Source: Acidimicrobiales bacterium
Lineage (GTDB): Bacteria > Actinomycetota > Acidimicrobiia > Acidimicrobiales > RAAP-2
Direction: 5' to 3'
Length of the DNA: 45,327 bases
Assembly: GCA_030039755.1 (NCBI GenBank)
Contig: JASHUY010000131.1
Span: 1 to 45,327, forward strand
Shown here: positions 1 to 45,327 of the stretch, piece after piece
Layout of the letters: the number at the start of each line of letters is the position of its first letter
Numbering within the stretch: the first letter of the stretch is position 1
Position numbers and translations under genes: made by a program
The notes under the pieces: generated by a model
Seen by the model: the letters and a program-made list of their open reading frames with translations, nothing else
Told to the model about the DNA's origin: nothing
Databases searched by the model: none

Positions 1-4
1 CGGG

Positions 5-2614
5 TCACTCACCGTCACCCTCACCCGCGCCACCCGCGGCGGGTCCGCCGGCGCGCATCGGCAGCGTGGCGCGCCAGACCCCGTCCGCGTCGTGCAGGGC
101 CCCGGCGACCGCCCCGGCGGTCGGGACGAGCCCGATCTCCCCGACTCCCTTGATCCCATAGGGGGAGCGGGGCTGGGGCACCTCGACGAGGATGACCTCG
201 ATGGGTGGGACGTCCTTCGCCCGCAGGATCCCGAGCGACCGGAGCGTCGACTTGGTCGGAAAGCCGCGTTCGTCCGCAGGGAAGTCCTCGGTGAGCGCGT
301 ACCCGAGCCCCATGTGCACCGAACCCTCGATCTGCCCTTCGCAGAGCATCGGGTTCACCGCTCGACCGACGTCGTGCGCGGCCACCACGCGCTCGACCGA
401 GAGGGATTCCTTGTCCATCACGACGAGCTGTGCGGCGTAGCCGAAGGCGGCGTGGATCGTCGGGTGCTCCACCTCTCCGAGATGCTGCGTCCAGTCGACA
501 CGGTGCTCGCCCACGTAGTCGACGCCGGGCGCGCAACCTGCAGCGAGCGCTTTGCGGCACGCGTCCGCCACGGCGCCGGCACCCATGAGCGTGCCCCTGC
601 TGCCGGTGGTCTGACCCTCGCCGAGCTCGCGCGAGGTGTCGACCATCACCGAGACGCGGTCGGGGTCCACCCCCAGCTCTTCGACTGCGACCTGGAGGGC
701 GACGGTGTGCACGCCCTGGCCCATCTCGGTCCATCCGTGACGCACCTCCACGGTGCCGTCCTCTCCGAAACGGACCACCGCCCTGGTCACCTCCTTGAAG
801 CCGTTGCCGAGCCCGCTGTTCTTGAGCGCGAGCCCGATGCCGACGGCCTTCCCTTCCGCCCGGGCGGCCGCGTAGCGCTCCGCGAGCGCGTCGAGGCAGC
901 GCTCGGCGCCGGCGCACCCCTCGTCCATCACCTGGCCCGGCCCCCACACGTCTCCGGGGTGGATCACGTTGCGCTTGCGCATCTCCCATCCGCTGATCCC
1001 GACCAACTCCCCGAGGCGGTCGACTACCCCTTCCATCGCGAACTGGGCCTGGTTCGCCCCGAAGCCGCGGAAGGCGCCGCACACCGGGTTGTTCGTGCGC
1101 ACCGCGACGGACTCGACGTCGACTGCCGGGAGCCGGTACGGCCCGCTCGCGTGTCCCGCCGCGCGCTCGAGCACCTTCATCCCGACGCTCGCGTACGCGC
1201 CGGAGTCGCCCACCATGCGTGCCCTGAGCCCGGTCAGGTGTCCGTCGGCATCGCACCCGGCCCAGTACTCCATCCGGATCGGATGACGCTTCGGGTGCAC
1301 GAGGAAGCTCTCCTCGCGTGAGAGCGTGCACTTCACCGGGCGGCGTAGCAGCCACGCCGCGAGGGCCGCCTGCGCCTGGTTCGACATGTCCTCCTTGCCG
1401 CCGAACGCGCCGCCGTTCGAGACGAGCTCGACGCTCACGTCGCCGGTGCCCACGCCCAGCACCGCTGCGATCTGGTCGCGGTCGTCCCAGACCCCCTGAC
1501 CGCCGGAGTAGACGTGCAGGCCCCCGTCCTCCCGCGGCACGGCGAGGGTGGACTCGGGTTCGAGGTACGCGTGCTCGACGCGTTGGGTCTCGAACACCTC
1601 GTGGACCACGTGGGCACTCGCCTCCAACGCCGCGTCGACGTCCCCGCGGGCGTAGGCGGAGCGCGACAACACGTTCGAGTCCGTGCCCCACACCGACGCC
1701 TCGGGCGACGCGATCGCCGCCATCGGGTCGGTCATCGGACCGAGGTCGTGGTAGTCCACCTCGACGAGCGCCGCGGCCGCTCGCGCCTCGAGCCGGCTCT
1801 CGGCGACGACCACCGCGATGACGTCCCCCGCGTACGAGGTCCTGCCTCCCTCGGGGATCAGCACGGGCCAGTCATGGTGGATGATCCCGACGCGGAGCTC
1901 GCCCGGCACGTCGGCCGCCGTGAAGACCGCCACCACCCCGGGCGCGCTCGCCGCGGCGGAGGTGTGGACCCGGACCACCTCCGCACGGGCATGGTCGGTG
2001 AAGCGGAGCGCCGCGTGGAGCATCCCCGGGACGCGCAGGTCGTCGACGTAGCCGCGGTCGCCTAGCGCGAGGCTCGTGGCCTCGTACTTGGGAAGCCGCG
2101 CCCCCACTCCGGCGTGGGCGCGGGGCGCCGCCTCGGGGACCACACCGGTCGCCACCGCGTCGATGGCGTCGAGGATCTTCACATAACCGGTGCACCGGCA
2201 GAGATGCGCGCCGAGATGGCGCGCCATGTCCTCGCGCTTGAGCGTCGCGCCCTTCTTGTCCACCTGGGCCTTGGCGCGCATCACGATGCCGGGGATGCAG
2301 AAGCCGCACTGGAGCCCGCCGCACGCGGCGAAGGCGTCGGCGTACCGGCGGCGCTCTTCCTCGGGGAGCCCTTCGAGCGTGACCACCGTGCGCCCGGCGG
2401 CCTTCTCGAGCGGGTACTGGCAGCTCACCTGGACCTTGCCGTCGATCATCACGGTGCAGCAGCCGCACTGGCCCGAGGGTGAGCAGCCGTCCTTCGCAGA
2501 GGTGACCCCGAGCTCCTCGCGCAGCGCGGCGAGCAGGTGCGGGTGATCGGCCCGGACTGCCACCTCCTCGCCGTTCACCGTCAGGACGACGACTTCCTGG
2601 TCGAGCACGGTCAC
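5..2614 (-). CDS. Xanthine dehydrogenase/aldehyde oxidase family protein, fused 2Fe-2S + molybdopterin-binding subunit (no FAD domain)
   Basis: 869 aa; N-term CSPSGQCGCC and CGFCIPG...CRCTGY 2Fe-2S motifs followed by Mo-binding domain (GGAFGGKEDMS, GAFRGFGANQ, GVGEIGLVPT). Confidence 0.9.
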   Translation of the reverse strand: MTVLDQEVVVLTVNGEEVAVRADHPHLLAALREELGVTSAKDGCSPSGQCGCCTVMIDGKVQVSCQYPLEKAAGRTVVTLEGLPEEERRRYADAFAACGGLQCGFCIPGIVMRAKAQVDKKGATLKREDMARHLGAHLCRCTGYVKILDAIDAVATGVVPEAAPRAHAGVGARLPKYEATSLALGDRGYVDDLRVPGMLHAALRFTDHARAEVVRVHTSAAASAPGVVAVFTAADVPGELRVGIIHHDWPVLIPEGGRTSYAGDVIAVVVAESRLEARAAAALVEVDYHDLGPMTDPMAAIASPEASVWGTDSNVLSRSAYARGDVDAALEASAHVVHEVFETQRVEHAYLEPESTLAVPREDGGLHVYSGGQGVWDDRDQIAAVLGVGTGDVSVELVSNGGAFGGKEDMSNQAQAALAAWLLRRPVKCTLSREESFLVHPKRHPIRMEYWAGCDADGHLTGLRARMVGDSGAYASVGMKVLERAAGHASGPYRLPAVDVESVAVRTNNPVCGAFRGFGANQAQFAMEGVVDRLGELVGISGWEMRKRNVIHPGDVWGPGQVMDEGCAGAERCLDALAERYAAARAEGKAVGIGLALKNSGLGNGFKEVTRAVVRFGEDGTVEVRHGWTEMGQGVHTVALQVAVEELGVDPDRVSVMVDTSRELGEGQTTGSRGTLMGAGAVADACRKALAAGCAPGVDYVGEHRVDWTQHLGEVEHPTIHAAFGYAAQLVVMDKESLSVERVVAAHDVGRAVNPMLCEGQIEGSVHMGLGYALTEDFPADERGFPTKSTLRSLGILRAKDVPPIEVILVEVPQPRSPYGIKGVGEIGLVPTAGAVAGALHDADGVWRATLPMRAGGPAAGGAGEGDGE

Positions 2615-3600
2615 GGCGCCGCCTCCGGCCCGGACGCGCCGGCCGCCGCGGCGGCGGTCGGTTCACCACCCGCGCTCTCGCTTTCGCGGCCGCCTCTCGG
2701 CTCGCAGATCGCCCCGTAGACCTCGGGGCGCCGGTACCGGGCGAAGTCGAAGAGGGTCTTCTTGTAGTGGTCGCACCAGTCGAGGTCGCACTCCGCGACG
2801 ACGACCTCGTCGCCTGCGGTGAACGCCTGCGCGACGATGAGACCGGAGGGGGCGATCACCGCGCTCTGCGCGAGGGAGTCGACGCCCTCTTCCACGCCCC
2901 CCTTCGCCGAGGCGACCACCCAGGTGCCGTTCTGGTACGCACCGGCCTGCATGACGAGGTGGTTGTGGAACGCCTGGAGCGCGTCCTGTGACGGGTCGGG
3001 CGCGTAGTGGACCGGCGTGTTGTAGCCGCAGAGGATCAGCTCGACACCCTGCAGGCCCATCACACGGTACGTCTCCGGCCACCGCCGGTCGTTGCAGATC
3101 ATCATCCCGACGCTCCCGCCGAAGGCGTCCCACACGCCGAAGCCGTCGGGGCCGGGCTCGAAGTAGTACCGCTCGAGGTGCTGGAACGGACGCCACGGCT
3201 CGTGACGTTCATGGCCGGGGATGTGGACTTTGCGGAACGTGGCGACGGTCGACCCGTCGCGCTCGACGAGCACCGCGCTGTTGTAGCGGTGCCCGTCGGG
3301 CGTGAGCTCGGCATAGCCGAGGAAGAAGCCGACCCCGAGCGCGGCGGCCTCTTCGAACAACGGTTTCGTCGCGGGCCCCGGCATCTCGGTCTCGAACCAG
3401 TGGTCCGCCTCGGCCAGGGGCTCGGTCCACCAACGGGGGAAGAACGTCGTGAGCGCGAGCTCGGGGTACACCACGAGCTCGGCGCCCCTCCGGTGCGCGT
3501 CGTGCAGCAGGGCGACCAGCCGGTCCACCACCGCCTCGCGCTTCTCGTCGCGTCCGATCGGGCCGAGCTGCGCGGCGGCGACCGTGATGGCGCGGTTCAC
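2611..3600 (-). CDS. Nitrilase-superfamily N-carbamoyl-D-amino-acid hydrolase / beta-ureidopropionase-like
   Basis: GTG start at 3600; YPELALTTFFPRW, FRKVHIPGHE, MMICNDRRWPETYRVMGLQG; overlaps neighbours on both sides by 4 nt. Confidence 0.85.
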   Translation of the reverse strand: MNRAITVAAAQLGPIGRDEKREAVVDRLVALLHDAHRRGAELVVYPELALTTFFPRWWTEPLAEADHWFETEMPGPATKPLFEEAAALGVGFFLGYAELTPDGHRYNSAVLVERDGSTVATFRKVHIPGHERHEPWRPFQHLERYYFEPGPDGFGVWDAFGGSVGMMICNDRRWPETYRVMGLQGVELILCGYNTPVHYAPDPSQDALQAFHNHLVMQAGAYQNGTWVVASAKGGVEEGVDSLAQSAVIAPSGLIVAQAFTAGDEVVVAECDLDWCDHYKKTLFDFARYRRPEVYGAICEPRGGRESESAGGEPTAAAAAGASGPEAAP

Positions 3601-4835
3601 GAGACGATCTCCTCTTCGGCGAGCCGGTGCAGCACGTGCAGCAGCACGTTGGCACCGGCTTCGACGTGCCCGGGGGACGTGAACTCCGCCGGGTTGTGAC
3701 TGATGCCTCCCACGCTCGGGACGAACACCATTCCCGACGGGCAGAGCCGTGCGAGCATCTGCGCGTCGTGCCCCGCGCCCGAGGGCAGCCGGCGGACCGC
3801 GTGGCCGTGCCCGTGCGCGGTCTCCTCGACGAGGCCGACGATCCGGTCGTCGAACTGGACGGGGTCGAAGCGCGCGAGCTGGCGGCGCTCGACCGTCACC
3901 CCCTCTTCGGAGGCGATGCGGTCGATCTCTTCGGCCATGCGGCGCTCGGCGTCTGCCAGCACGTCGCCCTCCGTGTTGCGAAGGTCCACGGTGAGCGTCG
4001 AGCGGCCGGAGACGACGTTCACGAGCCCGGGGCGCAGGTCGAGCTTGCCGACCGTCGCCACCTGGGGAGGGCCGAGCTCGCGGGCGAGCGCCCGGGCTGC
4101 GACCGCCACGGACGCCGCGGCGAACCCGGCGTCGTGGCGCAACGCCAGCGGCGTCGTGCCGGCGTGGTTGAACTGGCCTCCGAACCGAACCTCCTGCCAC
4201 GAGATCCCTTGCACCCCGGTGACCGCCCCGATCACCTCGTCGTGGTGCTCGAGGACGGGACCCTGCTCGATGTGGAGCTCGACGTACGCGTGCGGCACGA
4301 GACCGGGGCACGGGAGGCTCCCCAGGTAGCCGATACGCGCGAGCTCGTCGCCGAGGCGCGCCCCGTCGATGCCGACGAGGTCGTAGGCCTCCTCGACCGG
4401 CATGCCGCCCGCGTAGACGAGGCTCCCGAGCATGTCCGGGGCGAAGCGCGAGCCCTCCTCGTCCGTGAAGAACGCGACCGCCATCGGACGCCGGGGAACG
4501 ACGCCCGCCGAGGCGAGGGTCTCGAGCACCTCGAGGCCGGCCAGCACGCCGAGGTTGCCGTCGTAGATGCCGCCGGTTGCGACGGTGTCGATGTGCGAGC
4601 CGCACATGACCGGCGGACCCGGCTCCCGACCGTCGCGCAGGGCCACCACGTTGCCGATCGCGTCCACCTGCACGTCGAGCCCGAGGTCCCGCATCCAGGT
4701 GACCACGAGGTCCCGCCCCTGACGGTCCTCGTCGGTCAGCGCCAGACGGGCACAACCGCCGTCCCCGGTGGCGCCGACGCGACCCAACTCCTCCAGCCGG
4801 GAGAGGAGCCGCGCGGCATCGATCCGCAGGTCCAC
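3597..4835 (-). CDS. M20-family Zn-dependent N-carbamoyl-L-amino-acid hydrolase / allantoate amidohydrolase-like
   Basis: 412 aa; MCGSHIDTVATGGIYDGNLGVLAGLE, HIEQGPVLE, FNHAGTTP, SGAGHDAQMLA motifs. Confidence 0.9.
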   Translation of the reverse strand: MDLRIDAARLLSRLEELGRVGATGDGGCARLALTDEDRQGRDLVVTWMRDLGLDVQVDAIGNVVALRDGREPGPPVMCGSHIDTVATGGIYDGNLGVLAGLEVLETLASAGVVPRRPMAVAFFTDEEGSRFAPDMLGSLVYAGGMPVEEAYDLVGIDGARLGDELARIGYLGSLPCPGLVPHAYVELHIEQGPVLEHHDEVIGAVTGVQGISWQEVRFGGQFNHAGTTPLALRHDAGFAAASVAVAARALARELGPPQVATVGKLDLRPGLVNVVSGRSTLTVDLRNTEGDVLADAERRMAEEIDRIASEEGVTVERRQLARFDPVQFDDRIVGLVEETAHGHGHAVRRLPSGAGHDAQMLARLCPSGMVFVPSVGGISHNPAEFTSPGHVEAGANVLLHVLHRLAEEEIVS

Positions 4836-4855
4836 GCCACAAACTTGCCCTGACT

Positions 4856-4870
4856 TTGACGATCTGTCAA
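4856..4870. promoter_or_regulatory. Candidate operator, perfect inverted repeat TTGAC-GATCT-GTCAA
   Basis: Lies in the short gap between divergent hydrolase and regulator genes; extra half-site GTCAA at 4889-4893. Confidence 0.55.
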
Positions 4871-4877
4871 GGTTTAT

Positions 4878-5561
4878 TTGGACTGGTTGTCAAGTTCCGG
4901 ACGCGGCCGGATCGTGTCGCTGCGACACCGGGAGGCGTGTGACGTGCGGCAGGTGCGGGTGGAGTTCACCGTGGAGCCGTTCCGGGAGGGCGCGCTCGGC
5001 GCCCACGTCGACGCCGCACTCGGGTCACTGCGAGACGAGGGTTTCGAACCCGAGATCGGCCCGTTCGGCAACACGGTCGAAGGCGATGCCCGGCCGCTCC
5101 TCGAAGCGGTGGCCCGTGCCGCCGCGGCGTCGTTCGACGCCGGTGCCTCGGGGATCACGCTGACCGCGCGCGCGGCCGGGGGAGAGGACGCCGAGTCGTT
5201 CCTCGCCGCGATCCGCCCCGTCGTGCGCGCGTTCGGTGGGCGGTTGGTGGCGACCGAGCGCATGGGCAGGGCCGCGGTCCCGCTCGTGTGGAAGGGGCGG
5301 GTGGTGGGCGGCATCGAGCGCCCCGTGCCGAGCGATCTGCGCAACGGCCTGGCGAGCTTCGTCGTGCAGATCGAGTCCGAGCTGGGCGGGCAGCTCGCGA
5401 CACTCAGCCGGGTCGACAAGCAGCGCGCCGTGCGGATGCTCGACGAGCGCGGCGCCTTCGCAATCCGCAACGCCGTCGACGAGGTCGCCGATGCGATGGG
5501 CGTGAGCCGCGTGACGGTCTACAACTACCTCAACGCGACCCGATCCTCGTCCGGGCCCTGA
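4878..5561 (+). CDS. Transcriptional regulator: YkoF/MTH1187-like N-terminal domain plus DauR/YheO-type C-terminal HTH
   Basis: GPFGNTVEGDARPLLEAVARAA resembles the thiamine-binding/MTH1187 fold; LSRVDKQRAVRMLDERGAFAIRNAVDEVADAMGVSRVTVYNYLN is HTH_22-like; start codon uncertain. Confidence 0.65.
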   Translation: MDWLSSSGRGRIVSLRHREACDVRQVRVEFTVEPFREGALGAHVDAALGSLRDEGFEPEIGPFGNTVEGDARPLLEAVARAAAASFDAGASGITLTARAAGGEDAESFLAAIRPVVRAFGGRLVATERMGRAAVPLVWKGRVVGGIERPVPSDLRNGLASFVVQIESELGGQLATLSRVDKQRAVRMLDERGAFAIRNAVDEVADAMGVSRVTVYNYLNATRSSSGP

Positions 5562-5609
5562 GCGCGTCCGGGTCGGATTCCTCCCCCGTCGTCCCAGTCG
5601 CGCGGCGCG

Positions 5610-6644
5610 CTAGAGCCTGTCGAAGAGCCGCAGCGCCTGCTCCGCAGCGCGGGCTCGCACCTCGACCGGGTCGACGCGCGTGGCGAGACCTCCTGCGAGC
5701 ACCTGCTCCCCGTCCACCCAGACGTCGAGCGCCCGCACCCCCGGCGTGAAGGCGAGGCGCCACGGATCGTCGACCATGTCGTAGCTCCAGCGCACGCGGT
5801 CCTCGAGCGCCCCGGGGACGAGCCCCCAACCTCCTTCGACCCATGCCCACGCCTCGGCCGGGGTCGAGAGCACGTCGTCTTCGCGCGCCTTCACGTAGGC
5901 GAACCGGAATTCCTCGAGCATGTCCGCCCCGATGCCGTCGCTGCCGAGGACCACCGAGCCCGGCCAGCTCCGCGGCCGCGCGTACCCGACCCCGTTGTGC
6001 ATGTTCGACCTCGCGCAGTGGGCGAGCGTCGTCCCGGCGAACGGCGCGGGAAGCGGACGGGGGAGGTGGACGCCGTGCGCGACGAGCCAGCTGTCCTCGA
6101 CGAGATCGCCTAACCGCGACGGAGCGCCGACGTCGGCCTCTCCCTCCGCGACGTGGACATGGACGCCGACTCCCAGGTCGCGAGCGAGCCCCGCGGCGGC
6201 CTCGAGCGTGGCGTCGGTGCACGTGAAGGCGGCGTGGATGCCCACCATGCCTGCGCCGCCCGCGCGTAGGAAGCGCTCGTTCTCCTCGAGCCCGCGGCGC
6301 GCGCCCTCGGGCCCGTGCCGGTCGGTGACGCCGTAGCAGCACCGTACGCGCACGCCCACCTCCGCACAGGCCTGCGCGATCACGTCGAGGCTCCCCTCGA
6401 CGGCCGACGGCCCTTCGTGGTGGTCGACGATCGCAGTGGTGCCGCATTCGAGCGCCTCCAGTGCGCCGAGCATCGCCGACCACCGCAGCATGTCGAGGTC
6501 GAGCGCGACGTCGAGGCGCCACCAGATCTGCTCGAGGATCTCGAGGAACGTCGCGGGCGTGCGCGGGGGCGCGGGCATGCCGCGTGCGAGCGCCGAGTAG
6601 AGGTGGTGGTGGCCGCAGACGAGCCCGGGCGTCGTGTCCGCCAC
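5610..6644 (-). CDS. SsnA-like / chlorohydrolase-type amidohydrolase
   Basis: GTG start at 6644; GLVCGHHHLYSALARGMP, VHVHVAEGEAD, VAHGVHLP, HCARSNMHNGVG, LGSDGIGADM; N-terminus short for the family. Confidence 0.75.
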   Translation of the reverse strand: MADTTPGLVCGHHHLYSALARGMPAPPRTPATFLEILEQIWWRLDVALDLDMLRWSAMLGALEALECGTTAIVDHHEGPSAVEGSLDVIAQACAEVGVRVRCCYGVTDRHGPEGARRGLEENERFLRAGGAGMVGIHAAFTCTDATLEAAAGLARDLGVGVHVHVAEGEADVGAPSRLGDLVEDSWLVAHGVHLPRPLPAPFAGTTLAHCARSNMHNGVGYARPRSWPGSVVLGSDGIGADMLEEFRFAYVKAREDDVLSTPAEAWAWVEGGWGLVPGALEDRVRWSYDMVDDPWRLAFTPGVRALDVWVDGEQVLAGGLATRVDPVEVRARAAEQALRLFDRL

Positions 6645-6664
6645 CGGCGCAGCCTCGCCGAGGG

Positions 6665-6679
6665 TCGTCGGACTGTCAA
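6665..6679. promoter_or_regulatory. Candidate operator TCGTCGGACTGTCAA
   Basis: 11/15 identical to the 4856 site; located between divergent amidohydrolase genes. Confidence 0.35.
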
Positions 6680-6752
6680 CCGGGCGTGGCACCGGCGACC
6701 GGCCGCTACAGTCGCCGCCCGATGCCCCGAATCCGTGCCAGGGAGACGGAAC

Positions 6753-8126
6753 GTGCCTGACTGGGTGGTCGAGGGCGCGGCCATCGCCACGGTCGACGCT
6801 TCGGGCAGCGAGCACGCGAGCGGCCATCTCGTGATCTCCGAGGGGCGCATCGCGGCGGTGGGCCCCGGCGCGGCGCCCGCCTCCGCCGTTCCCGCAGGGG
6901 CGCGTCGAGTGGACGGGACCGGTTGCCTCCTTACCCCCGGCTTCGTGAACACCCACCACCACTTCTCGCAATGGCTCACGCGGGGCATGGCCGCGGACTC
7001 CGAGCTGTTCGAATGGCTGACCGAGCTCTATCCGTGGTGGGCGCTCGTCACAGAGGAGCTGGAGCACGTCGGCGCGCTCGGCGCGCTCTGCGTGCTCGCG
7101 TCCAGCGGCTGCACGACCACGATGGACCACCAGTACGTCTTCCCGAAGCGCGGCGGCGACCTCATCGCCGCAGAGGTCGAGGCGGCGGCCCGCGTCGGCC
7201 TCCGGTTCCATCCTGCACGCGGCTCGATGGACCTCGGCCGGTCCGCAGGCGGACTGCCACCCGACGACGTCGTCGAGGCCACCGACGCCGCGCTCGCTGC
7301 GACCGACGACGCGATCTCACGTTTCCACGACGCGTCGCCCGGCTCGATGGTGCGCGTCACGGTCGCGCCGTGCTCACCGTTCACGGTGACGCGAGAGCTC
7401 ATGACCCGCGCCGCGGATCTGGCCCGGAGCCGTGGCGTCCGCCTCCACACGCACCTCGCCGAGACGACGGACGAAGACGCCTACTGCAGAGCGCAGTACG
7501 GTTCGACGCCCGTAGAGTACGCGGAGTCGCTCGGCTGGCTCGGTGGCGACGTGTGGATCGCTCATGGCGTCCACCTGGACGAGGCGTCGCGCGCGAGGTT
7601 GGGCGCGACGGGCACGGGTGTCGCGCATTGCCCGAGCTCGAACGGCCGCCTCGGAGCGGGCGTCGCGCCGGTGCCCGAGCTGCTCGCGGCCGGAGTGCCC
7701 GTAGGGCTCGGCGTCGACGGGTCCGCGTCGAACGAGTCCGGGGAGCTCTGGGCCGAGGTGCGCGGGGCGGTGCTGGCGGCGCGGGCGCGCGAAGGGGCCG
7801 CCGCGCTCGGGACGCGGGAGGTGCTCAGGATGGCGACGATGACAGGCGCGCGCTGCCTCGGGCGTGAAGACGAGCTCGGATCGCTCGAGCCCGGAAAGCT
7901 CGCCGACGTCGCCCTGTGGCGCCTGGACACCGTCGCGCACGCCGGGATCGCGGATCCCGTGGCCGCGCTCACGCTGGGCGCCCGCCCGACGCTCGCGCTC
8001 CTGCTCGTCGGGGGACGTGCGGTCGTGGAGGAGGGCGAGCTCGCGACGCTGGACGCGGGGTTGGTCGCCCGGGAGGTCGGCCGCGCCGTCCGACGCCTCG
8101 GGGACCGTCACGCCGGGTCGCGCTGA
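6753..8126 (+). CDS. 8-oxoguanine deaminase-like amidohydrolase (TrzN/AtzA type)
   Basis: GTG start at 6753; PGFVNTHHHFSQWLTRGM, TTTMDHQYVFP, LHTHLAETTDE, IAHGVHLD, LGVDGSASNES. Confidence 0.85.
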   Translation: MPDWVVEGAAIATVDASGSEHASGHLVISEGRIAAVGPGAAPASAVPAGARRVDGTGCLLTPGFVNTHHHFSQWLTRGMAADSELFEWLTELYPWWALVTEELEHVGALGALCVLASSGCTTTMDHQYVFPKRGGDLIAAEVEAAARVGLRFHPARGSMDLGRSAGGLPPDDVVEATDAALAATDDAISRFHDASPGSMVRVTVAPCSPFTVTRELMTRAADLARSRGVRLHTHLAETTDEDAYCRAQYGSTPVEYAESLGWLGGDVWIAHGVHLDEASRARLGATGTGVAHCPSSNGRLGAGVAPVPELLAAGVPVGLGVDGSASNESGELWAEVRGAVLAARAREGAAALGTREVLRMATMTGARCLGREDELGSLEPGKLADVALWRLDTVAHAGIADPVAALTLGARPTLALLLVGGRAVVEEGELATLDAGLVAREVGRAVRRLGDRHAGSR

Positions 8127-8171
8127 GCCGGCCTCTCGCCGGAGCCTGCTCCCACCGCGGGTCGGCGCTGC

Positions 8172-8206
8172 CGCTCACCGCTCACCGCTGACCGCTCACC
8201 GCTCAC
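8172..8206. repeat. 7-bp tandem repeat (CGCTCAC)x5, one imperfect unit
   Basis: cgctcac cgctcac cgctgac cgctcac cgctcac read directly; overlaps stop of the 8203 gene. Confidence 0.9.
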
Positions 8207-8676
8207 TTGCACTTTGTGGTGCTGGCGGTCGTGGAGACGGTGCGCGACGAGGTCGCGCTCGAACGGGCGCTCGACCACCGGCTTCCGATCGAGGTGGACA
8301 CCTCGAAGGTGTACTTCCCGCTTGTCAGTGTCCCGGACGTCCAACCGGTTGTCGTCACCGTCGCGACGCTCGAGTAGCTCCCCGATGTCTTGGACTCGTA
8401 CACCGTGTAGCCCGTGGCGTGCGTCGCCGCGAGCCAGGTCACCTTGATCTTGGGTGTGGCCTTCGAGACGCATGTCCCTCTCACGTCGGTCGGTGCAGCC
8501 GGCGAGGCGGACTTCGCCTGGGCCTCGCTCCCTCCCGCGAGCGGAAGGCCCCACTTCGTGGCCGCGCCGGCTTCGGCTCCTCCGCGCAGCGCAGCGGCCG
8601 CGAGCAGGCACCCGGCGAGCGCGGCCACGATCGCCGGGCGGCCGGAGTCGCGCCCCGACGCGGTCGAGCGCTTCAA
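8203..8676 (-). CDS. Secreted protein with fibronectin type III-like domain
   Basis: N-term hydrophobic signal (AIVAALAGCLLAAAAL); SPAAPTDVRGTC...IKVTWLAATHATGYTVYESKTSGSYSSVATV resembles FN3. Confidence 0.6.
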   Translation of the reverse strand: MKRSTASGRDSGRPAIVAALAGCLLAAAALRGGAEAGAATKWGLPLAGGSEAQAKSASPAAPTDVRGTCVSKATPKIKVTWLAATHATGYTVYESKTSGSYSSVATVTTTGWTSGTLTSGKYTFEVSTSIGSRWSSARSSATSSRTVSTTASTTKCK

Positions 8677-8748
8677 GACGTCAGCCCGGGCGCCACGCCG
8701 GTTCGTCCGTCCGCGTGGGACGACGGTGAGAACCGCGCCGCAAGCGCA

Positions 8749-9399
8749 TCACGATGTCCACTTGTCCGTGGCCGGGCTCGACGCAGGCGTGCCGCTGCCG
8801 CCACCGTAGGCTGTGACGCCGGTGAACGCGGGCATCTTGAAGTAGATGCCCTCGCACCTTGTCGAAGCTGTTGTCCCCATGTAGGCGTCGTCGGTGAAGG
8901 TGACGGTCAACGGGTCACCGCTCTGGCCGCTGGCTGCCACGGTGAGCGGTGTCTGGAGCACGTGCGCCGAGCCTGTCGTCGCCGTCGAGTAGTGCCACGT
9001 GACGTCGCTCCCGGTGAGGGACGGCCCGCACCCCGTCTCGGTCGTGGTGAGCGAGCTGTTCGTGTAGCCGGTCCCGTACGCCGTCTCTTCCGGCAGCTTC
9101 ACCTTGGTGATCGTCACCGGGAAGTGGTTCGGGTTTGTGATCTGGACGACGACGTCGCCCTCCCCGTGGGGGTACAAGAGGTTCGACGGTGTCGGGGTCG
9201 CGATCGCGGTGATCGTGAGGTCCGAGACGGCCCCGGACCTGCCTTGACCGCTCGAATTCGAGCTCAAGCCCACGACCCAGAGCGTCGCGCCGTACGCGGC
9301 GGTGCCCGCCAAGACGGTGCCGAGAGCCGCACCGGCGATCTTCCAGCTGAGCGGCCTTCGCGTGGACCCGGCCTTGACGTGCAGCCCTCTCGTGACCAC
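8749..9399 (-). CDS. Secreted/membrane-anchored Ser/Thr-rich hypothetical protein
   Basis: GTG at 9399 preceded by AGGAGGAG; TM segment IAGAALGTVLAGTAAYGATLWVVGL; beta-rich extracytoplasmic part. Confidence 0.6.
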   Translation of the reverse strand: MVTRGLHVKAGSTRRPLSWKIAGAALGTVLAGTAAYGATLWVVGLSSNSSGQGRSGAVSDLTITAIATPTPSNLLYPHGEGDVVVQITNPNHFPVTITKVKLPEETAYGTGYTNSSLTTTETGCGPSLTGSDVTWHYSTATTGSAHVLQTPLTVAASGQSGDPLTVTFTDDAYMGTTASTRCEGIYFKMPAFTGVTAYGGGSGTPASSPATDKWTS

Positions 9400-9556
9400 T
9401 TGACTCCTCCTCATCCCCTGCGCCGCGCGGCGCGACGCTCCCAAGCGAGGTGGTGATCCCGCCGTCCCGTGTTCCGCCCAGGACATGCGTGGAAGCGTGA
9501 GCCCCATCCCGCGCCTTCAGCGGGGATGAGGTTACCACTAAAAGTGCAATATAGGT

Positions 9557-9588
9557 GGCACCGGCCGAAAAATTTTTGCCGATGTGCC
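9557..9588. promoter_or_regulatory. Bulged inverted repeat GGCAC-CGGC-cg-AAAAATTTTT-GCCG-at-GTGCC
   Basis: 14 potential base pairs by inspection, between divergent genes. Confidence 0.6.
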
Positions 9589-9711
9589 GCACGCCGTGCT
9601 AGGTGCGTGCACCAAGTAAGCAACGCGGCACCTTCGCCGCAGGACACTGCGAGCGCGGCGCGGTGGGCCTCCAGGGGCAATACTGCGGGGCCGCGAGGCC
9701 GCACGGGAGAG

Positions 9712-9738
9712 ACACGAGAGACACGAGGTACACGAGAG
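9712..9738. repeat. 9-bp tandem repeat ACACGAGAG x3 (imperfect)
   Basis: acacgagag acacgaggt acacgagag directly before the RBS of the deaminase. Confidence 0.85.
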
Positions 9739-9747
9739 GGGGAGAGG

Positions 9748-10809
9748 TTGGACGGGTTCATCCGTGGATTGCCGAAGTGCGAGCTGCACCTGCACCTCGA
9801 GGGGACGCTGGAGCCGGCGATGGCATCCACCTTCGCCGCGCGCCACGGCGTCGGCGCGGGAGGTGCGGACCTCGGCACCCGCCCGTCGACCTTCTCCGGG
9901 CTGGCCGACTTCCTCGGCGCCTACTACGCCGCGATGCAGGGCCTGCAGGCTGAAGCGGACTTCTACGAGCTCACGCGTGCGTACCTCGAGACGGCGCGGC
10001 GCCAGGGCGTCGTCTACGGCGAGCTGTTCTTCGACCCCCAGGCGCACACCGCACGCGGCGTGCCGTTCGACGCGGTGGTGTCGGGGATCCACCGGGCGCA
10101 GGAGGAGGCGCGCGAGCACGGCGGCCCCGACACCGCGCTCGTCATGTGCTTCCTGCGCGACGAGCCGGTGGAGTCCGCGGCCGAGACGCTCGCTGCGTCC
10201 CTTCCGTACCTCGCCCGGGGCTGGCTGCTGGGCGTCGGTCTCGACTCCGACGAGCGGGGTCGCCCTCCCGCCCGGTTCGCCGCGGTCTTCGCCGACGCGC
10301 GGGCGGCGGGCTACCGCCTCACCATGCACTGCGATCCTCGCCAGGAGGACTCCGTGGCGCACCTCTGGGAGTGCCTGGACCTGGTCGGCGTCGACCGGGT
10401 GGACCACGGCCTCGAGTGCCTCGCCGACACGAAGCTCGTCGCAGAGCTCGCCCGGCGCCGGATCGGCCTCACCGCGTGCCCCCTCTCGAACCTCCGCCTC
10501 TACGGCACGCTCATGGCCGACGAGGTGACGGAGCTGGTCGCCCGAGGCGTCCTCGTCACCGTGAACTCCGACGACCCCGCCTACTTCGGCGGGTACATCG
10601 CCGAGAACTACGAAGCGGTCCAGCAGGAAGCGGGCCTCGACCGCGCCGACATGGCCCGGCTCGCCAAGCACGCGTTCGAGGCGTCGTGGCTGACAAGGGA
10701 CCGCAAGGCTGCGTACCTCTCGGCCGTGGACGAGTACGTGGAGGCCGCCGCGCCGTCCGGCGGCGCCGGGGTGCGGCCGTACAAAAAATTCAAGCCCACG
10801 CCGGATTGA
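9748..10809 (+). CDS. add: Adenine deaminase (adenosine deaminase superfamily)
   Basis: TTG start preceded by GGGGGAGAGG; LPKCELHLHLEGTLEP, HCDPRQED, VDHGLECL, NSDDPAYFGGYI. Confidence 0.88.
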   Translation: MDGFIRGLPKCELHLHLEGTLEPAMASTFAARHGVGAGGADLGTRPSTFSGLADFLGAYYAAMQGLQAEADFYELTRAYLETARRQGVVYGELFFDPQAHTARGVPFDAVVSGIHRAQEEAREHGGPDTALVMCFLRDEPVESAAETLAASLPYLARGWLLGVGLDSDERGRPPARFAAVFADARAAGYRLTMHCDPRQEDSVAHLWECLDLVGVDRVDHGLECLADTKLVAELARRRIGLTACPLSNLRLYGTLMADEVTELVARGVLVTVNSDDPAYFGGYIAENYEAVQQEAGLDRADMARLAKHAFEASWLTRDRKAAYLSAVDEYVEAAAPSGGAGVRPYKKFKPTPD

Positions 10810-10824
10810 TTGACAGTCTGTTCA
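10810..10824. promoter_or_regulatory. Candidate operator TTGACAGTCTGTTCA
   Basis: 11/15 identical to the 4856 site; just upstream of the xdh FAD subunit. Confidence 0.4.
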
Positions 10825-10846
10825 GATCCGAGCAAAGATCCACCTC

Positions 10847-11713
10847 GTGCCCGTTGCACGCGTCGCCGTCCCGACGACGGTCGACGAGGCGGTCCAGGCG
10901 CTGAGGGAGACGCCGGGCGCGCAACTCCTCGCCGGGGGGACCGATTTCTGCGTCGAGGTGAACTTCGGGCTGAGGCGGCCGCCCGCCGTCGTGGCGCTGC
11001 GCCGGGTGCGGGAGCTGCGACGCTACGAGGTGACCCCGGCGAGCGTCGTCATCGGCGCCGGCACGACGTACGCCGACATGGGCGGCCCCGAGCTGTCCTC
11101 CGTGCTGCCTGCGCTCGCCGCCGCGGCGCGGACCGTCGGCTCGCCGCAGATCCGCAACGCGGGGACCCTCGGCGGCAACGTCGCCACGGCGAGCCCTGCG
11201 GGCGACACGCTGCCGCTCCTCACCGCGCTCGACGCCCGGGTCAGGCTGCGCGGGCCGTCGGGTGGGCGGACCGTGGCGCTCGGCGAGGTCGTGACCGGCG
11301 TGAAGACCACGTCGATCGCGCCGGACGAGGTCGTGGTCGAGGTGGTGCTCGACCGCCGTCCGGGCCCTCAGCAGTTCTTGAAGGTCGGCACGCGCAACGC
11401 GATGGTGATCGCGATCGCCTCCGCCGCCGTCGTGGTCGACCTGGAGGCGCACGACGTGCGGGTGGCGCTCGGTTCGGTCGCGCCGGTCCCCGTTCGTGCG
11501 GCGGCGGCCGAAGCGCACATCGCCGACGCGATCGACTGGCGTGCAGCAGGCGGGCCGCGGGCGTCGGCGGCGGCGCTGGCGCGCTTCGCCGAGCTGGTGG
11601 CGGACGCGGCGTCGCCGATCACCGACCACCGCAGCACGTCGGAGTACCGCCGCCGCGCGGTGCAGGTGATCGCGCGTCGGGCGCTCGAGAGGTGCGTGGC
11701 GCGTGCCGCGTGA
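10847..11713 (+). CDS. Xanthine dehydrogenase FAD-binding subunit
   Basis: LLAGGTDFCVEV, GSPQIRNAGTLGGNVATASPAGDTLP. Confidence 0.9.
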   Translation: MPVARVAVPTTVDEAVQALRETPGAQLLAGGTDFCVEVNFGLRRPPAVVALRRVRELRRYEVTPASVVIGAGTTYADMGGPELSSVLPALAAAARTVGSPQIRNAGTLGGNVATASPAGDTLPLLTALDARVRLRGPSGGRTVALGEVVTGVKTTSIAPDEVVVEVVLDRRPGPQQFLKVGTRNAMVIAIASAAVVVDLEAHDVRVALGSVAPVPVRAAAAEAHIADAIDWRAAGGPRASAAALARFAELVADAASPITDHRSTSEYRRRAVQVIARRALERCVARAA

Positions 11714-11736
11714 AGAACGCGTGCCGCGTGAAGAAC
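11701..11736. repeat. 18-bp perfect tandem duplication GCGTGCCGCGTGAAGAAC x2
   Basis: Read directly; spans the FAD-subunit stop / 2Fe-2S-subunit start junction. Confidence 0.95.
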
Positions 11737-12311
11737 GTGAAGAAGGAGCCGGGGCGAGCCCCGGGAGGGCCGGCGCCGGCGACGCCTCCGGCGGCGTCCC
11801 CGCGTACGTGCAGGCGGACACCTACGAGCTGACGGTCAACGGCACCCGCCGGGCGGTGGAGGACGCGTGGCTGGGCGAGAGCCTGCTCTTCGTCCTGCGC
11901 GAGCGCCTCGGGCTTTCGGGCTCGAAGAACGCGTGCGAGCAGGGTGAGTGCGGCTCCTGCTCGGTCCTCCTCGACGGGGTGGTCGTCTGTGCGTGCCTCG
12001 TGCTCGGGGTGGACGCCATCGGGAGCCGCGTGGAGACCGTCGAGGGACTGAGCGCGGCGGGCGACGTCGCCGACATCCAGGCCGCGCTCGTCGACGCCGG
12101 TGGCGTGCAGTGCGGGTTCTGCACGCCGGGCTTCGTCGTGGCGGTGCACGACCTGCTGCGGCGGGTGCCCGGAGCCGACGAGATGGCGGTGCGCGAGGCG
12201 CTGTCGGGAAACCTGTGCCGATGCACCGGGTACGGCCGCATCCTCGAGGCCGTGCGGGACGTGCAGCGGTCGAGAGCAGGGTCCGACGGAGGTCACGGTG
12301 CCGGCGCCTAG
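11703..12311 (+). CDS. Xanthine dehydrogenase 2Fe-2S subunit
   Basis: CEQGECGSCSVLLDG, CGFCTPGF, CRCTGYGRI; start ambiguous (GTG 11703, 11721 or 11808). Confidence 0.9.
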   Translation: MPREERVPREEREEGAGASPGRAGAGDASGGVPAYVQADTYELTVNGTRRAVEDAWLGESLLFVLRERLGLSGSKNACEQGECGSCSVLLDGVVVCACLVLGVDAIGSRVETVEGLSAAGDVADIQAALVDAGGVQCGFCTPGFVVAVHDLLRRVPGADEMAVREALSGNLCRCTGYGRILEAVRDVQRSRAGSDGGHGAGA

Positions 12312-14619
12312 CGGGACGGGGATAGCCGAACGGGTCGCGGTCGGGCAGGTCGCGGACCGGGTGGGGGCCAGCGCGGCCCGACCCGACGGCGCGCAGAAGA
12401 CCCGTGGGGAGTTCGCGTTCTCCTCGGACCTCTGGATGGACGCGATGCTGTGGGGGAAGACGCTCCGCAGCCCGCACGTCGCAGCACGCATCCGTTCGAT
12501 CGACACGCGGCCTGCGCTCGCGACGCCCGGCGTGCGCGCGGTCGTGACCGCAGCGGACGTCCCCGGCCGCCCGACGTTCGGTCTCGAAGTACCGGACCAG
12601 CCCGTGTTCGCCTCCGACCTCGTCCGCTACCACGGCGAACCTCTCGCGGCCGTCGCCGCCGACCATCCCGAAACGGCGCGAGCGGCCGCGATGGCGATCG
12701 TGGTCGACTACGAGCCGCTCGTCCCGCTCGTCGATCCCGACGTGGCTCTCGAAGCGGCACCGATCCACCCGGACGGGAACGTCTTCCGCCATCTCGTCAT
12801 CCGCCACGGGGACCCCGGTGCGACCGGTGACGTCGTCGTGGAGGGCACCTACGAGGTCGGCATGCAGGACCAGGCCTTTCTCGGCCCGGAGTCGGGCCTC
12901 GCCGTGCCGGCGGAGGACGGCGGGGTGGACCTGTACGTCGCGACGCAGTGGCTCCACGTCGACCGGGACCAGATCGCCGCGAGCCTCGGCCTCCCGGTCG
13001 AACGCGTGCGGCTCTACCTCGCCGGAGTCGGCGGCGCCTTCGGCGGGCGCGAAGACGTGAGCCTGCAGATCCACCTGTGCATGCTGGCGTTGCGCACCGG
13101 ACGACCGGTGAAGATGGTGTATTCGCGTGACGAATCGTTCTTCGGTCACGTGCACCGCCACCCCGCGCGCATGTGGTACCGCCACCATGCCACGCGCGGC
13201 GGCGATCTCGTCAAGGTGGAGGCCCGGATCGTCATCGACGGCGGCGCGTACCTGTCGTCCTCGAACGCGGTGATCTCGAACGCCACGTGCTTCGCGCCCG
13301 GCCCCTACCGGGTCCCGAACGCGTTCATCGAGGGGTACGCGGCGCGCACGAACAACCCGCCGTGCGGCGCGATGCGCGGCTTCGGCGCCGTGCAGGCCTG
13401 CTACGGCCACGAGGCGCAGATGGACAAGCTCGCCGCCGTGCTGTCGATGGACCCGGTCGCGCTCCGGCTGCGCAACGCGCTCGAACGCTACGACCGCCTC
13501 GTCACCGGACAGGTGCTCACGGGGGCTGCGCCCGTGCGCGAGGTCATCCTCGCGGCAGCGTCCCACCCGCTCCCGCCCCCTGCGGACCCCGGCGGATCGA
13601 TCTTGGCGTTGCCGGGGGGTGCCGGCGCGACGGCGGGACCCGGCGACGTGCGCCGGGGCGTGGGGTTCGCGGTGAGCTTCAAGAACGTCGCGTACTCCGA
13701 AGGGTTCGACGACTTCGCCACGGCACGCCTCAGGCTCGAAACGGGCGTCGACCACGAGCCCGTCGCGACCGTCACGGTCGCGACCGCCGAAGTGGGCCAA
13801 GGCTTCGTCACGCTCGCCCAACAGATCGTGCGGGAGGAGCTCGGCGTGCGCCGCGTGGTGCTCGCACCGGCCAGCACGGTCGACGTCGGATCTGCGGGAT
13901 CGTCGAGCGCGTCGCGTCAGACCTGGATGAGCGGAGGCGCGTTGCAGCTCGCCTGCTCGACGTTGCGCGCGGAGCTCCTCGTGCGGGCCGCGGAGCTGTG
14001 GGAGTGCGCCGCTTCCCAGTGCGTCTTCGACGAAGGGGAAGTCGTGCAGGCTGCGACGGGGGAGCGCCTGTCGGTGCAGGACCTGCTTTCCCCCGCGCCG
14101 CTCGAGACCGAGCAGGAGTTCCATCACCGGCCGACCAAGGCCCTCGACGCCGACGGCCAGGGTGACGCACACGTCTCCTTCATGTTCGCGGCCCACCGTG
14201 CGGTGGTCGACGTGGACCCCGACCTCGGGCTCCTCCGTGTCGTGCAGGTCGCGACGGGACAGGACATCGGAAAGGCGATCAACCCGGTCCAGGTGACCGG
14301 GCAGATCGAGGGTGGGATCGCCCAGGGCATCGGCCTCGCGGTGATGGAGGAGATCGTGGTCACCGAAGGGCGCGTGCGGAACCCGTCGTTCACCGACTAC
14401 CTGCTGCCCACCATCCTCGACATGCCCGAGGTCCTGGCGACGGTGATCGAGGAGCCGGAGCCCGACGCCCCTTACGGCGCCAAAGGCGTGGGGGAGCCGC
14501 CGACCATCTCCTCGGGGCCCGCGGTGCTCGCCGCGATCCGTGACGCGACGGGCCTCCCGCTGACGCGTGCACCGGTGCGGCCCGAGGACATCGCGCTGTC
14601 CCACGGGGAGACCACCTGA
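12298..14619 (+). CDS. Xanthine dehydrogenase molybdopterin-binding subunit
   Basis: GTG start overlapping upstream stop; GVGGAFGGREDVS, CGAMRGFGAVQ, GAKGVGEPPT. Confidence 0.9.
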   Translation: MPAPSGTGIAERVAVGQVADRVGASAARPDGAQKTRGEFAFSSDLWMDAMLWGKTLRSPHVAARIRSIDTRPALATPGVRAVVTAADVPGRPTFGLEVPDQPVFASDLVRYHGEPLAAVAADHPETARAAAMAIVVDYEPLVPLVDPDVALEAAPIHPDGNVFRHLVIRHGDPGATGDVVVEGTYEVGMQDQAFLGPESGLAVPAEDGGVDLYVATQWLHVDRDQIAASLGLPVERVRLYLAGVGGAFGGREDVSLQIHLCMLALRTGRPVKMVYSRDESFFGHVHRHPARMWYRHHATRGGDLVKVEARIVIDGGAYLSSSNAVISNATCFAPGPYRVPNAFIEGYAARTNNPPCGAMRGFGAVQACYGHEAQMDKLAAVLSMDPVALRLRNALERYDRLVTGQVLTGAAPVREVILAAASHPLPPPADPGGSILALPGGAGATAGPGDVRRGVGFAVSFKNVAYSEGFDDFATARLRLETGVDHEPVATVTVATAEVGQGFVTLAQQIVREELGVRRVVLAPASTVDVGSAGSSSASRQTWMSGGALQLACSTLRAELLVRAAELWECAASQCVFDEGEVVQAATGERLSVQDLLSPAPLETEQEFHHRPTKALDADGQGDAHVSFMFAAHRAVVDVDPDLGLLRVVQVATGQDIGKAINPVQVTGQIEGGIAQGIGLAVMEEIVVTEGRVRNPSFTDYLLPTILDMPEVLATVIEEPEPDAPYGAKGVGEPPTISSGPAVLAAIRDATGLPLTRAPVRPEDIALSHGETT

Positions 14620-14653
14620 GCGTGCCCGTAGCGCGAACAATGCAATGCGCGAT

Positions 14654-14743
14654 ATGAGTGCTCCCCTGTCCATCCGGTTCGACCCCAAGATCCTCGAACG
14701 GCTGCGCCGGCGTGCCGGGGCGGTCCCCGGTGCGACCCCTTAG
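14654..14743 (+). pseudogene. Truncated ribbon-helix-helix antitoxin-like remnant (MSAPLSIRFDPKILERLRRRAGAVPGATP*)
   Basis: N-terminus resembles CopG/RHH-type antitoxins; stop after about 29 codons, continuation not recognised in other frames. Confidence 0.5.
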
Positions 14744-14924
14744 CCGACGCTCCGTCGGACTGCTGGTGGTCGCGCTCGAGGGTTGGCTGTGCCGGCCCCA
14801 CGCGTCCAGCCGGCCGGCCGAGGACTGGCTCGTGAAGGCTGGAGGTTGAGCTCGACGACCCGGAGCAGGTGAGCCTCACGGGACGTGTGGCCGGGCGCGT
14901 CCTCGCCGGCGCCGGCAACGGCTC

Positions 14925-15539
14925 CTACGGCGATCGGTCCAGCGGTCGGACGGCCCGCACGAGCGCGTCGAGCGCGTCCGCATCCCCGTCGTCGGTCGCG
15001 ACCGTGCGCCGCACCTGCCCGGCCCGTTCGACGACGAGCCCGGACCCCTCGATGCTCGAGACGACGTCCTCGGCGCTGAAGAGCACGTCGGGGTCCTGCG
15101 GTCCTCCGACGCCCGCAGTGAGGTTCTCCGTGTCGTGGCCGACGACGAGGAAGTGGCCCCCGGGGGCGACCTTCCCGGCGAACGCGCGGAAGACGGCGCG
15201 CCGTTGGGGCGAGGGGAGATGGATGTAGAGCAGGGCGACGAGATCGAAGGAGCCGACAGGAGACCATGTCCGGACGTCGGCCTCGACCCAGCCGACGTCC
15301 ACTCCCCGTGTGGCGGCGAACCGGCGAGCCTTTGCGAGCGCCACCGACGAGAAGTCCACGCCGGTCGCCCGCCACCCTCGCTCGGCGAGCCAGATGGCGT
15401 TCCGGCCTTCGCCACAAGCCACGTCGAGGACCGAGCCGGCTTCGAGGTCTGCCGTCTCTTCGACGAGGAAGCGATTGGGCTCGGCGTGCCACAGCAGCTC
15501 GGTCCCCGTGTACCTCAGGTCCCAGTCCTCGCGCTCCAT
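14925..15539 (-). CDS. Class I SAM-dependent methyltransferase
   Basis: VLDVACGEGRNAIWLAERGWRATGVDFS, FDLVALLYIHLP. Confidence 0.85.
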   Translation of the reverse strand: MEREDWDLRYTGTELLWHAEPNRFLVEETADLEAGSVLDVACGEGRNAIWLAERGWRATGVDFSSVALAKARRFAATRGVDVGWVEADVRTWSPVGSFDLVALLYIHLPSPQRRAVFRAFAGKVAPGGHFLVVGHDTENLTAGVGGPQDPDVLFSAEDVVSSIEGSGLVVERAGQVRRTVATDDGDADALDALVRAVRPLDRSP

Positions 15540-15652
15540 TCCGCCGGTCACCGTACCCGGACGAGGTCGGGCGCGGGGAGCCGCCGCCCGAGCCACGGCA
15601 CCAGCCCGCTTGCGACGACGGCGGTACCCTGGACGCGGTGAAGGGAGACCGA

Positions 15653-15934
15653 GTGGAGGTGCTCGTCGACGTGGGCTCCGGCGTGCAGCGGTTCGACGTC
15701 ACCGCGACGAAAGCCGGCCGACGCGTCGAAGTGGCGAACGTCCGCGGCACCGTCGAGGTCACCGAGGTGACCCGGAGCGGCACGCCGGTGAGGACCGCCC
15801 GGTTCATGGCGGCCAAGGTCGTCGCGGTGGTCGAGCACCCCGCGCTCGACGGCGACGAACGCGGGCAGCGCGACAAGCGGGCTGGACGTGGTTCCCGGGG
15901 CGAGGAGGAAGAAGGTCGCGGTACCCCCGAGTGA
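15653..15934 (+). CDS. Small hypothetical protein
   Basis: In-frame ORF; GGGAG motif suitably spaced from GTG 15653 (alternative GTG 15638). Confidence 0.5.
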   Translation: MEVLVDVGSGVQRFDVTATKAGRRVEVANVRGTVEVTEVTRSGTPVRTARFMAAKVVAVVEHPALDGDERGQRDKRAGRGSRGEEEEGRGTPE

Positions 15935-16007
15935 CGGCAGGGTGGTGGGAGCCTGAGAAGGCCCGTCAGGACCCTGTCCGAACTTGTTCAGGGCCTGCCA
16001 GAACTTG

Positions 16008-16571
16008 TCAGTTCCCTTCGCCCGCTCCCCTCGCCGCCTGCGGCGCCGACCGGCGACGGGCGCCGTCCTGTCGCGTGGACGACGTCGTCGGGCGGACCCT
16101 CGGGGGGTCGGCGATGCGGCACGGAATGTCCTCGTCCTCGTCGAGGTGGTAGCTGGCGCAGATCCGGTGGTACCCGTCGGCCACCGTCATCGAGACGTCC
16201 GCCACGAGCGCGCCACGTACGAGGAGCACCGGGCTCAGCCGTTCGCCCAGACGCACCTTCCGGAGGTCTTTGATGACCTCGGGGTTCTCCGGGCTCAGGA
16301 GCGGGAGCCGGCTCGCACGCAACAGGTCCTTCGCCTTCCGATGGATGATCGGCGCGTCCTTGAGCGCCTTGACCATGCGATCGACGTCCGGTTCGTCGAG
16401 AAGAAGGCTCAGGTAGTCGTGCGCCGCGGGGTAGTCGCGCTCGTCCGGCTCCTCCTTCCAGTGCTCCGTCGGCGTGCCGGGGTCCGAGTGGTCCCCATGG
16501 TCCCCGTGGTCCGCGCGGTCCCCTCGCCGCCCCGTCGACCCCTTGCGCTTGTCAGGTTTCGCCATGCTCAA
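16008..16571 (-). CDS. Hypothetical protein with ParB-N-like domain
   Basis: LRASRLPLLSPENPEVIKDLRKVRLGERLSPVLLVRG...VADGYHRICASYHLDEDEDIPCRI. Confidence 0.65.
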   Translation of the reverse strand: MSMAKPDKRKGSTGRRGDRADHGDHGDHSDPGTPTEHWKEEPDERDYPAAHDYLSLLLDEPDVDRMVKALKDAPIIHRKAKDLLRASRLPLLSPENPEVIKDLRKVRLGERLSPVLLVRGALVADVSMTVADGYHRICASYHLDEDEDIPCRIADPPRVRPTTSSTRQDGARRRSAPQAARGAGEGN

Positions 16572-17550
16572 CCGCCTCTCTGCTCGAGCTTCCTTGTGGC
16601 CCCGGCTGGGGAGCTCCCGGCTGGGGGGCTTGCCCGGCTTGCCCGCTGGCCGCTCCCCTCATCGGGAGGAACGCCGAAAGCGATCCTTGCGCCGCGCGCG
16701 TGGCGGTGGGGTCCCGGCCGCGCCCGCGCATGACGTAGGCGATGCCGACCGCGGCGAGCATGCCGATCGTCGGTCCTGCGAGGTATACCCAGACATGTGC
16801 GTAGTCGCCGCTCACGATCTCCGGCCCGAGCGAGCGAGCGGGATTCATCGACGCGCCGCTGACCGGGCTCGACCACAGTCCCGCGAGCGAGATGTAGCCG
16901 GCCACCGCCAGCGCGGAGAGCGGGCCGACGTTCTGGGCGCCCGACGCGGTGCCGAGAATCGTGGTGACGAGGCCGCAGGTGAGCACCGCTTCCATCCACA
17001 TCGCGCGGATGTTCGACACGTGCGCGCCGGGCACCGTCGCGCCGAGCCCGCCCACCTTTCCGAGCAGCGCCCACAGGAAGAGGCACGCGAGGATGGCGCC
17101 GACGACCTGGGCGACGATGTAGAGCGGGGTCCGCCGCCAGGGAAATTCGTTTCGCAAGGCGAAGGCGATCGTCACCACCGGGTTCAAGTGTGCGCCGGAC
17201 ACCGCGCCGATGGCGAGGATGATCGCCATGACCATGAGGGCCGGCGCGACGACCTGCGCGCCCCTGCTGACCGTGCTCCCGTAGACGGCGGCGACCATCC
17301 CGCCGCCCGCGGCGACCAGAACGAGGAAGAACGTGCCGACGATCTCGGCGAGGATCCGCCGCCACTCGTAGGACAGGTTGCCGAAGTCCTGCTCCCACGG
17401 GGCCGGTCGACGCACCCCGGCGCTCTTGAGGAGCGAGGAGATCTCACCGATGGTGGCCGGTTGCGAGGCCATCGACTGCGTTGCCGTCGCGGCCGTCGGT
17501 GCCACCGTGTGCTCCGGCACCTGTTCTGCAGGCGCGCTCACCTCGGGCAT
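16552..17550 (-). CDS. Aquaporin / MIP-family channel
   Basis: SGAHLNPVVTIAFA and SGASMNPARSLGP signatures, six TM segments. Confidence 0.9.
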   Translation of the reverse strand: MPEVSAPAEQVPEHTVAPTAATATQSMASQPATIGEISSLLKSAGVRRPAPWEQDFGNLSYEWRRILAEIVGTFFLVLVAAGGGMVAAVYGSTVSRGAQVVAPALMVMAIILAIGAVSGAHLNPVVTIAFALRNEFPWRRTPLYIVAQVVGAILACLFLWALLGKVGGLGATVPGAHVSNIRAMWMEAVLTCGLVTTILGTASGAQNVGPLSALAVAGYISLAGLWSSPVSGASMNPARSLGPEIVSGDYAHVWVYLAGPTIGMLAAVGIAYVMRGRGRDPTATRAAQGSLSAFLPMRGAASGQAGQAPQPGAPQPGPQGSSSREAVEHGET

Positions 17551-17679
17551 CCGCGTCCCCCCTTCCGACGTCGCTTCGCAAGATCCCCGATCGCTCAGGC
17601 CTACGCCGCGCGCTCCATGGTACGTCGGGCGCGGTGTGCGGGTCGCCGTCCGGCAGCCTGCGCCTGCAGGTCGACTTCG

Positions 17680-18624
17680 TCAGGCCTGCGCGCGATCCGC
17701 GGCGAACCGGCGCCCGGCTCCAACCGGTGCACCGGTCTCGTGCCCGTCTTCCTCGGCTGTCGCCGTCGCGCCCACGGCCGCGGACGTCTCAGGCATCGAA
17801 GGTCCGGTCGCGAGCCACACGTGCCAGCGATGTCTCGAGACCAGGAGCACGACCACTCCGGCCACCGCCAACGCAAGGCCGGCAGCTTCGACGAGCACGT
17901 CGCCGAGCTGGCCGGGATAGGCGAGCCAGAGCTTCTCGTCGAGCACCCGCTCGATGCCCCACAACACCATGCCGGTGCCGATGACGGTGCCCGCCGGCGC
18001 CGCCATGCCGGAGGCGGAGGCGGAGGCGGAGGCGGCGCGGTCCGCGACGAGCCGCCCGATCCGGCGCTCGACGACGATCAGCGCGCAGAAGATCGCGAAG
18101 TCCTCCGCCGCCTGGAAGATCGGGACCGGAAGGCGCTTTCCGACCTCTCCCGCGTAGTACATCCCGAACCACTGGTGGGTCGGGTGCCCACCTCCGGCGT
18201 ACATGAGCTGCGGCCCGAGGAGGCGTCCCATCGCCCATGCCGACGCCAGGACCGGGGCGACGACGTCCATCGCGGCACCGAAGCGGAGCTGCGGACAGCG
18301 CCTCCTGGCCACGAGCACGCCGGTCGGAACCGCGAGCAGGAGGCCGCCCCACGACGAGAGCCCTCCGTGCCACACGGCGAGCACCTGGGCGGGATCGGCA
18401 CGGTAGTAGGAGAGGTTGGCGAGCACGTGCATCAGGCGGGCGCCGACGACGGCGGCGATCGTGACCCAGACGAAGAGCGCCAACACCCAGTTGGTGGGAT
18501 AGCCGCGCGCCCGCAGGCGCCGCTCGAAGTAGCGGTACGCGAACCAGAAAGTGACCGCGAGGCCGAGCCCGTACGTGTGCACCAACAGCGGACCGATGTG
18601 GAAGGCGACGGGAACGGGCCTCAC
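17680..18624 (-). CDS. lgt: Prolipoprotein diacylglyceryl transferase
   Basis: YGLGLAVTFWFAY, HGGLSSWGGLL, AWAMGRLLGPQLMYAGG; internal (SA)n tract encoded by GAGGCG hexamers at about 18010-18035. Confidence 0.85.
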   Translation of the reverse strand: MRPVPVAFHIGPLLVHTYGLGLAVTFWFAYRYFERRLRARGYPTNWVLALFVWVTIAAVVGARLMHVLANLSYYRADPAQVLAVWHGGLSSWGGLLLAVPTGVLVARRRCPQLRFGAAMDVVAPVLASAWAMGRLLGPQLMYAGGGHPTHQWFGMYYAGEVGKRLPVPIFQAAEDFAIFCALIVVERRIGRLVADRAASASASASGMAAPAGTVIGTGMVLWGIERVLDEKLWLAYPGQLGDVLVEAAGLALAVAGVVVLLVSRHRWHVWLATGPSMPETSAAVGATATAEEDGHETGAPVGAGRRFAADRAQA

Positions 18625-18707
18625 CGGTCAAGTATCCCCCGCCTGCGCCGGGGAGGAGAACGCGCCCCGGGGACGGCGCCGCGCGGGGCAGCCGGCGGCG
18701 CGGCGGA

Positions 18708-19937
18708 TCAGGGCCGCCCGGCCCCCGCGAATGTTGTCCCGAACCGCACGGGGTCGATCCGAACGACTGTGCCGGGGAACGTCGCCTCGATCATCATTCC
18801 GCCGCCGACGTACATGGCGACGTGGACGCTGCCACCGGGCCCGTAGAAGAGCAGGTCACCCGGCTGGAGGTCCGATATCGGCACCGGGGTGCTGTCGGCC
18901 ATCTGCGCGCCCGAGTAGTGGGGGAGGTAGACGCCTTCCTGCCCCCACGCCCAGGCGGTGAGGCCGGAGCAGTCGAAGCCGCCCCCCGGGTCCTCGGCGC
19001 CCCAGACGTAGGGAACCCCGAGCTGGGTCTCGGCAGCCTGGACGGCCTGCCCACCCGCCCCGTCCGCGGCCGGGGGTGGCGGGGATGTCGCTGTCGGTGT
19101 CGCGGTTGCGGTCGCTGTTGCGGTCGTGGTTGTGGTTGTGGTTGTGGTTGTGGACGTGGGGGCAGGAGCCGCCGCGGCCAGCTGTGCGCGGGCGGCCGCC
19201 TGCGCCGCCGCGGCGGCGAGGGCCGCGCGGGCCGCCGCCTGCGCGGCCGCCTCGGCGGCGGCCTGCTGCTGTGCGATCAGGGACGCGATCTCGCCCTTCA
19301 CCTGGGCGAGCGCGGCGTTCTCCTGTACCTCGAGTGTCTGACCCTTCTGGTAGGCGTCACGCGCTGTCGTGACAGCCTGTGCCGCCTGGGTGTCCTCGCT
19401 CCGAAGAGTTTGGCGTTGGGCGTCCAGTTGCGCGATCGCCGTGTGCAGGTCTGCCATCGAGGTGTTCAGGTTCCCGGTGAGGACCTGGCTGTACACCGAG
19501 GAGTCCATGGCCGATGTCTGGTTGGTCGAGAACAGCGCGTCGGCGGCGGCAGAGGTCCCCCCCGACACGTACGCCTCGATCGCCGCCTTGTGGAGCACCA
19601 CCTTGTCGTTGGCGATCTTGCCGGTGGATCGCCGGATCTGCTCCTCGGTCGCCCCGATCTGCGAGTCGATCGACGCCTTCTTCTCGAGCGCGGCCTCGTA
19701 ACGCTGGTCCAGCGCGTCGATCTGCTGGCCGGTCTGCTGGATCTCCGCCTCGATCTCGGCCGCCTTCGCCTGCTCAGCCGACAACGAGCCTGTCGCCCCG
19801 GCGCTCGCGGTCGAGATCGCCACCGGCACCGCCACGGCCAGGAGCCCGGCGACCGGCAGCAGGCGGAGGAGGTGAAGGAGGCGGATCGGCTCCGGGTGGC
19901 GCGTCGTCGGGCGCGAACTCCCCCCAGGGCCAGTCAC
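18708..19937 (-). CDS. NlpC/P60 cell-wall hydrolase with N-terminal coiled coil
   Basis: GTG at 19937; YVWGAEDPGGGFDCSGLTAWAWGQEGV, LQPGDLLFYGPGGSVHVAMYVGGG; Ala-rich and (TT/AT)n low-complexity linker. Confidence 0.9.
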   Translation of the reverse strand: MTGPGGSSRPTTRHPEPIRLLHLLRLLPVAGLLAVAVPVAISTASAGATGSLSAEQAKAAEIEAEIQQTGQQIDALDQRYEAALEKKASIDSQIGATEEQIRRSTGKIANDKVVLHKAAIEAYVSGGTSAAADALFSTNQTSAMDSSVYSQVLTGNLNTSMADLHTAIAQLDAQRQTLRSEDTQAAQAVTTARDAYQKGQTLEVQENAALAQVKGEIASLIAQQQAAAEAAAQAAARAALAAAAAQAAARAQLAAAAPAPTSTTTTTTTTTTATATATATPTATSPPPPAADGAGGQAVQAAETQLGVPYVWGAEDPGGGFDCSGLTAWAWGQEGVYLPHYSGAQMADSTPVPISDLQPGDLLFYGPGGSVHVAMYVGGGMMIEATFPGTVVRIDPVRFGTTFAGAGRP

Positions 19938-19950
19938 AATGCATGAGATT

Positions 19951-20119
19951 GTTACGCAAATAGCCGCATGAGGCAACCCAGTTTGTCGAAATGTTTTCCA
20001 CAAGTTCCCACCGGAGGTAGGAAATCCCCGGCATCCACCCTGGTCAACAAGTTATTTAGGTTACAGAAACATCTGGCAAAGGTTACGCCCCACGCGCGTT
20101 GCGCTGAAATGAAGGTTAC
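19951..20119 (-). promoter_or_regulatory. Four GTAAC-type motifs upstream of the NlpC/P60 gene
   Basis: Plus-strand GTTAC at 19951, AGGTTAC at 20058, 20080 and 20113 (approximate); the last three are spaced about 21 and 33 bp. Confidence 0.45.
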
Positions 20120-20216
20120 GGTTGCGGTGCAATGGAGAGTCGCTTGGACTACGGCCGTCCCTGGAAGGCTGAACAGGGGCTTCCGCCGTCCAGGCCTCCC
20201 GAGCCAAGCTGTCGGA

Positions 20217-21155
20217 ATGTCGCATCGATCCCGGGATCTTCCCCGCAGGTCGTGCCTGTCCACCCCGGGCTCGACCGGGAGGTTCCTCGCGAAGGCACCG
20301 TCGGTGCCCGCGGACATGACGCTCCTCGACCTCGAGGACTCGGTCGCTCCGGCCGAGAAGGTGGCCGCCCGCCGGAAGGTGGTCGACGCGATCAAGAACC
20401 TCGCGTGGGACGACCGCGTGCTGTGCGTGCGCGTGAACGCATGGGACACGGAATGGACGTACGGCGACGTGATCGAGGTGGTGGGCGACGCGGGGGAGCG
20501 CCTCGACGAGGTCATGCTGCCCAAAGTGCGGTCGGGCGACGAGGTGGTCGCGCTCGACCTGCTGCTCACCCAGGTCGAGAAGAGCTCCGGGCTGCCGGCA
20601 GGCCACGTCGGCATCGAGGCTCAGGTCGAGACCGCGCGGGGGCTCGTCAACGTCGAGGAGATCTGCGCCGCCTCGCCGCGTCTCGAGGCGATCGTCTTCG
20701 GCCCGGCGGACTTCGCCGCGTCCGTCCAGATGCCGGTCCTGACCGGTGGGGTCGCGGTCGCGGACTATCCCGGCGACCACTTCCACTACGTCTACTCGAA
20801 GATCCTCGTCGCCGGCCGCGCGAACGGGCTGCAGGTGATCGACGGCCCGTACCTCTACGTCCGCGACCTCGACGGTCTGCGGGACTACGCGCAACGCACG
20901 CGCTTCCTCGGCTACGACGGCAAGTGGGCGCTCACGCCGGACCAGGTCGACGTGCTGAACGAGGTGTACTCGCCGACCCAGGAGCAGTTCGACCGCGCGT
21001 GGGACGTCCTCGACGCCTACCGCAAGGCGACCCGGGAAGACGCGAGGGGCGCGGTGATGTTCGGCGACGAGATGATCGACGAGGCGAGCCGGAAGATGGC
21101 TCAGAAGCTCGTCTTCCGAGGCGAGCGCGCAGGCCTGCGGCGATCGGCGAGCTGA
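20217..21155 (+). CDS. HpcH/HpaI aldolase / citrate lyase beta-like (CoA ester lyase)
   Basis: LSTPGSTGRFLAKAPSVPADMTLLDLEDSVAPAEK, EAQVETARGLVNVEEI, FGPADFAAS. Confidence 0.9.
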   Translation: MSHRSRDLPRRSCLSTPGSTGRFLAKAPSVPADMTLLDLEDSVAPAEKVAARRKVVDAIKNLAWDDRVLCVRVNAWDTEWTYGDVIEVVGDAGERLDEVMLPKVRSGDEVVALDLLLTQVEKSSGLPAGHVGIEAQVETARGLVNVEEICAASPRLEAIVFGPADFAASVQMPVLTGGVAVADYPGDHFHYVYSKILVAGRANGLQVIDGPYLYVRDLDGLRDYAQRTRFLGYDGKWALTPDQVDVLNEVYSPTQEQFDRAWDVLDAYRKATREDARGAVMFGDEMIDEASRKMAQKLVFRGERAGLRRSAS

Positions 21156-21201
21156 GCCGTCCGGGCTCTCGAGAGGCGACCGGCACGCCACTGCGCAGCC
21201 C

Positions 21202-21244
21202 ATGCTCACGGGCCGGCGACAGCCGATGCTCACGGGCCGGCGAC
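21202..21244. repeat. Direct repeat ATGCTCACGGGCCGGCGAC x2 (24-bp period)
   Basis: Identical 19-mers at 21202 and 21226. Confidence 0.9.
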
Positions 21245-21883
21245 GGCTCTCCGCGCGAGGACGGTCACGAGTGGCGGGAGCACGATCGGGTCGTTCCCGG
21301 GATCGACACCGGTCAGGCCCTCGAGGTAGGACGCGACCGGCCCCGGTCCTGCGCCCGCCGGCGCCTCGGCCCACGCGTCCTCGAGCACGAGGCCCGCGCG
21401 GCGTACGAGCGCCGGCAGCAGGGCACCCACGTCCGGGTCGCGCGCGTCGGGCATCGAGAGCGGTCGGCCGTCGACACGTCCTGCAGAGGTGACGGGCTCT
21501 TGTGCGACGACCCAGCCCCCGGCTCTGACCGCCTCGGCCATTCTCCCGAGCACGGCGACGGGATCGGTCACGTGGAGCAGGAGGAAGCGACAGAAGGCGA
21601 GGTCGACGGGCTCGGGCAGGCGAAGGTCCTCGGCGCGCTGGGTGATCGCGAGGACCTGGCTGTGCGCCGAGGCCGCGCGGGCGGTCTCGTCTCTCGCGAC
21701 GGGGTCGCTGTCGACCGCGTAGACCCTGCCGTTCCTGCCCACGATCTCGGCCAACGCCACGGCGACGTCACCCGCTCCTGCGCCGACGTCCACGACTCTC
21801 CAGCCCGCGCCGACCGCCAGGCGGTCGAGTGCCGTGGCCAACGGGCGGCGGTAGACGTCGTTACGCAGCACGGGCGCATCCAT
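21230..21883 (-). CDS. SAM-dependent methyltransferase
   Basis: VVDVGAGAGDVAVALAEIVGRNGRVYAVDSDP. Confidence 0.85.
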   Translation of the reverse strand: MDAPVLRNDVYRRPLATALDRLAVGAGWRVVDVGAGAGDVAVALAEIVGRNGRVYAVDSDPVARDETARAASAHSQVLAITQRAEDLRLPEPVDLAFCRFLLLHVTDPVAVLGRMAEAVRAGGWVVAQEPVTSAGRVDGRPLSMPDARDPDVGALLPALVRRAGLVLEDAWAEAPAGAGPGPVASYLEGLTGVDPGNDPIVLPPLVTVLARRAVAGP

Positions 21884-21909
21884 GCGCGGCGACGGTAGCC
21901 TCCGACGGC

Positions 21910-22347
21910 GTGAAGGTCACGATGATGCTCTGCGACGCCGCGCAGGTCGCGGACGGCAAGCTCTACATCCTGGGCGGCGGCTGGTCGATGACGGGGCCGG
22001 ACCCGGTGCCGTCCGCCGTCGCGTTGAAGATCGAGGTCGACTGGAACGAGGCTGATAGGGCGCACCATTGGGAGCTCTTCTTGGAGGACGCCGACGGCCG
22101 CCCGGTGCTGGTGCAGACCCCGGACGGGTCCCAGCCCGTGGAGGTGCGCGGCGAGTTCACCGTGAGCCATCCGCCCACGGTGCCGGAGGGCTCGCCGATC
22201 GACGTCGCCCTCGCGGTCAACATGGGGCCCATCCCGCTGCCGCCCGGCGCGCGCTACACCTGGCGGCTGACCATCGACGGCGAGCCGCTGCCCGGGGCCG
22301 ACCTCCGGTTCACCACCCGTCCCCGGCCCGCGGCCGACGCGGATTGA
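21910..22347 (+). CDS. Conserved hypothetical protein (DUF6941-like)
   Basis: MMLCDAAQVADGKLYILGGGWSMTG. Confidence 0.65.
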   Translation: MKVTMMLCDAAQVADGKLYILGGGWSMTGPDPVPSAVALKIEVDWNEADRAHHWELFLEDADGRPVLVQTPDGSQPVEVRGEFTVSHPPTVPEGSPIDVALAVNMGPIPLPPGARYTWRLTIDGEPLPGADLRFTTRPRPAADAD

Positions 22348-23250
22348 GTGAGCGGGACCGCACCGGACGGTCGCGAGCTGGAGCTCGAGCTGGAGCTCGA
22401 GCGCGTGCGCGGCGCCGTTCTGCGTGCCGCCCCGGACCTGTGGCGGGACCTCCCGTGGCGTGAGACGAGGGACCCGTGGTTCGTCCTCGTGAGCGAGGTG
22501 ATGCTTCAGCAGACCCAAGCACCACGAGTCGTCGAGCCGTTTCGACGGTTCGTCGCGAGGTTCCCGACGCCGGCCGCGTGCGCCGACGCCGGAGCTGCTG
22601 AGGTCGTCCGTGCGTGGGCGGGGTTGGGGTACAACCGCCGCGCGCTGAATCTTCATCGGACCGCGGTCGTGCTCGTCGAGCGGCACCTCGGCCGGGTGCC
22701 CGACGACCTCGACGCGTTGCTCGACCTCCCGGGCATCGGCCCGTACACGGCTCGTGCGGTGCTGGCCTTCGCCTACGGCCACGCGACCGGCGTGGTGGAC
22801 ACGAACGTCGCGAGGGTGCTCGCCCGGGCGGTCGCCGGGCGCCCGCTGGGCAAGGTGGAGGCCCAGCGGCTCGCGGACCGCCTCGTGCCGACCGGGCACC
22901 CCTGGCAGTTCAACCAGGCGATGTTCGACCTCGGCGCGCGCTGCTGCACGGCGCGCGCACCACGTTGCGAAGCCTGCCCGCTGGCGGCCGGCTGCAAGTG
23001 GGCGGGAGACCCCGTCGGGTCGGCCGACCCCGCTGCCGCGTATCGCCGCCGTCAGGCGGCGTTCGCGGGTTCTGACCGGCAAGGCCGTGGCCGGTTGGTC
23101 GCCGCGCTGCGTCGTGCACCGGTCGCAGAGCGGGCGCTGGCCGACGCGGCCGGATGGCCCGACGACGAGCCCCGTGCCCTGCGCATCGCGGGTGCGCTGG
23201 TGGACGAAGGGATTGCGTGCTGGCAGGAACGGTTCCTCGCACTCGCGTGA
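22348..23250 (+). CDS. mutY: A/G-specific adenine glycosylase (no NUDIX domain seen)
   Basis: LPWRETRDPWFVLVSEVMLQQTQ, LLDLPGIGPYTARAVLAFA, four-Cys cluster CCTARAPRCEACPLAAGC. Confidence 0.92.
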   Translation: MSGTAPDGRELELELELERVRGAVLRAAPDLWRDLPWRETRDPWFVLVSEVMLQQTQAPRVVEPFRRFVARFPTPAACADAGAAEVVRAWAGLGYNRRALNLHRTAVVLVERHLGRVPDDLDALLDLPGIGPYTARAVLAFAYGHATGVVDTNVARVLARAVAGRPLGKVEAQRLADRLVPTGHPWQFNQAMFDLGARCCTARAPRCEACPLAAGCKWAGDPVGSADPAAAYRRRQAAFAGSDRQGRGRLVAALRRAPVAERALADAAGWPDDEPRALRIAGALVDEGIACWQERFLALA

Positions 23251-23278
23251 AGCGCGTAGACGCGGATACCTTGTCGTG

Positions 23279-24133
23279 ATGCACGTGACGTTCTTCGGGG
23301 TTCGCGGCTCGTGCCCTTGCGCGGGCGCCGAGTACCGCCGAGTCGGCGGGAACACCTCGTGCGTCCTCGTGTCCGTCGAGGGTGAACCCCCCCTCGTGCT
23401 CGACCTCGGGACCGGGCTGCGAGCTCTCGGCGACGCCCTCGGCGGGTCGGGCCGCCCCGAAGGGAAGTTCGTCGCGAACGCGTTGCTGACCCACCTGCAC
23501 TTCGACCACATCCTCGGCCTGCCGTTCTTCTCCCCGCTCCACGAGCCGCGGGCCCACCTCACCGTCTACGGACCGGCCCAGGGAGACGAATGCCTTCGCA
23601 AGGCGCTCGAACGCGTCGTCCAACCACCCTTCTTCCCCGTGAAGATGGTGGAGTTCGGCGGGGAGATCGACGTGCGTGAGATCGCCGCGACCGGTGGGCC
23701 CGAGAGGACCGAGCTCGGGCGGGTCCGCGTCGGCGCCGCGCGCGTCCCCCATCCGGGGCACACGCTCGGCTTCCGTGTGGAAGCGGACGGACGCAGCCTC
23801 GTCTATATCCCCGACCACCAGGCACCTCCTGATCGCGAGACGGTGCCCGACGCGATCCGCTCGTTGTGCGAAGGTGCCGACCTCCTGCTGCACGACGCGC
23901 AGTACACGGACGACGAGTTCGAAGCCAAGCCCGACTGGGGTCACTCGACCGTCGGGTACGCGGTCCGTGTCGCCGCGGAGAGCGGTGTCCGGCGACTCCT
24001 CCTCTTCCACCACGACCCGTCACACTCCGACCGTGATGTCGCCGCACTCGCGCGCAAGGCGCGACGCCTCGCGGACGCTCGGCGGCTCGAGGAGGTGGCC
24101 GTCGCGACGGAGGGCACGACGGTACCCGTGTGA
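23279..24133 (+). CDS. MBL-fold metallo-hydrolase
   Basis: MHVTFFGVRGSCPCAG, LLTHLHFDHILGLPFF, VPHPGHTLGFR. Confidence 0.88.
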   Translation: MHVTFFGVRGSCPCAGAEYRRVGGNTSCVLVSVEGEPPLVLDLGTGLRALGDALGGSGRPEGKFVANALLTHLHFDHILGLPFFSPLHEPRAHLTVYGPAQGDECLRKALERVVQPPFFPVKMVEFGGEIDVREIAATGGPERTELGRVRVGAARVPHPGHTLGFRVEADGRSLVYIPDHQAPPDRETVPDAIRSLCEGADLLLHDAQYTDDEFEAKPDWGHSTVGYAVRVAAESGVRRLLLFHHDPSHSDRDVAALARKARRLADARRLEEVAVATEGTTVPV

Positions 24134-24591
24134 CACGTTTCCGAGACGTGCTCGGCCGGTTCGCGACCGGCGTCACGGTCGTGACCGCCCTCGAGGAGGG
24201 CCTGCCCGTCGGCTTCACGTGCCAGGCGTTCGCATCCCTTTCGCTACGTCCGCCGATGGTCGTGCTCGCCCCGGCGAAGACCTCGACGAGCTGGCCGCGC
24301 ATGGTGAAGGCGGGCGCGTTCTGCGTGAACATCCTGACCGACGCGCAGCAGGCGCTCTCCGAGACGTTCGCCGAATCGGGCACGGACAAGTTCGTCGACG
24401 TCCCCTGGCATGTCGGTGTCGCCGGCACGCCCGTCATCGACGGTTCCCTCGCGTGGATCGAGTGCGCGCTCGGCGCCGTCCACGATGCCGGCGATCACGA
24501 ACTGGTCACGGGCCGGGTCTTGGAGCTCGGGGTGGGCGAAGGGAACCCGCTCGTCTTCTACCGCAGCGCGTACGGCGGGCTCTGCCGCTGA
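24130..24591 (+). CDS. Flavin reductase-like domain protein
   Basis: FRDVLGRFATGVTVVTALEEGLPVGFTCQAFASLSLRPPMV. Confidence 0.9.
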   Translation: MTRFRDVLGRFATGVTVVTALEEGLPVGFTCQAFASLSLRPPMVVLAPAKTSTSWPRMVKAGAFCVNILTDAQQALSETFAESGTDKFVDVPWHVGVAGTPVIDGSLAWIECALGAVHDAGDHELVTGRVLELGVGEGNPLVFYRSAYGGLCR

Positions 24592-24642
24592 GCCGTTCAG
24601 GGCGGTTTCGGCGGCCGAGGCCAGACCCACTACTGTGCGGCG

Positions 24643-25191
24643 ATGCCGTCATTCCTCTCGGGTGCGATCGACGACGTCCTGTTGGTCGCCCCCGACGTCC
24701 ACGGCGACGAGCGGGGGCGTTTCGTCGAGACGTACCGGCGCCAGTGGCTGCCGCTCGGACGCGAGATGCTGCAGGGCAACCGCTCGGAGAAGCAGGCCGG
24801 CGCGATCGTCGGGCTCCATTACCACCTGCACCAAGCCGACTACTGGTACGTGCTGCGGGGCCGCGCCCGAGTGGTGCTGCACGACCTGCGGGAAGGCTCG
24901 CGGACCGACGGCGTCACCGAGTCGATCGTCTTGGACGGAGAAGAGGACCGCGGGCTCTTCATCCCCCCGGGCGTCGCCCACGGCTTCGCGGCCCTGACCG
25001 ACCTCCTCCTTTGGTACCTGGTGGACGGCTACTACAACCCCGCCGACGAACTGGGGCTCGCGTGGGACGATCCCGACGTGGGCGCCGATTGGGGAGTCGC
25101 CGAGCCGGTGCTCTCCGCACGAGATCAGGCGAACCCCCGCCGGGCCGAGATCGCCCCCGCGCTCAGGCCCCGGGCCGGGCTGCGGACCTGA
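24643..25191 (+). CDS. dTDP-4-dehydrorhamnose 3,5-epimerase-like (RmlC-type cupin)
   Basis: DERGRFVETYRRQW, GAIVGLHYHLHQADYWYVLRGRARVVLHDLR, FIPPGVAHGFAAL. Confidence 0.85.
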   Translation: MPSFLSGAIDDVLLVAPDVHGDERGRFVETYRRQWLPLGREMLQGNRSEKQAGAIVGLHYHLHQADYWYVLRGRARVVLHDLREGSRTDGVTESIVLDGEEDRGLFIPPGVAHGFAALTDLLLWYLVDGYYNPADELGLAWDDPDVGADWGVAEPVLSARDQANPRRAEIAPALRPRAGLRT

Positions 25192-25297
25192 CCTGCGTGC
25201 ACGCGGCGTCGGAAGAGCGGCGGGACTCGTCCGGCAACGAGACGCGGGGGTCTCGTCGGCGGCAGGCGTCGGCAAGGACCTGGCACCATTTGGTCGC

Positions 25298-26566
25298 GTG
25301 TGGAGACGTCGCCGGGCGATCAGGACCCTCTCCATCCTTCCTGCCGCGCTGCTTCTCGCCGCAGCGGTGGAGGCACCGAGCGCGTCCGCTGCCGCGCGCC
25401 ACGAGACGGCTGCCCAGCTCCGCACACTGCTCGTCGAGCCCACAGACGGGCTCGGCAAGATCTACGCGTCGATCGCCGGGGCCAAGAAGAGCATCGACCT
25501 CGAGATGTACGAGCTCGCCGACCCCCGAGCCGAGGAGCTCCTGGCCCGAGCCGAGGCTCGTGGCGTGGACGTCCGGGTCGTCTTGGACCACCACCTGGAA
25601 GGCGCGCGCAACGCCCCGGCCTACGCCTACCTCGCCTCGCACCACGTGTCGGTGGCCTGGGCCCCTCCGGTTTTCTACGCCGACCACGAGAAGGCGATGG
25701 TCGTCGACACAGACGAAGCCTGGATCATGACGCTCAACCTCACGTCAGAGGACTACGCGAACACGAGGGACTTTGCGATCCTGGACACCGTTCCCGCCGA
25801 CGTGCGTGCGATCGTGACCACCTTCGACGCCGATTTCGCCCATAGGTCCATCGTGCCCTCCCTCGGGGCCGATCTCGTATGGAGCCCCACCAACTCGTCG
25901 AGCGTGCTGCTCACGATGATCTCGTCCGCTCGCTCCTCGCTGTGGGTGGAGAGCGAAGAGCTGTCCGACGCGACAGTCGTGGACGCCCTCGCCGCCGCCG
26001 CACGTCGCGGCGTCGCGGTGCACGTGGTGATGAACGACACAGCGGAGTACGCGAGCGCCTTCGACGAGCTCGTCCGGGCGGGAGCGAAGGTGGGTACCTA
26101 CCCCGGCGACCCGGGCCTCTACATCCACGCGAAGGTGATCGTCGCCGACCCCGGCATCTCGAGTGCGGACGCTTTCTTGGGGTCGGAGAACTTCTCGACG
26201 GCGTCTCTCCACGACAACCGCGAGCTCGGGGTCACGACCCGGGACGCCTCGATCGTGAGAAGTCTCGCCACGGTCCTCGAGCACGACTTCGCGGGCTCTG
26301 CGGCGTGGCACGCTCCAGGAGTGCATGCCTCCTCCGACTGGTGCACTGCGACCACCGCTCCGGCGAACGACGGCTACCCGGGTGACTACGACGTCTACAT
26401 CCACTCGGACCAGCCGTACGAGGAGGCAACGGCCTCCGACGGCACGGACACCTACTCCCACGAGACGGACGCGGCGGGCTACACGTACGTCACCCTGTGG
26501 CACCAGTACCCGGGAGAGCACGTCGAGGTCACGGTCGGAAGCGCACGCTGCTCGACGACCGTGTAG
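25298..26566 (+). CDS. Secreted phospholipase D-like protein
   Basis: Signal peptide; two HKD-type motifs HEKAMVVD and HAKVIVAD. Confidence 0.85.
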   Translation: MWRRRRAIRTLSILPAALLLAAAVEAPSASAAARHETAAQLRTLLVEPTDGLGKIYASIAGAKKSIDLEMYELADPRAEELLARAEARGVDVRVVLDHHLEGARNAPAYAYLASHHVSVAWAPPVFYADHEKAMVVDTDEAWIMTLNLTSEDYANTRDFAILDTVPADVRAIVTTFDADFAHRSIVPSLGADLVWSPTNSSSVLLTMISSARSSLWVESEELSDATVVDALAAAARRGVAVHVVMNDTAEYASAFDELVRAGAKVGTYPGDPGLYIHAKVIVADPGISSADAFLGSENFSTASLHDNRELGVTTRDASIVRSLATVLEHDFAGSAAWHAPGVHASSDWCTATTAPANDGYPGDYDVYIHSDQPYEEATASDGTDTYSHETDAAGYTYVTLWHQYPGEHVEVTVGSARCSTTV

Positions 26567-26573
26567 GAACTTC

Positions 26574-26590
26574 GCGGCCTCCGGGGCCGC
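26574..26590. terminator. Hairpin GCGGCC-TCCGG-GGCCGC between convergent genes
   Basis: 6-bp perfect GC stem; no clear U tract. Confidence 0.35.
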
Positions 26591-26601
26591 CCTGCCAGCC
26601 C

Positions 26602-27204
26602 CTACCCGGCGGCGCCGAGCAGGGAGAGGATCCCGGAACGGAGCACCAGACGGGCCGCCCGGGCCGACTGCCCGTTCCGCCGCATGTGGTCCCAGGAGTC
26701 CACGCTCGCAAGGACGTCGATCCCCGCGAGCACGACGGATCTCTGGGAGGAGTCCATCGCACGAAGTTCTGGGGCGAAAACCTTTCCTACGCGATCCTTT
26801 TCCCACTTTTCCATACCGAGCCGATAGCCGCGGACTCGATCGGAGGTGGGCTCCATCAGTCGAACTGCTCTGTGAAACGGAAGAAGAGCTTCCAGGGTGG
26901 TCGTCCGGCTGTCCACGAACGCGTCGACTCGCCGGTCCAGGGGGAGCGACGAGTCGACGTCCCTGGCGGTCTCGCGGACCCATTCGTAAGTTCGTTCGGC
27001 GGCGTCCGCGTAGAGCCCTTCCACGTCGGCAAAGTGCTGGTAGACGGACCGGACCGAGACTCCGGCCCGATCCGCGATCCGCTGGGCGGTCGGCGCGACG
27101 TCACCTCCTGCTACGAGGTCGAGCAACGCACTGATGATCGCGTCCCGCGTCCTGAGGCCTCGCGCCCGCCTCCCGTCGATCTTCTCGATCTCGATCGCCA
27201 CCAC
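26602..27204 (-). CDS. TetR-family transcriptional regulator
   Basis: RTRDAIISALLDL...IADRAGVSVRSVYQHFADVEGLYADAAER. Confidence 0.88.
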   Translation of the reverse strand: MVAIEIEKIDGRRARGLRTRDAIISALLDLVAGGDVAPTAQRIADRAGVSVRSVYQHFADVEGLYADAAERTYEWVRETARDVDSSLPLDRRVDAFVDSRTTTLEALLPFHRAVRLMEPTSDRVRGYRLGMEKWEKDRVGKVFAPELRAMDSSQRSVVLAGIDVLASVDSWDHMRRNGQSARAARLVLRSGILSLLGAAG

Positions 27205-27360
27205 GGCTCTCTTTCCTCCGTTCCCGGCGGAGACCGCCGGTGCAGTTTTACTGAAAAAGAGAGGCTACAGGAATCTGAACCGTAATTCATACCCACACCT
27301 CGTGCGGGAGTCCCTTTCGTAAATGCCGTCTATGCACATCGATCGTGCCGATCCTGTTAT

Positions 27361-28191
27361 ATGGAGGAGGTGGAGGTCGGGGTCGCGCTCGGCGCGGGCG
27401 TCGTGGTCGTCGTGATCGCCTCGGCGCTCTTCAAGAGGCGCGGAAGCAGGGAAGCGCAGTCGGTTGCGGGCTATCGCCAGACCCTGGACGTGCTTGGGCA
27501 TCTCGGCGGGAGCGAACGGGACGTGCGCCTGCACGAGTCCCCCGAACCCGGCGCCGCGAGAGCCCGTCGCTACGAGCGCCCGAAGGGGGCAGAGGCAGCC
27601 AGCTCCGACGAGATCGGTGCGGAGAGCGCTCACCGGCACAGCATCACGGCGCTCGGAGGACCGTCGAAACGGCGAGACCGCTCGCTCCTCGTGATGGAAC
27701 GCCCGGCCCGCCGGCTCGGTGGTTCCCTCGCGGCTCTCGTGCTCGTCCTCGCCGCGGGCGGCGCGGTGGCCTACGTGGTGGTGCGAGCACACCGTGTGAC
27801 ACACCCCTCCAAGCAGTCTGCAGCCTCGCATTCACACTCGGGCTCTCGTTCCCACGGCCACTCGACGCCGCCGACGACGGCTCCACCGAGGTACACCGCC
27901 GCGACCTCTACAGGATCGTCTGCCACCTATGTGCCCGCGACCACGTCCTACTCGCTCACCATCGGCGCCACGACAGCGGACTGTTGGATGAGCGTGACGT
28001 CGGCGAGCGGCACGACCCTGCTCGCCCAGACCTTCGCGCCCGGCGCGTCTGCCACGATCAGGTCCCTCACCGGCCGTTCGACGATCATTCTCGGTGCGCC
28101 GAGGTCGGCGGACGTCTCGATCGACGGCGTGCCCGTGGTGCTCCCGAGCGGGATCGCGGGCCCCTACACCGTCACGCTCACCCCGTCGTAG
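27361..28191 (+). CDS. Membrane protein with RodZ C-terminal (DUF4115)-like domain
   Basis: Two TM helices; YSLTIGATTADCWMSVTSASGTTLLAQTFAPGASATI...GVPVVLPSG. Confidence 0.5.
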   Translation: MEEVEVGVALGAGVVVVVIASALFKRRGSREAQSVAGYRQTLDVLGHLGGSERDVRLHESPEPGAARARRYERPKGAEAASSDEIGAESAHRHSITALGGPSKRRDRSLLVMERPARRLGGSLAALVLVLAAGGAVAYVVVRAHRVTHPSKQSAASHSHSGSRSHGHSTPPTTAPPRYTAATSTGSSATYVPATTSYSLTIGATTADCWMSVTSASGTTLLAQTFAPGASATIRSLTGRSTIILGAPRSADVSIDGVPVVLPSGIAGPYTVTLTPS

Positions 28192-28230
28192 CGGCGTTCG
28201 TCACCGCGGGCCCCGGGGGCGCGGCGACGG

Positions 28231-30579
28231 TCATGAAGCCGAGTTGCAGAGGGCACCTGTGGATCTACCTGTAGGTGTCGGGGCGCGGGCGATCGATTTC
28301 CCTGTGGTGCTCCGTAACGTGGTCGTGCTGTTCCCGACGGATGTCTTCACGTACTTGTAGCCTGTAGGGAACCGCTTCGGCCATGTGGGGCAAGAACTGG
28401 AGAGAAGAACGCTGCTGGAGGCGAGCCCCCACGACGCCGTGCCGGGGGTCAGGTAGTAGGGGATCGACACGTACTGCAGGCGACTGTCCCAGGTGTACTC
28501 CTTCGAGTAGCCGTCGACAACCTTGTCTGTATCGAACAAGCCGACCGGGCCGCGCCAGTACTGGGCCATCGCCCCGTAGACGACGAGCTTTCCTGTTGTG
28601 CCGCCCTTTGTGTAGTTGTCCACCGTGAACGAGTGCGAGAGCGCCAGCACGGCAGCGTCGATCACGAGTGTCTGCCCCGTGTTGCAGAGGGCGTCCTCCC
28701 ATGTCGCCCATGTCACGCCGGACTCTTCGGTCGCGCATTGCTTCAGGAGCTTCTTGCTCGTTGTGCAGTACGGATTCGCTGAGGTTGTGTGGTCCGACGG
28801 GCAGATCGGGCGGTTCACCACCACATAGTTGCTGGCGATCAGGCCCAGCGAGTCGTTGACTGCGACGGACCCGTCGTTGTACGTGCAGCTCTCATTGTTT
28901 ATTTTGCTTGTGAAGCCTGTCTGGCAGTCGGTGTACTTCAGAGGGCCGGTGACGACGATGTTGTTCTCCGCGGCAACGGTGATGTTGCCGGCGACGCCGA
29001 CCTCCTTGCCGGTCGGGGCGCTGTTGGCATCGTGGACGAACGCGTCTCCTGCACAGTTCAAGGTGCTCGGTGTGTCGGTGTCCTTGTATGTCTGAGACCG
29101 TGTGGCTGTGACGACCGTCTCGCGCTCCTCTTCCTTGACGGTGACCGGCTCTTTCTTCTTCTCCTTTTCCTTCTCCTTCTCTTTCTTCTTTTCCTTCACC
29201 TCCTTGTTCTGGGCGCGTGTGTACACTGTGACTGTCACTGTGACTGTGACTGTCACTGTGACTGTGACTGTCTCTGTGACGACGACTGTGACCTCGACTG
29301 TCTTGCTCAGATAGGCGTCGTAGGGATTGTCGTCCTCCGACGAGCAGCTTCCGGAGCCGGTCTTGACGTAGATGACCCCGTTCCCGAAGCCCTTCGCCCC
29401 GTCCGGTGTGCCGTCGGGGAGACGGATGTCTGTCCCGAGGCAATCGTTGTCGTTCGTCGAGAGATTGTCGGAATCGTGGCCTCCATCGACGACCGTCTCC
29501 GGGCTGTAGACGTTCATGTACCCGGTCTTGGACGTGTGTGTCGCGATGAACGAGATCGTCGTCGGGCCGGTGTAGACGCAGCCGTCCTCGGCCGCCAGTG
29601 TCTCGAGGCTGCTGTCGGTCGACGGGGGCGTCTCGACCGGTTGGCGGTAGTGCGAGTTTGTCTTTGTGTACTTCGCCCGCGATGTCGGGCTGGACTCGCA
29701 GCCCAAGGACGGGGATCCTCCGGTCTTGCCCGGCTCTCCCACCAACTGGCAGGAGGGGTCCGCCGTGTCGATAGGCGTGAGGTTCGTCCCCTTCGATGTG
29801 CCGAAGGTGGGATCTGTCAGCACGTATATGGAGTCGTTGGTGAACACCGGACCGTCGATGACGTCGCCCGGCCCGAAGAAGACGGCGCCGTCCCCGGTCG
29901 TCGACGGATCGCATGTCGCTCCGTTGTAGTCGTTGTCGTAGTCGTACTTGCACGCCGTCCGTGACGCTGTCTTTGTCTTGGGCTCTGCCTCGTAGTCGCT
30001 CCACCAGAGGTGGGTGAGGAACCCGTTCTCCGGAGCGAAGTTGGCCACCGACTGCTCGTACTCGAAGTTGCCCGGGGTGCCCGCGGCACCGACCACCAGG
30101 ATCTGGACGTACTCGAGGTTGCCGGTTGACGGGGGTGTGGTCGCCGACGCCGCATAGCAGGTCGTGTCCTTCGTTTCTGTCTTGCTGAAGCACAGCTGGG
30201 GGTTGGTCCACAGGTAGTACTCGGGCATCGTGTCTGTGGACACTGTCGTGTCGGGCACCTTGCTCCACTTGTCGTACAGCTCTGTATGGCATGTGGAGCT
30301 CGTCGATGTGGTGTTGCAGTTCACGAGGTACGGTTGTGCGTTGATCGTGCTCAGATAGCTGTTGATCCCGGCTTCCACGGCGCGGTACGCGTAGTGGTCG
30401 AGGACGTCGGCTTGTACCAATGGGTCGTGCGCGATCGAGCTGACGGCGAGAAGGGTCCCACTGGTGGTGAGCAGGATCACGAGGGCCATGACGAGCGCCA
30501 GCGCCGCCTGACCGCTTTCCCGGCATCGACCTGCGGCTCGCCGTCGGGCGACTCCGGCGCGAGGGAGGAACCGACCCAT
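28231..30579 (-). CDS. PilX/GspK-like large prepilin with low-complexity TV and KE tracts
   Basis: CRESGQAALALVMALVILLTTSGTLLAV N-terminal helix without Glu+5; last gene of prepilin operon; TVTVTVTVTV and KEKKKEKEKEKEKKKE tracts. Confidence 0.6.
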   Translation of the reverse strand: MGRFLPRAGVARRRAAGRCRESGQAALALVMALVILLTTSGTLLAVSSIAHDPLVQADVLDHYAYRAVEAGINSYLSTINAQPYLVNCNTTSTSSTCHTELYDKWSKVPDTTVSTDTMPEYYLWTNPQLCFSKTETKDTTCYAASATTPPSTGNLEYVQILVVGAAGTPGNFEYEQSVANFAPENGFLTHLWWSDYEAEPKTKTASRTACKYDYDNDYNGATCDPSTTGDGAVFFGPGDVIDGPVFTNDSIYVLTDPTFGTSKGTNLTPIDTADPSCQLVGEPGKTGGSPSLGCESSPTSRAKYTKTNSHYRQPVETPPSTDSSLETLAAEDGCVYTGPTTISFIATHTSKTGYMNVYSPETVVDGGHDSDNLSTNDNDCLGTDIRLPDGTPDGAKGFGNGVIYVKTGSGSCSSEDDNPYDAYLSKTVEVTVVVTETVTVTVTVTVTVTVTVYTRAQNKEVKEKKKEKEKEKEKKKEPVTVKEEERETVVTATRSQTYKDTDTPSTLNCAGDAFVHDANSAPTGKEVGVAGNITVAAENNIVVTGPLKYTDCQTGFTSKINNESCTYNDGSVAVNDSLGLIASNYVVVNRPICPSDHTTSANPYCTTSKKLLKQCATEESGVTWATWEDALCNTGQTLVIDAAVLALSHSFTVDNYTKGGTTGKLVVYGAMAQYWRGPVGLFDTDKVVDGYSKEYTWDSRLQYVSIPYYLTPGTASWGLASSSVLLSSSCPTWPKRFPTGYKYVKTSVGNSTTTLRSTTGKSIARAPTPTGRSTGALCNSAS
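29149..29197. repeat. 49-nt uninterrupted polypyrimidine/polypurine tract
   Basis: ctctttcttcttctccttttccttctccttctctttcttcttttccttc. Confidence 0.95.
29225..29280. repeat. Hexanucleotide TGTGAC/TGTCAC tandem array encoding (TV)n
   Basis: tgtgactgtcactgtgactgtgactgtcactgtgactgtgactgtctctgtgac. Confidence 0.95.
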
Positions 30580-30580
30580 C

Positions 30581-31531
30581 TCAACCCACCGACGGGTCGT
30601 ACTTCATGGACGTAGAGGAGAGCACGAAGATGCCGGTGTCGTCCTCTGCCTGCGCACCTCCGTACAGGTTTGTCGTCTTTGCGTTGATCTGCAGGTCGTA
30701 GGTGACGGACTCGATCTCCCCTGAGAGGCAGCTCTCGAAGGGCTGTGTCAGGGTGCCAACCGAACACGATGCGAAGGCCGTGTGGTCGCTCGACGTGCAC
30801 GTCCCCGTGTAACCCGGCGCACAGACGGTGGTGGTGACCATTGGCTGTCCGGGAATCGGGTCCGGACCGTAGGCGAAGACGAAGAGGGGCGTTCCGTTGG
30901 CGCCGTTCTTCACGTAGGGGATTGTGATCAGCGTCCGGGATGTGACGTGGAGCGTCGTGTCGTCGTAGCTGGTTGTCGTGTAACGGCAACGGGCGGTGGT
31001 TGTCCCAGTGATGTCCGGACAGAACGAGGTGTTCGTCTTCGGTGTCTCCTCGGCCTTGTACACGACCACTGAGAATGTGGATGTCGGCGACTTGCACGCT
31101 GTCGTGTCCGCTGTGGACACCGGGGTGCACTTGGCGACGACCATCTCGGGGCCGCGAGGTGTGCCGGTGTTCGTGTAGAACGTCATCGACGTCGGGGTGA
31201 TCTGGTGACCCGCCGCGTATGTGAACGCGGGAACCGGCGTGGATCCTGTGACGCTCGGCGCAGGAGCAACGGCGGAACGCACGAGTTCCTGGAGGGTGGT
31301 GGAGAGCATGAGCTGCTCATCGACGTTGGAGTAGGTCACGTCGACCTTGCTGGTCGTCTGGGTGACGGTGCTGACGATCGGGACGACAATGGCAATCAGG
31401 ATCCCCATCATGACGATCACGACTGCCATCTCGACCAAGGTGAAGCCACGGTCGTCACGTGCCCGGAGACGCCGACTGCGCGCGGCTCGTTGGAAGACGG
31501 CGGATACCCGGCGTACCGGCTGGGGGCTCAC
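30581..31531 (-). CDS. PilW/GspJ-like prepilin
   Basis: DDRG|FTLVEMAVVIVMMGILIAIVVPIV prepilin cleavage motif; GTG overlaps upstream stop. Confidence 0.85.
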   Translation of the reverse strand: MSPQPVRRVSAVFQRAARSRRLRARDDRGFTLVEMAVVIVMMGILIAIVVPIVSTVTQTTSKVDVTYSNVDEQLMLSTTLQELVRSAVAPAPSVTGSTPVPAFTYAAGHQITPTSMTFYTNTGTPRGPEMVVAKCTPVSTADTTACKSPTSTFSVVVYKAEETPKTNTSFCPDITGTTTARCRYTTTSYDDTTLHVTSRTLITIPYVKNGANGTPLFVFAYGPDPIPGQPMVTTTVCAPGYTGTCTSSDHTAFASCSVGTLTQPFESCLSGEIESVTYDLQINAKTTNLYGGAQAEDDTGIFVLSSTSMKYDPSVG

Positions 31532-34314
31532 AGTTTCACCACCACCGGTGACGGGAGCGGGTCGGCGACTCCGCTTACCAGGATGTCCGTCTTTGTGACG
31601 GTGACCGTGGCCTTAGCGCTGAGGCTGCCCGACGTGGCCGTGATCTGATAGGTGCCGTACATCACCGCCGTCTCGCTCGTTCCGAAGGGACCGGTCGGCT
31701 CGAGTGTGAACTTTGTCCGGTTGGAACCGTCGAGTGGGGTGAGTGGCGTGCAAGTCGGCGTCGCCGTGACTGTTGCCCCAGCCACCGGTGCGCCGCTTGT
31801 GCTCTCCACCTCGACGGGGAGCAGGCCCATCGCAAGGGTCGACGTCGCGGTGCCTCCGGGCACGCTGCTCACCGCCGTCGCTGTCGAGGTGACCTGAGGG
31901 GCACACTCGGTGGCGGCAATCTCGTACCCGCTCGTAAAGGGGAAGAGCGGCCCGATGTCGCTTACATCGCCGCTCGCGGGCGCTACCACCTCCAGGGTTG
32001 TGGAGGGGCTCAGGTCGGCGTTGTACACCGAGACGGGCGTCTCGTCGAGGGACATGCCCACGAGGCCGGTCTCGGTGCCTTCCGTCCAGCTCTGGCTCGT
32101 GAGTGTCGCTGAGAGGAAGACCGAACCGGTCGTCGACGCCCCGGGTGCCGCGCACTTGGGGCCTGTGGCGGTGCACGCGATCCCCGCGAAGTAGACGGGC
32201 ACGACGCTCGACGACAGGGTGTCCTCCGTCCACGCGGTTGGCGACGAGAGGGAGAGGATCACGGCCCTGGCGGATCCTCCGACGGTGGCGGTGCCCGTTG
32301 CGGCGCACTTCGACGCACTCGGGCAGACGAGGTCGGAGACCGAGTCCATGCCCGTCGGAAGGCTGTCCGTCGTCCATGTGTCGGTTGTGGCGAGCAAAGA
32401 GACGACGGCCGGCCCTGTGGCGCTCGATCCCGTGGCGTAGCACGTCGATGTGGCAGGGCACACGAGCAGTGACAGCGCGCTGATCGACGAGGGCAGCGTG
32501 TTGGTGGTCCACTTCACTGTTGTGGCTGTGACGGACGAGAGCGACACGACGATCGACGTGGACGACGACTCGCTTCCGATCGCGTAGCAGTGGTTGGCCG
32601 ACGGGCAGGCGACTTGGGTGAGGGCCGTCGCCGTCGGCAGTGTGTCCTCGATCCAGGTGGTGGCGCTGGTCGCGCTCAACGAGAGCACCGACGCCCCGGT
32701 CGAGCTCGACCCCAGCGCGAAGCACGACGTCGATCTGCACGCGAGCTCGGACACGGTGGTGACGTTGGAAGGAGTGGTGGGCAAGGTGTCCGTCGTCCAC
32801 GCGCCGCCTGTGGCGGCGAGGGACACGATGGTCGGCTCACCGGACGACGTCGACCCGAGCGCGTAACACGTACCGCTCGAGGGGCATGACAGGGCGGACA
32901 CTGTGGCGACGCCTGCGAGGCCGCCGTCGAGGCTCCATGCGACGGGCGCTGTCCCGACAGCTGCCGAGAGGATCACGGCGCTCGAGCTGCCGGAGTCCTC
33001 GCCGTAGGCGTAGCACCTGGAGGAGCTCGGACACGTGATGCCGTCGATCGCGGTCACCCCGGAGGGAACCGAATCGGTGCTGAATTGCACCGCGCTCGTC
33101 GGGGTCGAGACGGAGGCACCCGCGAAGCCGCTGCCTGTCTGCTTGTAACCCACGCTGATGCAGCGGGTCGAGCCGGCGCATGCGGTCGCCGTCAAGCGGG
33201 TGGCCGAGGGCTGGTACAGGGTCCAACCCGACGACGTGAGCAGCGAGATGTCGGCCTTTGGCGATTTTTCGGGCGTCACGGCTGTCGCGGGCGACTGCCC
33301 TGCCGCCATGCAGAGGATCGAGCCGACACCGGGGCAGGTGACGTCACCTTCGGCCACGGTCGTCGAGGGGTACGTGACATCCACCAACGATCCCTCGTCG
33401 TATGTGAACGCGACAGTCGTGACGTCCCCGACGGTGACGGTGGACTGCGACGGCGCCTTCTCCGTCAGCTCCTCGTCGTAGTTGGCGACCCACGACGGCG
33501 TGCCGTAGTCCGTGCCCGTCGGGATGCCCGGCGACGGGTCGCCGACGGAGATTGTGTAGTTACCGGGTGGGACCTCCTCGAAGACGCAGCCGTACTCGTT
33601 CGGGTACCGCGTCACCGTGGTGTACCCCGTGACTGTCGATCCCGGCTCGATCGTGACCGGGACCGCCCTCACCCGTGTCTTCCATGCGTGTGTGTGTGCA
33701 TCGTCCGGTGGACCGGATACCGGGTCCCCGTCCACCTTGATCGCCAGGAAGCCGTCGGTGAGTATCCCCGAGGGTGGATACTCGATCATCGTGGTATCGG
33801 CGATCTTCTGCTTGGAAAGTCCCCATTCGACGGTCACCTGGAGGTCCAGCAACGTCGGGGCCGTTCCGGATGTGCAGAGGTCTGGTGTCGAGGCTTCGTG
33901 GAGCGCCCATGTGAACCGGGCGTACACGGAGTAGGACACTGTCGAGCGGACGATAGGTGCCGTCGTCTGCTCGATTGTGTCGTTGGTCACGGGCAGCGAC
34001 GTGTCACTGGGTGTCGTGTTGTGCGTGCCGTCGAGTGGTGTGTTGTTCAAGAGGTCGACGTACTGTTCTGCCAGTGAGAGCGCCGTCAGACGCTCGCGAG
34101 CTGTGGCAGCCTGCCCGATGGTGTTGAACAAGAGGAGCGCGATAGGCACCAGTACGACCATCAGGACGACAAAGGCGATCACGACCTCGATGATCGACAT
34201 ACCTTCGTCGCCTCGTCGACATCTCGCCCTGAGGGTCCGTCCGAGGGCGCGCGAAAAGAAGGTGCGAGTACGGGCCCAATGATCCCCACGGAAGAGGCGA
34301 GATCGCCGACCCAC
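31528..34314 (-). CDS. PilV/GspI-like giant prepilin with CPSxxxCYAxG repeat domain
   Basis: GTG 34314 with GGAGG RBS; GDEG|MSIIEVVIAFVVLMVVLVPIALLLF; about 8 repeats of about 45-50 aa (CPSSSRCYAYG, CPSSGTCYALG, CPSANHCYAIG, CPATSTCYATG). Confidence 0.8.
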   Translation of the reverse strand: MGRRSRLFRGDHWARTRTFFSRALGRTLRARCRRGDEGMSIIEVVIAFVVLMVVLVPIALLLFNTIGQAATARERLTALSLAEQYVDLLNNTPLDGTHNTTPSDTSLPVTNDTIEQTTAPIVRSTVSYSVYARFTWALHEASTPDLCTSGTAPTLLDLQVTVEWGLSKQKIADTTMIEYPPSGILTDGFLAIKVDGDPVSGPPDDAHTHAWKTRVRAVPVTIEPGSTVTGYTTVTRYPNEYGCVFEEVPPGNYTISVGDPSPGIPTGTDYGTPSWVANYDEELTEKAPSQSTVTVGDVTTVAFTYDEGSLVDVTYPSTTVAEGDVTCPGVGSILCMAAGQSPATAVTPEKSPKADISLLTSSGWTLYQPSATRLTATACAGSTRCISVGYKQTGSGFAGASVSTPTSAVQFSTDSVPSGVTAIDGITCPSSSRCYAYGEDSGSSSAVILSAAVGTAPVAWSLDGGLAGVATVSALSCPSSGTCYALGSTSSGEPTIVSLAATGGAWTTDTLPTTPSNVTTVSELACRSTSCFALGSSSTGASVLSLSATSATTWIEDTLPTATALTQVACPSANHCYAIGSESSSTSIVVSLSSVTATTVKWTTNTLPSSISALSLLVCPATSTCYATGSSATGPAVVSLLATTDTWTTDSLPTGMDSVSDLVCPSASKCAATGTATVGGSARAVILSLSSPTAWTEDTLSSSVVPVYFAGIACTATGPKCAAPGASTTGSVFLSATLTSQSWTEGTETGLVGMSLDETPVSVYNADLSPSTTLEVVAPASGDVSDIGPLFPFTSGYEIAATECAPQVTSTATAVSSVPGGTATSTLAMGLLPVEVESTSGAPVAGATVTATPTCTPLTPLDGSNRTKFTLEPTGPFGTSETAVMYGTYQITATSGSLSAKATVTVTKTDILVSGVADPLPSPVVVKL

Positions 34315-34425
34315 CCTGTTCCTCCCATCCCCGCCGAGATGATACCCCTTCAGGTCGCAGGGGTCACGGCCGCCGCCCGTTCGCGCCCGATCCGCCCTGC
34401 CGGGCTGCCGGACCGTCCCGGGCAT

Positions 34426-34528
34426 GAGGGGCGGGTGGGGCGGAAGGTCAGGTGGGGCGAAGGGTCAGCCGGGGCGAAGGATCTGGTGGGGCGTGAGGGG
34501 CGGGTAGGGCGAAGGATCAGGCGGGGCG
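34426..34528. repeat. Degenerate 17-bp tandem repeat (consensus TGGGGCGAAGGGTCAGG)
   Basis: About 5 imperfect copies between mutase and prepilin operon. Confidence 0.75.
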
Positions 34529-34963
34529 GTGCGCGGCTCCCCGCACCGTTGCGACCACCTCTTCGTTGGACGCCCCCGGGCCGAGCACGGCGGCGACGCC
34601 GGCCTCTTCGAGTCGCGGCACGTCGATGTCGGGGACGATCCCTCCGACGACCACGGGCGTGTCGAGGCCCGCACCCCGGAGCGCCCCGACGACGGCGGGG
34701 GCGAGCGTCAGGTGCGCCCCGTTGTGCATCGAAACCCCCACGACGTCGACGTCCTCTTCGACGACGGCGGCCGCGATCGACTCGGGGGACTGGCGCAGGC
34801 CCGCGAACACCACCTCGAAGCCGTGGTCACGCAACACCCGGGCGACGACGCGCAGGCCCCGATCGTGCCCGTCGAGGCCGACCTTGGCGAGCAGCACCCG
34901 GACAGGGGGCTCGGGAAGTCGGTGCGGTCCCCGGTCTTTCTCGGTCAGCACGTGCCCGCTCAC
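34517..34963 (-). CDS. Acyl-CoA mutase cobalamin-binding subunit
   Basis: VRVLLAKVGLDGHDRG (DxHxxG), GLRQSPESIAAAVVEEDVDVVGVSMHNG. Confidence 0.9.
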   Translation of the reverse strand: MSGHVLTEKDRGPHRLPEPPVRVLLAKVGLDGHDRGLRVVARVLRDHGFEVVFAGLRQSPESIAAAVVEEDVDVVGVSMHNGAHLTLAPAVVGALRGAGLDTPVVVGGIVPDIDVPRLEEAGVAAVLGPGASNEEVVATVRGAAHRPA

Positions 34964-36588
34964 ACAGAGGAGGGCTCGAACCAGGTGCCGAACACCGACT
35001 CGAGCGCGTGCATGGTCTCGCCCAAGGTGACGTACGCCTTCGCCGAGTCGATGAGCGCCGGCATCAGGTTCACCGTGGGATCGGCCGCCTCTCGTGCGAG
35101 GCGATCGAGGCAGCGGCGGACCGCGTCGTCGTCGCGCTGCTGCTTGACGGCGCCCAGCTTCTCGAGTTGGCGATCCTCGACCACAGGGTCGACGTACAGG
35201 ATCGGAGTCCGGTCGTCGTCCCCCTCGGTGAAGCGGTTGACCCCTACTTGCACCCACTCACCGCAAGCGATCTTGGACTGGAACCGGTATGCGGCGTCTG
35301 CGATCTCGGCGCAGAACCACCCGTCGTCGACGCAGGCGAAGACCCCCTCGAGCATCGAGCCGGCTCCCACGTCCAGGAGATGCGCGAACACCTCCTCGGC
35401 TCTCCGCTCGAGCTCGTCGGTGAGCTCTTCGACGAACCAGGAGCCGCCGAGAGGGTCGGCGACGTGGACGACGCCGGTCTCCTCCGCGATGACCTGCTGG
35501 GTCCGGAGCGCCAGGCGCGCCGCCTTCTCCGTCGGGAGGGCGAGCGCCTCGTCGTAGGAGTCGGTGTGGAGGCTCTGGGTCCCCCCGAGCACCCCGGCGA
35601 GCGCTTCGATCGCCACCCGAGCGAGGTTCACCTCGGGCTGTTGGGCGGTGAGGGACACCCCGGCGGTCTGGGTGTGGAACCGCAGGGTCATCGAGCGCGG
35701 GTCGGTCGCCCCGTAGCGGTCGCGCATCCAGCGGGCGTAGATCCGCCGGGCCGCACGGTACTTGGCGATCTCCTCGAAGAAGTCGATGTGGGCGTTGAAG
35801 AAGAAGCTCAGGCGGGGGGCGAACTCGTCGACGGTCAGTCCCGCAGCCGTCGACGCCTCGATGTACGCGAAGCCGTTCGCGAGCGTGAATGCGAGCTCCT
35901 GCGCCGCGGTGGAGCCGGCTTCGCGGATGTGGTAGCCGGAGACCGAGACCGGGTGCCAGCGCGGCAGCTCGGCGGTCGCGAAACGGACGAGGTCGGTCAC
36001 GAGGCGCACCGATGGGCGCGGCGGGAAGACGTACTCCTTCTGCGCCTGGTACTCCTTCAGGATGTCGTTCTGGATGGTGCCGCCGAGCGCGGTCCTCGGC
36101 ACACGGGTCCGGTCAGCCACTGCGACGTACATCGCCATCACGGCCGCGGCCCCCGAGTTGATGGTCATCGAGGTGCTGACGGTGCCGAGGTCGATGCCCT
36201 CGAACAGGGTCTCCATGTCGGCGAGCGTGTCGACTGCGACGCCTGCCCGTCCGACCTCACCCTTGGCGAGCGGGTCGTCGGAGTCACGCCCGAGGAGGGT
36301 CGGCATGTCGAAGGCGGTGGAGAGCCCGTTGCCACCGGACCCGAGAAGCTCCTTGAACCGGCGGTTGGTGTCCTCGGCCGTACCGAACCCCGCGAACTGC
36401 CGCATCGTCCACAGACGGGACCGGTACATCGAGGCGTAGGGGCCCCTCGTGTAAGGGAACTGACCGGGCAGCTCGGCGCCGTCGGGCCCGTAGACCGGCT
36501 GGAGCGGGATGCCCGACATCGTCTCGAACGGGACGCCGCGAGACGGTGACCTGTCGAATTCCTCCTGCCACCGGCCACGGTCCGCCAC
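34960..36588 (-). CDS. Methylmalonyl-CoA mutase family large subunit
   Basis: GPYASMYRSRLWTMRQFAGFGTAEDTNRRF, STAFDMPTLLGRDSD, GTIQNDILKEY. Confidence 0.9.
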   Translation of the reverse strand: MADRGRWQEEFDRSPSRGVPFETMSGIPLQPVYGPDGAELPGQFPYTRGPYASMYRSRLWTMRQFAGFGTAEDTNRRFKELLGSGGNGLSTAFDMPTLLGRDSDDPLAKGEVGRAGVAVDTLADMETLFEGIDLGTVSTSMTINSGAAAVMAMYVAVADRTRVPRTALGGTIQNDILKEYQAQKEYVFPPRPSVRLVTDLVRFATAELPRWHPVSVSGYHIREAGSTAAQELAFTLANGFAYIEASTAAGLTVDEFAPRLSFFFNAHIDFFEEIAKYRAARRIYARWMRDRYGATDPRSMTLRFHTQTAGVSLTAQQPEVNLARVAIEALAGVLGGTQSLHTDSYDEALALPTEKAARLALRTQQVIAEETGVVHVADPLGGSWFVEELTDELERRAEEVFAHLLDVGAGSMLEGVFACVDDGWFCAEIADAAYRFQSKIACGEWVQVGVNRFTEGDDDRTPILYVDPVVEDRQLEKLGAVKQQRDDDAVRRCLDRLAREAADPTVNLMPALIDSAKAYVTLGETMHALESVFGTWFEPSSV

Positions 36589-36597
36589 GCCCTCATG

Positions 36598-36617
36598 ATA
36601 CTTCGGCGTCAAAGTAT
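36598..36617. promoter_or_regulatory. Inverted repeat ATACTT-N8-AAGTAT
   Basis: Just upstream of the mutase start at 36588. Confidence 0.45.
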
Positions 36618-36636
36618 TTTGGGTGGCGGGGCTGGC

Positions 36637-36672
36637 GGCGACGTTCCCGCGGCGACGTTCCCGCGGAAACGT
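36637..36672. repeat. 14-bp tandem repeat GGCGACGTTCCCGC x2 leading into near-palindrome ACGTTCCCGCGGAAACGT
   Basis: Read directly in the mutase/sufB intergenic region. Confidence 0.85.
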
Positions 36673-36815
36673 CCTCCGCCGGGGGCAGGGCGGCGGGTGG
36701 CTCGGAAGGCGGGTGGGGGGCGGGGCGGAGGCCGCCGCGCCTGGGCCCCGGCGCATGGATCGGGCCCTCCGAGTTGTTACTATCGGGATAGGGAAAATCC
36801 CCTCGTCGGGACCCT

Positions 36816-36832
36816 CCCAACCCCGGGTTGGG
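36816..36832. promoter_or_regulatory. Palindrome CCCAACCCCGGGTTGGG upstream of sufB
   Basis: CCCAAC-N5-GTTGGG, about 85 nt upstream of the sufB start. Confidence 0.4.
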
Positions 36833-36915
36833 GGGTGGGAGAGCTCCTCGACGGGACGTCCCAGCACCAGCACTCGGCGACGAGCGACCCGGCAAGCGCA
36901 AGGAGAGTCGACCGC

Positions 36916-39900
36916 ATGGCATCCGTGGATCTGGACCTCGGCCGCTACCAACTCGGATGGAGCGACGAGGAGGACTACGTCTTCAAGCCCAAGAAGGGGC
37001 TGAACGAGGAGATCGTCCGCGAGATGTCGGCGATGAAGCACGAGCCCGAGTGGATGCGCGACTTCCGGCTGAAGGCGTTGACGCGCTTCGAGAAGAAGCC
37101 CATGGCGCAATGGTTCGCGGTCAACATGCCGGACCTGGATTTCGACGACATCTACTACTACATCAAGCCCACCGGCGGGCAGGTGAAGGACTGGGAGGAG
37201 CTACCCGAGTCCATCAAGCGGACGTACGAGCGGTTGGGCATCCCCGAGGCCGAGCGCAAGTACCTCGCCGGAGTGACCGCGCAGTACGAGTGCTTGCGGG
37301 GCTCCACGCGCGTGTGGACCTCGCGGGGCATGGTCCCCATCAAGGAGATTGGGCCGGGGGATCGCGTGTTCGCCCTCGACCGGCGCACCCGGACCCTCGA
37401 GGTGGCCACGGTCGTGGCCGGCGGGCAGTCGGGGGAGAAGGAGATCTTCGAGATCACCGCTCGCGGCCGGACCATCGGCGCGTCCGGAAACCATCCCTTC
37501 CTGGTGTTGCGCGGCGGACGCCGTCCAGGTGCGCGCACGGCGCGTGACGTGGCCACGTGGGTGGCGGCCGAGGATCTCGCGGTCGGCGACCTCGTCGCGA
37601 TCGCGACCGACGTCCCCGAGTACGGCGTGCCCGCCCCGATGCTCGTGGACGGCGTGGACCTCGTGGACAGCGCCGACGGCGCCGGCACGGCAGCCGGGGT
37701 CACGCTCCCCCGGACCTCGAGCGACGACCTGTGCTGGTTCCTCGGGGTGTACCTGGGGAACGGCTACCTGCACCACCGTGGTCGGCACGTGTCCGTCGAG
37801 ATCGCCGTCGACCGGACCGACGAGAGGCTCGTTGCGGAGATCCGGCGGGTGGCGCACGAGCTGTTCGGACTGGACCTGCAGCCCAGCGGCGACGGGGACC
37901 TACTCCTTGGCGGCCCGACCGCCGCCGCCCTCGGGCGTTACCTGGAGCTGAACGGCTTCGCCGGGAGCTCGCTCGCCACGCGTCTCCCCGACTGGGTGTA
38001 CGGGCTTCCGCGATCGCAGCGGCTCTCACTCCTGAGGGGGCTGCTCGGCCCGGACGGCGGCATCCGTGACCATCCGAGCTCGAAGGACGCGACGCACTGC
38101 AGCGCGGGTGCGCAGCTGCTCTCCGACGTGGAGGAGCTGTCGGCCCTGTCGGGAGGCTCCGACCGCATACCGGCTGTCCCGGGGCACCCGGCGCTCACGG
38201 GCGAGATGCTCGGGATGCTCGGGTTCACGGAGGTGGAGCGGATCGAGCGGGCGGGCGTCGAGCCCGTCTACGACATCGAGGTCGCCGGGCACCACAATTT
38301 CGTCGCCGAGGGCTTCGTGGTGCACAACAGCGAAGTCGTCTTCCACCGGAACCGTGAAGACCTCGAAGCCCAGGGCGTGCTCTTCTGCGACATGGACACG
38401 GCCGTGCGCGAGTACCCCGACGTCGTGCGGAAGTGGTTCGGGACGGTGATCCCGCCGAACGACAACAAGTTCGCAGCCCTGAACTCTGCGGTGTGGTCGG
38501 GCGGTTCCTTCATCTACGTCCCGCCGGGCGTGAAGGTCGACATGCCCCTCCAGGCCTACTTCCGCATCAACGCCGAGAACATGGGCCAGTTCGAGCGGAC
38601 GCTCATCATCGCGGACGAAGGCTCGCAGGTGCACTACGTGGAGGGCTGCTCGGCGCCCGTGTACACCTCGGACTCGCTGCATTCGGCGGTCGTGGAGCTC
38701 ATCGCGCTTCCGGGCAGCCGGATCACCTACACCACCATCCAGAACTGGTCGAACAACGTCTACAACCTGGTGACCAAGCGCGCCCGCGCGGAGGCCGAGT
38801 CGCACGTCGAATGGATCGACGGCAACATCGGCTGCCTCGCGCAGGGGTCGCGGGTGACGACCCCGGCCGGGACGAAGCCCATCGAGCTGGTGTCACCCGG
38901 GGACCGCGTGCTCGCGTTCGACGAGGGCACCGGCGAGCTGTGCTTCCGAACCGTGACCGCCAAGCGGTTCTCGGGGTACCAGCCGGTGCGCGAGGTCCGC
39001 GTCGGTGCGCGATCGCTCCGGGTCACCGACAACCACCCCTTCTACTCGTATGGCCACGACCCGGACCACTCGTATCGCCACGACCCGGAGCGGGCGGAGG
39101 AGTCCGGGCGGTACCGGCCGGCGTACGTACGCGCCGACGAGCTGACCCATGCGATCGTCCCGGTGACGTCGGTCGACTACGGCCACCCGCACAAGCTCGA
39201 GCGGTCCGAGATCGAGGAGACCACCGGAGACCTCATGTGGTTGTTCGGCCTCTTCGTCGGGGCCGGCTCGATCGAGCGTGAACCGGCGCAGAACCGTGGT
39301 CGTCGCTCGGCACGCGTGACGTTCTCCACGCCCGGTGACGACCGCGCCAGGCCGCGGCTGCTCGAGGTCGTGCGTCAACTGCTCCCCGGGGTCGCCCACG
39401 AGGAGGGGCGCGACGGGATGAGCGTGCGCTGGGCGAGCGTCGAGCTGGCGGAGCTGTTCGAGCTGAACGGCTTCGCGACAGGGGCGGTCCGCAAGCGGGT
39501 GCCCGGCTGGGCCCTGGACCTGCCGGAGGACCAGCGCCTCGCGTTCGTGGCCGGCTTCCTCGACTCCGGCGGCCGCGCGCCCGAGGAACGCCGCGGCTTC
39601 TCGATCGAGTCGGAGAGCCGGGCCCTGCTCCAGGAGGTCGCACAGGTCCTCACGTCGCTCGGCGTTCCGTGCCGGATCCACGACGAGGAGGACGCCGACG
39701 GTCCGATCGGGATCGTCGGTCACGAGCCCCGGCGCAGTGGAAGCCACCGGCTCGACCTCAGGGCGGACGTCCGGCTGGTCGGAATGGTGAGCGAGCCGTT
39801 GCGCGCTGGGGCGGCACGGCGGCCGGCGCCGTCGGACGAGCGGTTCCGCAGGGTCGGCCGATCCGCCGTCGCGCTCCCGCGCTCGGTCGAGGTCCGTCCG

Positions 39901-40518
39901 GTGGAGGTGAACGAGGGTGCGGTCCTCGCGCCGACCTGGGACATCGAGGTCGAGGGGACGGGGAACTTCGTCTCGGAAGGGTTCATCGTCCACAACTCCC
40001 GCCTGACCATGAAGTACCCGTCGGTCTACCTCGTGGGGCCAAAGGCGTCCGGCGAGGTGCTTTCCGTCGCGTACGCGGGGCCGGGGCAGCACCAGGACGC
40101 AGGGGCCAAGATGATCCACGCCGCCCCGGAGACGACGTCGACCATCGTGTCGAAGTCGATCTCCAAGGACGGCGGCGTCACCACCTACCGGGGCCTCGTC
40201 CACGTCGACCCGGACGCGAAGGCCTCCAAGTCGTTCGTGCGCTGCGACGCGCTGCTGCTCGACGACGAATCGGTCTCGGAGACCAAGCCGTACATGGAGG
40301 TCGGGGAGCAGGACGCGCAGATCGGCCACGAGGCGACGGTGTCCAAGGTCGGCGACGACCAGCTCTTCTACCTGATGAGCCGCGGGCTCACCGAGAGCCA
40401 GGCGATGGGGATGATCGTGAACGGCTTCATCGAGCCCGTCACCCGGACCCTGCCGATGGAGTACGCGGTCGAGTGGAGCCGGCTCATCGAATTGCAGATG
40501 GAAGGATCGGTCGGTTGA
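36916..40518 (+). CDS. sufB: Fe-S cluster assembly protein SufB interrupted by two inteins (1200 aa precursor, about 466 aa extein)
   Basis: SufB extein segments (YQLGWSDEEDYVFKPKKGL; SEVVFHRNREDLEAQGV; SRLTMKYPSVYLVGPKASGEVLSVAYAG) continuous around two intein blocks. Confidence 0.97.
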   Translation: MASVDLDLGRYQLGWSDEEDYVFKPKKGLNEEIVREMSAMKHEPEWMRDFRLKALTRFEKKPMAQWFAVNMPDLDFDDIYYYIKPTGGQVKDWEELPESIKRTYERLGIPEAERKYLAGVTAQYECLRGSTRVWTSRGMVPIKEIGPGDRVFALDRRTRTLEVATVVAGGQSGEKEIFEITARGRTIGASGNHPFLVLRGGRRPGARTARDVATWVAAEDLAVGDLVAIATDVPEYGVPAPMLVDGVDLVDSADGAGTAAGVTLPRTSSDDLCWFLGVYLGNGYLHHRGRHVSVEIAVDRTDERLVAEIRRVAHELFGLDLQPSGDGDLLLGGPTAAALGRYLELNGFAGSSLATRLPDWVYGLPRSQRLSLLRGLLGPDGGIRDHPSSKDATHCSAGAQLLSDVEELSALSGGSDRIPAVPGHPALTGEMLGMLGFTEVERIERAGVEPVYDIEVAGHHNFVAEGFVVHNSEVVFHRNREDLEAQGVLFCDMDTAVREYPDVVRKWFGTVIPPNDNKFAALNSAVWSGGSFIYVPPGVKVDMPLQAYFRINAENMGQFERTLIIADEGSQVHYVEGCSAPVYTSDSLHSAVVELIALPGSRITYTTIQNWSNNVYNLVTKRARAEAESHVEWIDGNIGCLAQGSRVTTPAGTKPIELVSPGDRVLAFDEGTGELCFRTVTAKRFSGYQPVREVRVGARSLRVTDNHPFYSYGHDPDHSYRHDPERAEESGRYRPAYVRADELTHAIVPVTSVDYGHPHKLERSEIEETTGDLMWLFGLFVGAGSIEREPAQNRGRRSARVTFSTPGDDRARPRLLEVVRQLLPGVAHEEGRDGMSVRWASVELAELFELNGFATGAVRKRVPGWALDLPEDQRLAFVAGFLDSGGRAPEERRGFSIESESRALLQEVAQVLTSLGVPCRIHDEEDADGPIGIVGHEPRRSGSHRLDLRADVRLVGMVSEPLRAGAARRPAPSDERFRRVGRSAVALPRSVEVRPVEVNEGAVLAPTWDIEVEGTGNFVSEGFIVHNSRLTMKYPSVYLVGPKASGEVLSVAYAGPGQHQDAGAKMIHAAPETTSTIVSKSISKDGGVTTYRGLVHVDPDAKASKSFVRCDALLLDDESVSETKPYMEVGEQDAQIGHEATVSKVGDDQLFYLMSRGLTESQAMGMIVNGFIEPVTRTLPMEYAVEWSRLIELQMEGSVG
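37291..38328 (+). mobile_element. Intein 1 in SufB (346 aa)
   Basis: Starts CLRGSTRVWT, block B GNHPFLV, DOD-like LCWFLGVYLGNGYL and LLRGLLGPDGG, ends YDIEVAGHHNFVAEGFVVHN|S; exteins TAQYE|SEVVF. Confidence 0.95.
38833..39996 (+). mobile_element. Intein 2 in SufB (388 aa)
   Basis: Starts CLAQGSRVTTPAG, block B TDNHPFYS, degenerate DOD LMWLFGLFVGAGSI and LAFVAGFLDSGG, ends WDIEVEGTGNFVSEGFIVHN|S; exteins DGNIG|SRLTMKYP. Confidence 0.95.
39044..39091. repeat. 24-bp tandem duplication inside intein 2
   Basis: actcgtatggccacgacccggacc / actcgtatcgccacgacccggagc, 22/24 identical; encodes YGHDPDHS-YRHDPE. Confidence 0.95.
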
Positions 40519-40626
40519 CGGGCTGTCGGCGTGCCGGACCGGCGCGCCCCACTCCGCCGGCGGCGCGCGGCACGGACGCGGGGACGTCGGCCTTGGCGGC
40601 GGCGACCACCGTGAGGAGGACGTACC

Positions 40627-40974
40627 GTGCCGATGCGTGAGGAGTGCAAGCACTTTCAGAGCCGCACGTACGCCTCCGGCGAGGTGGCGCGCTTTTGCGT
40701 CCTCGATCTCGCGCCGGAGGCTCCCTGGCGGTGCCCCGACGACTGCAAGGCCTACGAGCGACGGGTGGCCGATGTCGGCTGGGTGCACGGCAGTCTCGTG
40801 GAGCCCCCGGTGGAAGACGAGCCGTCATTCTCCGGCGAGGACATCTCGATCCTCGAGGACGCAGAGAGCATCGTCAGCGCGATCGCTCCCGAGGCGTTGG
40901 CCGAGGCGAGGGCAGAGGACGCCCGCCGCGAGAAGCGTGCCGCCGCGAAGCGGTGGTGGCGACGCAAGCGCTGA
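40627..40974 (+). CDS. Hypothetical 4-Cys protein in suf operon
   Basis: 115 aa between sufB and sufD; C-X16-C-X11-C-X3-C in CKHFQSRTYASGEVARFCVLDLAPEAPWRCPDDC; basic C-terminus. Confidence 0.75.
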   Translation: MPMREECKHFQSRTYASGEVARFCVLDLAPEAPWRCPDDCKAYERRVADVGWVHGSLVEPPVEDEPSFSGEDISILEDAESIVSAIAPEALAEARAEDARREKRAAAKRWWRRKR

Positions 40975-41153
40975 ACGCGCCGAGCGACGTGGGGTCGGTG
41001 CGGACGGGATCGGGGTGACGACGGCGACGGGCCTCGCCGGTACACTGCCCGTCACCGCGACGATGACCGGATGCCTGCCCGCGTGCCCACGACGATGAGA
41101 TTTGCAACAGCTGCGCTGAACACGAGAACCACCGGACCACGAAGGCCGGCGGC

Positions 41154-42527
41154 GTGAGCGCGTTCACCGCCGATCGTGCGGCTGCGCTGGGGGGGCCCGC
41201 GTGGCTGCGGAAACGCAGGAGCGAGGCGTTCGAGGACCTCGCCGTGATGCCGATGCCCTCCGAGAAGGAGGAGGTCTGGCGCTACACGCCCATCGACGAG
41301 CTGCGCCTCGACGAGTACGCGCCGCGCTCGGGCGCAAGCTCCCTTGGCGCGCTCGGGAGCGCCTTCGTCGACGGCGTGGCCGGCGACCTCGCGGCACACG
41401 CCGCGCTCGTCACCGCCGTCGACGGGCGCGCCGTCGCGGTGGAACGGCGGTCGCTCCCGGAGACCGTCCGCGTCGGAGGTCTCGACGTGCTCGCCGACAC
41501 CGGGGAGATCCTCGGACAGGTCCTCGCCGGCGGGGACGCGCTCGTCAGACTGAACGACGCGTTCCATCCCGATGTGGTCGTGCTCGACGTGCCCCCGCGG
41601 GTGGAAGTCGACGCCCCCGTCGTGGTCGTCCACTGGTGCACTTCCGGTGACCTCGAGCCGGACGGGACCGACGGCGGGCAGGCGGAGGAGGGATGGCCCG
41701 CGAGCTTCCCGCGCACGGTGGTGCGGCTCGGGGCGGGGGCGAGCGCGCAGGTGGTGGAGGTCGTGGCCGGTGTGGCCGGCGGACGGGGCCTCGTCGTCCC
41801 GATCACCGAGCTGGCCGCCGGCGAGGGGTCCCGGCTCTCGTACGCCGCGCTGCAGGTGCTCGGGACCGACGTCTGGCACATCTCGCGCCTCGCGGCGGTG
41901 GCCGGCAGGGACGCGACGCTGCGGACGTTCACGGTCGGGCTCGGCGGCGCCTACGACCGATCCCGCACGGACGCGCTCGCGGAAGGCCCGGGGTCGACCA
42001 CCGAGCTGCGTTCCGCCTACCTCGGCACCGGCTCCCAGATCCACGACATCCGCACGTTGCAGGACCACGCCGCGGCGCACACGACGAGCGACCTTCTGTG
42101 CAAAGGCGCCGTGGCCGGGACCTCGCGGTCCGTCTACAGCGGGCTGATCCGGGTGCGGCGTGGGGCCGTGCGCACCAACGCGTTCCAGACGAACCACAAC
42201 CTCGTGCTCGAGGAGGGTGCTCACGCCGACTCGGTCCCGAACCTCGACATCGAGGAGAACGACGTGCGGTGCAGCCACGCCTCGACCGTCGGGCCCGTGG
42301 ACGGGGACCAGCGCTACTACCTCGAGTCGCGGGGGATCCCGCCCGCCCGCGCGGAGCAGCTGATCGTGCTGGGCTTCTTCGACGACATCGTGCAGCGGTC
42401 GCCCGTGCCGGCTCTCGTCCCTCGACTGCGACGGGAGGTAGGGCTGCGGCTCACGAGCACGTTGGAGCTGGATCCGGAGGGGGCCGACCTGCCGCGCACC
42501 GGCCGCGAGGGTGCGGACCATGGGTGA
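41154..42527 (+). CDS. sufD: Fe-S cluster assembly protein SufD
   Basis: PSEKEEVWRYTPIDEL, TSRSVYSGLIRVRRGAVRTNAFQTNHNLVLEEGAHADSVPNLDIEENDVRCSHASTVG. Confidence 0.92.
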   Translation: MSAFTADRAAALGGPAWLRKRRSEAFEDLAVMPMPSEKEEVWRYTPIDELRLDEYAPRSGASSLGALGSAFVDGVAGDLAAHAALVTAVDGRAVAVERRSLPETVRVGGLDVLADTGEILGQVLAGGDALVRLNDAFHPDVVVLDVPPRVEVDAPVVVVHWCTSGDLEPDGTDGGQAEEGWPASFPRTVVRLGAGASAQVVEVVAGVAGGRGLVVPITELAAGEGSRLSYAALQVLGTDVWHISRLAAVAGRDATLRTFTVGLGGAYDRSRTDALAEGPGSTTELRSAYLGTGSQIHDIRTLQDHAAAHTTSDLLCKGAVAGTSRSVYSGLIRVRRGAVRTNAFQTNHNLVLEEGAHADSVPNLDIEENDVRCSHASTVGPVDGDQRYYLESRGIPPARAEQLIVLGFFDDIVQRSPVPALVPRLRREVGLRLTSTLELDPEGADLPRTGREGADHG

Positions 42528-42837
42528 GCGCGTCGTCCTGTTGCGGCGCGACGAGCTCGCGAGCGGGGAGGTCCGTCGCTTCGACGTCGGCGAGCACCGC
42601 ATCGCGCTCGTGCGGATCGACGACGACTTCTACGCGATCGGAGACCGCTGCAGCCACGAGGACTATTCGTTGGCCGAGGGCGAGGTGTGGGCGGACGAAC
42701 GCGAGCTCGAGTGCCCGCGGCACGGCAGCACCTTCGACCTGACGACGGGCGAACCGTGCTCCCTCCCGGCGACCAAGCCGGTCCCCGTCTACCAGGTCGA
42801 GGTCGACGGCGACGAGGTCGCGGTGGTGCTCCCGTGA
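42520..42837 (+). CDS. Rieske-type [2Fe-2S] ferredoxin
   Basis: CSHEDYSLAEGEV...LECPRHGSTFDLTTG (CxH-CxxH). Confidence 0.92.
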   Translation: MGERVVLLRRDELASGEVRRFDVGEHRIALVRIDDDFYAIGDRCSHEDYSLAEGEVWADERELECPRHGSTFDLTTGEPCSLPATKPVPVYQVEVDGDEVAVVLP

Positions 42838-42880
42838 CCGCCGCGCAGCATGGTCTCTCGGCTGGGGCGGGGTGTCGGGG

Positions 42881-43654
42881 ATGAGCCTGCTCCAAGTGGA
42901 GGGTCTGCACGCCTCTGCCGGCAACCGCGAGGTCGTCCGTGGCGTCGACCTTCGTGTGGAGAGCGGCGAGGTGCACGTCATCATGGGCCCCAACGGCTCG
43001 GGGAAGAGCACGCTCGCGCACGCGCTGATGGGCCGCCCGGGCGCGTCGATCACCTCGGGGAGCATCCGGATCGACGACACGGAGCTCGTCGGCCTGCCGG
43101 CCTGGCAGCGTGCGCGGGCCGGGCTGTTCCTCGCGCTCCAACACCCGATCGAGGTGCCGGGCGTCCTCCTCGAGGCCGCACTGGCGGAGGCACGTGCCGA
43201 CACACGCGCCGCGGAGGCGCGTGCCGACACGGGCGCCGCGGAGGCGCGTGCACGATTGCGCGACGAAGCTGCCGCGATCGGGTTCGACGAGCGGCTCCTG
43301 CGCCGGCCGCTGAACGTGGACCTCTCCGGTGGCGAGCGCAAGCGCAACGAGGTTCTCCAGCTCGCAGTGTTGCGACCGAAGTTCGCGGTGCTCGACGAGA
43401 TCGACTCCGGCCTCGACGTGGACGCGGTACGGGTGGTCGCGCAGCGTATCGAGCGCGCCACGTCCGAGTGGGGCCTCGGCGTGGTGGCGGTCACGCACTT
43501 TCACCGCTTGCTGCGCCAGCTGCGCGCCGACAAGGTGTACGTGCTCGTCGACGGGAGGATCGTGGCGAGCGGTGGCGCCGAGCTTGCAGAAGAGCTCGAA
43601 CGCACGGGTTACCGCGCGTACGGGGCCGAAGAAGGAAACGAAGGAGCGGCCTGA
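42881..43654 (+). CDS. sufC: Fe-S cluster assembly ATPase SufC
   Basis: MGPNGSGKST, LSGGERKRNEVLQLAVLRPKFAVLDEIDSGLDVDAV; GTG 42872 is an alternative start. Confidence 0.93.
   Translation: MSLLQVEGLHASAGNREVVRGVDLRVESGEVHVIMGPNGSGKSTLAHALMGRPGASITSGSIRIDDTELVGLPAWQRARAGLFLALQHPIEVPGVLLEAALAEARADTRAAEARADTGAAEARARLRDEAAAIGFDERLLRRPLNVDLSGGERKRNEVLQLAVLRPKFAVLDEIDSGLDVDAVRVVAQRIERATSEWGLGVVAVTHFHRLLRQLRADKVYVLVDGRIVASGGAELAEELERTGYRAYGAEEGNEGAA
43184..43255. repeat. 27-bp tandem repeat (about 2.7 copies) in sufC encoding AEARADT(R/G)A
   Basis: gcggaggcacgtgccgacacacgcgcc / gcggaggcgcgtgccgacacgggcgcc / gcggaggcgcgtgca. Confidence 0.95.
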
Positions 43655-43741
43655 GCTTCGTCGCAGCTCACACGGGAGTTCCTCGCGTGATTCCGCTGAT
43701 GTGACGTCGTTTTGCGGACGGCGAGCGGTACCCTTTGAGTG

Positions 43742-45112
43742 ATGGGCATCCGCCGCAGAGGCGAGACGCCCGACCCTTCGGAACGCGGATTGCGCGCGTT
43801 GGGCGATCAGGTCGAAGGGCGGGCGCGCGGCGAACGGGTCGCGACGGGCGATGTCGCCGGCGGTGAGCGGCTGCGCGCGTTGGGCGACGCGATCGACCGC
43901 CACGCCAAGGGCCGACCGAGCGCGCCCGGACGCAGACGCACACGCAAGCCTTGGAGCACCCGCCGGAAGGTCCTCACGCCGCTCGTCGCGCTTCTCGTGC
44001 TCGCGCTCGTCGCCGTGGGCGGGCTGTACGCGTACGCCCGTTACCGTTACGGCCAGATCGAGAAGGTCACGGTCGCGTACCTGCGTCCGGTCCCGAGCGG
44101 GCAGCCGTTCAACCTGCTCGTCATCGGCTCGGACTCGAGGCTGGGCGCCAAGGCGTCGACAGGGGTGGGCACGTCGACAGAGGTGACCGGCCAGCGGAGC
44201 GACGTGGTGATGATCTGGCACGTCGTCCCCGCCACCAAGACGATCACGATCCTCTCGATCCCGAGGGACACGATGACCCAGATGGTCGGCGAGGGTGCCA
44301 CGGAGTTCGGGCGCTTCAACCGCATCAATGCGTCGTACAACAGCGGCCCGAGCCTTCTGGTCGAGACCATCGAGGACAACTTCGGGATCCCGATCAACCA
44401 CGTGGTCGAGGTGGACTTCTCCGGCTTCAAGGGCGCGGTCAACGCCGTCGGAGGCGTCTACATGGACTTTCGTTACCCCGCGCGCGATGCCTGGTCCGGC
44501 CTCGACGTCACCACCACGGGGTGCAAGCTGCTCGACGGGACAGAAGCGCTCGCGGTCGCCCGCAGCCGCCACTATCAGTACGAGGTCGACGGCCAGTGGA
44601 TCGACACACCGGTCGGCGACCTCGGGCGCATCAAGCGGCAGGACGCGTTTCTCCGGGCACTGGTGGACGCGGCCAAACGGGGGCTGAACCCGCTCAAGCT
44701 CAACGCGTTCCTGGGCTCGATTCCGCAGGGTCTCGTCATCGACAAGACGTTCTCGCTCGACGACATGCTGCACCTCGTCGTGGACTTCCACTCGCTCACA
44801 CCCGACGCGATCACCACCTACACGCTCCCGACGACCACAATCGGGGCGGTGACACCGTGGGGTGACGTCCTCTTCGTGAACCAGCCCGCGGATCAGGATC
44901 TGCTCACGAAGATCTTCGGGAGCGAGCTCTTCCCCCCCGTCGCACCGCCGCCCGGGACGACACTGCAGCCCGAGTACCCGCCGGCCGTCTCCGCGTCCGT
45001 TTCCCACGGAGACGCCGAGGCGACGGTCGGCCCGGGTGCCGCCACGGTGTCAACCACGGTCACCTCGCCGAACGCCACCCCGACATTCGACCCGACCCCC
45101 TGCACGCCCTGA
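43742..45112 (+). CDS. LytR-CpsA-Psr (LCP) family protein
   Basis: TM segment then LLVIGSDSR, RSDVVMIWHVVPATKTITILSIPRDT, NRINASYNSGP, ARSRHYQYE. Confidence 0.9.
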   Translation: MGIRRRGETPDPSERGLRALGDQVEGRARGERVATGDVAGGERLRALGDAIDRHAKGRPSAPGRRRTRKPWSTRRKVLTPLVALLVLALVAVGGLYAYARYRYGQIEKVTVAYLRPVPSGQPFNLLVIGSDSRLGAKASTGVGTSTEVTGQRSDVVMIWHVVPATKTITILSIPRDTMTQMVGEGATEFGRFNRINASYNSGPSLLVETIEDNFGIPINHVVEVDFSGFKGAVNAVGGVYMDFRYPARDAWSGLDVTTTGCKLLDGTEALAVARSRHYQYEVDGQWIDTPVGDLGRIKRQDAFLRALVDAAKRGLNPLKLNAFLGSIPQGLVIDKTFSLDDMLHLVVDFHSLTPDAITTYTLPTTTIGAVTPWGDVLFVNQPADQDLLTKIFGSELFPPVAPPPGTTLQPEYPPAVSASVSHGDAEATVGPGAATVSTTVTSPNATPTFDPTPCTP

Positions 45113-45161
45113 ACGACCTGACCACCCTGGACGGCATCCGACCGCCGACCGGCCCGTCTCT

Positions 45162-45327
45162 TCAGTTCGTGGCTTGGACCTCGTCGAGTCCTTGTGCGAG
45201 GGCGTTCCAGCTGAGCGTCGCGCACTTGATCCGGACCGGGAACTTCACGACTCCCTGCAGCGCCGCGAGCTCGCCGATCTTGCGCACGTCCACGAGACCT
45301 TGCCCGTCGGAACCGTCGCCGTCACCG
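45162..45327 (-). CDS. sufU: SufU Fe-S scaffold/transfer protein, C-terminal fragment (truncated by window edge)
   Basis: Reverse-strand translation ...LVDVRKIGELAALQGVVKFPVRIKCATLSWNALAQGLDEVQATN*; KFPVRIKCATLSW is SufU-typical; not in the ORF track. Confidence 0.85.
   Translation of the reverse strand, partial: GDGDGSDGQGLVDVRKIGELAALQGVVKFPVRIKCATLSWNALAQGLDEVQATN

Follow-up and report, generated by a model that had tools for sequence, protein, structure and literature searches.

Two class 1 inteins with degenerate homing endonuclease domains in a single sufB gene of an Acidimicrobiales bacterium

The sufB gene of an Acidimicrobiales bacterium carries two inteins in one uninterrupted open reading frame, which lies in the analysed stretch of 45,327 nucleotides (the window). 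We consider it likely that these are two independent class 1 inteins that invaded separate, recurrently targeted sites of sufB, that both excise themselves constitutively and are no longer capable of homing, and that both must splice before SufB is formed.

The ORF spans positions 36916-40518 (+ strand, as do all features given below) with the stop codon at 40516-40518. Its ATG start codon at 36916 is preceded by AAGGAG and agrees with the start of intein-free relatives; the program-made ORF reaches further in the 5' direction, to 36595, with the extra part lying outside the SufB alignments. The N-extein (36916..37290, residues 1-125) ends with TAQYE and is followed by intein 1 at site 125 (TAQYE/S; 37291..38328, 346 aa). 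The middle extein (38329..38832, residues 126-293) extends from Ser+1 (AGC) through DGNIG and contains the motif HYVEGC with the counterpart of E. coli Cys254. Intein 2 at site 294 (DGNIG/S; 38833..39996, 388 aa) precedes the C-extein and stop codon (39997..40518, residues 294-466; Ser+1 encoded by TCC). In silico removal of both inteins restores a SufB of 466 aa (junctions TAQYE-SEVV and DGNIG-SRLT) which aligns end to end with intein-free SufB proteins of congeners at 93-97% identity. The spliced sequence passes the NCBIfam SufB equivalog TIGR01980 with 654.4 bits (curated cut-off 346.4) and matches E. coli SufB (5AWF) with E=3e-117, extein residues 26-466 being aligned.

The genes of SufD (41154..42527) and of the SufC ATPase (42872..43654; ABC_tran) form the context of sufB. 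Between sufB and sufD a protein of 115 aa with the Cys pattern CKHF..C..CPDDC is encoded (40627-40974), for which a Pfam search returned no match. It is conserved (45-90% identity) in the sufB neighbourhood at many loci from Acidimicrobiales and possibly represents an unrecognised Suf accessory protein.

Both inteins show the features of class 1, namely Cys1, the block-B His (SGNH in intein 1, TDNH in intein 2), the terminal HN and Ser+1 (intein 1: block B SGNHPF, VYDIEVAGHHNFVAEGFVVHN; intein 2: block B TDNHPF, TWDIEVEGTGNFVSEGFIVHN). The initial annotation, which described inteins of 346 and 388 aa with these very residues in a single SufB ORF, is thus borne out by the ORF, the lengths, the junctions and the residues re-read in the sequence as well as by a Pfam/NCBIfam search, which detected two Intein_splicing/Hint regions and LAGLIDADG besides SufB. 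The splicing residues are invariant in 23 site-125 homologues (C6, H73 and H350/N351/S352 in alignment numbering) and in 34 site-294 homologues (C6, H73 and H392/N393/S394, likewise in alignment numbering). The block-F His of intein 2 is replaced by Gly, as in much of the site-294 family. AlphaFold2 models, calculated from alignments of the window inteins with those of relatives, reached a pLDDT of 84.7 for intein 1 and 88.9 for intein 2. The top PDB match was the TliVMA intein (7qsu) with E=1.9e-17 for intein 1, and TliVMA (7qsu, E=6.9e-17) together with PI-SceI (1ef0, E=1.1e-16) for intein 2, the best matches being the intein-endonucleases TliVMA, PhoVMA and PI-SceI. Based on these models both window inteins are predicted to have the HINT fold.

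Judging from the sequence, both inteins presumably splice and do so constitutively. The excision of each would start with an N-S acyl shift at Cys1, continue with a transesterification onto Ser+1 and the cyclisation of the terminal Asn assisted by the penultimate His, and end with an acyl shift that forms the peptide bond between the exteins. The product would be a regular SufB of 466 aa, available to the SufBCD complex. The dependence of mature SufB on two splicing events, as initially claimed, formally follows from the presence of two bona fide inteins. The inteins would persist because SufB stays functional only if they continue to splice or are deleted exactly and in frame.

According to the alignment with 5AWF, from which E. 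coli residue numbers were counted, site 125 corresponds to D147/S148 and site 294 to G322/S323, approximately 20 residues past Lys303. In E. coli SufB, SufE passes sulfur to Cys254, and the wall of the proposed sulfur tunnel includes Lys303 (PMC5571166). Given the insertion positions relative to these two residues, either intein breaks SufB and should block its function until it is spliced out. The SufB intein of M. tuberculosis has a 252-aa N-extein, His-5 and Cys+1 (PMC8891592), which fit HYVEG/C, i.e. G253/C254 of E. coli SufB, referred to here as site 231. The comparison of sites suggested in the initial annotation revealed that neither window site is identical to HYVEG/C: the motif HYVEGC is unbroken in the window SufB, which hence lacks the M. 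tuberculosis-type allele with an insertion before Cys254 and Cys+1.

The loss of endonuclease catalytic residues in both inteins had not been mentioned in the initial annotation. In LAGLIDADG motif 1 of intein 1 (37735..37770, WFLGVYLGNGYL) the catalytic Asp is replaced by Asn (LGNG; LGDG in relatives), and motif 2 (38029..38064, LLRGLLGPDGGI; LLAGLLDSDGYV in relatives) retains it in GPDG with degenerate surroundings. In intein 2 it is replaced by Ala in motif 1 (39238..39273, WLFGLFVGAGSI; VGAG) and by Gly in motif 2 (39544..39579, FVAGFLDSGGRA; LDSGG). The catalytic Asp is consequently missing from one of two motifs in intein 1 and from both in intein 2, and neither intein possesses the acidic residue in both motifs that characterises active LAGLIDADG endonucleases (N/D in intein 1, A/G in intein 2). 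Since these residues are gone, both endonucleases are probably inactive and homing has probably been lost.

The substitution rates were compared between the window and three members of its genus (G008, G010 and G011). The dN/dS ratio amounted to 0.05-0.06 in the exteins, 0.16-0.44 in the splicing blocks and 0.29-0.58 in the endonuclease core, compared to 0.15 in the endonuclease core of G008 versus G011, both of which have an intact site-125 endonuclease. Some splicing-block changes of the window are lineage specific, and the ratio of up to 0.44 refers to the C-block, which is short and noisy. The window endonucleases are under relaxed constraint, and the splicing residues are kept.

In a search of 60 related genomes (the window genome being G000) both inteins were detected at identical codons in G010 (YP2.bin47) and G011 (JOPF271) of the same genus and in G024 (Centralia_MAG_56) of the same family. 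Site 125 alone is occupied in G008 and site 294 alone in G023, G046 and G049, and six congeners (G001-G005 and G012) have no SufB intein at either site. The closest named relatives put the host in Acidimicrobiales, outside the mycobacteria. G011 retains both catalytic Asp residues in both inteins (LGDG/LDSDG and VGDG/LDSDG); the endonucleases of G010, G024 and G345, a further genome with both inteins, are degenerate in both. In the family SufB tree, in which four gains or losses are required for site 125 and five for site 294, the clade of the intein-bearing congeners is weakly supported (84/47). In G049 (L042, 1742-4700) apparently empty and occupied site-294 alleles are joined at a scaffold gap of 10 N, and their 98-100% identical flanks suggest that site 294 is polymorphic in nature. 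Only a divergent intein-free SufB (46-47%) was detected in G007 (L044), G009 (L045), G014, G031 and G055, which belong to the genus, family or order; replacement, contamination and a missing contig are the candidate explanations.

In the intein tree all 23 inteins of site 125 fall into a single clade (99), as do all eight site-231 inteins (100), and the site-294 inteins have at most two origins. Each SufB site thus has its own homing intein family, and a duplication of one window intein into the other site can be ruled out because the site-specific clades separate cleanly. Between the window and G011 the dS of the inteins (0.37-0.47) is close to that of the exteins (0.32), which indicates that the inteins descended vertically with the gene. 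A recent phage-borne arrival was rejected, the single phage match being a distant one to a Gordonia phage tape-measure protein (27% over intein 2).

Scanning 84,980 species genomes with a degenerate 24-mer for the N-junction of site 294 yielded 83 stretches, with a SufB extein match at 69 of the loci examined. The scan loci and the related genomes together contain 23 distinct SufBs in which two or three of the sites 125, 231 and 294 are occupied; in a few of these proteins one intein is cut by the contig end so that a single junction is seen. Fifteen of them combine sites 125 and 294, six combine sites 231 and 294, and two are triples. They are distributed over Actinomycetota, Chloroflexota, Armatimonadota, Pseudomonadota and Woesearchaeota and originate mostly from MAGs. 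While the double intein of the window is real, the pairing is therefore less unusual than the initial annotation had implied. Multi-intein essential genes are of an already known kind; the SufB stacking pattern, of which no earlier report was found in the open-access literature searched (most subscription papers lay outside it), is moderately interesting. Co-occurrence was determined by junction patterns in 397 genomes sampled evenly across the order, with G000 included by construction. Site 125 is occupied in 11 and site 294 in 12 of these genomes. The four genomes with both (G000, G238, G265 and G345) represent four different families and compare to 0.33 expected (hypergeometric p=1.4e-4, uncorrected for kinship).

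The initial annotation further raised the potential of a two-input post-translational switch. In such a switch splicing of one or both inteins would be conditional on oxidative, nitrosative or metal stress, and SufB would be released only when both conditions are given. There are precedents for such a role: splicing of M. tuberculosis SufB is oxidation-sensitive, its redox response being attributed to a Cys1-Cys+1 disulfide (PMC8529194), and DnaB of M. smegmatis contains two inteins differing in rate and stress sensitivity, of which DnaBi1 forms a disulfide to a non-catalytic Cys (PMC6195587). Each window intein contains two further Cys beside the oxidisable Cys1, the joint occupation of sites 125 and 294 exceeds expectation in the order, and the inteins persist though homing is probably dead. 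However, the +1 residue is Ser at both junctions, so that the disulfide of the M. tuberculosis type is impossible here, and congeners with a 93-97% identical SufB have neither intein. The splicing blocks furthermore evolve several times faster than the exteins, and in an intein-rich lineage co-occurrence needs no function. The switch therefore seems unlikely; an oxidised Cys1 or, as known from DnaBi1, a disulfide with a non-catalytic Cys may offer these inteins another redox route. The ribonucleotide reductase of G000 (L164, G000:C245:60500-68500), a B12-dependent NrdJ type as read from its sequence, apparently has three inteins in one ORF, suggesting that the lineage is rich in inteins generally.

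It is also rather improbable that SufB is a hot spot for stacking two or three inteins in which some lineages, including that of the window, kept the stack after the loss of homing because it is useful, for instance by delaying or gating Fe-S assembly, and in which stacking and homing loss are linked. The site-294 endonuclease is lost or reduced in 10 of 19 stacked but in 6 of 40 single SufBs (naive Fisher p=0.004); the link is not significant in phylogenetically independent pairs, which are too few. In archaea, single and double inteins have a detectable endonuclease about equally often, and neighbouring inteins hinder the homing of each other (PMC10643990). Due to this hindrance stacking may put an end to homing and thereby promote endonuclease decay. 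The SufB stacks, in which as many as three inteins occupy fixed sites in several phyla, with excess co-occurrence and often dead endonucleases, provide natural test material for passive accumulation versus retention for the control of Fe-S assembly.

We regard it as very unlikely that one of the inteins does not splice or only cleaves, with SufB working as fragments or the gene dying and being replaced by another SufB, as might be assumed from the degenerate endonuclease domains of both inteins and from a 52%-identical SufB C-terminus on contig C170 (L043) of the same bin. Every splicing residue is retained, and the extein dN/dS of 0.05 indicates strong selection on SufB on both sides of each junction. 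Contig C170, which apart from the SufB end carries a SufD on the opposite strand and a long, unrelated ORF of the peptidase-like kind, appears to have strayed into the bin and is a probable contaminant rather than the location of a second, intein-free SufB of the organism. An assembly or binning chimera of two singly invaded alleles, which the initial annotation had named as the outcome that would speak against its claim, is extremely improbable: although the bin is fragmented into 247 contigs, with a completeness of 70%, and G049 shows that alleles with and without the intein can be wrongly joined across an N gap, the window ORF has no gap, and the independent assembly of the two-intein arrangement in G010, G011 and G024, where the codons are identical, and in G345 rules it out.

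The preferred reading of two constitutively splicing, homing-dead inteins can be set against related systems. The SufB inteins of M. tuberculosis have been proposed as drug targets and stress sensors. The M. tuberculosis SufB (Pps1) intein resembles those of the window as a class 1 intein of the endonuclease type (359 aa) that has Cys1, the block-B His and the terminal HN, but differs in its site HYVEG/C, which is empty in the window, in having Cys+1 instead of Ser+1, and in its endonuclease, which is reported to be intact. The M. leprae SufB (Pps1) intein, which we take to be inserted after approximately residue 202, near WSGG/S, would match neither window site. Like the window inteins it occupies a SufB site other than the one in M. 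tuberculosis (PMC8891592). The SufBs of L103, L072 and L083 share with the window orthologous intein families at the same sites 125 and 294. The triple-intein SufBs of a Ktedonobacteria MAG (L048; 406+368+397 aa) and a Frankiaceae MAG (L084; 382+359+155 aa) differ by the third intein at site 231, and that of L081 (Ilumatobacteraceae) by the shrinkage of both inteins to mini-inteins (166 and 139 aa), which represents the end point of reduction for the 125+294 pairing. The haloarchaeal inteins MCM-a and MCM-d are likewise neighbours within one gene, each at a site of its own, and co-occur above expectation (PMC10643990), but both of their endonucleases are active. M. smegmatis DnaB is likewise an essential protein with two inteins that are unrelated to each other, DnaBi1 and DnaBi2 (PMC6195587), but the host protein is a different one and DnaBi1 is a mini-intein of class 3, while those of the window both belong to class 1 and have relic endonucleases.
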